Positions 1 to 44,338 of a DNA stretch of 44,338 nt are shown here, in pieces; positions within the stretch are counted from its first letter, which is position 1; the number at the start of each line of letters is the position of its first letter. Source of the DNA: Dehalococcoidia bacterium (GTDB taxonomy: Bacteria > Chloroflexota > Dehalococcoidia > GIF9 > AB-539-J10); contig JAUWQI010000009.1 of the NCBI GenBank assembly GCA_030611085.1, forward strand, positions 1-44,338, given 5' to 3'. Below the pieces are notes generated by a model, which was given only the letters and a program-made list of their open reading frames with translations, was not told where the DNA came from and made no database searches. Position numbers and translations under genes: made by a program.

Positions 1-77
1 ATGCTCTCTTCCGTTACCAGTTTCACTGCTTCTTCCCGAAACTCCTTCGTGTATCTTCCTTGTGGGAGCCTTTTCAT
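1..77 (-). CDS. IS3-family transposase OrfA, N-terminal fragment
   Basis: This is the first 25 codons of a transposase gene, cut by the window edge. The start ATG is at 75-77 and is preceded on the reverse strand by GGAGGTGTCAAA, a strong ribosome binding site at good spacing. The peptide reads MKRLPQGRYTKEFREEAVKL and then VTEE, which matches the opening of the IS3/IS911 OrfA helix-turn-helix domain (the 'Y-T-x-E-F-R-E-E-A-V-x-L' signature). OrfA binds the element ends and, fused to OrfB by frameshifting, forms the DDE transposase. Only the N-terminus is visible, so the subgroup cannot be assigned. Confidence 0.75.
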   Translation of the reverse strand, partial: MKRLPQGRYTKEFREEAVKLVTEES

Positions 78-139
78 TTTGACACCTCCGTCTTTGTATT
101 TTACCTGACTTTGGTGTCCATTAAACCCATCCTACCTCA
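1..139 (-). mobile_element. End of an IS3-family insertion sequence (partial)
   Basis: The left edge of the window holds the terminus of an insertion element. The reverse strand carries the start of an IS3-type OrfA transposase, and the helicase reading frame at 137-1348 stops abruptly where this sequence begins. The inner boundary is placed at 137-139, because the stop codon TGA and following bases (TGAGGTAGGATGGG on the reverse strand) start with TG as IS3-family ends usually do. The boundary is inferred: the other end of the element and its target-site duplication lie outside the window. Confidence 0.7.
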
Positions 140-1348
140 AATATCCTGCATTAACCGCTCGTAGCGGCTTCTTCGGATAACATTGCCATCTTCATCCCGT
201 CTGCCCCTGATGTTATTTCGGAAATTATGCGATTCATCGATGACAACCAGATCGTAGTTGCCCCAGTTGATGGTGGCGAGATTGATATCGCCGGTCCAAC
301 CGCCGTCACGACTTAGATCAGTGTGCGACAGGACAGTATAAGAGAAGCGATCATTAACGAATAAGTTGAGTTCACTGTTGTTTTGTGCTTGATAAACGGT
401 CCAGTTCTCGCGTAATTTCTTTGGGCACAATACTAGAACTTTATGATTGAGTAATTCAAAGTACTTGATGATTGCTAATGCTTCGAAGGTTTTACCGAGA
501 CCTACGCTATCGGCAATGATACATCCGTTATGCCTGAGGATCTTGTTGATAGCCCCCTTAACACCGTCTTTTTGAAATTCGAATAGATAATTCCAAATGT
601 CGGTGTCGACTATCTGGCTTTTCTCGCTAAGTAAGTCGGCTCTTGCCTGATCATCTAAGTACTGCTCAAAAATGTGAAATAGCGTCTTGTAGTAGATAAA
701 CTCCGGCGAATGATTCTGGTACAGTTGCTCAAGGTAAAGGAGCACTTCCTGTTTAACGTCCTGTACTAAGTTCATATCACTCCAGAGTTCATCGAACCAT
801 GCCTTGATGTCGCGGCGATCTCTGTTGCTGTCAACTTCGAGGTTAAGCTCGATGTTGTTCCCAGCAGAACCTAGACCGAGCCCTCTAACGGTGAAATTGG
901 AGCTGCCCATAATAGCATGCTCAACCTCGTTGTGGGCTATGTGATACATCTTACCGTGGAGCAGATTCGATTGCTTGACCGACCTGATCTCAACCTTGCC
1001 TTGAATCCACTGAGCGCATTCTTCAGCGATACGTTTTTGCTGCAACCGATTTGCCAGTTCTAGCGTATCATCTTCGATCCTGAACGCTTTCTTATCAGTT
1101 CTATCGGGATCAAGTGACTTGATAAACCGAGGCTCCCCGAAGAGAAAGTTGAGGCTTTCGATATCAGCAAGATACTGTTTTAGGGCTTCGAACGCATATA
1201 TAGTAAAGTAAGCGGAAACGATTGATAGAGTTGAGCCTTCCTGAATCCTGGCTTTCAGGAAATCGCCAACATTGCCTCGCTGGTAATTGTCTCTGATTCC
1301 CGATAGCGGCACAGCAGAATTACCAGAAGACGTGCTACCTAGACTCAT
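137..1348 (-). pseudogene. PLD-domain/SNF2-type helicase, truncated by IS insertion
   Basis: The N-terminal 403 residues belong to a large helicase of a type normally around 1,000 residues. Residues 30-215 resemble a phospholipase-D-like domain, with the HxK motif in 'LLHGKMY' and a following 'GSSNFT'. From about residue 265 a superfamily 2 helicase core begins: Walker A 'DSVGLGKT' and motif II 'VVIDESHNF'. The frame ends at 'RLMQDI' exactly where IS sequence starts, so motifs III-VI are missing and ATPase-driven translocation should be lost. GGGGGAAAG precedes the ATG at 1348. Proteins of this build often occur in restriction and phage-defence loci, but no methylase or nuclease partner is visible here. 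Domain calls are confident; the defence role is inferred. Confidence 0.8.
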
Positions 1349-1505
1349 AGGCTTTCCCCCAAATAATCCAATAAGAAGATGCTTCTAGCTACTTTATTCT
1401 TACACTCCATTATAGTGTTGTTCGCTTTTATATGCAATTGGATCAAACAGGAGCTCACTTTGTTGAGTCGTCACCACTCACTAAACCCTCTATACACTTC
1501 CGAAA

Positions 1506-2003
1506 ATGGCTGGTTATAATATAGGGGTAATGCAGAAGATAACTTGGAAGTGCCTGTGCTCTATCTGCCAGCGCCCTATACAACGAGGTAAGCCAACTCT
1601 TCTTTTCGCCATAGATAGACCTATGCTCTTGGGGATTTGTCATTCCACCTGCGGCTACAGCCGGTACAAATATGGCCATTTTCAGATGTGCCCGCCCAAT
1701 TATCTTTCCGATGAACAAATCTCGTTCCTGGTGCAATTCTACTACAGGCTTTACACCCTTCCGGGTGGACAGGAGCCTAACCGAGAACTACGATGGTGTT
1801 TGTCCAACTTACTCAGCGATTACCCAACCTCAATGGTCAGCCCGATGGCATCTTTGCTTAGGCTTCTGGATGAGCATAAACGCTGGCATCACGAGTGGTT
1901 ATATAACGGTGACCTGGAAATAGATTTCCTGCGCCTTCTTGGGGAGATTCAAAAAGCAGCCAGAGAGAATCCAGTAGGGCTTGAATTTGACTTCCGGACT
2001 TGA
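1506..2003 (+). CDS. Hypothetical protein with Cys/His zinc-binding motif
   Basis: This 165-residue protein is not one I recognise. Its N-terminal third has a CxxC pair ('CSICQRP') followed about 30 residues later by 'CHSTC', a spacing compatible with one structural zinc. The rest is a probable helical region with no membrane segment. Two starts are possible: ATG 1506, which has no ribosome binding site, and ATG 1530, which has AGGGG very close upstream. The opposite-strand frame (1455-1736) lacks recognisable features, so the plus strand is preferred. It is divergent from the broken helicase and does not look like part of an operon. Confidence 0.5.
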   Translation: MAGYNIGVMQKITWKCLCSICQRPIQRGKPTLLFAIDRPMLLGICHSTCGYSRYKYGHFQMCPPNYLSDEQISFLVQFYYRLYTLPGGQEPNRELRWCLSNLLSDYPTSMVSPMASLLRLLDEHKRWHHEWLYNGDLEIDFLRLLGEIQKAARENPVGLEFDFRT

Positions 2004-2079
2004 GCGATTTCTCGTGTACGGTGGATCATACACGTACCGCTACACAATCGCCTGTTTTGTATAATCGGGCAACTGGCCT

Positions 2080-2090
2080 CCCCCCCCCCC
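2080..2090. repeat. Poly-C tract (11 C)
   Basis: A homopolymer of 11 cytosines lies in the gap between the hypothetical gene ending at 2003 and the vapC end at 2155. It is not inside a reading frame that I believe. Such tracts are prone to slippage and to sequencing error. No other signal was recognised in 2004-2154. Confidence 0.9.
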
Positions 2091-2154
2091 GAAAGTAGGA
2101 CCACCTCTTTTACAATTCCTAGCTGTTTCTTCTCTTGGCTTCACTGAACCTTCA

Positions 2155-2562
2155 CTACTTAATCCACTCGATTTTTACCTTCCCCTCCAAATTTTGGAAT
2201 TCAGTATCTCCAGTAAGAAGGCAAGCTCCAAGTTTTTGTGAGGTGGCGGCAGCAAAGGCATCTGCCAAGGAGAAGGGGTGTTGAGCTTTGAGCTGTCCTG
2301 CCATTTTAGCCATATCTTCGTCAGCAAGCACAACATTTAGCCCCCAATCCTTCAAACTTGTAATCAGAATCTCAGCATCTTCGTATCCTTTTTCTCGCAT
2401 CACAATATAATATACCTCACAGAGATTTACCGCCGATATGTATCCAATAGCTTGTTTATTGTGTGTCTTGAGAAGATATTCTTTTACTCGATTGGAGCCT
2501 GGCTCGCCTTTGAGAAAGCTGAGGATGGCAAAGCTATCAAAGACTATGGAGTTTTGCTTCAT
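2155..2562 (-). CDS. vapC: VapC-type PIN-domain toxin
   Basis: A PIN-domain ribonuclease of 135 residues, the toxin of a type II toxin-antitoxin pair. The acidic active-site residues are visible: Asp in 'IVFDSFAIL', Glu in 'NLCEVYY', Asp in 'SLADAFAAA' and the final 'LLTGDTEF'. VapC toxins cut tRNA or rRNA. I chose ATG 2562 over the upstream GTG at 2580 because GGAGAAAG precedes it at ideal spacing and the PIN fold begins right after it. The gene overlaps the 3' end of the antitoxin gene by 26 nt, typical of coupled translation in these pairs. Confidence 0.88.
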   Translation of the reverse strand: MKQNSIVFDSFAILSFLKGEPGSNRVKEYLLKTHNKQAIGYISAVNLCEVYYIVMREKGYEDAEILITSLKDWGLNVVLADEDMAKMAGQLKAQHPFSLADAFAAATSQKLGACLLTGDTEFQNLEGKVKIEWIK

Positions 2563-2788
2563 GCTCTTTCTCCAAACCACGGGCTTCTTTTAGTAAATCT
2601 GAAACTGATTTCTTTGTCTTCAGCCATCCCTGTGCTCTCTCGACAGAAAGAACTTTGAGAGGGATGAGTCGTATTTCTCCTTCAGAGTCTCGGACTAAAA
2701 ACTTCTGCCCTGGCTGAATATTATATTTTTTCCTTATATCAGCAGGTATGACAACCTGGCCTTTTCTCGTAATAGTAGTCTCTTTCAT
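2537..2788 (-). CDS. vapB: AbrB/MazE-family antitoxin (VapB-type)
   Basis: An 83-residue swapped-hairpin AbrB protein. The N-terminal half reads 'TTITRKGQVVIPADIRKKY', the hallmark of SpoVT/AbrB DNA-binding antitoxins, and the C-terminal half is a charged tail likely to wrap the PIN toxin encoded just downstream. Such antitoxins neutralise VapC and repress their own operon. The upstream region (2827-2860) carries a strong promoter with a palindrome over its -10 box, which fits autoregulation. Confidence 0.88.
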   Translation of the reverse strand: MKETTITRKGQVVIPADIRKKYNIQPGQKFLVRDSEGEIRLIPLKVLSVERAQGWLKTKKSVSDLLKEARGLEKEHEAKLHSL

Positions 2789-2831
2789 CCTGTTACCCTT
2801 GTGGCTTACTTATGGTAAATGTATTACTTAC

Positions 2832-2860
2832 ATTGTAAGGTAAGCCTTTAGCGGAGTCAA
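2832..2860 (-). promoter_or_regulatory. vapBC promoter with overlapping operator
   Basis: Reading the reverse strand, TTGACT (2860-2855), a 17-nt spacer and TACAAT (2837-2832) form a near-consensus sigma-70 promoter 44 nt upstream of the antitoxin start. The 13-bp palindrome CTTACATTGTAAG (2827-2839) covers the -10 box, exactly where a repressing antitoxin would sit. Both elements are read directly; the assignment as autoregulatory operator is inference. The rest of the 2789-3101 gap shows nothing else recognisable. Confidence 0.7.
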
Positions 2861-3101
2861 TTGTTTTTGTTCTCATATTACCTCCACCATGCCAAATCCG
2901 GCGGAGTTGTTTTCTCCGAAGCCAGCTTCATAGCCTAGCTCGATGAGTGGAGTGCTTCCCTGAGCTATGAAATGCATAAACCAACCACGAATTTTTATCC
3001 CTTTGTAATCCAAAAGTTTGGATTGGGGTGCTTGGGAAGGGCAAAGTTACACAGGCTTTGGTTTAGTGGCATCAAAGATTTACTGAAATAGCTGCCTTAT
3101 C

Positions 3102-5030
3102 CTACAACGCTTGAGCAACATCAAATCCTTCAGCTATGGCTTCCATTATCTTCCGAGGCTGGAGGGCATCTCCAATGAGCTTAACTTCAGGAACTTTACT
3201 CTGTAAAGATTTAAGGAGAGCAGTGTTCGGTTTAAAGCCAGTAGCAATCACAATGGTATCTGTCTCAATGGTTTTCTTTTCCCTTCCTGGGATAAGCAAA
3301 TGCACTGTCTTCTCCTCTATCTTTTCATAGTTCACTCCGCTTATCATAGTGATACCTTTTTTTGTCAGTGTATCGAGATATATTTCCCTAAAGACTGGCA
3401 TCATGCTTGCGCCTATTTTGGGCTCCAGGGTAGCAATAGTTACTTTTCTCCCCTTTTCTGCCAAAAAATCGGCGGTCTCACAACCCACCATCTCTCCGCC
3501 GATAACAAAAACCTTTTCACCTACTTCAACTTTCCCCATAAGCACATCCTCGAAGGAGACTGCGTTAGTTTTGTCAAGGCCAGGGATTTCAGGAATGAAG
3601 GGCTCTCCGCCACAAGCGATAATAACCGCATCGGGTCGAATATCCTGTATCAGAGAGGCATCAGCCTCCTCATTCAGCCTTATTTGAATGTTCAGCTTTT
3701 TAACCTGAGTGCTAAGGCAATCTATTAATTTTGTGATATTCTCCTTGCCTGGAGGGATAGCGGCAAGAACCATCCGACCCCCAAGGTAAGGCCTTTTTTC
3801 CAAAAGGGTTACTTCATAGCCTCGCTCTGCTGCTATTCTTGCTGCCTCCATTCCTGCCGGCCCTCCACCGACTATCACTATCCTCTTTCTTTTCTCCACT
3901 AAGGGAATCCGACATTCTCTTTCCCTCCCTGCAGCAGGGTTCACGGCACATTTTAGCCCCTCGCCTTTAAAAATGAGGCTTTCCAAGCAACGGTAGCAAG
4001 AAATACAAGGGACGATATCTTCAAGTCTTCCTTCCGCCACCTTGCGAGGAATTTCGGGGTCGGCGATCAGACCTCGACCAATATTGATAATGTCCGCTTT
4101 CCCCTGCTTGATAGCCCTTGCACCGATCTCGGGGTTAAGGAATCCCACAGCGAACACTGGAACCTGAACTACCTTCTTTATTCCCTCTGCTAAAGGAAGG
4201 AGAAACCCTGGGACTTCCGGGGTATTTATGAAATTATATTTTCCCCAGCCTCGACAAGAAACATCGATAGCGTCAGCGCCAGCTTCCTGAAGTAGCCGAG
4301 CCATTCCTTGAGCTTCTTCTAAGGTGATGCCGCCTTCTATTCCATACTCTTGGGCGTTTATCCTGGGCCAAATGGGAAAGTCTCTTCCCGTTAGTTCCTT
4401 TGCTGCTTTTATGATATCAACTACAATTTTGGCTCTTCCCCTTATATCTCCACCATATTCATCCTGGCGTTTATTAATTGCTGCCGACATAAATTGGGCT
4501 AGCAAGTAAGCGTGAGCAGCATGAATCACTGCTCCATCAAACCCAGCTTTTTTAATCCTCAAAATCCCCTGGGCGAAGTGCTCAATAATCTCCTTGATTC
4601 CATCAATAGTGAGCTCCTCAGGTATCTCTCCCGATCTTCCTGGAATAGGTGAAGGGGCTACTGGCTGACAGCCTATAAGGCTCGAAGGAGCTTCTCTCCC
4701 TCCGTGAATGACTTCCATAGCAGCCATAGCACCATGTTTTTTGATAACTTCGGCTAATTGACTCGCAGCAGGGAGATATTTATCATCATCGATACGGGAA
4801 GTCTTAGAGCTAAGTCTCCCTCGTGGCTCGATGGCAGCTCCCTCCAAAACTATCAGACCGACTCCTCCCTTGGCCCGTTCTTCAATGTAATCTAACATCT
4901 GCCGTGTAGGGAAGCCAGCGCTATCAATGAAACCAGTTCCCATTGGAGGCATTGCTATGCGGTTCTTTAAGGTTATTGTTCCTATCCTGATTGGCTGAAA
5001 CAATATTTCCCGTTCTGTTCTGTTACTCAT
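3102..5030 (-). CDS. FMN/FAD/4Fe-4S NAD(P)H oxidoreductase, old yellow enzyme/2,4-dienoyl-CoA reductase family
   Basis: A 642-residue protein of the 2,4-dienoyl-CoA reductase (FadH)/BaiCD/trimethylamine dehydrogenase family, at the family's usual length. The first ~350 residues are the FMN TIM barrel ('LFQPIRIGTITLKNRIAMPP', 'HAAHAYLLAQF'). A 4Fe-4S site follows in 'CISCYRCLESL...CAVNP' (CxxCxxC plus a distal Cys). Then come an FAD-binding 'IVIVGGGPAGMEAA' and an NAD(P)H-binding 'VFVIGGEMVGCETA'. Hydride passes from NAD(P)H through FAD and the cluster to FMN, which reduces an activated C=C bond. Many acyl-CoA genes are in the window, so an enoyl- or dienoyl-CoA substrate is plausible, but the family is broad and the substrate is not decided. 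AAGGTAAG precedes the ATG. Confidence 0.85.
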   Translation of the reverse strand: MSNRTEREILFQPIRIGTITLKNRIAMPPMGTGFIDSAGFPTRQMLDYIEERAKGGVGLIVLEGAAIEPRGRLSSKTSRIDDDKYLPAASQLAEVIKKHGAMAAMEVIHGGREAPSSLIGCQPVAPSPIPGRSGEIPEELTIDGIKEIIEHFAQGILRIKKAGFDGAVIHAAHAYLLAQFMSAAINKRQDEYGGDIRGRAKIVVDIIKAAKELTGRDFPIWPRINAQEYGIEGGITLEEAQGMARLLQEAGADAIDVSCRGWGKYNFINTPEVPGFLLPLAEGIKKVVQVPVFAVGFLNPEIGARAIKQGKADIINIGRGLIADPEIPRKVAEGRLEDIVPCISCYRCLESLIFKGEGLKCAVNPAAGRERECRIPLVEKRKRIVIVGGGPAGMEAARIAAERGYEVTLLEKRPYLGGRMVLAAIPPGKENITKLIDCLSTQVKKLNIQIRLNEEADASLIQDIRPDAVIIACGGEPFIPEIPGLDKTNAVSFEDVLMGKVEVGEKVFVIGGEMVGCETADFLAEKGRKVTIATLEPKIGASMMPVFREIYLDTLTKKGITMISGVNYEKIEEKTVHLLIPGREKKTIETDTIVIATGFKPNTALLKSLQSKVPEVKLIGDALQPRKIMEAIAEGFDVAQAL

Positions 5031-5313
5031 GCTTACCTTAATTAGCGAGATTCTTATAGAACCAACTTTTAATTTGCCTTACCATAGGGCAGAAGCTTAT
5101 TCTGTAATCTCAGGCCTTCTGAAATTTATCAGATATGTGAATTTTCGTCCAATTCCGCTTACGGGAGCACGCAAGAACAATGGTGAAATAGTTTACAATG
5201 CGGTAATAGGTGAGAGCTTTCATAGGGATAAACAGTTGATTCCGGTGGAATACCGGGGTCACCGGATACTTTATACAATGCCGATAGTCTAGAGGATTGG
5301 TAAAGAAGCTTTA

Positions 5314-5390
5314 TGGCGTCCCTGGAGGGATTCGAACCCACGACCCGCTGCTTAGAAGGCAGCCGCTCTGTCCAACTGAGCTACAGGGAC
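5314..5390 (-). tRNA. tRNA-Arg (UCU)
   Basis: The reverse strand folds as a full cloverleaf. The acceptor pair GTCCCTG/CAGGGAC, the D arm with TAGCTCAGTTGG, the anticodon arm GCTGC-CTTCTAA-GCAGC with anticodon TCT, and the T arm GTGGG-TTCGAAT are all present. The 3' CCA is encoded (complement of 5314-5316). It stands alone between the oxidoreductase and the FmdB-like gene. In the stretch 5031-5313 I see no convincing gene; it should hold the promoter of the oxidoreductase. Confidence 0.96.
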
Positions 5391-5477
5391 AAGCGAATTA
5401 AATGTAGCATGACGCGGATTGTTTAGTAAAGCAGTAATAAATATGGACTTTGGCTTCCTTGCCACAGACAGGGCACT

Positions 5478-5732
5478 TCACGGCTTTTTATCCCCGTTAT
5501 CCATTTCTTTTTCCTTTTCCCTTAGCCCTTTAGCGTTGAACTTTGCCGCGCTCGCCTCTCTAGAATCAGTAATATAAAATCCTGGTCCTTTGAATAAGAT
5601 GGGCACAGGAGAAAAAAGGCGCTGGGAAACTCCCTGGCATACAGGACAAACAGCCATCGGCTTATCGCTAAAGCTTTGCCTTAATTCAAATTCGTGTTTG
5701 CAATTCAAGCATTGATACTCATAAATAGGCAT
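5478..5732 (-). CDS. FmdB-family zinc ribbon protein
   Basis: An 84-residue protein that opens 'MPIYEYQCLNCKHEFELRQS', the FmdB regulatory-protein signature, with a second knuckle 'CPVCQG' completing a zinc ribbon at residues 8-36. The C-terminal half is charged and low in complexity. The family is named after a putative regulator of formamidase, but its biochemical role is unsettled. GAAGGAGA precedes the ATG. It lies 12 nt downstream of the other small zinc protein gene (5745-6074), so the two are probably co-transcribed. Confidence 0.85.
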   Translation of the reverse strand: MPIYEYQCLNCKHEFELRQSFSDKPMAVCPVCQGVSQRLFSPVPILFKGPGFYITDSREASAAKFNAKGLREKEKEMDNGDKKP

Positions 5733-5744
5733 TTATATTCTCCT

Positions 5745-6074
5745 TCACTCTATAGGTGGCGTTATTATTCCTTCCTCTGGAGGTGGCGTTACTTCCTCCT
5801 CTGGAGATGGTGTTATTACTTCTCCCTCTGGAGATGGTGTTATTACTTCCCCCTCTGGAGATGGCGTTACTTCTTCCTCTGGAGTTTCTTCTTCTACTTT
5901 GCTCTCCTTCACCTTAAAGTCCCCATCCAAATCCGCGGTGCCTACTTCAAATGCAGGCGTATGGGCATGTAATACATGCTCATTCCAGCAGTAAGCATGC
6001 ACATAAGCTCCACAGGAACAATGGAAAACAACCCTATCAAAAAGCAACGGATTCCCACAAACAGCGCAGTTCAT
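5745..6074 (-). CDS. Small zinc-finger protein with acidic Pro-Glu repeat tail
   Basis: A 109-residue protein in two parts. Residues 1-35 hold several Cys and His ('MNCAVCGNPLLF', 'FHCSCGAYVHAYCWNEHVLHAH'), resembling a RING/B-box-like or zinc-ribbon knuckle. The remainder is an acidic tail that repeats a nine-residue unit close to EVITPSPEG about four times; the DNA repeats with a 27-bp period at 5755-5882. GGAGGT precedes the ATG. The gene forms a pair with the FmdB-like gene. I do not recognise a named family, and the repeat number may vary between strains. Confidence 0.7.
   Translation of the reverse strand: MNCAVCGNPLLFDRVVFHCSCGAYVHAYCWNEHVLHAHTPAFEVGTADLDGDFKVKESKVEEETPEEEVTPSPEGEVITPSPEGEVITPSPEEEVTPPPEEGIITPPIE
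5755..5882. repeat. 27-bp in-frame tandem repeat
   Basis: About four imperfect copies of a 27-bp unit with the core CTCTGGAGATGGTGTTATTA (plus strand). They encode the nine-residue Pro/Glu-rich repeat in the tail of the gene at 5745-6074. Because the unit length is a multiple of three, changes in copy number would keep the frame. Confidence 0.75.
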
Positions 6075-6156
6075 TTAATAATTACCTCCCATTTTTAGCA
6101 CTCTCAATCCCAAAGTGCTAATTATATCCAGATTGTAAGATTTCATCAAATTTTGT

Positions 6157-6186
6157 TTGACAATTTACCTTTCCACTAGTTAATAT
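6157..6186 (+). promoter_or_regulatory. Candidate promoter of the forward housekeeping block
   Basis: TTGACA (6157-6162) is a perfect -35 box. TAATAT (6181-6186) follows after 18 nt as a 4/6 match to the -10 box. Transcription would begin near 6193, just before the preferred start codon at 6197, giving a very short leader. The -35 is clear; the -10 is weaker. Confidence 0.45.
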
Positions 6187-6196
6187 GGAAGTCTTC

Positions 6197-7234
6197 ATGA
6201 GCTTAAGCGATGTTGTACCCCAACTTTTCCCTTTCTACCATGATAAAGTAGAAGCTGAATTAAAAGGGATTATTAACAGCAATCCTTCGCTCCTCCTTGG
6301 CATGTTGCGGTATCACATGGGTTGGCAGGATGAGCACGGTCATCCTTGTTATGAAAAATCAGGCAAATTTATTCGCCCGATTCTTTGTCTCCTTAGTTGT
6401 GAAGTGGTGGGGGGAGAGACACGGCAAATATTACCTGCCGCTGCAGCTGTGGAGCTTATTCACGAGTTCTCTTTAATCCACGATGATATCGAGGATGCTA
6501 GCAATGAGCGCCATCATCGCCCTACTGTGTGGAAGCTATGGGGCCAGCCACAAGCTATAAATTCCGGAGATTGCATGCTCTCTCTGGCTTGTTTAGCCTT
6601 AGTTAAACTAAAAGAGAGTGGGATAGCTGATAAGAAAATCATAGGCTCTACTCAAATGCTAGCTGAAGCTTGTCTTCAGCTTTGTGAGGGTCAATACCTG
6701 GATATCGACTATGAAGGCCGCTTTGATGTTACTATTGAGGATTATCTTAGTATGATAGCGAAGAAAACAGCAAAATTGATAGCGGTATCAACTTCCTTAG
6801 GGACATACTTGGGCACTGAGGATGAAAAGTTGGTGAACTATCTCTATCAATTCGGTAAGGAACTGGGCATGGTCTATCAAATTCACGATGACATATTGGA
6901 TATTTGGGGTGTAAGGGGAAAAACGGGCAAATCCATAAGGAGCGATATTTCACAGAAAAAGAAGACTTTGCCCGTGGTTTATGGATTGCAGAATAGCAAG
7001 GGTGAAGTTAGGCGCAGGCTTGAGGAAATTTACTTACAGGAACATATTCAGGGCGAGGATTTGTTTGAGGTGATGAGGATTCTGGAACAATTGGGCGCCA
7101 GGGATTATTCCCAGAACTTAGCCAAGCAATATTATCACCAAGCTTTGGCACAGCTTGAGGCTACCGGCCTTGCTTCACAAAATCTAGGTCCCTTGAAGGA
7201 AATAGCACGCTTCTTCTTGGAACGTGATTATTAG
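6197..7234 (+). CDS. Polyprenyl (geranylgeranyl/oligoprenyl) diphosphate synthase
   Basis: A trans-prenyltransferase of about 345 residues that adds isopentenyl diphosphate to an allylic diphosphate. Both aspartate-rich motifs are present: the first as 'HDDIEDASNERHHRP' and the second as 'IHDDILDIWG', with 'GKFIRPILCLL' ahead of them. The product (C15, C20 or longer) cannot be read off safely. Start choice: ATG 6185 would overlap the -10 box of the candidate promoter, whereas ATG 6197 has GGAAG at suitable spacing, so 6197 is preferred. It opens a forward run of core genes and may serve quinone or lipid synthesis. Confidence 0.88.
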   Translation: MSLSDVVPQLFPFYHDKVEAELKGIINSNPSLLLGMLRYHMGWQDEHGHPCYEKSGKFIRPILCLLSCEVVGGETRQILPAAAAVELIHEFSLIHDDIEDASNERHHRPTVWKLWGQPQAINSGDCMLSLACLALVKLKESGIADKKIIGSTQMLAEACLQLCEGQYLDIDYEGRFDVTIEDYLSMIAKKTAKLIAVSTSLGTYLGTEDEKLVNYLYQFGKELGMVYQIHDDILDIWGVRGKTGKSIRSDISQKKKTLPVVYGLQNSKGEVRRRLEEIYLQEHIQGEDLFEVMRILEQLGARDYSQNLAKQYYHQALAQLEATGLASQNLGPLKEIARFFLERDY

Positions 7235-7281
7235 AGCGCTCCCCAGAAACCTGGGTTCTCTAGGTTTAATTAGGAGAGAAA

Positions 7282-8472
7282 ATGGAAAAGAAGACTGTCG
7301 AGGATATAGAGGTTAAAGGAAAGAGAGTATTAGTTAGAGTTGACTTTAATGTTCCTCTTGATGCGGATACTGACGCTATTAGCAACGATAGTCGCATCCA
7401 AGCTTCATTACCTACTATTAAATATCTTGTTGACCATAAAGCTAAGGTAATTCTTTGCTCCCATCTAGGACGTCCTAAAGGCAGAGTAGTCGAAGGATTG
7501 CGAATGGCGCCAATAGCACAGCGGCTATCACAGCTCATAGGTTTGCCTGTCAGCACGATGCCAGGTTGCATTGGTCAAGAGGTAGAAAGGAAGGTAAAAG
7601 CGCTTAGAGAAGGAGACATATTGTTTTTAGAGAATGTGCGCTTTCATCCTGAAGAAGAGGCAAACGAGTTGCATTTTGCTCAAGAATTGGCTAAGCTAGC
7701 CGATGTCTATGTTAACGATGCCTTTAGTGCTTCCCACAGAGCTCATGCTTCTATTGTTGGGATAGTTAAATATCTGCCTGCAGTAGCTGGCTTTTTGATG
7801 GAGAAGGAATTGGAAACTATGAGTAGGCTCCTGAACAATACGGAGCATCCCTTCGCTTGTATGGTAGGTGGTGCCAAAGTGAGCGACAAAATATGTTTGG
7901 TGCAAAATATGCTAAAGAAGGTCGATTTTTTGCTCGTTGGTGGTGGCATGGCAGCCACCTTTTTGAAAGCACAAGGATGTGAAGTAGGACATTCTTTAGT
8001 GGAAGAAGATAAAGTGAGCTTGGCTAAGGATTTGCTCCGGGAGGCTGAGGAGTGGAAAGTACCGCTTTTGCTCCCAACTGATGTGGTTATGGCTGAGGAA
8101 ATTAAGGCTGGGGCTAAGACTTTGGTGGTGTCCACAAAGAACATACCACCCAATAGCTATATTGTGGATATCGGGCCTCAAACTATAGAGCTTTTCTGCA
8201 CCGAATTGAAGAAATGTCATACCATTATGTGGAACGGGCCTTTAGGAATTTGTGAAATACCTCAATTTGCTCAAGGAACCAAATCACTAGTTACTTTTTT
8301 AGCTGCTGTTAATGCTACCACTGTTATTGGTGGTGGCTCTACTTCTGAGACAGTCCAGGAAATGGGATTGGTTGATAAAATGACCCATGTCTCCACCGGT
8401 GGTGGTGCTAGTTTGAGATTTTTGGAAGGCACTGCCTTACCTGGAGTGGAAGTCCTGCCAGACAGAGAATAA
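7282..8472 (+). CDS. pgk: Phosphoglycerate kinase
   Basis: A 396-residue enzyme, the normal length, that transfers phosphate between 1,3-bisphosphoglycerate and ADP. The substrate-binding arginine/histidine motifs 'VDFNVPLD', 'SHLGRPKG' and 'NVRFHPEE' lie in the N-terminal domain. 'GGAKVSDK' and the nucleotide-binding 'GGGSTSETV' lie in the C-terminal domain. AGGAGAG precedes the ATG. It is 35 nt ahead of tpiA, so the two glycolytic/gluconeogenic genes are likely co-transcribed. Confidence 0.97.
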   Translation: MEKKTVEDIEVKGKRVLVRVDFNVPLDADTDAISNDSRIQASLPTIKYLVDHKAKVILCSHLGRPKGRVVEGLRMAPIAQRLSQLIGLPVSTMPGCIGQEVERKVKALREGDILFLENVRFHPEEEANELHFAQELAKLADVYVNDAFSASHRAHASIVGIVKYLPAVAGFLMEKELETMSRLLNNTEHPFACMVGGAKVSDKICLVQNMLKKVDFLLVGGGMAATFLKAQGCEVGHSLVEEDKVSLAKDLLREAEEWKVPLLLPTDVVMAEEIKAGAKTLVVSTKNIPPNSYIVDIGPQTIELFCTELKKCHTIMWNGPLGICEIPQFAQGTKSLVTFLAAVNATTVIGGGSTSETVQEMGLVDKMTHVSTGGGASLRFLEGTALPGVEVLPDRE

Positions 8473-8507
8473 AATTCAGAGATAAATTTGATGTTTGATT
8501 TTTAACG

Positions 8508-9275
8508 ATGCGCATTCCACTTATTGCTGGTAATTGGAAAATGAATACCACGGTCGCCGAGGCAACCGAGCTAGTTCATGACATGTTGGAAAAATTGGAC
8601 AAGATAGAAGGAGTGGACAGGATACTATGCCCACCATTTATTTCTCTGGCTGTGGTAGGCGAGTTGTTGAAGGGTTCATCTATCAAGCTTGGTGCTCAGA
8701 ACATGCATTTTGAAGCTAAGGGAGCTTATACCGGTGAAATATCCCCACTAATGCTCACCAGTCTTTGCGAATTTATCATCCTGGGACACTCTGAGCGACG
8801 ATGGTATTTCGGTGAAACTGACGAGATAGTTAGCAAGAAAGTAAAGGCAGCTCTCTCATCTGGGCTTAAGCCTATTTTGTGTGTTGGGGAAAGGCCTGAA
8901 GAGAATGAAGCTGGCAGGACTGAGGAGGTGGTTAGCAAGCAAATAAATTGCGGTTTAAGTGGCATAGCTTCCTGCCCTGACATAGTGATTGCCTATGAGC
9001 CGATATGGGCTATCGGCACAGGTAGGGCAGCTAGCGGCGAGGGAGCAGCAGCTACTATCAAATTTATCCGCACTTGTCTCGCCAGTCTATGGAACAAGGA
9101 TATAGCTCAAGGTTTGCGTATCCTTTACGGTGGCAGTGTTACCAGTAATAACATTACTGAGTTCGTTTCCCAACCAGAAATCGACGGTGCCCTGGTTGGT
9201 GGTGCTAGCCTCAAAGCTGAAGAATTCGTAAGCATTGTCAGTCAAACTGCAGCAATCAAACGCCAACCTGTTTAA
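8508..9275 (+). CDS. tpiA: Triosephosphate isomerase
   Basis: A 255-residue TIM barrel interconverting dihydroxyacetone phosphate and glyceraldehyde 3-phosphate. Catalytic residues are intact: Lys12 in 'GNWKMN', His in 'ILGHSERR', Glu in 'AYEPIWAIGTG', and the phosphate-binding 'LYGGSV'. It follows pgk and precedes miaA by only 5 nt. No strong ribosome binding site is visible before the ATG. Confidence 0.97.
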   Translation: MRIPLIAGNWKMNTTVAEATELVHDMLEKLDKIEGVDRILCPPFISLAVVGELLKGSSIKLGAQNMHFEAKGAYTGEISPLMLTSLCEFIILGHSERRWYFGETDEIVSKKVKAALSSGLKPILCVGERPEENEAGRTEEVVSKQINCGLSGIASCPDIVIAYEPIWAIGTGRAASGEGAAATIKFIRTCLASLWNKDIAQGLRILYGGSVTSNNITEFVSQPEIDGALVGGASLKAEEFVSIVSQTAAIKRQPV

Positions 9276-9280
9276 GAAGG

Positions 9281-9330
9281 ATGTCATCGCAAGCCTACCC
9301 ATTGTCGTTGCGAGCGAAGCGAAGCAATCT
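9281..9330 (+). repeat. Dispersed repeat (GCGAAGCGAAGCAATCT type) at the miaA start
   Basis: Two partial copies lie in tandem: ATGTCATCGCAAGC at 9281-9294, then GTCGTTGCGAGCGAAGCGAA from 9304 ending in GCAATCT at 9330. The same unit recurs inside dapF at 10734-10761. These are half-sites of a palindromic element common in some genomes, where translation gives peptides of the 'VIASEAKQS' or 'LSLRAKRSNL' type. Here the unit covers the miaA start codon. Confidence 0.8.
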
Positions 9331-10261
9331 CAAGCAATGCCTTGTTGCCATTGTTGGTCCCACGGCGGTGGGGAAAAGCGAGCTTGCTCTACACCTGGCT
9401 CAGTCTTTTGAAGCAGAGATAATAAATGCAGATAGTCGCCAGGTTTATCGCTATATGGACATTGGTACCAATAAGCCCACTTTAACCGAAAGGGCATCGG
9501 TTCCTCACCATCTTATCGATGTAGTCGAGCCCGACGAAGATTTCAGTCTGGCTATGTATCACCAACTAGCCACTGAGGCAATCAAGGCTATTCAACAAAA
9601 AGGTAAACTGCCTTTACTGGTAGGTGGCAGTGGCCTTTATGTGTGGTCGCTGGTAGAAGGGTGGAAGATACCTTCGGTACCACCTAATTTGGAGCTAAGA
9701 AGCCATTTAGACGCCAGAGTAAGGCAAGAAGGGTCTGCCATCCTTCATCAAGAGTTGCAAGATATTGACCCTTTGGCTGCAGCCAAAATTCACCCCAGCA
9801 ATACACGCCGTATTATAAGAGCTTTAGAAATTTACCAGATGACGGGGAAGCCTCCATCTCAACTGCGGAGGCGAAGAAAACCAAGTTTTTCCACTATTAT
9901 CATTGGTTTGACTGCAGAGAGAAGCGAGCTATATAGAAGAATTGATTGTCGTGCTGATAAAATGATACAAAAGGGATTGGTTGAAGAAGTGGAGAAGCTG
10001 TTAAAAGGGGGTTATAGTCTTTCCTTGCCTTCTATGTCAGGCATAGGTTACAAGCAAATAGGCCAGTTTCTTCAAGGCGGATTGTCCTTAGCTGCAGCAA
10101 TGAACAAGATGAAGCATGAGACTCACAGGCTGGCTCGCCATCAGTATGGTTGGTTTCGCCTCAGTGATGCTAGAATTCACTGGCTTGATGCTGCTGCTCC
10201 TTCTTTCATTGATGAAGCAACGCAGTTAGTGAAATCTTCTCTTTTGATAGGAGAGAATTAA
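9281..10261 (+). CDS. miaA: tRNA dimethylallyltransferase with repeat-derived N-terminus
   Basis: MiaA adds the dimethylallyl group to A37 of tRNAs reading UNN codons. The P-loop 'IVGPTAVGKSELA', 'NADSRQVYRYMDIGTNKP', 'VGGSGLYVW' and 'TRRIIRALEIY' are all present, and the length (326) is normal apart from the N-terminus. MiaA normally begins a few residues before the P-loop. Here about 20 residues (including 'LSLRAKRSNLKQ') precede it, encoded by a dispersed repeat that also provides the ATG. No in-frame ATG or GTG occurs between the repeat and the P-loop; only TTG codons inside the repeat are alternatives. It sits 5 nt after tpiA and just ahead of dapF. Confidence 0.95.
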   Translation: MSSQAYPLSLRAKRSNLKQCLVAIVGPTAVGKSELALHLAQSFEAEIINADSRQVYRYMDIGTNKPTLTERASVPHHLIDVVEPDEDFSLAMYHQLATEAIKAIQQKGKLPLLVGGSGLYVWSLVEGWKIPSVPPNLELRSHLDARVRQEGSAILHQELQDIDPLAAAKIHPSNTRRIIRALEIYQMTGKPPSQLRRRRKPSFSTIIIGLTAERSELYRRIDCRADKMIQKGLVEEVEKLLKGGYSLSLPSMSGIGYKQIGQFLQGGLSLAAAMNKMKHETHRLARHQYGWFRLSDARIHWLDAAAPSFIDEATQLVKSSLLIGEN

Positions 10262-10277
10262 AACGAAGGTGAAAACA

Positions 10278-11198
10278 ATGAAATTCTCTAAACTACAGGC
10301 TACAGGAAACGACTTCATTCTGGTGGATGCCAGAAATGTGAAGCAGGATTGGGCAAAATTAGCTCAAACTATGTGTCATCGTCATTTTGGTATAGGAGCC
10401 GATGGCTTAATATTGGTGCAAGATTCCGATATTGCCGATTTGAAGATGCGTATTTTTAACCCCGATGGTTCCGAAGCTGAGGTTTGTGGCAACGGGCTGA
10501 GATGTTTTGCCAAACACGTTGTTGAAAAGGGCATTTACCAACCTATTTGTCATTCTGAGCGTAGCGAAGAATCTAGAGACCCTTCGCTAGTGCTCAGGGT
10601 GACAATAGAAACTTTGTCAGGTGTAAGAAAAGCTAAAGCTTATATGTCAGGAAACAAAGTTAACCGAGTTGAGGTAAATATGGGCAAGCCCCAATTCGAG
10701 CCAGAACAAATTCCTGTCACTTTCACGACAGATGTCATTGCGAGCAAAGCGAAGCAATCTCCAGTAATCAGTTATAAGCTGACAGTTGATAACTATCAGC
10801 TATCAGTCTTTGTCCTATCTATGGGTAATCCCCATGCAGTGAGCTTTTTATCCCAGCCAATTGCTGATTTCCCTTTGAGCAAAATAGGGCCTGAAGTGGA
10901 AAGACATCCTATGTTTCCCCAAAGGACGAATTTTGAGATAGCTAGAGTTTTGACCAGAGGGAAAATAGAGGCTAGAGTATGGGAGCGAGGAGTAGGAGAG
11001 ACCCTTGCCTGCGGTAGTGGTGCCTGTGCCATAGCTGTGGCGGGGCAGCTACTTAATTATTTGGAGAATAAAGTTGACATAATACTTCCAGGTGGAGCTT
11101 TAACCATATTCTGGGATGGAGTAGGGGAGGTATTGCTTTCTGGCCCAGTGGAGGAAGTTTTCAGTGGAGAGACTGAAAATACAAAAGGTAAAAGTTAA
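10278..11198 (+). CDS. dapF: Diaminopimelate epimerase carrying in-frame repeat insertions
   Basis: DapF converts LL- to meso-diaminopimelate for lysine and peptidoglycan. Both catalytic cysteines are in place, in 'EVCGNGLRCFA' and 'LACGSGACAIA', with 'LQATGNDFILVDARN' at the N-terminus and 'SMGNPHAV' in the middle. At 306 residues it is some 25-30 longer than usual. The excess is repeat-encoded: 'CHSERSEESRDPS' after the first domain strand, and 'VIASKAKQSPVISYK' before 'LTVDNYQLSVFVLSMGNPH'. Both keep the frame and fall in likely surface loops. ATG 10278 is preferred over GTG 10269 because GAAGG precedes it by 8 nt. It is followed 9 nt later by dapL, the next enzyme of the same pathway. Confidence 0.95.
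   Translation: MKFSKLQATGNDFILVDARNVKQDWAKLAQTMCHRHFGIGADGLILVQDSDIADLKMRIFNPDGSEAEVCGNGLRCFAKHVVEKGIYQPICHSERSEESRDPSLVLRVTIETLSGVRKAKAYMSGNKVNRVEVNMGKPQFEPEQIPVTFTTDVIASKAKQSPVISYKLTVDNYQLSVFVLSMGNPHAVSFLSQPIADFPLSKIGPEVERHPMFPQRTNFEIARVLTRGKIEARVWERGVGETLACGSGACAIAVAGQLLNYLENKVDIILPGGALTIFWDGVGEVLLSGPVEEVFSGETENTKGKS
10549..10603. repeat. Palindromic repeat (GTCATTCTGAGC...GTGAC) inside dapF
   Basis: An imperfect palindrome with outer arms GTCATTCTGAGC and GCTCAGGGTGAC. Its inner part (AGCGAAGAATC...GACCCTTCGCT) also pairs. It is translated in frame as 'CHSERSEESRDPSLVLR'. Related copies lie at 13654-13700 (half element) and 32987-33048 (intergenic, complete). This copy and the one at 32987 share the flank CAACCTATTT, suggesting the element is slightly longer than the palindrome. 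Confidence 0.85.
10734..10761. repeat. Second dispersed repeat type inside dapF
   Basis: GTCATTGCGAGCAAAGCGAA followed by GCAATCTC, a half element of the same kind as at the miaA start. It is translated in frame as 'VIASKAKQSP' and falls just before the central 'SMGNPHAV' strand of the epimerase. Confidence 0.8.
10770..10806. repeat. Possible third repeat unit in dapF (GATAACTATCAGCTATCAG)
   Basis: Directly after the previous repeat the sequence GTTATAAGCTGACAGTTGAT and AACTATCAGCTATCAG is rich in short GCTGA/TCAGC inverted units. It resembles repeat-encoded 'YQLSV' peptides seen in other genomes. It may instead be ordinary dapF coding sequence, because a beta strand is expected here. Confidence 0.4.
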
Positions 11199-11207
11199 AT
11201 ACTAAAG

Positions 11208-12383
11208 ATGAGGAAGCCAATGCAATTAGCTAAGCGACTTAATAGATTACCCCCATATCTCTTTGTTGGCATAAATCAAAAGATTGCTGAGAAGCAAGCT
11301 AAAGGGGAGGATATTATCAGTTTCGCTATCGGTGACCCTGATTTGCCTACGCCATCCCGCATTATTGAATATCTGTGCCAGGCAGCACATGACCCGGCTA
11401 ATCATCGCTATCCTGAAACCACCGGCTTGGCTGAGCTTCGCCAGGCTATTGCTGGATGGTATGAGAGGCGTTTTGGAGTTATCTTGAATCCAGATAAAGA
11501 GGTGCTGCCACTCATTGGCTCCAAGGAGGGGATTGGACACATGGCGTTGTGTTTCATCGAGCCTGGCGATATAGCCTTAGTGCCTGACCCGGGATATCCA
11601 CCATTCTCTATGGGTACCATATTAGCCGGTGGCGAGCCTTATTTTATGCCCTTAAAAGAGGAAAATGATTTCTTGCCCGATTTCGAAGCTATTCCAAGGG
11701 AGGTAGCTGATAAAGCAAGGCTTATGTGGCTGAACTATCCTAACAATCCTACAGGGGCTACAGCCGACCTTGGCTTTTTCGAAAAGGCAATTCATTTTGC
11801 CCGGCAGCACGATTTAGCGATTTGCCATGATGCTCCTTACACAGAGGTTGCATTTGATGGCTACAAGCCGCCGAGCTTCTTGCAGGCATCGGGGGCAAGG
11901 GAAATTGGTGTGGAATTCCACTCCTTATCTAAGACTTATCATATGACAGGCTGGAGAATAGGCATGGTGGTGGGCAATGCTGAAATGATACATGCCTTAT
12001 TCCAAGTTAAATCCAATTTGGATTCGGGCATTCCTCAGGCAATTCAGCAGGCTGCAGTTGAAGCTCTGCGAAGCTCCCAAGGCTGCATTGCTGAGCACAA
12101 TGTTATTTTGCAACGGCGCCGTGACAAATTGATTAAAGTCCTTAACGAAATAGGACTAAAAGCAAGAATACCGAAAGCGGCTTTCTATATTTGGGCTAAA
12201 GTTCCCCGGGGCTATAGTTCTGTGGACTTCACCGAGAAGCTGCTTGATGAAGCTGGGATAGCGGTAACCCCAGGTGTTGGCTACGGGAAGGAAGGAGAAG
12301 GTTACATCAGGTTCTCCTTGACCGTTTCTGATGACCGTCTGGAACAAGGGATAAAGCGTCTATTAAATTGGAAGGCTGTTTAG
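11208..12383 (+). CDS. dapL: LL-diaminopimelate aminotransferase
   Basis: A 391-residue class I/II PLP aminotransferase. The PLP lysine is in 'FHSLSKTYHMTGWRIG', and 'LNYPNNPTGA' and 'DAPYTEVAFDGY' are characteristic. DapL makes LL-diaminopimelate directly from tetrahydrodipicolinate, bypassing the succinyl or acetyl routes. Its position 9 nt after dapF supports this over other aminotransferase activities. The N-terminal 'MQLAKRLNRLPPYLFVGINQ' is typical of the DapL group. Confidence 0.88.
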   Translation: MRKPMQLAKRLNRLPPYLFVGINQKIAEKQAKGEDIISFAIGDPDLPTPSRIIEYLCQAAHDPANHRYPETTGLAELRQAIAGWYERRFGVILNPDKEVLPLIGSKEGIGHMALCFIEPGDIALVPDPGYPPFSMGTILAGGEPYFMPLKEENDFLPDFEAIPREVADKARLMWLNYPNNPTGATADLGFFEKAIHFARQHDLAICHDAPYTEVAFDGYKPPSFLQASGAREIGVEFHSLSKTYHMTGWRIGMVVGNAEMIHALFQVKSNLDSGIPQAIQQAAVEALRSSQGCIAEHNVILQRRRDKLIKVLNEIGLKARIPKAAFYIWAKVPRGYSSVDFTEKLLDEAGIAVTPGVGYGKEGEGYIRFSLTVSDDRLEQGIKRLLNWKAV

Positions 12384-12388
12384 GAATA

Positions 12389-12437
12389 TAGTTGCCCAAT
12401 TTGTTGGGCGATTCTGCCTGATAAATCAGGCAACTAC
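12389..12437. repeat. Two-hairpin dispersed repeat, copy 1
   Basis: GTTGCCCAATTTGTTGGGC forms one hairpin and GCCTGATAAATCAGGC a second. The outer TAGTTGCC and GGCAACTA also pair, so the whole can form a cruciform. A near-identical copy lies at 25624-25675. Both follow a stop codon closely and both are followed by the same 21-bp motif (GAAATCAAAATTAAA then Y-AGTCT) at 12452-12472 and 25755-25775, and then by an AGGAGG-type ribosome binding site. It could act as a transcription terminator or mRNA-end stabiliser, though no T-run follows. Confidence 0.8.
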
Positions 12438-12493
12438 AGAAATTTGAACGAGAAATCAAAATTAAATAGTCTCAGGGTAAATAGGAGGGGGAA

Positions 12494-13663
12494 ATAAAGC
12501 AGAAGCTTTTCAGCACAGAAACTAAGGCAGAGCAAGCATTCCTGGTAGGGGTGGAAAGCAAGGGTTCTAACCAGGAGTGGTCTGCTGGAGACTCTCTACA
12601 GGAGCTATCCGATTTAGCTAAGACGGCTGGTGCTGCCATAGTAGGCATGCTGACTCAGAAACTAGAACGGCCTTCCCCCACTCAGTATATAGGTAAAGGT
12701 AAAATTGAAGAGTTAATTAGCCTTAAAGAGCAAACCCAGTATGACACAGTGATTTTTGATGATGAGCTATCACCAAGGCAGCAAAGAAACCTTGAAGAGG
12801 CGTTAGGGACTAAGGTTATTGACCGCACAGCGCTCATTTTAGACATATTTGCCAGAAAAGCTCGAACCCATGAAGGTCAACTCCAGGTTGAGTTAGCCCA
12901 GCACCAGTATCTCTTGCCTCGACTTGTGGGTCAGTGGAGCCACCTGGAACGACTTGGCGGTGGCATTGGCACCAGGGGTCCTGGTGAATCGCAATTGGAA
13001 ACCGACCGCCGTCTCATTCGCAAGCGCATCAATCACCTGCAACAGCAGATAGAAAGTGTGAGGCGACAACGGGCTCTTTATCGGAGGCACAGGCAGAAAA
13101 GTGGTATTCCTATTGTAGCTCTCGTGGGCTATACCAATGCTGGCAAAAGTACTTTATTTAACGCTCTAAGCAAGGCTGGCGTAGTTGTGGAAGATAAGCT
13201 CTTTTCTACACTGGATCCTGTAACTCGCAAGTTGGCTTTATCCAACAGACAGCAGTTCTTAATCACTGATACTGTGGGTTTTATTCACAAGCTTCCGCCC
13301 CCAATCATTGCTGCCTTTCGGGCTACTTTAGAAGAACTCAGCGAGGCTGATTTAGTTTTGCATGTAGTTGACATAACACACAAAAACGCTGCTAATCAAT
13401 GCCGCACGGTGGAAAAGATACTCCGCGACCTAAAGCTTAAAGATAAACCCAAAATCACGGTGTTCAACAAACTAGATTTAGCCTTAAGCAATGAAGCAGA
13501 ATTAGAAACTCTAACTGCTATTCCTTGCATCGAAGAACAGGTGATATTACCAGATGAAAACACTACCTTTATCTCCGCCACTAAGGGTTGGGGGATAGAT
13601 AAGCTCCTGAATAGGATAATTTATCTTTTAGGGATAACACAGGGCACTTTAGTGTCATTCTGA
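12494..13663 (+). CDS. hflX: GTPase HflX (possible AUA start)
   Basis: A ribosome-associated GTPase that splits stalled ribosomes. The N-terminal glycine-rich HflX domain contains 'GKGKIEEL', 'FDDELSPRQQRNLEE' and 'GGIGTRGPGESQLETDRR'. The G domain shows G1 'GYTNAGKST', G3 'DTVGFI' and G4 'FNKLD'. The first standard start (GTG 12551) would delete a stretch reading 'KAEQAFLVGVES', which is homologous to the beginning of other HflX proteins. The frame is open back to 12485. AGGAGG at 12483-12488 sits 5 nt ahead of ATA 12494, so translation probably starts at AUA, or an ATG has mutated or been misread. The final three residues and stop come from a dispersed repeat. Confidence 0.92.
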   Translation: MKQKLFSTETKAEQAFLVGVESKGSNQEWSAGDSLQELSDLAKTAGAAIVGMLTQKLERPSPTQYIGKGKIEELISLKEQTQYDTVIFDDELSPRQQRNLEEALGTKVIDRTALILDIFARKARTHEGQLQVELAQHQYLLPRLVGQWSHLERLGGGIGTRGPGESQLETDRRLIRKRINHLQQQIESVRRQRALYRRHRQKSGIPIVALVGYTNAGKSTLFNALSKAGVVVEDKLFSTLDPVTRKLALSNRQQFLITDTVGFIHKLPPPIIAAFRATLEELSEADLVLHVVDITHKNAANQCRTVEKILRDLKLKDKPKITVFNKLDLALSNEAELETLTAIPCIEEQVILPDENTTFISATKGWGIDKLLNRIIYLLGITQGTLVSF

Positions 13664-13700
13664 GGGAGCGTAGCGACCGGAGAATCTTAGAGACCCTTCT
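13654..13700. repeat. Palindromic repeat half-copy at the hflX 3' end
   Basis: GTCATTCTGAGGGAGCGTAG followed by CGACCGGAGAATCTTAGAGA and CCCTTCT is the left part of the element found at 10549-10603 and 32987-33048. It supplies the last codons and TGA stop of hflX. The remainder of the gap up to 13779 holds no recognised gene. Confidence 0.75.
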
Positions 13701-13779
13701 TTATGGTGCTATCTCAAAAGGTCCTGTTAGGTATACCGCAACAGGATTAGTAAAGTGCATTGTGATAAGAGGAGAAAAA

Positions 13780-14424
13780 ATGAAAATTACAATTGTTTAC
13801 GACAACGAAGTAAAGAAAAGGGAGCTAAGAGCTGGTTGGGGGTTTTCTGCTCTTATAGAAAGTAAAAAGGCACCGCCGATTTTGTTTGACACTGGCGCTG
13901 ATAGCCCAACATTGTTACATAATATGAAGGAACTTAACATTGACCCCAAGGATATAGGAATAATCGTAATTTCCCATACTCATGGGGACCACACTGGAGG
14001 GCTTCCCGAGCTTCTTAGAATAAACACGAGTGCCGAACTTTACCTCCCAAGTTCATTTTGGGGAACATTTCTGGAGAGAAAGGTGACTATTGTGGGAAAA
14101 GATGCCGTTCAAATTTGTGAAAATGTTTTCTCCACCGGCGAGATTGAAGGCATAGAGCAGTCTTTGGCACTTAAAACAGATAAAGGCATATTCGTGGTAA
14201 CTGGGTGCTCTCACCCGGCAATGAGGAGCATATTAGGAGCTGCCTCGAAGTTTGGCAAGCTATATGGAATTGCCGGTGGCTTCCATGGATTTCGTGATTT
14301 TAAGGCTTTCGATGACCTGTCATTGATTTATCCCTGCCATTGCACCATGTATAAGCAGGAGATATTAGGTTTATTCCAGGGCAAAGCTTTAGAATGTGGG
14401 GCAGGGTTGGTAATTGAATTATAG
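13780..14424 (+). CDS. MBL-fold metallohydrolase
   Basis: A 214-residue metallo-beta-lactamase-fold protein with the metal motif HxHxDH in 'ISHTHGDHTGG' and later histidines in 'TGCSHPAM', 'GGFHGF' and 'YPCHCT'. The arrangement resembles the group annotated as 7,8-dihydropterin-6-methyl-4-(beta-D-ribofuranosyl)-aminobenzene-5'-phosphate synthase in methanogens, but bacterial members of this group have no settled substrate. ATG 13780 has AGAGGAG at good spacing and is preferred over GTG 13762. Its 3' end overlaps the convergent YggS-like gene by 6 nt. Confidence 0.85.
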   Translation: MKITIVYDNEVKKRELRAGWGFSALIESKKAPPILFDTGADSPTLLHNMKELNIDPKDIGIIVISHTHGDHTGGLPELLRINTSAELYLPSSFWGTFLERKVTIVGKDAVQICENVFSTGEIEGIEQSLALKTDKGIFVVTGCSHPAMRSILGAASKFGKLYGIAGGFHGFRDFKAFDDLSLIYPCHCTMYKQEILGLFQGKALECGAGLVIEL

Positions 14425-15081
14425 CGAGCTTCTTTCTCCAAATATCCTGGTTCCGATCCTCACTATATTGGCACCTTCCTCCAGGGCAATTTTATAGGAG
14501 TTTGTCATGCCCATAGAAAGACATTTCATCTCCACATTGGGTAATTCCAGGCTTTTAATCCTTTCACATACCCTTTTTGTCTCTATAAAGTAAGGCCTCG
14601 AGTCCTCGGGATTTCCGAAGCGAGGCCCCATGGTCATGAGGCCTCGCACCTTTACATGCTCAAGACTTGAAATCTCTTTTATTACTTGTTCTGCATTCTC
14701 TGAGAGCACTCCTGCTTTTTGTGACTCTCTGCCGCTGTTTATTTCGATTAATATTGGCATTACCTTGCCAATCTGGGCACACCTTTTGTCGATTTCTTTG
14801 GCTATCTCTAAGGAATCGACAGTTTCTATCATGTCGAATATTTCTAGCATCTTCACCCGCACATTATGTTTCTGGAGGGTTCCGATGAAGTGCCATTGTG
14901 CTTTCTTCCCTACAATTTCATATGCTCTTTTCGCTTCTTGAACATAATTTTCCCCGATGATTCTTATTCCAGCTTGGACAGCTTCTAGAATTTCTTCAGG
15001 CGTTCTTGTTTTTGCAGCGGCTACTAATTCAACTCCCGCAGGCAATTCAGCTAATATCCTGGCAATGTTTTCCTTAATCAT
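14419..15081 (-). CDS. YggS-family PLP homeostasis protein
   Basis: A 220-residue alanine-racemase-fold protein that binds PLP without catalysing a known reaction and buffers vitamin B6 supply. The PLP lysine is in 'VAAAKTRTPEE'; 'IGENYVQEA', 'WHFIGTLQKHN' and 'LSMGMTNSYKIALEEGANIVRIG' are diagnostic. It converges on the MBL-fold gene with a 6-nt overlap of the stop regions. In the 200-nt stretch upstream (15082-15280) the only structure I see is a 7-bp inverted repeat, ACTGAAG...CTTCAGT, near 15139. Confidence 0.93.
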   Translation of the reverse strand: MIKENIARILAELPAGVELVAAAKTRTPEEILEAVQAGIRIIGENYVQEAKRAYEIVGKKAQWHFIGTLQKHNVRVKMLEIFDMIETVDSLEIAKEIDKRCAQIGKVMPILIEINSGRESQKAGVLSENAEQVIKEISSLEHVKVRGLMTMGPRFGNPEDSRPYFIETKRVCERIKSLELPNVEMKCLSMGMTNSYKIALEEGANIVRIGTRIFGERSSL

Positions 15082-15280
15082 TTCACTAGCTGGAATCTAT
15101 AAGAGTAAATTCTATATCCCCCTCTTGTCCTCTTGAGCGACTGAAGGCTATGAGGCGTACGCTTCAGTGAAACGAATATAGACTATAAGTAGAAGGAAGT
15201 CCTTCCCTTTCCATACGGAAGATGTAGTCGCGAAGCTAGTTAACAGAGGATAGTAAGCTCTATCTTCTCGCAGTTTCTCC

Positions 15281-16249
15281 TTAGGCAGGTTTTTCTTTCG
15301 GTGGTTGTGGAGGTGCCGGGTTAACCAAAGCCTTGCCTATCGCTCCAGGGAAAGTTCTTACTACTTCCTCTATGGTCCATCGACCTGCGGATGTATATAT
15401 AGTTTTGTCAGGTATTGAAGCATCTGGGTAATGCTGAATTTGCCCCATGCCGCAGAAAAAGAGCTGACCATTTATATTAGCAGCAGCATCAGATGCCAGA
15501 TACGCTATTAATTTTCCCGCATCTCCTGGGTCACCATATACCTTCTTGCCAAGCTCATCCACTGGGAGTGTATTAGCCACTTTCTCGTCCAAACCATAAT
15601 ATGTAACTGCTAGCGTTCGTAGCTTGTCCTCCGGTATAGAAGAAGTCATTCTAGTCCACCCTGTAGGCATTACTGCGTTTGCTGTAATGCCATATCTACC
15701 CAGGTCTTTGGCTATGCACCGCGTAAAGGATATGATACCACCTTTGGCGGCAGAGTAATTCGCATTGCCTGCGGAAATACCTAAGGCAGCTCTGGAGGCG
15801 ATATTAATTATATGCCCACCCCGCTGCTCTCGCATCAAGGCGGCGGCATGACGGCAAGTATTGAACGTACCATAGAGGTGAACTTTCATCACCAAATCCC
15901 ATTCTTCTGGAGCCATGTTATACATCATACGATCCCTTAATACCCCAGCTACATTTACTAAAATATCTATCTTGCCAAAATTATCAACACAACTCTTGAT
16001 AATAGCCTCAGCGGAACTAAAAGTAGAGACATCGTTATAATTAACGGTTGCATTTACTCCTTTCTTTTTAATCTCCGCTACAGTTTCGTCAGCTGGAGTA
16101 GAGGTAGGTTCAGCACCAGCCAAAGTAACTCCTAAGTCATTCACTACTATATTAGCTCCTTCTTCCGCCAAAGCTAGGGCTATTTCCCTGCCAATTCCTC
16201 GACCAGCACCAGTTACCACCGCATTCTTACCCTTTAGTATTTCACTCAT
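15281..16249 (-). CDS. SDR-family (3R)-3-hydroxyacyl-CoA dehydrogenase-like protein
   Basis: A 322-residue short-chain dehydrogenase close to the dehydrogenase domain of peroxisomal multifunctional enzyme 2. The cofactor motif 'TGAGRGIG' is at residues 13-20, with 'NVAG' at about 99. The catalytic triad is Ser152, Tyr165 and Lys169 in 'NYSAAKGG'. 'VVNDLGV' suggests an NAD preference. It is longer than a minimal SDR (about 250) owing to an insertion near residue 215 and a C-terminal tail. It is the last gene of the reverse-strand acyl-CoA cluster and would oxidise the hydroxyacyl-CoA made by the neighbouring MaoC-type hydratase. Confidence 0.87.
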   Translation of the reverse strand: MSEILKGKNAVVTGAGRGIGREIALALAEEGANIVVNDLGVTLAGAEPTSTPADETVAEIKKKGVNATVNYNDVSTFSSAEAIIKSCVDNFGKIDILVNVAGVLRDRMMYNMAPEEWDLVMKVHLYGTFNTCRHAAALMREQRGGHIINIASRAALGISAGNANYSAAKGGIISFTRCIAKDLGRYGITANAVMPTGWTRMTSSIPEDKLRTLAVTYYGLDEKVANTLPVDELGKKVYGDPGDAGKLIAYLASDAAANINGQLFFCGMGQIQHYPDASIPDKTIYTSAGRWTIEEVVRTFPGAIGKALVNPAPPQPPKEKPA

Positions 16250-16282
16250 GTTTTAATTAACCTCCTTTATTTTTAATTTAAT

Positions 16283-16753
16283 CTACCCTCGAGATAGGAG
16301 CGCAACAGTAGCATTACCTCGAGTTGTTACCTCGCTTTTTCCATTCTCAATCCAAATATCACAATCCACGCAATGTTCGTCACCTTCAACATACTTTTTG
16401 GTGACTTTCCCTTTGCACCACCAGGTTTCCCCTTCCTGAGGCTCAAACATGTCTTTCATTAAACGAGGATAATCCATAGCCCGAAACTGACAGGAGAATT
16501 TCTTTAAATTTCCTTGCTCTCCTATCCAATCACTCATTAATTGAACTAACCAGGCTCGCTTCAATTGCCCATGAACTATAGGCTTACCTACTCCTTGAGA
16601 ATCAGCAAAAGCGTCTTCATAGTGAAGGGGATTGAAATCTCCTGAGGCCCCAGCCCACTTGACCAGCATTTGCCGGCTAGCTACTTTAGGCAAAGGAGTT
16701 ACTTCACTTCTCTCTTCTACATCTTCCCAAAATAATTGTTTTTTCATTTTCAT
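16283..16753 (-). CDS. MaoC-like hot-dog dehydratase subunit (active-site bearing)
   Basis: A 156-residue hot-dog protein with the R-hydratase motif 'GASGDFNPLHYEDAFA' (catalytic Asp and His) and the following 'IVHGQL'. These enzymes hydrate trans-2-enoyl-CoA to the (3R)-hydroxyacyl-CoA. Its partner 28 nt upstream (16782-17258) keeps the fold but lacks the catalytic His. The pair therefore looks like the two halves of a double hot-dog hydratase, as in the actinobacterial ChsH1-ChsH2 complex of steroid degradation. GGAGGTAGG precedes two closely spaced ATGs, so the start may be two codons later. Confidence 0.85.
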   Translation of the reverse strand: MKMKKQLFWEDVEERSEVTPLPKVASRQMLVKWAGASGDFNPLHYEDAFADSQGVGKPIVHGQLKRAWLVQLMSDWIGEQGNLKKFSCQFRAMDYPRLMKDMFEPQEGETWWCKGKVTKKYVEGDEHCVDCDIWIENGKSEVTTRGNATVALLSRG

Positions 16754-16781
16754 CCTACCTCCGCGAAAGGCAAGTTAACTA

Positions 16782-17258
16782 TCATCGGTGAATCAAAGTT
16801 TGGTGTGCCTTAGCTACTATGTCCCCATTTTGATTGGTATAAGTGGTTTCTACAATAGATAAAATCATCTTGCCACTTTTAGTCTCACGCTCCTGAATGC
16901 TAGCTACTCGGGGCACGCTGGCCAAAGTGTCTCCAGCGCGCACTGGCTGAAAGAAATCAAATTCTATTCCACCATCAAGCACTCGACTATAACCAGCTTT
17001 AGTTATGGTATCTATCACCTCTTGCCTTAATTCTGAGAAGAAGGGCATAGCTCTTTTCCACTTAGTTGGCCAACCAAAAAAACCCGGAGGAGCTACAATA
17101 GAGCCATATCTTGAATTTCTGGCATATTCCTCATCCCAATAAAGTGGGTTTCGGTCACCTATGGCATCAGCAAATTTCTTAATGGCACCCTTCTCCACTT
17201 CTAATATCACAGTTTCGCCTGCCTTGCCTATAAGCTGAGTGGCTTCTTGTGGTAGCAT
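16782..17258 (-). CDS. FAS1-like/MaoC N-terminal hot-dog subunit (non-catalytic half)
   Basis: A 158-residue hot-dog protein of the FAS1-like dehydratase type. The region equivalent to the hydratase motif reads 'AIGDRNPLYWDEEYA', with Tyr where His is expected, so this subunit probably binds the CoA substrate while the neighbour supplies catalysis. ATG 17258 is preferred: GAGGAGGA lies 7 nt upstream and the domain begins with 'MLPQEATQLIGKAGE'. An upstream GTG at 17291 would add eleven residues unlike the family. It follows the thiolase gene and a 32-codon ORF in the same direction. Confidence 0.83.
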   Translation of the reverse strand: MLPQEATQLIGKAGETVILEVEKGAIKKFADAIGDRNPLYWDEEYARNSRYGSIVAPPGFFGWPTKWKRAMPFFSELRQEVIDTITKAGYSRVLDGGIEFDFFQPVRAGDTLASVPRVASIQERETKSGKMILSIVETTYTNQNGDIVAKAHQTLIHR

Positions 17259-17274
17259 TTGCAAATCCTCCTCT

Positions 17275-17373
17275 TCAGGCCATTCTAACACACAGTTGGC
17301 GAGGAAAGATAACGCCTTTTTCTACTCCCATAATCATAGCTTCGCCTATCTTATCTGTAACAGGTGTTATCAT
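17275..17373 (-). CDS. 32-residue ORF coupled to the thiolase gene by ATGA overlap
   Basis: The thiolase stop (17370-17372) overlaps an ATG (17371-17373) as ATGA on the reverse strand. From it runs a frame of 32 codons, starting 'MITPVTDKIGEAMIMGVEK' and ending 'LCVRMA'. Its TGA stop lies 2 nt upstream of the GAGGAGGA that drives the next gene, so ribosomes could pass through all three frames. The peptide has no membrane segment or known motif. It could be a real microprotein or a leftover of a longer gene. Confidence 0.4.
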   Translation of the reverse strand: MITPVTDKIGEAMIMGVEKGVIFPRQLCVRMA

Positions 17374-18581
17374 GGGGCACCATAAATAACAACTCCACAA
17401 ATAAACTTTCCTGGATGACCTCCCTGATTATGGCTTAATCCCAGGCGAACATTTTTTATCTGGCGAGAGGGCTCCTCGGCTTTCCCCTGAATTTGCTTGT
17501 ATATCTCATAAGTTTCGCGAGTTCCACTTGCCCCTATGGGATGCCCAAAAGACTTTAACCCTCCACTCACGTTAACTGGCATCTCTCCATCATGATAATA
17601 GGCTCTCTTGTCAGTGAATTCCTTCTTATATTTTCCATGTTCACAAAGAAAGAGAGATTCACTAGCTATAAGTTCGGCGATGGAGAAGCAGTCATGATTT
17701 TCTACCATATCGAGTTCCTTACGAGGGTCTTTTATTCCAGCTTCATCATAAGCTTGATGCGCTGCTGCTTCTGTAGCGAGCCAACTGGTGAAGTCAAAAT
17801 CTTCTCTCTCCTTAAACCAGCCAGGACTTGTTCCTACCCCCAATCCTTTAATGGTAACATAATCATCACGGTATCTCTTTGCTTCCTCTGCTGGAACTAA
17901 GATAGCTGCTGCAGCACCATCCGTTACACCACAACAATCATAAAGTCCCAAAGGCCAGGCGATCATAGGAGCTTTCAAGGCATCCTCTACTGTTATCTCT
18001 CTCCTTAAGTGAGCTCTGGGGTTTCTAACCCCATAATAATGGCTTTTTACATCTATTTCTGCTAGCATCCTTTTCCCATCTTCAGGGGAGAAACCATATT
18101 TAGCAAAGTAAGCTGTAGCTGCCATAGCATATCTTCCGGGACCAGTGCTAAAAGCTCCATATACAGGCTCCCACCTCCCGGGAAACATGGCTCCTAATCC
18201 ACCAAAACCTGTATCTTTAAGTTTCTCCACGCCGATTGCCAGCACTAAATCATAAGCTTTAGCGGCTATAGCATAAGTGGCTCCTCTTACAGCCTCTTGC
18301 CCTGAGCCGCAAGCATTCTCCACTCTGGTTACAGGAATAAATTGCGTTTGAAGACTTTGAGAAAGGAGCATCCCCGTAGGTAGTGCACCTTCTACTGTCT
18401 GAGAGCCCAGAAAGGTACCCATCCACGCTGCTTGAATATCTTTAATCTCTATTCCTGCATCCGCACAAGCCTCAGTAGTAGCCTCCCTTATCAGACCCTC
18501 TATGCCTGTATCCCACCTTTCGCCAAATTTGGAACACCCTGCTCCTACAACGGCAACTTTGTCCTTTATGCTCTCTCTCAT
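17370..18581 (-). CDS. SCP2-type thiolase, copy A
   Basis: A 403-residue thiolase of the SCP2/archaeal acetoacetyl-CoA thiolase type. The nucleophilic Cys91 is in 'VENACGSGQEA', with 'NHDCFSIAE' and 'GGLKSFGHPIGASGT' completing the active site, so it should be catalytically competent. It cleaves 3-oxoacyl-CoA or condenses two acyl-CoAs. The gene starts 13 nt after the HMGS-like/DUF35 gene, mirroring archaeal operons where thiolase, DUF35 and HMG-CoA synthase form one complex. A paralogue lies at 20314-21507. Substrate is unknown; the adjoining hydratase and dehydrogenase suggest the last step of a beta-oxidation-like sequence. Confidence 0.88.
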   Translation of the reverse strand: MRESIKDKVAVVGAGCSKFGERWDTGIEGLIREATTEACADAGIEIKDIQAAWMGTFLGSQTVEGALPTGMLLSQSLQTQFIPVTRVENACGSGQEAVRGATYAIAAKAYDLVLAIGVEKLKDTGFGGLGAMFPGRWEPVYGAFSTGPGRYAMAATAYFAKYGFSPEDGKRMLAEIDVKSHYYGVRNPRAHLRREITVEDALKAPMIAWPLGLYDCCGVTDGAAAAILVPAEEAKRYRDDYVTIKGLGVGTSPGWFKEREDFDFTSWLATEAAAHQAYDEAGIKDPRKELDMVENHDCFSIAELIASESLFLCEHGKYKKEFTDKRAYYHDGEMPVNVSGGLKSFGHPIGASGTRETYEIYKQIQGKAEEPSRQIKNVRLGLSHNQGGHPGKFICGVVIYGAP

Positions 18582-18594
18582 CTTATCCTCCTTT

Positions 18595-20013
18595 TTATTC
18601 CCTTACTGGTTTGCATTTCCAGAAGTAATTGTGAACTCCTAAGGCGTCATGGATTCTCCTGAAAGTTACCTCCATAGGCATCCCTACCTTTATATTATTC
18701 ACATCGCGATCCGTCATCTGGCTGAAGAACCTCCCTCCTCCCTCTAAATTAACGACACCCAGAACATTCGGTGGATCTACAACAGGAGCTCTTTCATCCA
18801 TGCTAAAAGTAAACAGAGTTCCTTTTCTATCTGAGAGAGGAATCTCTTCAAGAAATTCCTCAGGAGCCTGGCAGTACATACAAAACTGCTGCATAGGGAA
18901 TTGAGTCTTACCACATTTCTTACATTTATGCCCATGGAATCTAAACACCCACTGACGGTCTCTCCATAACTGAGGGAGAGAGGTCCTTGGTCTATAATCA
19001 GTTGTCTCGGCGAATTGCATAAGGCTTCTGAACTTGATATATTTCCCATAATTATCCAGCATGAGCTTGGATTCGAGATTCTTCTTTATACCTCTTCTAT
19101 CTTTTATTTTTTCTATCCCTTCGGTGACTCGGAGGACATGAGCATCGGCTCCATCCCCATAATTAGCCAATAAAATTCTATCCCCTGGTTTTGCCTCCTC
19201 AAGAGCCCCCACTAAAATCATGGGGGCAAAGGCCGTTCCTGTGTTGCCAAGCTGGTCAAAGAGAGGATTCTGAACTTGTGTCTTAGCATCCAGGCCAAGC
19301 CTCTTTGCCATATCACTGTGAAGTCTCGCATCAGGGGCATAGAAGGCTGCCTTAGCGAAATCCTTAGCGCTTAGATTATGGGCCTTTAGCAAAGCAGAAA
19401 CAGCTTTTTGGAAATGGGGTATATATCCTTCGTCTCGGATGAAACGATCCTCCCAGCTTCGGGTGGTTTTATCATATTCCATTCTCCACATGTCCACGAA
19501 CTCGCTGGTAAGATAATAACTCCCCTCGATTTCTACAGCTATCCCACCTTCTCCGATGAGGAAAGCGGCAGCACCGTCCCCGAAGAGGGGTTCCAAAGCT
19601 GAATTTGGAGGGGGAATGCGGCAATCGGAAGCTACCACTAAAACCTTCTTCGCTGAGCCAGCCTTTACCGCATCCAGGGCCATTCTAAGAGCAATAGTGC
19701 CAGACCTCAAAGAATCAGTAAGGTCAACAGCGATTATATCCTCACGTAGGTCAAGTGCAGCTGCCATTATACTGGCCGATTGCTTTTCCTTGAAAGGCGG
19801 CGTAGTAGAAGCAAAATATAGAGCATCTACAGAACTCTTTTCTATCCCTTTAAGGCAATTCCTTGCTGCCTCCACGCCCATAGTCATGCTATCTTCATCG
19901 ACATTAGCTATAGCTTTCTCTCCCTTTCCTCTCCCTCCCCAAACTTGATTGAGGATTTCTCTGCTCAGTCTATAAATAGGAATATGGGCACCATAAGAAA
20001 TTATTCCTTCCAT
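18595..20013 (-). CDS. HMG-CoA-synthase-like pseudoenzyme fused to DUF35, copy A
   Basis: A 472-residue fusion. Residues 1-310 have the thiolase-fold architecture of HMG-CoA synthase ('GIISYGAHIPIYRLSREI', 'EKAIANVDEDSMTM', 'GDGAAAFLIG', 'GNTGTAFAPMILVGALEEA'). Residues 350-472 are a DUF35 rubredoxin-like zinc ribbon (Cys364, Cys367, Cys378, Cys381) plus OB fold. Aligned by eye to archaeal HMG-CoA synthase recalled from memory, the catalytic Glu, Cys and His correspond to Thr70, Leu102 and Tyr225, so the classical reaction should be impossible. In archaea a separate DUF35 protein bridges thiolase and HMG-CoA synthase. Here the bridge is fused to the inactive partner, suggesting a scaffold or acyl-CoA channel for the thiolase encoded next. 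Confidence 0.85.
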   Translation of the reverse strand: MEGIISYGAHIPIYRLSREILNQVWGGRGKGEKAIANVDEDSMTMGVEAARNCLKGIEKSSVDALYFASTTPPFKEKQSASIMAAALDLREDIIAVDLTDSLRSGTIALRMALDAVKAGSAKKVLVVASDCRIPPPNSALEPLFGDGAAAFLIGEGGIAVEIEGSYYLTSEFVDMWRMEYDKTTRSWEDRFIRDEGYIPHFQKAVSALLKAHNLSAKDFAKAAFYAPDARLHSDMAKRLGLDAKTQVQNPLFDQLGNTGTAFAPMILVGALEEAKPGDRILLANYGDGADAHVLRVTEGIEKIKDRRGIKKNLESKLMLDNYGKYIKFRSLMQFAETTDYRPRTSLPQLWRDRQWVFRFHGHKCKKCGKTQFPMQQFCMYCQAPEEFLEEIPLSDRKGTLFTFSMDERAPVVDPPNVLGVVNLEGGGRFFSQMTDRDVNNIKVGMPMEVTFRRIHDALGVHNYFWKCKPVRE

Positions 20014-20300
20014 ACAACCCTCCTTTTTCTATTTTTAGATTCGCCAGAAGCTCTCTGCTATTCTCCTTTTTCCACTTGTTCTATGTTACCTTTGAGCTAT
20101 ATATTACTTTATCTTGCACTCCCCTATCAAGAATCAAGCTACAGCTTGCTCTTAAAAAGCTTAAGCATGATGTGGTATCTTTGGGAAACAAAAAAACGGC
20201 ATGCGATAGGCAAGACGGCCTTGCACTCCAAGAGTATATGACATTACTTACCTTGAGTGAAGGTCACTAAATAGACCTTCACTAGTGGCCATCAATGCTG
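20014..20300. repeat. Spacer between the two thiolase units, resembling 23158-23400
   Basis: This gap has no credible gene. It aligns by eye with 23158-23400: both contain GATGtgGTATCTT/GATGaaGTATCTT, then ATGcGATAGG/ATGtGATAGG, then GAAGGTCACTAAATAGACC/GAAGGGCATTAAACAGACC in the same order and similar spacing. It therefore seems to be a duplicated upstream region of the HMGS-like gene and may contain its promoter. Confidence 0.6.
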
Positions 20301-20313
20301 CACTCTTAAATCT

Positions 20314-21507
20314 TTAAGGAGCACCGATAATCGTTACGCCGCATTGGAATCTTCCCGGATGCCCCCCTTGATTATGGGCTAGCCCCAGTCGTACATTCTT
20401 AAGTTGCCTTGAGGGGTCTTCTGCCTTACCCTGAAACTGCTTGTAAAACTCGTAAACTTCGCGACCACCACTAGCCCCTATAGGATGACCAAAGGACTTC
20501 AATCCGCCACTGATATTGATAGGAATTTCGCCCTCTTGAGTAAAAACACCTGCATCAACATCTTCTTTAACTCGACCTCTCTCGGAAATCCCTGCTGACT
20601 CGGTAGCAATAGCTTCAGCAATAGAAAAGCAATCATGAAGCTCAGCCATATCCAATTCTTTGCGAGGATTCTTTATTCCTGCCATCTCATATGCTTGCTT
20701 ACAAGCTGCTTCTGTCTCTGGCCAAAATGTATAATCGTAATCCTCTTTCTGCTTGCCCCAACTGGGACCTACAGAAATCCCTGAACCCTTAATCGTTATA
20801 TAATCATCTCGGAAATTCTTGGCCATATCGGCACGACATAAAACTGCTGCCGAAGCTCCATCAGTTACTCCGCAACAGTCATATAAACCTAAAGGCCAAG
20901 CAATCATAGGAGCGTTTATCACTTGCTCCTCAGTGACTTCTATCCGTAAGTGAGCTTTAGGATTTCGGGCACCATTATGATGGCTCTTAACCGAAATCTT
21001 AGCCAGCATTCTTTTTCCTTCTTCGGGGCTCAGTCCATACTTGCTAAAATATCGAGTAGCAGCTAGTGCATAACGTCCAGGACCTGTGCCACCACCCACA
21101 TAAATGGGATGCCACTTGTCCGATTGCAACCTTAGAGTATGGAGCCCACCATAGCCTGTATCCTTCATTTTTTCCACCCCTACAGACAGGCATATATCAT
21201 ATACGCCTGCAGCTATGGCAAAGGCAGGTCCTCTTAAAGTCTCAGCTCCTGTGCCACAAGCGTTTTCTACGTGGGTTACTGGAATATAGTTTAACTTTAA
21301 AGGAGCGGCTAATGCAGCTCCAGTTACTCCGGATGCCATCGTCCCGAACCATGCTGCCTCGATATCCTTAATTTCCACTCCAGCATCCTCAAGAGCCTCA
21401 TAAGTTGCCTCTATAATTAAGTCATCAACATCTTTGTCCCAAAGTTCCCCAAACTGAGTGCAACCCATACCAATTATTGCTACTTTATCTTTGATAGTTC
21501 CTGGCAT
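20314..21507 (-). CDS. SCP2-type thiolase, copy B
   Basis: A 397-residue paralogue of the thiolase at 17370-18581, alike along its whole length. Cys84 in 'VENACGTGAETL', 'LHDCFSIAEAIATE' and 'GGLKSFGHPIGASGG' keep the active site intact. The clearest differences from copy A lie just before the nucleophile (residues 56-75), which lines the acyl pocket, so the two copies may prefer different acyl chains. It begins 10 nt after its own HMGS-like/DUF35 gene. Confidence 0.88.
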   Translation of the reverse strand: MPGTIKDKVAIIGMGCTQFGELWDKDVDDLIIEATYEALEDAGVEIKDIEAAWFGTMASGVTGAALAAPLKLNYIPVTHVENACGTGAETLRGPAFAIAAGVYDICLSVGVEKMKDTGYGGLHTLRLQSDKWHPIYVGGGTGPGRYALAATRYFSKYGLSPEEGKRMLAKISVKSHHNGARNPKAHLRIEVTEEQVINAPMIAWPLGLYDCCGVTDGASAAVLCRADMAKNFRDDYITIKGSGISVGPSWGKQKEDYDYTFWPETEAACKQAYEMAGIKNPRKELDMAELHDCFSIAEAIATESAGISERGRVKEDVDAGVFTQEGEIPINISGGLKSFGHPIGASGGREVYEFYKQFQGKAEDPSRQLKNVRLGLAHNQGGHPGRFQCGVTIIGAP

Positions 21508-21517
21508 TTTATCCTCC

Positions 21518-22939
21518 TTAACATCTTATTGGTCTGGATTTCCAGAAGTAGTTTACAAATCCACCTTGTTCATGGAATTTTCTAAAAGTAAATTCCATTC
21601 GTATTCCAACTCCAAGTTTATCTAACACTTTGTCTGTCATTTGGCCGTAGTACCTTCCGCCACCATCGAGATTGATTACGCTCAAGACATTAGGCAAATC
21701 TATAACTCCAGCTCCTCGCTCATCTATACTGTATGTAAAGAGTTCCCCTTGTTTATCTGACACTCTTACATAATCAAACTCATCCTTTGCCTGACACCAC
21801 ATACAAATTCTCTGGGGAGGGAGTTGGACATGACCGCATTTCCTACACCGGGTGCCATTCCCTCTTATTATTGCTTTGCTCTCCCGCCATATTATATTTA
21901 AGGAACCCTCCAGGGGGTGCATGCGATTTACCTCCCACTCCATGAGATCACGGTAATGGATATACCTCCCATAATTAGGAAGCATGAGTTTTGAATCAAG
22001 GTGCCTCTTTATCCCACGTTTGTCTTTAACCCCTTCTATTCCTGCAGTCGTTTTCAATGCATAAGCATCAGCTCCATCACTGAAATTGACAGTGAGGATC
22101 TTGTCGCCCGGTTTGGCTTCTTCGAGTGCTCCTACCAACATCATTGGTACAAAAGCAGAGCCAGTATTGCCAACTTTATCGAACAAAGGATTCTGTACCT
22201 GAGTTTTATCAAGTTTCAGAGCTCTCGCTGATGCAGCATGCTCTCTGGCATTTGAGCCATAAAAAGCAACCTTTGCGAAATCTGCTAAGTTTACATTATA
22301 CTTTTTTAACAATCCAGATACAGCATCTTCAAGTTGAGGTGTATATATTGCCTCCTTGATAAATCTATCTTCCCATGTCTGGACATAAGTGTCGCTTCTT
22401 CTTCTCCAAACACTAAGATTTTCACTTGAAGTCATATAACTTCCTTCTATCTCAGCGATGATGTCTGAATCTCCAATTAAAAATGCGGCAGCGCCGTCTC
22501 CCAAAACTGATTCAAATGCTGAATCGGGGGGAGGCACTCGACAATCAGAAGCGACTACCAGCACTTTCTTTGCTGAGCCGGCATTAACTGCATCTAGTGC
22601 TGCTTGTAGTGCTATTGTTCCCCCTCGGAGGGAATTTGCGGAGTCAAGTGTCATTATATCATTCCGGAGATCGAGAGCGGCGGCTACTAAGCTTGCGTTT
22701 TGTTTTTCTGTATAAGGCGCAGTCGTTGAAGCAAAGTACACTCTATCAATCAAATTTCGGTCCATGTTACCTATACAATCAAGCGCAGCTTCCACTGCCA
22801 TGGTTATACTATCCTCATCGACATTAGCCACAGCTTTTTCTCCAGGTCTCTCGCGTCCTCCCCAGACTTTAGCAAGCTCAGCTTGGCTTAATCTATAAAT
22901 GGGTATATAGGCGCCGTATGAAACTATTCCTGCTGTCAT
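21518..22939 (-). CDS. HMG-CoA-synthase-like pseudoenzyme fused to DUF35, copy B
   Basis: A 473-residue paralogue of the fusion at 18595-20013, with the same order: inactive HMG-CoA-synthase-like domain (1-310), linker, then DUF35 with zinc ligands in 'CRKCGHVQLPPQRICMWC'. The positions expected to hold catalytic Glu, Cys and His carry Thr72, Leu104 and Tyr227, the same replacements as copy A. That two diverged copies share the triple change argues that the loss is old and selected rather than decay. 'GNTGSAFVPMMLVGALEEAKPGD' and 'GDGAAAFLIG' show that the fold is kept. It opens the reverse-strand operon. Confidence 0.85.
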   Translation of the reverse strand: MTAGIVSYGAYIPIYRLSQAELAKVWGGRERPGEKAVANVDEDSITMAVEAALDCIGNMDRNLIDRVYFASTTAPYTEKQNASLVAAALDLRNDIMTLDSANSLRGGTIALQAALDAVNAGSAKKVLVVASDCRVPPPDSAFESVLGDGAAAFLIGDSDIIAEIEGSYMTSSENLSVWRRRSDTYVQTWEDRFIKEAIYTPQLEDAVSGLLKKYNVNLADFAKVAFYGSNAREHAASARALKLDKTQVQNPLFDKVGNTGSAFVPMMLVGALEEAKPGDKILTVNFSDGADAYALKTTAGIEGVKDKRGIKRHLDSKLMLPNYGRYIHYRDLMEWEVNRMHPLEGSLNIIWRESKAIIRGNGTRCRKCGHVQLPPQRICMWCQAKDEFDYVRVSDKQGELFTYSIDERGAGVIDLPNVLSVINLDGGGRYYGQMTDKVLDKLGVGIRMEFTFRKFHEQGGFVNYFWKSRPIRC

Positions 22940-23086
22940 TCATAAAACCTCCTAAAAAAATTTGGCGGTATATCAAAGAACTAATACTTGCTCAAATTTC
23001 ATTCCTTGATAACCATACTTGGCTTATAACAGGCTCTCCTTTCCGAAAGCCTTGTTAATTGTGCCCTGCTTTATCTCCATCCTCAA

Positions 23087-23157
23087 CTTAGTTGAGGATT
23101 TCCCGACTTACTCTATAAATGAAAATATAAGCACTACAAAACACTATTTATTCCACG
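23087..23157 (-). pseudogene. Decayed 5' end of a third HMGS-like/DUF35 gene
   Basis: This stretch aligns without gaps, by eye, to the first ~23 codons of copy A (19944-20013). TTGAGGATTT is identical, CTCTATAAAT pairs with GTCTATAAAT, and the end TTATTCC is shared. On the reverse strand the same frame reads GINSV..., interrupted by two stops and without a start codon. It is followed upstream by a copy of the spacer found at 20014-20300. No further gene body is visible between it and the start of copy B. Confidence 0.55.
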
Positions 23158-23400
23158 CAATTTCCTCCTTTTCCTTCCAGTCTTTCACTGTTCCTTCTAA
23201 CATATTTTATGTTTTTGGTTTTCTGATTTAGCTCTAAAAGGCAAAGCCCAGCTTTCCCAATGTGATGAAGTATCTTCGAGAAGTGAGGAATGTGTATGTG
23301 ATAGGTATGCTTTCCTATCAACTCGTGTCTCAGGAATATATAGTGCTGTGTACATTTTAACTGAAGGGCATTAAACAGACCCCTACCCGTGGTTACTATC
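23158..23400. repeat. Diverged copy of the 20014-20300 spacer
   Basis: Same ordered blocks as the spacer upstream of HMGS-like copy A, including GTATCTTcGAGAAgtGAGGA and GAAGGGCATTAAACAGACC. With the gene remnant at 23087-23157 it marks an older copy of the duplicated unit. The remaining gap 23401-23763 shows no gene. Confidence 0.6.
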
Positions 23401-23763
23401 CCGGCAGGCAGGATAACATCCCGGGGTAATGGTATTGTGTATTTAGGTGTGTAATTCAAAAGGTTGCCTAAAAGTTCACCTTTCTAAGTAATCTGGAATT
23501 GTTTTCTCAGTTTGACTACTGCCAGACCACCCAGTAGTCTCATGTTCCCCCTTCTATATCCATACTTGGGCTGGGTGGGCATCCTGCTTAAGAAAGTAGG
23601 ATTGTACACTGCTTGTAACCCCGTTGTCAAACCGTGGTTGTGCTGTGTCCAGGACAGCCTATGCAGTTTTTAAACTACGGGTATACGGAGCATATTAAAA
23701 GGACTTTGGGATTTCCTGGCTCAACGTTGTTTCCACACAATTTAACATAGAGCCTTTGGAAAC

Positions 23764-23792
23764 TTGATAATCTAAGATAAATATAGTAAAAT
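23764..23792 (+). promoter_or_regulatory. Promoter of nrpR-hisF
   Basis: TTGATA (23764-23769), a 17-nt spacer and TAAAAT (23787-23792) make a near-consensus sigma-70 promoter ending 53 nt before the TTG start of the nrpR-like gene. Confidence 0.65.
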
Positions 23793-23845
23793 CATGCGGT
23801 AAAAGGTTGCTGTAGTCTGAATTTTACAAACCAAAGAGGCGAAAT

Positions 23846-24841
23846 TTGCTAAATCAACAACCACTAGATGTAGAGAGGAAAGTAATAGCCATTCTTAGAA
23901 TTCTGAGCCAATCCAGTGAGCCTCTCGGTGCCAGGGTTATTTCCCATCATCTCAAGGATTATGGCATTGGGCTAAGTGAGCGAGCTGTTAGATACCATCT
24001 CAAGCTGATGGACGAGCGCGGATTTACGGAGTGTGTGGGGAGAGAGGGGAGATTAGTTACGCAATCAGGCATCGAGGAGCTAGAAAATGCTTTGGTCAGT
24101 GACAAAGTTGGATTTGTGGCTTCTAAGATTGAGCTTCTTGCCTATCAGACAGACTTCGACATAGGTAAATGCCAGGGCAAGGTTCCCGTTAATATCTCCT
24201 TTTTCCCTGAGAAGCAATTTAAGAGAGCGATTGAAGCTATGAAAGGCGTCTTCCAAGCTGGAATTTGCGTCAGCGACCTTGTGGCTATGGCTCATCAAGG
24301 TGAAAGACTAGGTGAAGTGATTGTGCCACAGGGTAAAATAGGCTTAGCCACTGTGTGTAGCATCATAATCAATGGCGCTCTGCTTAAAGCTGGCGTTCCC
24401 ATGGATTCCAAATTTGGCGGTATACTTCAAATTAAAAACCATAAGCCTTTGCGGTTTGTGGAGCTGATTCAATATTCCGGCTCATCTTTAGATCCTTCAG
24501 AGATATTTATCACCAGCAAAATGACCAGTGTTAGGCAGGCAGCCAGGGAAGGTGAAGGCAGGATACTGACTAATTTTCGCGAGATACCTGCCTTGTGCCA
24601 GTCCACAGTAGAAAGAGTCATTACTGGCTTGAAACAAGCTGGCATGGGCGGGTTAATTGTGATGGGTGAGGTAAGCAAGCCGGTGTGTGAAGTTCCTGTG
24701 GAGGTAAGTAAGGTGGGGATGATACTTGTAGGCGGACTTAATCCCATGGCTGCTGCTGTGGAGTCTGGTGTAGAGATGGAAAACAGAGCTATGAGCGCTG
24801 TTATGAAGTATCAAGATTTGATTAAATTCGAGGAGTTGTGA
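23846..24841 (+). CDS. NrpR-type transcriptional repressor
   Basis: A 331-residue regulator. Residues 8-70 form the RNase-R-type winged helix typical of NrpR ('[21 protein letters not shown]', '[17 protein letters not shown]'). Residues 95-331 form one DUF128/NRD effector domain ('[15 protein letters not shown]', '[18 protein letters not shown]'). In methanogens NrpR represses nitrogen-assimilation genes and is released by 2-oxoglutarate. Glutamate dehydrogenase lies two genes downstream, which fits a nitrogen role. The start is TTG with GAGGCG upstream. The gene ends one nucleotide before hisF starts, so the two are translated together. Confidence 0.85.
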
Positions 24842-24842
24842 A

Positions 24843-25619
24843 ATGAAAGAAATAAAAATCGTACCCTGTTTAGATGTAAAAGATGGGAGAGTAGTAAAGG
24901 GAATAAACTTCGTCAGCCTGAGAGATGCCCGAGACCCGGTAGAGGCGGCAGAAGCTTATTGTCGAGAGGGCGCTGATGAACTGGTCTTCCTCGACATTGC
25001 TGCTACTGTGGAGGATAGAGGGACAAGGCTAGAATGGGTTAAGAAGGTAGCGGAAAAGGTTACTATTCCCTTTGCCGTAGGAGGTGGAATTAGAAGCGTG
25101 GAAGATATGAAAACTTTATTTGAACTTGGCGTAGACAAGGTATCAATAAATACCGCTGCTGTGAGGAATCCTGAGCTTATAAAGGAAGCTTCGGGGAACT
25201 TTGGCAAGGGAAAGCTCGTTGTTGCTATTGATGGGCGAAAGAACCCGCCTGAAAGTGGTCTCCCTCGGTTAGAGGTAGTAGTCAAAAGCGGGGGTGAAGC
25301 AACAGGAATAGATGTGGTTGAGTGGGCAAAGAGAGTGGAGAAGCTTGGGGCTGGAGAAATTTTGCTCACTAGCAAGGACGCCGATGGCACTAAGGAGGGC
25401 TACGATTTGGAAATGACCAAGGCTGTAGCTGAAGCTGTCAGCATTCCAGTTACTGCTTCTGGAGGAGCAGGCAAATTAGAGCACCTTTATGAAGCGGTAA
25501 CGATTGGTAAAGCATCGGCGGTTTTAGCTGCTTCCATCTTTCACTTTGGGGAAATTTCTATACCCGAAACCAAAAGATACCTGAAGGAGAAAGGAATCTC
25601 TGTAAGAGGAGATATTTAA
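24843..25619 (+). CDS. hisF: Imidazole glycerol phosphate synthase, cyclase subunit
   Basis: A 258-residue TIM barrel that cyclises PRFAR with ammonia from HisH to give imidazole glycerol phosphate and AICAR. Catalytic Asp11 ('[13 protein letters not shown]') and Asp130 ('VVAIDGRK') are present, with phosphate-binding 'VGGGIRS' and '[10 protein letters not shown]'. No other histidine gene is in the window. Its start lies directly behind nrpR, so control by nitrogen status is likely. Confidence 0.96.
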
Positions 25620-25623
25620 AAGT

Positions 25624-25675
25624 GTAGTTGCCCAATTTATTGGGCAATTAAGAGCCTGATAAATCAGGCAACTAC
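25624..25675. repeat. Two-hairpin dispersed repeat, copy 2
   Basis: GTAGTTGCCCAATTTATTGG and GCCTGATAAATCAGGC, followed by CAACTAC, repeat the element at 12389-12437 with few changes. In this copy two more hairpins, CCCCTAGAAAGGGG (about 25689-25702) and AAGGCTTTCTAGCCTT (about 25729-25744), precede the shared motif at 25755-25775 and the AAAGGAGG of the dehydrogenase gene. I see no known riboswitch in it. Confidence 0.8.
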
Positions 25676-25798
25676 AAATTCCTGATCACCCCTAGAAAGG
25701 GGTTCCCACAAGATAGAAATTGAGGGAAAGGCTTTCTAGCCTTGAAGGATGCGGGAAATCAAAATTAAACAGTCTAAACTAGATAAAGGAGGTAAACA

Positions 25799-27112
25799 AT
25801 GTCTTTAAGTAAGCCAAATGCAAGTGCTGGAATAGCTACTAAAAAAGGCAGTATATCATTGAACAACAAGGAGTTAAATTCGTTTGAGATGGCACAAAGC
25901 CAGATAGACACAGCGGCTGAGATGCTAAACTTAGCCCCAGGCACTCACACTATTCTTAGAGAGCCTATGAAAGAGCTACATGTATCCATTCCAGTAAGAC
26001 TGGATAATGGAAAGATTAAGATATTTAAGGGATTTAGGGTTCAGTACAATAACGCACGCGGTCCATGTAAAGGTGGCATCAGATTCCACCCAGATGAAAC
26101 AATTGATACCATTAAGGCATTAGCTGCCTGGATGACGTGGAAGTGTGCTGTTGTGGACATTCCTTTTGGAGGCAGTAAAGGGGGCGTCATTTGTAATCCT
26201 AAGGAGATGTCTAGTAGTGAGGTAGAAAGATTAAGTCGTGGTTATATAGACGCGGTATGGGAATTTATTGGCCCCGATAGAGATATACCAGCACCGGATG
26301 TATATACCAACCCCCAGGTAATGGCATGGATGATGGACGAGTATTCAAAACTGAAAGGTTGTATTAGCCCAGGGGTAATCACAGGAAAGCCGATAGCACT
26401 AGGTGGTTCTTTAGGACGTGGTGATGCCACTGCTCGTGGCGCACTATACACCATTGTAGAAGCAGCCAGGCATCTGAATATTGATTTAGCCGAGGCGACA
26501 GTAGCTGTTGAGGGCTATGGCAACGCTGGTTCTAATATCGCCATCCTGAGGAACGATATTCCGGGTGCTAGGATTGTGGCTGTCAGTGATTCCAAGGGTG
26601 GCATCTATAGCAAGCAGGGTTTAGACCCACACAAGGTCTTAGAGCACAAAATGGAAACTAGCTCGGTGATAAACTTTCCTCAAGCAGAAAACATCAGCAA
26701 TAGTGACCTGCTGGAACTAGGGGTTGATATACTATGCCCTGCGGCATTGGGAAACACTATCACCCAGGCAAATGCTTCCAAAATCAGAGCCAAGATAGTT
26801 GCTGAGCTGTCCAATGGCCCAACTACTCCACAGGCGGATGAAATACTGTACGATAATGGTGTATTTGTGATACCTGATTTCCTGTGTAACGCTGGAGGGG
26901 TCACCGTTTCATACTTTGAGTGGGTTCAAAATACATATAACTACTACTGGGAGGAGGAAGAAATTCACCAAAAACTTAATAAAAAGATGTCTAAAGCTTT
27001 TCATAATGTTTTAGCTGAATCTTTGAAGCGAAAGGTTAATATGAGAGTAGCAGCTTATCTTGTTGCGGTGTCACGCGTGGTTGAAGCCATGAAATGGAGA
27101 GGCTGGGTGTAA
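25799..27112 (+). CDS. Glutamate dehydrogenase (Glu/Leu/Phe/Val family)
   Basis: A 437-residue NAD(P)-dependent dehydrogenase interconverting glutamate and 2-oxoglutarate plus ammonia. The catalytic and substrate-binding region shows 'RGPCKGGIRFHP' and 'WKCAVVDIPFGGSKGGV'. The cofactor domain has 'VEGYGNAGSNIA', and the C-terminal 'DFLCNAGGVTVSYFEW' is typical. AAAGGAGG precedes the ATG. Its leader carries several hairpins. NrpR just upstream suggests nitrogen-responsive control. A leucine or other amino acid dehydrogenase cannot be fully excluded. Confidence 0.92.
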   Translation: MSLSKPNASAGIATKKGSISLNNKELNSFEMAQSQIDTAAEMLNLAPGTHTILREPMKELHVSIPVRLDNGKIKIFKGFRVQYNNARGPCKGGIRFHPDETIDTIKALAAWMTWKCAVVDIPFGGSKGGVICNPKEMSSSEVERLSRGYIDAVWEFIGPDRDIPAPDVYTNPQVMAWMMDEYSKLKGCISPGVITGKPIALGGSLGRGDATARGALYTIVEAARHLNIDLAEATVAVEGYGNAGSNIAILRNDIPGARIVAVSDSKGGIYSKQGLDPHKVLEHKMETSSVINFPQAENISNSDLLELGVDILCPAALGNTITQANASKIRAKIVAELSNGPTTPQADEILYDNGVFVIPDFLCNAGGVTVSYFEWVQNTYNYYWEEEEIHQKLNKKMSKAFHNVLAESLKRKVNMRVAAYLVAVSRVVEAMKWRGWV

Positions 27113-27249
27113 CGCCTCAGCTACTTACTGCGAGCGGGGCATTCTTAGCCATGGGTTTTATTGCCCTAACACGAGAAGCGGCGGATGTTTCTGGTATCCC
27201 TTATATAATGGAATCAGATATGGAAGAAGTGGAGAAAATCTTGGGCTAA
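27094..27249 (+). CDS. 51-residue ORF overlapping the end of glutamate dehydrogenase
   Basis: An ATG at 27094 inside the dehydrogenase 3' end opens a frame of 51 codons in another register, starting 'MERLGVTPQLLTASGAFLAM' and ending 'MESDMEEVEKILG'. It has a hydrophobic middle and an acidic end. I do not recognise it. It may be the tail of a decayed larger gene or a small protein translated by coupling. The following 240 nt up to 27492 contain an inverted repeat but no gene that I can see. Confidence 0.35.
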   Translation: MERLGVTPQLLTASGAFLAMGFIALTREAADVSGIPYIMESDMEEVEKILG

Positions 27250-27386
27250 AGGGGGGAGGATACTGAATTTGACTTGCTTTCAATATTACCCTCGCGTTTT
27301 TGTGTGACTGCTTACCCTCAAGCGCCTCCACTACATTCGAACTGAGTCAAAGCCCACATCTATAAAAGGTGAGCCCAACCGGTGTA

Positions 27387-27420
27387 TGCCGAGCACTCAG
27401 CCCTCGATGCTATCTCGGCA
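27387..27420. promoter_or_regulatory. Inverted repeat upstream of the RecQ-ComF gene
   Basis: TGCCGAG (27387-27393) and CTCGGCA (27414-27420) are perfect inverted arms around a 20-nt loop, extended by one A:T pair. TATAAT (27424-27429) follows directly, though I find no matching -35 box. The structure may be an operator or a short terminator-like hairpin 70 nt upstream of the start codon. Confidence 0.4.
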
Positions 27421-27492
27421 TGTTATAATAACCCGATTTTGCGATTGCTTTACCTTTGTTAGTCAGAACGCACCCTGAATGATGAGAATATA

Positions 27493-30102
27493 GTGACGCT
27501 AGCACGAAACCAAGCTGAGGATTTATTACGAAAGTATTTCAGTTTGGATAGCTTTTATGGCGAACAATGGGAAGCGATTGATAGTCTTCTTGAAGGTCAA
27601 AGAATTCTGTTAATACAAAGAACTGGCTTTGGGAAATCACTTTGTTACCAGTTTCCAGCAATCCTATTTGATGGAATAACTGTAGTATTCTCCCCCCTTA
27701 TTGCTTTAATGCGTGACCAAGTTCAACAGCTAAAATCTTTGGGGATTTCTGCTGAATGCATTAATAGTGAACAATCAAAGGAGGAAAATAATGCAATTTT
27801 GGAGCGAGCAAAGCAAAATAAGGTAAAGATTTTATATATCTCCCCCGAAAGGCAAGCAAACCCACAATGGCTGAAAATGGTAAGAGAGATAAAACTCTCG
27901 ATGGTGGTAATTGACGAAGCGCACTGTATATCTGTTTGGGGACATGATTTCCGACCTGCCTTTAGAAAAATTATCGATCTGGTGAAGGTACTACCGCAGA
28001 ATTTCCCTGTTTTAGCTACCACGGCAACAGCGACAGAAAGAGTAGTTCAAGATATCATGCAGCAAATGGGAGGCAAGGTAAAATACATTCGAGGCAATTT
28101 AATGCGTGATAATTTCCACTTAAAAGTCGTCAGGGTTACTTCTGAAAATGATAAGTTAGCTTATTTAGCTCACATCTTATTCCCAAAATTAGAAGGAACA
28201 GGCATTGTATATACAGGCACAAGGGTAAACACGGAGATTTATTGCAAATTTCTGAATTCTCAGGGTATCACCGCCGTAAATTATAATGCAGGATTTGACC
28301 CCAACACTAGAAAAATTATTGAAGAGGGATTGAAAAACAACCGCTGGAGATGTGTTGTCTCGACAAATGCCTTAGGGATGGGTATTGATAAGCCAGACCT
28401 CCGATTTATCATTCACACCCAGATCCCTGAGTCCCCAATTCATTATTATCAGGAGATTGGAAGAGCTGGGAGAGACGGCAAAGAAACTCCGATTTTCCTT
28501 CTATACAATCCAGAGGATAGAGATTTGCCCGAGCATTTTATTGAGAGCAGTCATCCTCCCCTCAAGCATTATCAGAGAGTTATCGCACAATTAGAAACTA
28601 AGCCCTTGAGTAAATGGGGTTTAATGAAAACAACGAACCTTAATCAAAGCAAAATAGAAGGAATAATTGCAGATTTAATTGATCAAGAGATTGTGAAAGA
28701 AGTTGGTTATGGTCGATTTAAAAGATATAAATATCAATCCAATGCCCCTCAACTTGATACTACAGCTTTTGAAAGTCTCAGGAAATTCAAATTAAAAGAA
28801 CTAGAAAAAATCATCGAATATGCTGAGACAGACAGGTGCAGAATGTTCTACCTTTGTGATTATCTGGAAGATGAGAAAGTAAGCAATCATTGCCTTAAAT
28901 GTGATAATTGCCAGTCCCAAAAATTAACCTATAAAGCCCGCGGTTATTGGCAGCAAAAGGTAGATAATTTTAACAATAACTATTTCCCTGAAATTGAGCT
29001 GCCCCCTGAGTCTCAAGAGAGGCAACTGCTTTCAGACCGCAAGAGTAAGCTGGTTAACGGAGTGGCATTTTCATATTATGGCTTTTCTAATGTAGGCTCT
29101 ATTATTCACCGATGCAAGTATGAAAATGGGGGAGACTTTCCCGACTTTCTTTTAAGAGGGGTTTTAAAAGCTTATCATAGCTACTTTAAGCGTGAAAAGT
29201 TTGACTTGATCATCTATACGCCGCCAACGGAATCAGGCGATTTGGTTAAAAATTTCGCTGAGAAGGTATCTGCGGCTTTAAAAATATCCATCTCTCATGG
29301 GCTAGTGAAGCTGCGGAATACCCAGCCTCAAAAAGTATTTCAGAATTCCTTATTGAAAAAAGGTAATTTGAAAGGCGCATTCAGTTACAATAATCCTTCC
29401 GAGATAGCAGGTAAAAATGTCTTGCTGATCGACGATATTTGTGATAGCAAAGCAACCATCCGAGAAATTGGAGGGTTGATGAGCAAATTGGGTGTAGATA
29501 AGGTTGCACCGCTGGTAATATCAAAAACAATCGGTGGGGATATAGTTGATGACAGCTATGACTTTCCCACAAGGAGCAGAGTAAATTCAGTTTCTACCCC
29601 ATCACATCCAAAGAAGGCAGCAAATAATCCAGCGGGGGAAGCGATTAAGCCTTTTGCCAAAATCCGCCGTACTTATCCCAAGGCTTATGAAAAATGGACA
29701 AATGAAGATGAGGAGCTATTAGTAACGAAGTTTTATCAAGGAGAAAGCATTGCTGAATTAGCAAACTACTCCCAAAGGAAGGAAGGGGCTATTCGCTCAA
29801 GATTGATAAGGCTTGAAGGTGAAAATGCAATAACGAGGATACAACAAGAATACCCGCAAAGCCATTGCTTGTCTGAAGCCGAAAAACAAATCTACCAGGC
29901 GTTGAGAAAATGGCGTTTGGAGAAAGCTGAGGAATATAATTTACCTGCTTATTGCATTTTATCCAATGCTACCTTAGACAATATTGCCAAAGCAAAACCT
30001 GCTTCCCTTCTTGCTCTTTTGGACATAAAAGGATTAGGCAAAAAGACGATCAAAAAGTATGGTGAAGAAATTATTGAAATTATAAACAAATTAGAGAAAT
30101 AA
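27493..30102 (+). CDS. RecQ helicase fused to ComF-like phosphoribosyltransferase, HTH and HRDC-like domains
   Basis: An 869-residue multidomain protein. Residues 1-415 are a RecQ helicase with 'RTGFGKS' (43-49), 'DEAHCISVWGHDFRP' (141-155) and motif VI 'QEIGRAGRDG'. A RecQ zinc site uses Cys449, Cys467, Cys470 and Cys473. Residues 520-690 resemble the ComF-type phosphoribosyltransferase: 'YYGFSNVGSIIHRCKYENGG' and the PRPP loop 'VLLIDDICDSKAT' (643-655). Residues 733-775 look like a Myb/SANT-type helix-turn-helix ('KWTNEDEELLVTKFYQGE'). Residues 790-869 form an HRDC-like end ('LLALLDIKGLGKKTIKKYG'). The start is GTG with a weak ribosome binding site. It is followed 4 nt later by a DprA homologue. 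The pair likely unwinds and handles foreign single-stranded DNA. Confidence 0.87.
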   Translation: MTLARNQAEDLLRKYFSLDSFYGEQWEAIDSLLEGQRILLIQRTGFGKSLCYQFPAILFDGITVVFSPLIALMRDQVQQLKSLGISAECINSEQSKEENNAILERAKQNKVKILYISPERQANPQWLKMVREIKLSMVVIDEAHCISVWGHDFRPAFRKIIDLVKVLPQNFPVLATTATATERVVQDIMQQMGGKVKYIRGNLMRDNFHLKVVRVTSENDKLAYLAHILFPKLEGTGIVYTGTRVNTEIYCKFLNSQGITAVNYNAGFDPNTRKIIEEGLKNNRWRCVVSTNALGMGIDKPDLRFIIHTQIPESPIHYYQEIGRAGRDGKETPIFLLYNPEDRDLPEHFIESSHPPLKHYQRVIAQLETKPLSKWGLMKTTNLNQSKIEGIIADLIDQEIVKEVGYGRFKRYKYQSNAPQLDTTAFESLRKFKLKELEKIIEYAETDRCRMFYLCDYLEDEKVSNHCLKCDNCQSQKLTYKARGYWQQKVDNFNNNYFPEIELPPESQERQLLSDRKSKLVNGVAFSYYGFSNVGSIIHRCKYENGGDFPDFLLRGVLKAYHSYFKREKFDLIIYTPPTESGDLVKNFAEKVSAALKISISHGLVKLRNTQPQKVFQNSLLKKGNLKGAFSYNNPSEIAGKNVLLIDDICDSKATIREIGGLMSKLGVDKVAPLVISKTIGGDIVDDSYDFPTRSRVNSVSTPSHPKKAANNPAGEAIKPFAKIRRTYPKAYEKWTNEDEELLVTKFYQGESIAELANYSQRKEGAIRSRLIRLEGENAITRIQQEYPQSHCLSEAEKQIYQALRKWRLEKAEEYNLPAYCILSNATLDNIAKAKPASLLALLDIKGLGKKTIKKYGEEIIEIINKLEK

Positions 30103-30106
30103 AATT

Positions 30107-31042
30107 ATGGAGATAAACGAATATTCATACTGGATGAGCTTAGCGCATCTCCCAAGCCCAAATTGGAAGATGGAGAGGATAAATAATCTTATTGCTAGCA
30201 TTATTTACAATTGGAAAATTTCCTTTGCTGAATTCCTCTCCTATGATATTTACACTTTGCAGAAGGATTTCGGGCTTTCTTTAGAGGAAGCTCGAGACAT
30301 TTTGCAAGCGAAAGACAATCTGCCCACTAATTTATCTTTGGCGGAAGAACTCCTTTCGCAGGGTATTGAACTGATTCCGCTTAACTCAGTTAAATACCCT
30401 ACAACATTAAAAAACAATTTAAAAGAAAAATATTCTCCACCTTTGCTTTATGTGAAAGGTAATATTCGGTTATTCTCTGAAGATAAAACGGCAATTGTAG
30501 GTTCACGAAATGTGAGTGAAAGGGGGATTAGATTTACTGAGCGTGTAGCAAAAAAGTGCGTTTCAGAATTTAAAGTCATCGTAACTGGATATGCCAAGGG
30601 AGTGGATAGAATTGCGCTGGAAGCAGCACTGGAAAATAATGGGAATGGTATTGTTGTTCTCCCGCAAGGGATAATGTCTTTCAAAAGTGGGTTCAGAAAA
30701 TTATCTCAGTATATCATTGAGGGGCAAGTTCTTGTGGTTAGCACCTATCCGCCTAAAGCAGGTTGGTCAGTAGGTTTGGCAATGGGAAGGAATACCTACA
30801 TTTACGGATTAGCTGAGGAAATTTATGTTGCAGAGTCGGATAATAAGGGCGGAACTTGGAATGGTGCTGTCGATGGCATTAAAAGGGGAAGGAAAATCTT
30901 TGTTAGAAAAGCGAATTCTGATGAAAAGTGCGCCAATAACGAGTTAATAGCTAAAGGTGCTATAGCCGTCGATGAATTTGGGGAAATAATAGGGGGAGAT
31001 TATAGTAGGAGCCCCCAGAGAGCATTATTTGAAATGCAGTAA
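30107..31042 (+). CDS. DprA/Smf-family DNA-processing protein
   Basis: A 311-residue protein with the Rossmann-like DprA fold: 'SPPLLYVKGN', 'AIVGSRNVSERGIRF', 'VTGYAKGVDRIALEAAL' and 'GGTWNGAVDGIKRGRKIFVR'. Canonical DprA loads RecA onto incoming single strands during transformation. This copy departs at 'VLPQGI', 'STYPPKAGWSVGLAMGRN' (canonical DprA has 'SEYPP...FPxRNRIIAGL') and at the C-terminus, so it belongs to a specialised subgroup. The gene begins 4 nt after the RecQ-ComF gene and surely shares its transcript. The N-terminal 80 residues are helical and may be a SAM-like domain. Confidence 0.85.
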   Translation: MEINEYSYWMSLAHLPSPNWKMERINNLIASIIYNWKISFAEFLSYDIYTLQKDFGLSLEEARDILQAKDNLPTNLSLAEELLSQGIELIPLNSVKYPTTLKNNLKEKYSPPLLYVKGNIRLFSEDKTAIVGSRNVSERGIRFTERVAKKCVSEFKVIVTGYAKGVDRIALEAALENNGNGIVVLPQGIMSFKSGFRKLSQYIIEGQVLVVSTYPPKAGWSVGLAMGRNTYIYGLAEEIYVAESDNKGGTWNGAVDGIKRGRKIFVRKANSDEKCANNELIAKGAIAVDEFGEIIGGDYSRSPQRALFEMQ

Positions 31043-31106
31043 AAATAACCCTTTGAAGATGCTATTTTTACCTCCTTAATTATAGACAAATTGGGCGAAA
31101 AAAGTG

Positions 31107-31135
31107 TTGCCAATTTAGACATAATATGATATGAT
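31107..31135 (+). promoter_or_regulatory. Promoter of the RHH/PIN toxin-antitoxin pair
   Basis: TTGCCA (31107-31112), 17 nt, and TATGAT (31130-31135) form a good sigma-70 promoter, with AGGAGGGG before the start codon at 31159. A short direct repeat, ATATGATATGAT, covers the -10 and could be bound by the antitoxin. Confidence 0.6.
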
Positions 31136-31158
31136 TCAGAGAAACCAGGAGGGGAAAT

Positions 31159-31419
31159 ATGTCTAAGGTAAATATATCATTGACCGCTGAGGTATTAGAA
31201 CAAATAGATAAAACCCGTGGAAAGAGAAGGATGACCCGCTCTGAATTCGTCCGTCGGGCATCCAAGCTTTATCTAGAGATTTTGGAGGAGGAAAGAAGAG
31301 AAGAGGAGAAAAGGGCAGGAATTGAAGAAGCTGTACAAATTCAAGATGAGATTAGACAAAGGATTGGCTCTTGGGATGCATTGGCTGAACTCCGCCAATG
31401 GAGGGAATTGAGACAGTGA
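31159..31419 (+). CDS. Ribbon-helix-helix (CopG-type) antitoxin
   Basis: An 86-residue protein. Its N-terminus 'MSKVNISLTAEVLEQIDKTR' followed by 'RMTRSEFVRRASKLYLE' is a ribbon-helix-helix DNA-binding domain. The remainder is a long charged helix that should hold the PIN toxin. It would repress its own promoter. The last codons overlap the toxin start as GTGA. Confidence 0.85.
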   Translation: MSKVNISLTAEVLEQIDKTRGKRRMTRSEFVRRASKLYLEILEEERREEEKRAGIEEAVQIQDEIRQRIGSWDALAELRQWRELRQ

Positions 31420-31883
31420 CTGAGAGGTCTCGAATCGATGTGTTGGCGAAGAGGGAAACTTATGTCATAGATGCTTCTGTGGCTTTGAAATGGTTTTACC
31501 AAGAAGAGGAGAAGGCGATTGATAATGCCCTTAAGTTAAGGGATGACTACAGGCAAAGGAAGATAGATCTCCGAGCGCCGGACCTTTTGCTCTTTGAGTT
31601 GACCAATGTGCTCCGATATAAACAAGACTTGGAGGAGAAGTATATACGGGATGCCATCGAGAGCATTTATAAATTACAGTTAATCGAGCAGGTATCACAA
31701 GAGGTTATGAAGGAAGCGGTCAGAATAGCGCTCCAGTCTGAGTCTTCAGTATATGACGCCGTATATTTAGCTTTTGCCGAGAAGGATCGCTGCGCTTTCA
31801 TTACTGCAGATAACAGATTTTACCAGAAGGTTAAAAATCGCCCCTATGCTATTTTTCTCGATGATTATGGAAAACAATTATAA
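31416..31883 (+). CDS. vapC: VapC-type PIN-domain toxin
   Basis: A 155-residue PIN ribonuclease. Acidic residues are in 'YVIDASVALKWF', 'LLLFELTNVLRY', 'SSVYDAVYLAFAE' and 'FITADNRFY'. GTG 31416 overlaps the antitoxin stop by 4 nt and has GGAGG upstream, so I prefer it to ATG 31398, which would give six extra residues. It differs clearly from the PIN toxin at 2155-2562, so the two systems are unlikely to cross-react. Confidence 0.87.
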   Translation: MTERSRIDVLAKRETYVIDASVALKWFYQEEEKAIDNALKLRDDYRQRKIDLRAPDLLLFELTNVLRYKQDLEEKYIRDAIESIYKLQLIEQVSQEVMKEAVRIALQSESSVYDAVYLAFAEKDRCAFITADNRFYQKVKNRPYAIFLDDYGKQL

Positions 31884-31889
31884 AAAGCG

Positions 31890-32030
31890 ATGCCCAGTTG
31901 GCATATGCCAAGGGCTCATTTCCTAACTAGGAGGGAAGTGCAGGACTTATGTAAAAAGATGGAGCTCACACGTGGAAAATTGCGTAAGGCTATAAGTGAT
32001 AATGCATTTCTAAGGAGGCAAGAGGTATGA
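31890..32030 (+). CDS. 46-residue basic protein coupled to the next gene
   Basis: A short frame starting 'MPSWHMPRAHFLTRREVQDL' and ending 'FLRRQEV'. It is strongly basic with helical character and may be a small DNA-binding or accessory protein. Its TGA overlaps the ATG of the following gene as ATGA (32027-32030). The ribosome binding site AAGGAGG for that gene lies inside this frame, which is the normal layout for coupled translation. No ribosome binding site of its own is evident. I do not recognise a family. Confidence 0.45.
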   Translation: MPSWHMPRAHFLTRREVQDLCKKMELTRGKLRKAISDNAFLRRQEV

Positions 32031-32734
32031 ATCTATATGAGCTAGCGTATGCCTGTTATTTGTATGGGCATTTTACCGGCTTTGACAAGAGTTATCACCG
32101 TTTCTTGAGAGCCACAGCTCCTAGCTTCGATATGCAAAGCGGGCCCCATAGAAAGGCGCTCTTAGAGTGGCTTAATTCTTGGGGATGCCGCCAGTTTGCA
32201 AAAGACTTTCACCCCCAAGCCTCAGAGAATCTTAAACATTGGCATGAGGATAATGAGCACTTGCTACCACAGCTTGGAAAGGAGCTGCTAGACCTCTCCA
32301 GCGATGAACTGGACAGCGCAAAGATGGCTTATGGTTCTCTAGTGGATGTGCAAGCTTCTCTAAAAAGGCGTGGCAGCAATGAGTTTTCAGTAAGTGTTGG
32401 CCCCACAGGCGCTGCCAAGATATTGTTTGCTCTTGGGAAAGATGCTTTCCCTCCCTGGGATATAAGGATACGAAAAAGACTTGGATATGATGGGACCTCT
32501 CCTTCATATAAGAAATATCTCAAAGATGTTCAAGAAATCTTGCATCAACTCAAGGCGGAGTGCCAAAAACATGGGATTGCATTATCCAAACTTCCAGCGA
32601 AATTGGGTAGGTCCTCATCGAGCCTTGTGGAACTCGTTGATGAATATAACTGGGTTGTAATAACGAATTCTTGTCCTCCACCCTCGCTTAATTGTTTGAA
32701 GATGTGGTATCGATGGGCAGGAGGGATTGGCTAA
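32027..32734 (+). CDS. Unknown protein, possible helix-hairpin-helix glycosylase-like fold
   Basis: A 235-residue protein that I cannot place firmly. The segment 'GPTGAAKILFALGKDAFPPW' followed by 'DIRIRKRLGY' has the look of the helix-hairpin-helix/GPD base-excision fold (a glycine-rich turn followed by F-P-x-W-D), but the catalytic Lys/Asp pair is not clear. The last ~20 residues ('CPPPSLNCLKMWYRWAGGIG') look unlike the rest and may be readthrough into foreign sequence. It starts within an ATGA overlap and stops within a TAATG overlap with the truncated ferredoxin-like frame. Confidence 0.55.
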   Translation: MNLYELAYACYLYGHFTGFDKSYHRFLRATAPSFDMQSGPHRKALLEWLNSWGCRQFAKDFHPQASENLKHWHEDNEHLLPQLGKELLDLSSDELDSAKMAYGSLVDVQASLKRRGSNEFSVSVGPTGAAKILFALGKDAFPPWDIRIRKRLGYDGTSPSYKKYLKDVQEILHQLKAECQKHGIALSKLPAKLGRSSSSLVELVDEYNWVVITNSCPPPSLNCLKMWYRWAGGIG

Positions 32735-32907
32735 TGGACAAATTTGTTCTCACTATTGATAGTAAAGATATTGTTGCTGATACCGGAGAAACTATTTTGG
32801 AGGCGGCGCTTCAGAACGATATTTATATTCCCCATCCTAGCAGCCAAAGTGTTTCACCCTCACCTTTTGAGGGAGAGGAGAAACGGAGTGTAATCCAACA
32901 TTGGTGA
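32734..32907 (+). pseudogene. Truncated 2Fe-2S ferredoxin-like N-terminus
   Basis: The frame reads 'MDKFVLTIDSKDIVADTGET' then 'ILEAALQNDIYIPH', the standard beginning of the 2Fe-2S domain of NuoG/FdhA-type or RACo-type proteins, and breaks exactly before the first cysteine ligand (normally IPxLC). After the His the sequence becomes the repeat-derived 'VSPSPFEGEEKR'. GGAGGG precedes the ATG, so it was once a translated gene. Without its cysteines it cannot bind a cluster. Confidence 0.6.
32854..32880. repeat. Repeat TTTCACCCTCACCTT, copy 1
   Basis: TTTCACCCTCACCTTTTGAG followed by GGAGAGG is shared with 36770-36815, where it includes the palindrome CTCTCCCTTCAAGGGAGAG. Here it replaces the body of the ferredoxin-like gene. 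Confidence 0.7.
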
Positions 32908-32986
32908 TAAGTAGCTCAACCAGATAGTTAACACACCATGTTCTCAGTCCGAATCTAGCTAAAGAGCTTGTTTGGCAACCTATTTT

Positions 32987-33048
32987 GTCATTCTGAGCTC
33001 TACAGGGCGAAGAATCTCTTTTAGACCCTTCGCTTCGCTCAGAGTGAC
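32987..33048. repeat. Palindromic repeat, intergenic full copy
   Basis: GTCATTCTGAGCTCTACAGG through CTTCGCTCAGAGTGAC is the same element as at 10549-10603, with both outer arms. It lies between the truncated ferredoxin-like frame and the first DUF488 gene. The rest of 32908-33133 holds no gene that I can see. Confidence 0.85.
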
Positions 33049-33133
33049 ATTTATTGTTAGCTAATAAACAGTCTTTAGCTAAAGTGAGTTGAATAAAGGT
33101 AATAGGTATGATACTTTCTAGTCATCTAGCTAG

Positions 33134-33661
33134 ATGAACAACATCATTTATACCATAGGGCATAGCAATCACCCACCCGAGTTGCTGCTGAAGTTACTCA
33201 CTGAGGCCAGAATTGAATTACTTGTGGATGTACGGAGTCACCCTGGCAGCCAGTGGGTCTCGCATGCTAACCCCCATGATTTGAGGCGGATTCTGGAATC
33301 AGCAAGCATTCGTTATCTCTATCTGGGTGATGTATTAGGCGGGTATCCCAATGATTCGAATTGCTATGACTCACGAACTGGTAAACCAGACTATGAGGTG
33401 ATTCAAAGCAAAGAGCAATTTCAGCAAGGACTTAGCACGCTTTTGGAAGCTCTGAAAAAGCACCGTGTTTGTGTGATGTGTGCTGAGGAAGACCCTTTCT
33501 TTTGCCATCGCAATTTATTAGTTGGCGAAGGGTTACGACGAAAAGGCGTTCAAATCCTGCATATACGCGGCAACGGAGAAATTCAGACCGATGAGGAGCT
33601 TTGGAAGGGAAAAGCAGGGGTAGGAGTCAATCAGTTTCAGCTTCCACTAGGTGATATTTAG
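33134..33661 (+). CDS. DUF488 family protein, first of two
   Basis: A 175-residue DUF488 protein. It opens 'IIYTIGHSNHPPELLLKLL', continues 'LLVDVRSHPGSQW', and has the family's C-terminal 'VCVMCAEEDPFFCHRNLLV' with its Cys-Glu-Cys-His cluster. The biochemical activity of DUF488 is not established. It abuts a second, shorter DUF488 gene: the TAG stop of this gene and the GTG start of the next share a G at 33661. No ribosome binding site is obvious. Confidence 0.85.
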   Translation: MNNIIYTIGHSNHPPELLLKLLTEARIELLVDVRSHPGSQWVSHANPHDLRRILESASIRYLYLGDVLGGYPNDSNCYDSRTGKPDYEVIQSKEQFQQGLSTLLEALKKHRVCVMCAEEDPFFCHRNLLVGEGLRRKGVQILHIRGNGEIQTDEELWKGKAGVGVNQFQLPLGDI

Positions 33662-34098
33662 TGATTATATATACTATTGGTTTTACTAAGAAGTCAGCCG
33701 AAGATTTCTTCGAAGCTCTCCGTCAAAGCAGAGCAAAACATCTTTTGGATATCCGTCTTCACAATACCTCGCAGTTGGCAGGGTTTACGAAGCGAGAGAA
33801 CCTGCGGTATTTTCTCAAACAGATTGTCAATATGGAATACCACGAGGTACCTATATTAGCTCCAGAGGGCTCATTTCTAAATGAATATCGCGAAACAGGA
33901 GATTGGGCTCGATTTGAGCGGTGTTATATTGACTTGCTTCAGCAGCGCCAAGTTGAGCGTCATATGGAATCGGCGTGGTTTGAAGATGGAGCTGTTCTGC
34001 TTTGCAGCGAGGCTAGCCCTGAGCATTGCCATAGACGGCTGGCAGCAGAATACCTGATACATTCAATACTGCCAGGGGCAATTATTGAACATCTCTGA
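33661..34098 (+). CDS. DUF488 family protein, second of two
   Basis: A 145-residue DUF488 protein: 'IIYTIGFTKKSAEDFFEALR', 'LLDIRLHNTSQLAGF' and 'VLLCSEASPEHCHRRLAAEY'. It keeps the conserved Cys/Glu/His cluster but differs from its neighbour elsewhere ('HNTSQLAGFTKRENL' against 'HPGSQWVSHANPHDL'), so the two are old paralogues that may form a heterodimer. The start is GTG. Confidence 0.85.
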   Translation: MIIYTIGFTKKSAEDFFEALRQSRAKHLLDIRLHNTSQLAGFTKRENLRYFLKQIVNMEYHEVPILAPEGSFLNEYRETGDWARFERCYIDLLQQRQVERHMESAWFEDGAVLLCSEASPEHCHRRLAAEYLIHSILPGAIIEHL

Positions 34099-34106
34099 GA
34101 CTATAA

Positions 34107-34859
34107 ATGCAGCAAACAATCGTGATAACCGATCTAACCACAATGGGTGGCAATAGGGTCTGTATTGTTGGAATTGACTCTCAGTCACGGTGTATCCGTC
34201 CGGTGCTACCACCATATGGCGTAAAGCGGCGGCATCTTTATATCAGGAAACACATTATCTTTAGAAAGTTAGCTGTTTGTCCCAGGGCGAAGGTCGGGTT
34301 TAAATTCCACCAAATTCCGCTTATACCCCCGCATATAGAAGATTTAGGATTTGAGCCTAATTCTATCACTTATCAAGGGCTTTGTGATGATGCCGAATGG
34401 GAGGCGGTGCTAAAAGCGAGTTCATTTCGCTCTGTTCAAGATATATATGACGGTTGCCTTCAAGAAGGACGTTGGGTAGAACCTGAAGCGAATACCAGAT
34501 CCTTGGGAACAGTATCACAGGTACAAATAATCAGTGTTAATCTCCAAGAGTGGTCTGGTGAACGAAGATACAGGTTCTACTTTAAGGATCAGACAGGTCA
34601 CCAATATAATAATGTTACTATCTCTGATTTGGCTTTTCGAGGATTCGCGGATACTGAGATGGCTCGTCACAGTTCACCTATGGCTGCTTCACGACGGGTC
34701 ACAGAAATTCTCATGAGCGTTGACCGCTTGTATCTCCGCTTAGGTTTAGCTCGCCCATGGATGAATCCCAATGATGGGACAGTAAAGTGCTGGGTGCAAG
34801 TTACAGGGATCCACACTTTTCCTGACTACCTAGATGGAAGGTCATTTGCTGACTTTTAG
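34107..34859 (+). CDS. Possible dual-OB-domain protein in the DUF488 operon
   Basis: A 250-residue, mainly beta-strand protein with an opening 'IVITDLTTMGGNRVCIVGID', a central 'VSQVQIISVNLQEW' and a C-terminal 'KCWVQVTGIHTFPDYLDGRS'. The pattern suggests two consecutive OB-like barrels. I recall such proteins travelling with DUF488 genes in predicted conflict systems, but I cannot verify that here. It follows the second DUF488 gene by 8 nt and overlaps the 3' end of the convergent RACo gene by 4 nt. Confidence 0.55.
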   Translation: MQQTIVITDLTTMGGNRVCIVGIDSQSRCIRPVLPPYGVKRRHLYIRKHIIFRKLAVCPRAKVGFKFHQIPLIPPHIEDLGFEPNSITYQGLCDDAEWEAVLKASSFRSVQDIYDGCLQEGRWVEPEANTRSLGTVSQVQIISVNLQEWSGERRYRFYFKDQTGHQYNNVTISDLAFRGFADTEMARHSSPMAASRRVTEILMSVDRLYLRLGLARPWMNPNDGTVKCWVQVTGIHTFPDYLDGRSFADF

Positions 34860-36769
34860 CTTTTGTGATATTTGGTAGAGGGAAAGTTAGCAGAGTCAGT
34901 GTGGGGCAGGAACGATGCAGCGGTAAGCTCATTCATAAATGTGTTATCAGCAATAAGCTCTAGATAGGTTATTTTGCGGGCTATTTTTTCTGCCTGTTGT
35001 TGAGCTTGCTGGGAGAGAAGAACATTATAAGCTCCAGAAAGTGAGGTATTGCCGAGGAATTGGAACTTTTCCCAGGGAAGGTCGGGTAGAAGCCCTATTT
35101 GGATGGCTTTTTCTATGTTTATGTGTTGTCCAAAAGCGCCGCCTATAAGCACTTGCTCAATATCCGATAGCGGAATGCCAAGCTTTTTAAGCATCACTGT
35201 AATTCCGGCATAAATAGCAGCCTTGGTGCGAATAAGGTTGTTAATATCTACCTCAGTAAGGACAATATCCTCGCCAGTGCCTGAATCTGCCGCCCAGCAA
35301 AGAACATACTCAGTTCCATGCTCTCCAAGTCGGATACGGGAATCGCTGACTGCTGACTGCTGACTGCTGACTGCTTTTAGTATATGTCCCGCTTTATCTA
35401 CAATTCCAGTATCGAGCATTTCAGCTAAGGCGGATATCATTCCTGAGCCGCAGATACCTAGTGGCGGGGTATCTCCAATCACTCTGACTGTAGGCTCCAG
35501 GGTATTGGAGTTTATGGTTACATCCTCGATAGCGCCAATAGTTGCTGGCATACCACAGCTAACGCCAGCGCCTTCAAAGGCGGGACCAGCACTGCAGGCA
35601 CAAGCCATCATCCAATCTGAGTTGCCCAAGACAATTTCCCCGTTGGTGCCGATATCTAAGAAGAGGCTAAGCTTATCGCTCTTAAATAGCTGCGAGCTTA
35701 ATACTCCAGCGGTGATATCACCCCCAACATAAGCGGCAACCGCGGGGAGGCAATAAATAAAAGCGTTGGGATTAATCTTTATTCTTAGCTCCTTGGCAGT
35801 AACTAAGGGAAACTGAGCTGTTGTAGGAATATAGGGTTCCTGCCTGATGTAGGTTGGAGGGAGAGCGAGGAAAAGATGGGTCATAGCGGTGTTACCAGCT
35901 ACTACCATCTGCTCTATGTCACTGGTTTTAAGGTTATTTTCCCCCGCCAGCTTAGCCAGTAATTCATTGATAGTCTGTGTTATTAGTCGATTAAGCTGTT
36001 TCACGCCTCCCCTGTGCTCACTGTAGACGATTCTGGAGATAACATCTTCCCCACAAGCAGCCTGCTTATTTAAAGCTGAAGCTTGATTGACGATGCGACC
36101 AGAACTGAGGTCAACCAGGCTAGCCACGACATTGGTGGTGCCGATATCTATGGCAACGCCGAGTAGTGGTTGCTTTCTGCGACCGGGTAGAAGGTTGCTA
36201 AGGTGAGCCTCTCGATTTCGAGTATCTATAGCAACGTTAGCCTGCCAATTGGAGGCTCTAAGGCTCTGGCTTAGTTTTTGCATTAAAGACAAACTCATGG
36301 TGAGGTTTTCCACTCCAATTTTGCTTGCTATTGCTGATTTCAATCGGTCGAAATCGGAGGCATTGTCCTCTAAACTAGGGGCGGGCAGTTCTATAAATAA
36401 TTGACGCACCGCAGGGGATAAAGGCCAATCAAGATGAGGGGCGAGTGCTTTCCTAGTAGTAGCTATCTCTCCAGCTAACTTAACTTGTTCTGGTTTGCTT
36501 GGCACAGAGATAACGAGGTCTCCAGCCACTTTGGCGATGCAAGATAGAACCCAGCCTTGCTGAATTTGCTTGGTGCTGAGATAGGGGCTTTCATACTCGG
36601 TGACTTGTCCCTTTTTCACTTTAACTAAGCATCTGCCACAGCGTCCTTGCCTGCCACAAGGAGTATCAATAGTTATGCCAGCCTTGGCAGCGGCATCAAC
36701 TATTACTGTCCCTTGGGGAACTACAACACTTTTCCCTGAGGGCAAGAACTCTACTTTGAATAATGTCAT
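34856..36769 (-). CDS. RACo-type corrinoid activation protein (2Fe-2S and ASKHA domains)
   Basis: A 637-residue protein that reduces the cobalt of corrinoid proteins with ATP hydrolysis. Residues 1-95 are a 2Fe-2S domain ('DTPCGRQGRCGRCLVKV' plus a distal Cys in 'GWVLSCIAKV'). From about residue 200 the DUF4445/ASKHA ATPase follows ('GVAIDIGTTNVVASLVDL', 'LFLDIGTNGEIVLG', 'GICGSGMISALAEMLDTGI'). The gene lies directly behind acsC, its likely client. ATG 36769 is preferred to GTG 36781; its ribosome binding site (AAGGTGAGG) is part of a dispersed repeat. Near residue 475 'AVSSQQSAVSDSR' is encoded by a heptamer repeat inserted in frame. Confidence 0.88.
   Translation of the reverse strand: MTLFKVEFLPSGKSVVVPQGTVIVDAAAKAGITIDTPCGRQGRCGRCLVKVKKGQVTEYESPYLSTKQIQQGWVLSCIAKVAGDLVISVPSKPEQVKLAGEIATTRKALAPHLDWPLSPAVRQLFIELPAPSLEDNASDFDRLKSAIASKIGVENLTMSLSLMQKLSQSLRASNWQANVAIDTRNREAHLSNLLPGRRKQPLLGVAIDIGTTNVVASLVDLSSGRIVNQASALNKQAACGEDVISRIVYSEHRGGVKQLNRLITQTINELLAKLAGENNLKTSDIEQMVVAGNTAMTHLFLALPPTYIRQEPYIPTTAQFPLVTAKELRIKINPNAFIYCLPAVAAYVGGDITAGVLSSQLFKSDKLSLFLDIGTNGEIVLGNSDWMMACACSAGPAFEGAGVSCGMPATIGAIEDVTINSNTLEPTVRVIGDTPPLGICGSGMISALAEMLDTGIVDKAGHILKAVSSQQSAVSDSRIRLGEHGTEYVLCWAADSGTGEDIVLTEVDINNLIRTKAAIYAGITVMLKKLGIPLSDIEQVLIGGAFGQHINIEKAIQIGLLPDLPWEKFQFLGNTSLSGAYNVLLSQQAQQQAEKIARKITYLELIADNTFMNELTAASFLPHTDSANFPSTKYHKS
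35346..35374. repeat. Tandem heptamer repeat inside the RACo gene
   Basis: CTGACTG is repeated four times without error (plus strand), then one further C. It encodes part of 'AVSSQQSAVS' on the reverse strand. Seven-base units would shift the frame if copy number changed by anything other than a multiple of three. Confidence 0.9.
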
Positions 36770-36815
36770 TTTCACCCTCACCTTAGCCCTCTCCCTTCAA
36801 GGGAGAGGGGATGGA
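36770..36815. repeat. Repeat TTTCACCCTCACCTT, copy 2, with palindrome
   Basis: The unit carries CTCTCCCTTCAAGGGAGAG, a perfect hairpin. On the reverse strand it encodes the last residues of acsC ('PSPLKGEG' and stop) and supplies the ribosome binding site of the RACo gene. Copy 1 is at 32854-32880. Confidence 0.75.
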
Positions 36816-38159
36816 GTGGGCCATCCAATTCTGTTTTAAGTATCTACCTATATCCATGGCTTCACGAGGACCTACCATAACTTCCCACTCGGGTAATTCC
36901 TCTTCAAGCTCACCTTTTATAACAGCGACATAACCAGGGATGATAATGCTTTGGTGGTTGATATTATTGGCTACATCGAACTGCTTAATTGTTTTAGCAA
37001 TCTTGGCAGCGTTAAACTTGCCCGCAGCCCAAGCAGTGAGCACGGAGAGACCCCCAGTATCGCAAACCAGAAGCCAGGAGGGAGAACCACTGGACTGCAG
37101 CTCACCGGCTATGGAGAAATAGGTTAACGAAAAGTCAGTAGTAACAGCCAAGGGGCTTGTCTTTTTGGGGTTATTAATAGGGTAGACGCCGGATGTTACC
37201 TGTATTGGCTTCTGGGGGTCAGTGTATATATTGAGACGCAGCGTGAGCAAGGGATATATGGCACTTGGGGAGAAGTGGTCGAGGACAATTATGCCTGCAT
37301 ATTTAGCTATATGTTGAGCCGCCAATACTATTTCTTCTTCCACTGAAGCAGTATTATCGCAGGGGAAGGTTATTACTGGATAGCCCAACTCTCTGTAATT
37401 TTTCTTTATGGCTAATCGGCGTAGCTGAGTTAAAGTATCTACAGATTCAGCAAAGCCAAGAGCTCCTGGGTCAAGGACAACATCCTCCACTCCTTTCTGA
37501 CCTACCATTTCTGTGAGTTCAGCAAGCTGTGATAGACCACGCGGCTCAAATATAGTTAAGGGGCATTGATAATCCAAAGCAAGCTGAGCCATCTCTTGCC
37601 AATTATCTCTATTTGCAGCATAGATTAGAGGCTTGTTCTGACCTACTTTACCCAGAGCTAATTTCATTATGGCTGGTTCAGTTGACATAAGAATCAAGGG
37701 CAAGTCAGTGTTGCTATTAGCTGCCTCGACAAGGTTAGCGAAGCTTTCAGCCTCTTTAGATTCATTGGCTAAAGCGAAGCCATCCAGGCTTAATTTTAAG
37801 CCTACTCGCTCCACGCTGTAATCGGTTATCTCCTTTACCAACGAGGTGACATCCTCAAGTGGCTCTGTATCTTTAATTCTGATTACTAAGCCAGGCTGGT
37901 GATAAAAAGTCTTCTCATGTCGGAACAATACCACCTCATTGCCCACTTCGATTCTTTTATTCCCGCCAATTGATACCAGCCTGATGGGGGGACGAGATGC
38001 TGCTTCAAGAATTTGTTTTGACTCCTCAGAGAGCTCAGGGCATAGAGAAATATCTGCTTGTTTTTGCGCCACTTTCATAGCAAATGCCAGGCAAGTAGGA
38101 AAGCCGCACTTCTTGCAGTTGGTTTTTGGTAGATGCTTATAAATTTCGATTCCAGTCAA
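36783..38159 (-). CDS. acsC: Corrinoid iron-sulfur protein large subunit of the acetyl-CoA synthase complex
   Basis: A 458-residue protein, AcsC in bacteria and CdhE in archaea. It carries cobamide and a 4Fe-4S cluster and passes the methyl group from methyltetrahydrofolate to acetyl-CoA synthase. The cluster motif is at the N-terminus ('TNCKKCGFPTCLAFAMKVA' then 'LCPEL'). The TIM barrel follows, and the C-terminal cobamide-binding domain ends with 'IIPGYVAVIKGELEEELP' and 'VMVGPREAMDIG'. The final 'IPSPLKGEG' is repeat-encoded. Its only Wood-Ljungdahl neighbour here is the RACo gene; acsB, acsD and acsE are not in the window. Confidence 0.92.
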   Translation of the reverse strand: MTGIEIYKHLPKTNCKKCGFPTCLAFAMKVAQKQADISLCPELSEESKQILEAASRPPIRLVSIGGNKRIEVGNEVVLFRHEKTFYHQPGLVIRIKDTEPLEDVTSLVKEITDYSVERVGLKLSLDGFALANESKEAESFANLVEAANSNTDLPLILMSTEPAIMKLALGKVGQNKPLIYAANRDNWQEMAQLALDYQCPLTIFEPRGLSQLAELTEMVGQKGVEDVVLDPGALGFAESVDTLTQLRRLAIKKNYRELGYPVITFPCDNTASVEEEIVLAAQHIAKYAGIIVLDHFSPSAIYPLLTLRLNIYTDPQKPIQVTSGVYPINNPKKTSPLAVTTDFSLTYFSIAGELQSSGSPSWLLVCDTGGLSVLTAWAAGKFNAAKIAKTIKQFDVANNINHQSIIIPGYVAVIKGELEEELPEWEVMVGPREAMDIGRYLKQNWMAHSIPSPLKGEG

Positions 38160-38354
38160 TGGTTCCTACCTCCTTATAGTGTTCTGTATGATAGCTTATA
38201 AAATCCTCTTCAGCCAGCTTTTGTATCCTTTGGGCATTTTAAAACCGCTTTCAAAGTTGGCTAAACAGTATAATATAAAGTTCCTTTTCTTGCATACGGA
38301 TACTGGATAACTTGTCAGGCAAAGCTACAGCGATAACTTTAGCTATCCAATTTG

Positions 38355-38383
38355 TTTACTAGGCATATTGAGAGTGATATAAT
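38355..38383 (+). promoter_or_regulatory. Promoter of the crotonase gene
   Basis: TTTACT (38355-38360), a 17-nt spacer and a perfect TATAAT (38378-38383) precede AAGGAGG and the ATG at 38419. The acsC promoter should also lie in 38160-38354, reading the other way, but I could not identify it. Confidence 0.7.
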
Positions 38384-38418
38384 CAGTTAAAAGGATATAA
38401 AAAAGGAGGTTTAACAAA

Positions 38419-39186
38419 ATGGCTTTAATTTATGAGAAGAAGGGGAAGATAGCTTATATTACCATTAATCGCCCGCAGGCAATGAATGCCTTTGACCCTG
38501 AGACTTTCAAAGAAGTAAGCGATGCGTTGATAGATTTTCGTGACGATGATGATTTGGGGGTTGGCATCATTACTGGAGCTGGTGATAAGGCATTTGTTGC
38601 TGGAGCTGACATCAAAACAATTATCCCCTGGCTAGCTGAGCACTCGCTATATTGGGAAAAGATACCCACGATTATGCGAGGGCTTGAGTTATATAAGCCA
38701 CTTATAGCTGCAGTCAATGGAGTAGCTTTGGGTGGTGGTTTGGAACTAGCTTTAGCTTGTGATATAAGAATTGCCTCGGAAAATGCTATTTTTGGTGTTC
38801 CCGAGGTGACATTAGGGTTGATACCTGGCTGGGGAGGAACTCAAAGGTTGCCTCGCTGCATTCCCCATGCCCTAGCAGCCGAGATGTTGTTTACTGGTAA
38901 ACCTATAAGCGCTCAAGAAGCTTACCGAGTAGGTTTAATAAACAAGGTTGTGCCGCTTGCTAAGCTTATGCCTGCGGCTGAGGCGGTGGCTAATGATATT
39001 TTGAAAGTAGGACCGCTGGCAGTGAGGGCAGCCAAACAGGCTATGATTAGAGGAACGAGCATGACCTTAGAAGAGGGGTTGAAAGTAGAAGTTGACTTGA
39101 CATTCCCGCTATTTGCCTCTGAAGACCTGGCTGAAGGAAGGAAAGCTTTTATAGAGAAAAGGAAGCCAGAATTCAAAGGGAGGTAA
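38419..39186 (+). CDS. Enoyl-CoA hydratase/isomerase (crotonase)
   Basis: A 255-residue crotonase-fold protein. The oxyanion-hole segments are in 'AFVAGADIKTI' and 'NGVALGGGLELALACDIRIA'. The two acidic catalytic positions of hydratases appear as Glu in 'GVPEVTLGLIPGWGGTQRL' and a possible Gly/Glu change at the first, so hydration is likely but isomerase activity cannot be excluded. It has its own strong promoter and ribosome binding site and stands alone ahead of two tRNA genes. Confidence 0.88.
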   Translation: MALIYEKKGKIAYITINRPQAMNAFDPETFKEVSDALIDFRDDDDLGVGIITGAGDKAFVAGADIKTIIPWLAEHSLYWEKIPTIMRGLELYKPLIAAVNGVALGGGLELALACDIRIASENAIFGVPEVTLGLIPGWGGTQRLPRCIPHALAAEMLFTGKPISAQEAYRVGLINKVVPLAKLMPAAEAVANDILKVGPLAVRAAKQAMIRGTSMTLEEGLKVEVDLTFPLFASEDLAEGRKAFIEKRKPEFKGR

Positions 39187-39222
39187 AGCGAGGTGTTTTA
39201 GAGTAGAATGAAGAGCGTCTTT

Positions 39223-39297
39223 GCGGGAGTAACTCAGTGGTAGAGTTCCTGCCTTCCAAGCAGGGTGTCGCGGGTTCGAATCCCGTCTCCCGCTCCA
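39223..39297 (+). tRNA. tRNA-Gly (UCC)
   Basis: A complete cloverleaf with acceptor arms GCGGGAG and CTCCCGC, anticodon arm CCTGC-CTTCCAA-GCAGG with anticodon TCC, T arm CGGG-TTCGAAT, and an encoded CCA. It is 48 nt ahead of the next tRNA. Confidence 0.96.
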
Positions 39298-39344
39298 AAA
39301 GTTGGGTTCCTATGAGAATCTTTGATTTTCATGGGTGAAGGGAT

Positions 39345-39416
39345 GGGCGCGTAGCTCAGTGGCAGAGCGGCCGGCTCATAACCGGTTGATCGTAGGTTCG
39401 AATCCTACCGAGCCCA
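39345..39416 (+). tRNA. tRNA-Met/Ile2 (CAU)
   Basis: The cloverleaf has acceptor arms GGGCGCG and CGAGCCC with one G-A mismatch. The anticodon arm is GCCGG-CTCATAA-CCGGT with anticodon CAT, and the T arm is GTAGG-TTCGAAT-CCTAC. The anticodon stem lacks the three consecutive G-C pairs of initiators, so it is an elongator tRNA-Met or a lysidine-modified tRNA-Ile. No CCA is encoded, unlike its neighbour. Confidence 0.93.
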
Positions 39417-39485
39417 TATTTTTAATTTCTCTGAAAGCAGGTACATTTGACCAACTTTGTGGCAAAATCAAAAAAGAAGAGAATT

Positions 39486-40805
39486 ATGGATTGGCACGAA
39501 GAGTATAAGCGTAAATTTGTTTCTGCAGAGGAAGCGGTTAAGGTGATTAATTCTGGTGACCATGTTTCATTCGCCTATGGGAATGAGCCACTAGATTTAG
39601 CCATGGCATTAATAGGCAGGGCGCCGGAGCTGGAGAATATAAGACTCCTCGTTCCTGCCCCGGGGAGGGCTCTCCCTTGCTATGAGCCGGGCTGGGAAGA
39701 GATTTTTCAAGTGAGTGTAGGCTATATTCTGCCCAGGGTTAGAAACATGATAACGGAGCGGAGAGGTGATTACCTTGTTAGTGGACTTTTATGGGCAGAT
39801 GACCCCGCTATAAGAGAGCCAGTAGATGTTCTACTTATCGAGCTTTCATCCCCTGACGAACATGGTTACTGTGGATTTGGTGCCTCACTATGGGATAAAA
39901 AGAAGGCAGTAAGAGCTGCTAAAATCGTTATTGGTGAAATAAACGAGCGATTAATCAGAACCTATGGTGATAATTTTATCCACATCTCCGAAATAGATTA
40001 CTTTGTAAAGCATACTCCTACAGGAAGAGTGCCTGGAGCTACAGATATATTGGGAAGGAAAACAGTCGGGCCTGGGGAGGTGGAAAAGACTATTGCCCAA
40101 TATGTTGCAAGCCTAATTAAGGATGGTGATACCCTCGAAGTTGGTGTCGGAGGTACAGCAGAATGGGTTATCCTGTTGGAAGTATTAAACAAGAAGCATG
40201 ATCTAGGTTGGCATTCAGAGAATTTCCCCCGGGGAACTGCTACATTAATAAAAAATGGAGTGATTACAGGAAAGCGGAAAACTCTTCACCCTGGCAAAGC
40301 AGTGGGTACTGCCTGTGGAGGAGGAACCTCAGAAGAGATGGATTTTCTCGACATGAATCCCAATGTCGAATTGTATGCCTCGGAATATGTTCTTGACCCT
40401 AGAACCATTGCTGCACATGATAATATGGTAGCCATCAATAGTGCTATCATGGTGGACTTAACCGGTCAAATTGCTGCTGAATCCGTGGGGTCTATGATGA
40501 TAGGTGGAACGGGTGGGCAATTGGCTTTTGCCACCGGGTCTAATTTATCGAAGGGTGGGCGTAATATCATCGCTCTCCTTTCCACCGCAAGGGATGGTTC
40601 CATCTCTCGCATTGTGTCTCGGTTTGAAGTGGGCACAGTAGTTACTACACCTAGGACCCTCGCTGATATTATTGTTACCGAACACGGCATTGCTAAACTT
40701 AAAGGTAAGACCCAGCGCCAACGGGCAGAAGAACTCATTTCAATCGCCCACCCCGATTTCCGAGAGGAGCTTAGAAAAAAAGCGAGAAAGTCATTCTGGC
40801 CTTAG
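39486..40805 (+). CDS. Acetyl-CoA hydrolase/4-hydroxybutyrate CoA-transferase family
   Basis: A 439-residue family I-type CoA-transferase related to 4-hydroxybutyrate CoA-transferase. 'SSPDEHGYCGFGASLWDKKKA' and 'VGVGGTAEWV' are typical, and the glutamate that carries CoA should be Glu245 in 'GWHSENFPRG'. It would move CoA between acetyl-CoA or another donor and a carboxylate. ATG 39486 ('MDWHEEYKRKFVSAEEAV') is preferred to the upstream TTG 39447, because family members begin here and the extra residues are low in complexity. The substrate is not decided. Confidence 0.88.
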   Translation: MDWHEEYKRKFVSAEEAVKVINSGDHVSFAYGNEPLDLAMALIGRAPELENIRLLVPAPGRALPCYEPGWEEIFQVSVGYILPRVRNMITERRGDYLVSGLLWADDPAIREPVDVLLIELSSPDEHGYCGFGASLWDKKKAVRAAKIVIGEINERLIRTYGDNFIHISEIDYFVKHTPTGRVPGATDILGRKTVGPGEVEKTIAQYVASLIKDGDTLEVGVGGTAEWVILLEVLNKKHDLGWHSENFPRGTATLIKNGVITGKRKTLHPGKAVGTACGGGTSEEMDFLDMNPNVELYASEYVLDPRTIAAHDNMVAINSAIMVDLTGQIAAESVGSMMIGGTGGQLAFATGSNLSKGGRNIIALLSTARDGSISRIVSRFEVGTVVTTPRTLADIIVTEHGIAKLKGKTQRQRAEELISIAHPDFREELRKKARKSFWP

Positions 40806-40883
40806 TCTGGGACATTTTGCCATTTCGGGCGAAGCAGCGAATCTGCGCTATTGCTTAGAGCGGCACTGACTTGACATAACACC

Positions 40884-41828
40884 CTAACGGCTTGGCTCAG
40901 CCAGGGGATGATACCTATGATGAGTTTCTTCAGCATATTTGTCTGAAGCATGAACATAGCGGGTAGTGGTATCTAGGGATTCGTGACCCAAAAGAATTTG
41001 AAGTGCTACAGGATTAGCACCTCTTTCCGCTAAGTAAGTAGCAAAACCATGTCTTAAGGAGTGTGCTGAAGTGGGAACGTTAATCCTTAGTTTCTCTCGA
41101 TATCTTTTAATTCTCTCCTGGAGGTAATTGGTAGAAATCCTTCTCCTGGGTTTAGCTACATTTCTGCCAGCATAGGGGATAAATAAAGCAGGGCAGTTAT
41201 CCCGGCGAGTGCTTAAATATGCTTCTAGATATTGTTTAGCCCGTGGAGTCAGGTAAACAAAACGCTGTTTTCTGCCTTTGCCAGTGATAAAAATACGCCC
41301 AGTGTCATCAATTTGACTTCGATTCAGATTACATAGCTCGGAAATCCGCATGCCAGTGGCAAATAATACCTCCAGCATAACTCGGTTTCTTAGGGCTACC
41401 TTAGGATTTGACTCTAAAGAGCTTGGCGACTCGATTAATCTAACTAAATCACCTAGCTCGGCTACCTGGGGATGCTTTCGCCCTGCCTTGGTTAATTTGA
41501 CCACCTCGGGTGGAAGAGGACAAGGACGATCTACATCGATTAAATAACGCATGTAGCTGCGGAGAGCTGATAGCATACGGTTTATAGAACGAGAATCAAG
41601 CTGCTTGTTATCCTGTTCACGCAGGTTTGCTGTTTTGCGGTCATGAGAAACCAAATATGCCTTGTAGTAGGTAATAGTGCGTTTATCAATTTTTTCAAAC
41701 TCGATGCCGCTTTCGTCTAGGAAATTATTGAACACATTCAAATCACGCTCATAGTTATAAATTGTCTCGGGAGAGTAATTGTTAGCCTGCAAATTTAGCA
41801 GAAAATCATCACTGTACGGCAGCATCAA
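40884..41828 (-). CDS. XerC/XerD-type tyrosine recombinase
   Basis: A 314-residue tyrosine recombinase with an N-terminal SAM-like core-binding domain (5-105) and a complete catalytic set: Arg161 in 'ATGMRISELCNL', Lys184 in 'TGKGRKQR', His256 and Arg259 in 'HSLRHGFAT', His282 in 'LLGHES', and nucleophile Tyr291 in 'TTRYVH'. Length and sequence suit chromosome dimer resolution, though an integrase role is possible. No dif-like 28-bp site was recognised nearby. It is transcribed alone from a perfect consensus promoter. Confidence 0.9.
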   Translation of the reverse strand: MMLPYSDDFLLNLQANNYSPETIYNYERDLNVFNNFLDESGIEFEKIDKRTITYYKAYLVSHDRKTANLREQDNKQLDSRSINRMLSALRSYMRYLIDVDRPCPLPPEVVKLTKAGRKHPQVAELGDLVRLIESPSSLESNPKVALRNRVMLEVLFATGMRISELCNLNRSQIDDTGRIFITGKGRKQRFVYLTPRAKQYLEAYLSTRRDNCPALFIPYAGRNVAKPRRRISTNYLQERIKRYREKLRINVPTSAHSLRHGFATYLAERGANPVALQILLGHESLDTTTRYVHASDKYAEETHHRYHPLAEPSR

Positions 41829-41864
41829 AGTTGTCCCCCCTTGCTTTGACTGAGTGTAAGAGAT

Positions 41865-41893
41865 ATTATACTCAATTAAAACATATTTGTCAA
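41865..41893 (-). promoter_or_regulatory. Perfect consensus promoter of the xer gene
   Basis: On the reverse strand TTGACA (41893-41888), exactly 17 nt, and TATAAT (41870-41865) match the sigma-70 consensus at all twelve positions. It starts transcription about 30 nt before the ATG at 41828, and AAGGGGGG lies close before the start. The gap 41894-42108 holds no further recognised feature. Confidence 0.8.
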
Positions 41894-42108
41894 ACCAAAT
41901 ATCTCAGCACCTTTTTATCTATCAAGCTAGCACTGCCAGAGACTCTAGCGGCTTATATAGCCCAAGCTATACCCAGGGCTCAGGAGAAGTTTAAAGAGAA
42001 TGAGGGCCTATTTTGGTTATAGGCATAATATGACCTCAGTTGAAGGAATTTAAGATAATGCAGAGGATTTTCCTTATTCAGGAATCATGCATGGTATCCG
42101 CTTCCTTT

Positions 42109-43377
42109 TTAATCCCAGGTTCTTTCGTCTAACAGCGCCTTATGCTCTTTAGGAATCGTCCCGGGGGGAACAAAATCAATTTTATCCATCTTAAGCTTCA
42201 ATATATCCCTGATGGTATTCTGCACTGGCTCTAATAGCTTCTCTTTATCCACAGATGCTTCACCAAGTTCAAGTTTCAGTGCCATTTGATCTCTATTTGC
42301 TACTCTAGTCACAATCACCTGAAAGCTTGATATTTCTGGGAATCTGGAAACAACCTCTTCCATTTGTTTGGGGGTGATGAACATACCCCTCACCTTAATC
42401 GCATCTCCTATCCTTCCCGTTATCCTGGCTAGCCTGTTAGATGTTCTCCCGCAAGGACAGGGCTCATCAATGTAATAAGAAGCATCTCCCGTGCCGAAGC
42501 GGACCAAAGGATAAGCTTCGATAAGCGATGTTATTACCACTTCGCCTATTTCCCCTGGACCAAGCTGTTTCCCCGTCGCGGGGTCAACTATTTCTATTAT
42601 TACTTCCTCCGGTATATGCATACCGGCCTTTTCACTACATTCACCTCCCGGAATCCCGAATTCCGCGACTCCGTAACCATTGAAAACCTCAATACCATAA
42701 TCCTTTTCGAAAGTTTCCCTCAAAGAAAGGGGGAGCATCTCAGCAGAGAGCCAGGCACGATTGACCTTAAAGTCCCGACGAAAATCATAGCCCTGTGCCT
42801 CCGCCCTATCAATCAAGGTCTTGAGGAAACTGGGAGTGCCAATATATCCAGTGACTCCCAGGTCACGCATAATTTGAACCTGAAGCTCTGAATTTCCTGT
42901 GCCTCCAGGTATTACCGACACTCCAATCTCTTTTAATGCCACGTCAAGTAATACGCCAGCAGGGACAAGGTGATAAGAAAAAGTAATAATAGCTACGTCT
43001 CCTTTTCTAAATCCGGCGGCAAAAAAAGCCTTGCTAGCCATTCGAAAATGCTCAGGAGTGCCTAAGGCATCGTATATCGGCCCTGGTGAAATAAAAACTG
43101 CACTCAAAGCCCCCACAGGGACTGTGGCAAATCCGCCAAAAGGCGGATTTGCTCTCTGGAAATCAAAGAGTTCGCTCCTGCTTAAAACGGGAATCTTCTC
43201 TAGGTCCTTAACGCAATTAATCTGAGAAGGATTAACCCCAGCTTTGTCAAGCCACCCTTTTACCCCTGGGGCATTTTTATAAGCATAACCGACAATCCAC
43301 TTTGCCTTTTCATCAAAATACCTCTTTCTCCCCTCATGTGGCATTGCCTCTTTTTTGGGGTCAAAAAATTCCTTCAT
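42109..43377 (-). CDS. Phenylacetate-CoA ligase-like adenylate-forming enzyme
   Basis: A 422-residue member of the PaaK family, which activates aryl or other carboxylates to CoA thioesters through an acyl-AMP. It shows 'GYIGTPSFLKTLIDRAE', 'NGYGVAEFG', the hinge 'YPLVRFGTGDASYY', the cysteine pair 'CPCGRTSNRL', and the C-terminal 'ITGRIGDAIKVRGMFITPKQ'. The usual P-loop-like Ser/Thr/Gly stretch near residue 90 reads 'SAVFISPGPIYDALGTPEHF', a weak version. The substrate is unknown; it fits the acyl-CoA theme of the window. It has its own gap upstream (43378-43576) without a recognised gene. Confidence 0.87.
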   Translation of the reverse strand: MKEFFDPKKEAMPHEGRKRYFDEKAKWIVGYAYKNAPGVKGWLDKAGVNPSQINCVKDLEKIPVLSRSELFDFQRANPPFGGFATVPVGALSAVFISPGPIYDALGTPEHFRMASKAFFAAGFRKGDVAIITFSYHLVPAGVLLDVALKEIGVSVIPGGTGNSELQVQIMRDLGVTGYIGTPSFLKTLIDRAEAQGYDFRRDFKVNRAWLSAEMLPLSLRETFEKDYGIEVFNGYGVAEFGIPGGECSEKAGMHIPEEVIIEIVDPATGKQLGPGEIGEVVITSLIEAYPLVRFGTGDASYYIDEPCPCGRTSNRLARITGRIGDAIKVRGMFITPKQMEEVVSRFPEISSFQVIVTRVANRDQMALKLELGEASVDKEKLLEPVQNTIRDILKLKMDKIDFVPPGTIPKEHKALLDERTWD

Positions 43378-43576
43378 CTTTCACTCCTTTCTAAGTTATT
43401 TATGGCCTTGGTCACATACCCCTCGGGCTTTTTGCAGCGCAAGGGCATTGCCTCTACTTTTTCATGGCTGCTCTGTAACTTGGCAAACGACCTTTTTCGA
43501 GGTAGCATCTTTCAGAAAAGGACAAGCAAGAAACCACAGAAAGGTATTAACTAAAATTGCCTTCGGTAACACCGAT

Positions 43577-43804
43577 TTATAATATCTCTAATCTGACTCT
43601 AGTATCGTCTTTAGCTGCCTTGACTCGAAGTAAAGTGCGCATTGCCTCAGCTACTCGACCCTGCCTGCCAATGACTCTACCTTTGTCTTCGGGGGCAACA
43701 TCCAATTTGATTAGCAAGCCTGCATCGCTATTTTCCTCGGTGATGCTTACCTTGTCAGGTTCTGCTACAATGGATTTAACAATATATTCTAACAGTTCTC
43801 TCAT
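43577..43804 (-). CDS. khpA: KH-domain RNA-binding protein KhpA
   Basis: A 75-residue single KH domain with the GxxG loop in 'GRVIGRQGRVAEAMRTLL'. KhpA proteins bind RNA, often as a dimer with KhpB, and influence cell division and small-RNA stability. It lies 65 nt after rpsP, the usual partner in bacteria. GGAGG precedes the ATG. Confidence 0.93.
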   Translation of the reverse strand: MRELLEYIVKSIVAEPDKVSITEENSDAGLLIKLDVAPEDKGRVIGRQGRVAEAMRTLLRVKAAKDDTRVRLEIL

Positions 43805-43869
43805 TTTGCCTCCTTAATAGCCAATTTGTGGGCGGAAGCTCACAAGCTAAGGTGGAATTGCTTTATTCT

Positions 43870-44154
43870 CTAACTCCTTTTTGTAGCTTTGTTGTCAATC
43901 TGTTGCTCAAATTTATCCAAGATGCCTAACTTGTGGAGCAAACTGCGCACTGTGTCTGTAGGCTGAGCCCCACAATTAAGCCACTTTAAAGCCTTTTCCT
44001 CGTTAATGTCAATACTGGAGGGGGAGGTCAAAGGGTTATAATGCCCAATAGTCTCGATAAAAGCACCATCTCTAGCTGAGTGGCTGTCAGCTATTACCAC
44101 TCGATAGATTGGTCTATGTTTGGCACCTACTCTGCGCAATCTAATTTTAACCAT
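43870..44154 (-). CDS. rpsP: 30S ribosomal protein S16
   Basis: A 94-residue S16 protein: '[20 protein letters not shown]' and '[16 protein letters not shown]' are diagnostic, and '[18 protein letters not shown]' completes the fold. The C-terminal tail is short and charged. With khpA it forms the start of the rpsP-khpA-rimM-trmD type operon, but rimM and trmD do not follow here: the next reverse gene is the PaaK-type ligase. Confidence 0.97.
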
Positions 44155-44212
44155 TCAATTTGCTATTATGGCTTAGGCAACCATTTTTGTCAATTGCCAG
44201 TCTCTTCCAATA

Positions 44213-44261
44213 CAAGATGAGCCTGAAGGGGGTATTGATTTCTAACGCAAGATGAGCCTGA
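44213..44261. repeat. Direct repeat CAAGATGAGCCTGA near the right edge
   Basis: CAAGATGAGCCTGA occurs twice about 36 nt apart in the region upstream of rpsP. The rest of 44155-44338 shows no gene with confidence; a frame opening at ATG 44293 runs off the window after 15 codons. Confidence 0.6.
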
Positions 44262-44338
44262 GAAGTTAGGGCAACTCGTTTATGATTGGGACATGCGACT
44301 GATTATGAACGATGGGAATGTACAAACAATCGAGCAAG

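Follow-up and report, generated by a model that had tools for sequence, protein, structure and literature searches.

Why would a protein keep the fold of HMG-CoA synthase once the residues that make HMG-CoA are gone? The question is raised by two genes in the window, a stretch of 44,338 nucleotides from a Dehalococcoidia bacterium. Each of them encodes an HMG-CoA-synthase-like domain fused to a DUF35 domain, and each is followed by a gene for an SCP2-type thiolase. The genes and domains are arranged as follows.

18595..20013, (-): fusion A, 472 aa (ORF list, phmmer, Pfam, AlphaFold2)
nt 20013-19015, (-): pseudo-HMG-CoA-synthase domain of fusion A, residues 1-333
residues 345-472 of fusion A, (-): DUF35 domain, Zn Cys 364/367/378/381
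17370..18581, (-): SCP2-type thiolase A, 403 aa, starting 13 nt after fusion A
21518..22939, (-): fusion B, 473 aa (ORF list, phmmer, Pfam)
nt 22939-21938, (-): pseudo-HMG-CoA-synthase domain of fusion B, about residues 1-334
about residues 346-473 of fusion B, (-): Zn-ribbon/OB-fold DUF35 domain
20314..21507, (-): SCP2-type thiolase B, 397 aa, starting 10 nt after fusion B

The ORF check reproduced exactly the reading frames, sizes and 10-13 nt gaps of the original prediction, and an AGGAGG lies a few bases 5' of the ATG in all four fusion and thiolase genes (at 18587, 20019, 21513 and 22948). That both proteins are HMG-CoA-synthase-like/DUF35 fusions, as was also claimed, is confirmed by phmmer against the PDB and by Pfam. 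In fact, the top PDB match of both is chain I of 6ESQ, an archaeal HMG-CoA synthase (E 2.4e-42 for A and 8.4e-40 for B), and DUF35 modules are present in both, with PF01796 above cut-off in A and PF12172 above cut-off in B. The four zinc cysteines of DUF35 (364/367/378/381 in A numbering) are conserved in 99-100% of the family alignment. Structure prediction, proposed earlier as a check on each fusion, was carried out on copy A as a single chain. AlphaFold2 returned a confident model (mean pLDDT 95.5, pTM 0.94) in which the thiolase-superfamily HMG-CoA-synthase fold is present together with DUF35; Foldseek again ranks 6ESQ chain I first for this model (TM 0.92 by target, rmsd 1.3), and the other top matches include chains of the PhlA type.

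The catalytic triad is replaced in both copies. A MAFFT alignment with archaeal HMG-CoA synthase places Thr70, Leu102 and Tyr225 of A, and Thr72, Leu104 and Tyr227 of B, at the positions of Mt Glu82, Cys114 and His238, in agreement with the residues first picked by eye; the Mt numbering agrees with Cys114/Glu82 as quoted in PMC6392133. The codons concerned, with that of a family-conserved arginine discussed below, are:

19804..19806, (-): Thr70 of fusion A, catalytic Glu position (Mt Glu82)
19708..19710, (-): Leu102 of fusion A, catalytic Cys position (Mt Cys114)
19339..19341, (-): Tyr225 of fusion A, catalytic His position (Mt His238)
22724..22726, (-): Thr72 of fusion B, catalytic Glu position
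22628..22630, (-): Leu104 of fusion B, catalytic Cys position
22259..22261, (-): Tyr227 of fusion B, catalytic His position
19618..19620, (-): Arg132 of fusion A, family-conserved residue

Where an alignment might have placed a usable Cys, His and Glu in the pocket, these columns read T/L/Y, and separate Chloroflexota HMG-CoA synthases, the positive control, have E/C/H in the same columns. The KAS-III-type Asn (Mt N270) is retained in A and B (GNTG) and in only 43% of the family. It could be argued that the fusions are misaligned and are working HMG-CoA synthases of a bacterial mevalonate-type pathway, since they score just under one NCBIfam cut-off (NF003274, 242.8 bits for A and 237.9 for B against 244). 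However, their TIGR00748 scores (191.0 and 181.4) are about half of the cut-off of 353.35, and in one Hecatellales archaeon a dead fusion coexists with an unfused E/C/H enzyme. With T/L/Y at the triad columns and E/C/H in separate homologues, an active synthase was rejected and is hardly tenable. No protein of the Dehalococcoidia genome, which is 83% complete, reaches the cut-off for HMG-CoA synthase.

The same loss is found throughout the family. The genome contains four fusion-thiolase pairs (A-D), with T/L/Y at the triad positions of C and T/L/P at those of D. A survey of 155 homologous fusions, drawn from archaea as well as several bacterial phyla, found none of the three triad residues in 154, and the single exception is archaeal and lies outside the clade of A and B. 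The survey had been suggested for Leu at the Cys position; this column reads L/I/V/T/Q, the Glu position T/V/D/N and the His position Y/P/N/S/D/A. E/C/H stands in 40 unfused sequences of that alignment. The split is near-perfect: dead domains are fused and live ones are separate. Unfused genes lacking the triad exist too, and their neighbours are a thiolase gene and one for DUF35 or a Zn-ribbon protein. The Desulfobacterota homologues are one polypeptide of about 910 aa (911 aa in L199), composed of pseudo-HMG-CoA synthase, DUF35, an MFE-2-type dehydrogenase of the SDR class and SCP2; a thiolase lies directly behind L197, the one Desulfobacterota homologue checked downstream. A search for ORFs joining a fusion straight to a thiolase found none, the long ORFs being fusions with SDR and SCP2.

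The original prediction had taken the replacements shared by two diverged copies as an argument for selection. This argument does not hold, because A and B sit within one ancient clade that was already triad-less and in the T/L/Y state, and their replacements are therefore not independent evidence. Judging from the tree, which was computed without FabH frames, the T/L/Y common to A and B is inherited and not convergent. The triad appears to have been lost in the ancestor of the family, possibly before the split from PhlA, and paralogues A to D would have arisen after this loss; the support for a single ancestral loss including PhlA is moderate (88/96), with the bootstrap not settled. What does argue for selection is that the domain has been retained across phyla and that its dN/dS is near 0.09. 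Over 24 pairs the median dN/dS is 0.092 in the pseudo-domain and 0.057 in DUF35. The pseudo-domain is under purifying selection, a measure of constraint that says nothing on which function is constrained.

Complete loss of catalysis and drift at the old catalytic positions could also describe a decaying remnant, retained only through its fusion to DUF35. This candidate was rejected, and we give it negligible probability: the low dN/dS belongs to the pseudo-domain itself, 133 non-redundant homologues are spread over several phyla, model confidence is high throughout, and the unfused triad-less genes are also maintained beside their thiolase and DUF35 or Zn-ribbon genes. It is improbable, but somewhat less so, that the pseudo-domain has acquired a new catalytic activity (for example as a non-covalent acyltransferase, decarboxylase or hydrolase) through Arg132, Thr70, Cys131 or other residues. 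Besides purifying selection, this idea draws on Arg132, which is conserved in 98.5% of the non-redundant pseudo-domains, whereas 93% of the HMG-CoA synthases with an intact triad have Ala there, and on Asp146 and Glu188, which are likewise family-specific. Such Arg, Asp and Glu residues would equally suit an interface or a ligand-binding role, however, and the three old catalytic positions are variable. Moreover, a search for a substitute across the pseudo-domain found no Cys, His or Ser at 90% conservation, so that no replacement nucleophile is fixed in it, and the partner thiolases hold their own full catalytic set.

The thiolases are in fact the usual companions of these domains. A thiolase neighbours the fusion on the same strand in 146 of the 154 triad-less cases, directly downstream in 143, with a median gap of 15 nt; fusion and thiolase distances are correlated (r = 0.84, a value that none of 2000 permutations attained). 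The C-HDC-H residues are kept in 129/129 complete neighbouring thiolases. Intact Cys and His had been reported for the two SCP2-type thiolases of the window, and they are there: Cys91, His296-Asp297-Cys298 and His347 in thiolase A, with the same residues kept in thiolase B in the motifs ENACGTG, HDCFS and FGHPIG.

It is therefore probable, in our estimate, that the fusion, a dead HMG-CoA-synthase domain with DUF35, is a non-catalytic subunit of the SCP2-type thiolase encoded immediately downstream. The best reading by analogy is a structural pseudoenzyme that would assemble, and perhaps wall, the thiolase cavity. If the complexes 6ESQ and 5M3K are taken as guides, the pseudo-domain would dimerise, DUF35 would bridge it to the thiolase dimer, the dead pocket would stay as part of a composite cavity, and all chemistry would take place on the thiolase Cys/His/Cys. 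For that pocket, pure scaffolding, forming a cavity wall, CoA binding and gating are all candidate roles.

The genes beyond thiolase A suggest the pathway in which such a complex might work:

16782..17291, (-): MaoC/HadA-like hydratase subunit, likely true start near 17258
16283..16753, (-): MaoC/HadB-like (R)-specific enoyl-CoA hydratase, hydratase-2 motif GDFNPLH
15281..16249, (-): SDR, best PDB match 2ET6, a (3R)-hydroxyacyl-CoA dehydrogenase (E 1.4e-77), also matching 17beta-HSD4/MFE-2

The active-site motif of the MaoC/HadA-like protein is DRNPLY, with Tyr for His, so it is probably a non-catalytic subunit. By similarity, then, (R)-hydratase, (3R)-hydroxyacyl-CoA dehydrogenase and thiolase stand together on one strand, the SDR would complete an R-specific beta-oxidation set, and the operon probably serves fatty-acid-type breakdown. 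From this gene content and the analogy with peroxisomal MFE-2 and SCPx, the fusion-thiolase complex would carry out the C-C-cleaving step of a module composed of the MaoC hydratase pair, the (3R)-hydroxyacyl-CoA dehydrogenase and the thiolase. A more tentative idea, which we hold to be less likely than not, is that the dead pocket serves as a substrate chamber. It would take up a branched or polycyclic 3-ketoacyl-CoA by its bulky acyl or CoA portion at the MFE-2-type (3R)-hydroxyacyl-CoA dehydrogenase and hand it on to the SCP2 thiolase. If so, a bacterial and archaeal beta-oxidation metabolon would be built on an inactivated mevalonate-pathway enzyme.

Two other chemistries have to be weighed against a CoA-thiolase of beta-oxidation. 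The three-part architecture with a triad-less HMG-CoA-synthase-like subunit is common with PhlABC, and among triad-less proteins of known structure the PhlA-like ones are the closest relatives, which might indicate a CoA-independent acyltransferase of the Friedel-Crafts type. This is decidedly improbable, as the thiolase is far nearer to archaeal acetoacetyl-CoA thiolase (E 1.8e-53) and BbsB (5.3e-46) than to PhlC (4.4e-18), and carries HDCF, the SCP-2 thiolase motif (PMC12329534). In addition, the neighbours are hydratases and the dehydrogenase (for copy C, enoyl-CoA hydratase and 3-hydroxyacyl-CoA dehydrogenase), with no polyketide genes. It is highly improbable that the complex is a retro-aldolase like Sal or Ltp2, a type that acts in the degradation of steroid side chains. 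The combination of DUF35, SCP2-type thiolase fold and MaoC hydratases does resemble ChsH1-ChsH2-Ltp2 and Shy-Sal (PMC12329534), but Sal and Ltp2 have YDCY or YDHF, and CtSal has Gly for the nucleophilic Cys. This candidate was rejected, because the window thiolases show HDCF with Cys91 in place of the Tyr-based motif; the operon also encodes the dehydrogenase that a thiolytic route would need.

A pseudoenzyme partnering a thiolase, the core of the original prediction, is thus strongly supported by the triad survey, the intact thiolases and the correlated distances, but not as a novel concept, because PhlA is an experimentally studied triad-less subunit with the same three-part architecture. 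What seems new is the fused, catabolic-looking branch: its neighbours here are an R-specific hydratase and a dehydrogenase, and its Desulfobacterota members carry an MFE-2-type dehydrogenase and SCP2 on the same chain. Our literature search for a description of the fusion family found none, and one for pseudoenzyme thiolase scaffolds added no further relevant work; the family is large and apparently undescribed. In many lineages, it appears, an enzyme of the mevalonate pathway has lost its catalytic function and been taken over as a structural partner, and annotating such fusions as HMG-CoA synthase would falsely imply mevalonate synthesis. Through this family PhlA, the sole well-studied case and one of antibiotic synthesis, gains a probably catabolic counterpart, which lends itself well to studying what a pseudoenzyme gives its catalytic partner.

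Known systems share different parts of this architecture. The archaeal acetoacetyl-CoA thiolase/DUF35/HMG-CoA synthase complex (6ESQ, 6ET9) has the same three modules and folds, and the PDB relatives of thiolase A include its thiolase (6ESQ chain A, 6ESQ being second best by sequence); its synthase keeps Glu82, Cys114 and His238 and makes HMG-CoA, whereas the present proteins lack the triad and carry DUF35 as a fused domain. Benzoylsuccinyl-CoA thiolase BbsAB (7PXP) combines a DUF35 subunit and a thiolase in a degradative pathway, and both modules match ours by sequence. To our knowledge it has no HMG-CoA-synthase-like module, consistent with the subunits matched here. Peroxisomal MFE-2 and SCPx resemble the operon in R-specific hydratase, (3R)-hydroxyacyl-CoA dehydrogenase and SCP2-type thiolase, to which the Desulfobacterota homologues add the SCP2 domain; we know of no pseudo-HMG-CoA-synthase or DUF35 module in them. 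In the Sal-Shy and Ltp2-ChsH2 aldolases (9MYR, 6OK1), the DUF35 domain that binds the thiolase fold is itself part of a fusion with a further protein of the pathway, which also includes MaoC-type hydratases. These aldolases differ in their Tyr-based motifs, in having no HMG-CoA-synthase-like module and, in CtSal, in the missing nucleophilic Cys.

The multicomponent acyltransferase PhlABC of Pseudomonas protegens (5M3K, 5MG5), to which CsATase (9SKH) and MucABC (9VBO) are related, likewise consists of a triad-less HMG-CoA-synthase-like subunit, DUF35 and an active thiolase-fold subunit. PhlA has Gly115 and Cys83 at the catalytic Cys and Glu positions; only PhlC residues catalyse, activity requires co-expression of all three subunits, and each of them contributes to the lining of the cavity (PMC6392133). 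Our alignment places Gln at the catalytic His position of PhlA. The replacements are thus C/G/Q in PhlA and T/L/Y here; DUF35 is here fused to the pseudo-domain, the thiolase is of the SCP2/archaeal type with HDCF, unlike that of PhlABC, and the gene context is beta-oxidation, against phloroglucinol or reutericyclin synthesis in the PhlABC-type systems.

Fusions A and B (472 and 473 residues), each a pseudo-HMG-CoA-synthase domain joined to DUF35, and thiolases A and B downstream of them are arranged in the window, in order of transcription, as follows:

22939-21518, minus strand: fusion B, transcribed first
21507-20314, minus strand: thiolase B, after a gap of 10 nt
20013-18595, minus strand: fusion A, third, after thiolase B
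18581-17370, minus strand: thiolase A, after a gap of 13 nt
after thiolase A, minus strand: two MaoC-type genes, then an SDR gene

The pairs A and B may be separate transcription units. AGGAGG stands a few bases ahead of all four fusion and thiolase starts; the motif is no commoner in the window than chance would give, and only its placement is informative. The 300-nt gap from thiolase B to fusion A contains, at 20256-20283, a perfect 10-bp inverted repeat (AGTGAAGGTC, an 8-nt loop, GACCTTCACT) with no T run after it. Two neighbouring fusions, as in the window, are also found at seven loci of relatives (L084, L053, L052, L036, L047, L049 and L060), which may reflect tandem duplication on several occasions or clusters of old paralogues.

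By Pfam and NCBIfam both fusions belong with the relatives of HMG-CoA synthase and end in a DUF35 module, but they score below all of the HMG-CoA synthase cut-offs; the top PDB match of both by phmmer is archaeal HMG-CoA synthase (6ESQ chain I). In the MAFFT alignment, Thr70, Leu102 and Tyr225 of copy A stand at Glu82, Cys114 and His238 of the archaeal enzyme, a numbering that PMC6392133 also uses for Cys114 and Glu82; copy B has Thr72, Leu104 and Tyr227. The AlphaFold2 model of copy A is confident (mean pLDDT 95.5, pTM 0.94, 81 aligned sequences), and in a Foldseek search 6ESQ chain I comes top (TM 0.92 by target, rmsd 1.3), followed closely by PhlA and PhlA relatives. The original prediction was therefore right that both proteins keep the signatures of the HMG-CoA-synthase fold and have lost the whole catalytic triad.

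The source genome encodes two further fusion-thiolase pairs, with fusions C (C15:2959; 49% identity to fusion A; T/L/Y at the triad positions) and D (C17:30596; 46%; T/L/P), and none of its proteins reaches the archaeal HMG-CoA synthase cut-off (genome 83% complete). Scanning genome contigs with a pattern gave 312 relatives, and the top 80 were retained; more came from HMM searches of 301 Chloroflexota genomes and of the phyla to which a Desulfobacterales bin (198 genomes) and a Hecatellales archaeon (200 genomes) belong. When all were aligned together, E, C and H were all missing from 154 of the 155 full-length fusions and all present in 40 unfused sequences; this homologue survey supports the proposed pseudoenzyme reading at the level of the family, which has many members spread over several phyla of bacteria and some archaea and whose gene context looks catabolic. 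The sole fused protein with E/C/H (L172, 1483-2958, plus strand, from an archaeal genome) lies inside the active clade, where the active enzyme became joined to DUF35 independently; fusion is thus not the cause of triad loss. Conversely, four genes found in the Desulfobacterota survey lack the triad without being fused, and each of them has a thiolase and a DUF35 or Zn-ribbon gene as neighbours.

A low median dN/dS (0.092, against 0.057 for DUF35, in 24 closely related pairs) shows that the pseudo-domain is being maintained. The original prediction had argued for selection from replacements shared by two diverged copies: the constraint stands, but the two-copy argument does not, because in a tree computed without the three triad columns the four source-genome paralogues occupy different subclades, interleaved with other species, of one fully supported clade (84 fusions plus a cut fragment of another such protein), so that A and B inherited the triad-less state. 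In a FabH-rooted tree all triad-less forms including PhlA make one group nested in the active enzymes (88/96; 98/98 without PhlA), and a single ancestral loss would be enough, the inclusion of PhlA in it having moderate support. In the source genome, which is 83% complete, no FabH passed the family cut-off, nor was there a FabH match in two further genomes of the class.

Most near-invariant positions of the pseudo-domain are common to active HMG-CoA synthases. Arg132 is family-specific (98.5% in fusions; Ala in 93% of active forms), as are Asp146 (96%) and Glu188 (94%), and these charged residues could serve in an interface or in ligand binding. Nowhere in the pseudo-domain is a Cys, His or Ser conserved at 90% or more, and Asn (Mt N270), retained in A and B, is found in just 43% of family members; the conservation pattern gives no hint of a replacement nucleophile.

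Among the 154 triad-less fusions, 146 have a same-strand thiolase neighbour, directly downstream in 143 (median gap 15 nt). Cys, His-Asp-Cys and His are kept in all 129 complete neighbouring thiolases. SCP-2 thiolases carry the motif HDCF and the Sal and Ltp2 aldolases YDCY or YDHF, while CtSal has Gly where the nucleophilic Cys would stand (PMC12329534); since the partners keep HDCF and the nucleophilic Cys, an aldolase identity was rejected and they are most likely thiolases. Fusion and thiolase pairwise distances are correlated (r = 0.84; maximum of 2000 permutations 0.154), part of which will stem from common species history and linkage. Elsewhere in the source genome, two tandem pairs of a thiolase and a separate DUF35 protein have no HMGCS-like module (L009:7926-13011, minus strand, contig C25), adjoined by a further thiolase at 7926-9221.

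The best PDB match of the window SDR is the (3R)-hydroxyacyl-CoA dehydrogenase 2ET6 (E 1.4e-77), and 17beta-HSD4 is one of the matches that follow it; one MaoC protein has the hydratase-2 motif GDFNPLH and PDB matches that include HadB and R-specific hydratases. Judged by these likenesses, hydratase, dehydrogenase and thiolase form an R-specific beta-oxidation set. The MaoC/HadA-like gene (16782-17291, called from GTG) reads DRNPLY, and because Tyr replaces its active-site His, the MaoC pair, too, seems to combine a live subunit with a dead one; AGGAGG at 17267-17272 suggests an ATG start near 17258 instead. Neighbours of copy C, judged by reading their sequences, resemble enoyl-CoA hydratase and 3-hydroxyacyl-CoA dehydrogenase. 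In Desulfobacterota several fusions form one long chain of about 910 aa (L197:2293-5037, plus strand; L199:797-3532, minus strand; L198, L200, L201, L203 and L205) that combine triad-less HMGCS, DUF35, a (3R)-hydroxyacyl-CoA-dehydrogenase-type SDR and an SCP2 domain, a composition confirmed by Pfam for L197, where SDR and SCP2 come after pseudo-HMGCS and DUF35 and the gene directly downstream encodes a thiolase. In its SDR part, L199 shares 40% identity with the window SDR across 265 columns.

The complexes 6ESQ and PhlABC offer an analogy that is sound as regards architecture: DUF35 would bridge a thiolase dimer to a pseudo-HMGCS dimer, and the dead pocket would line one side of a common cavity. 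The pseudo-domain is a probable scaffold of the thiolase, the proposed CoA gating being a possible role. A literature search, with most subscription journals outside its scope, found no paper describing the triad-less fusion family. The concept is not new and this branch is a variant, since PhlA, an HMGCS-like subunit without catalytic Cys and Glu (Gly115 and Cys83 in their places; PMC6392133), is a direct precedent: acyl transfer there uses PhlC residues only and the functional enzyme requires the whole operon (PMC6392133), and PMC2954200 had already named PhlA an inactive member of the thiolase superfamily and noted DUF35 fusions to proteins of that superfamily. The present family is fused to DUF35 and numerous, and it is this fused branch, with its catabolic-looking context, that is new.
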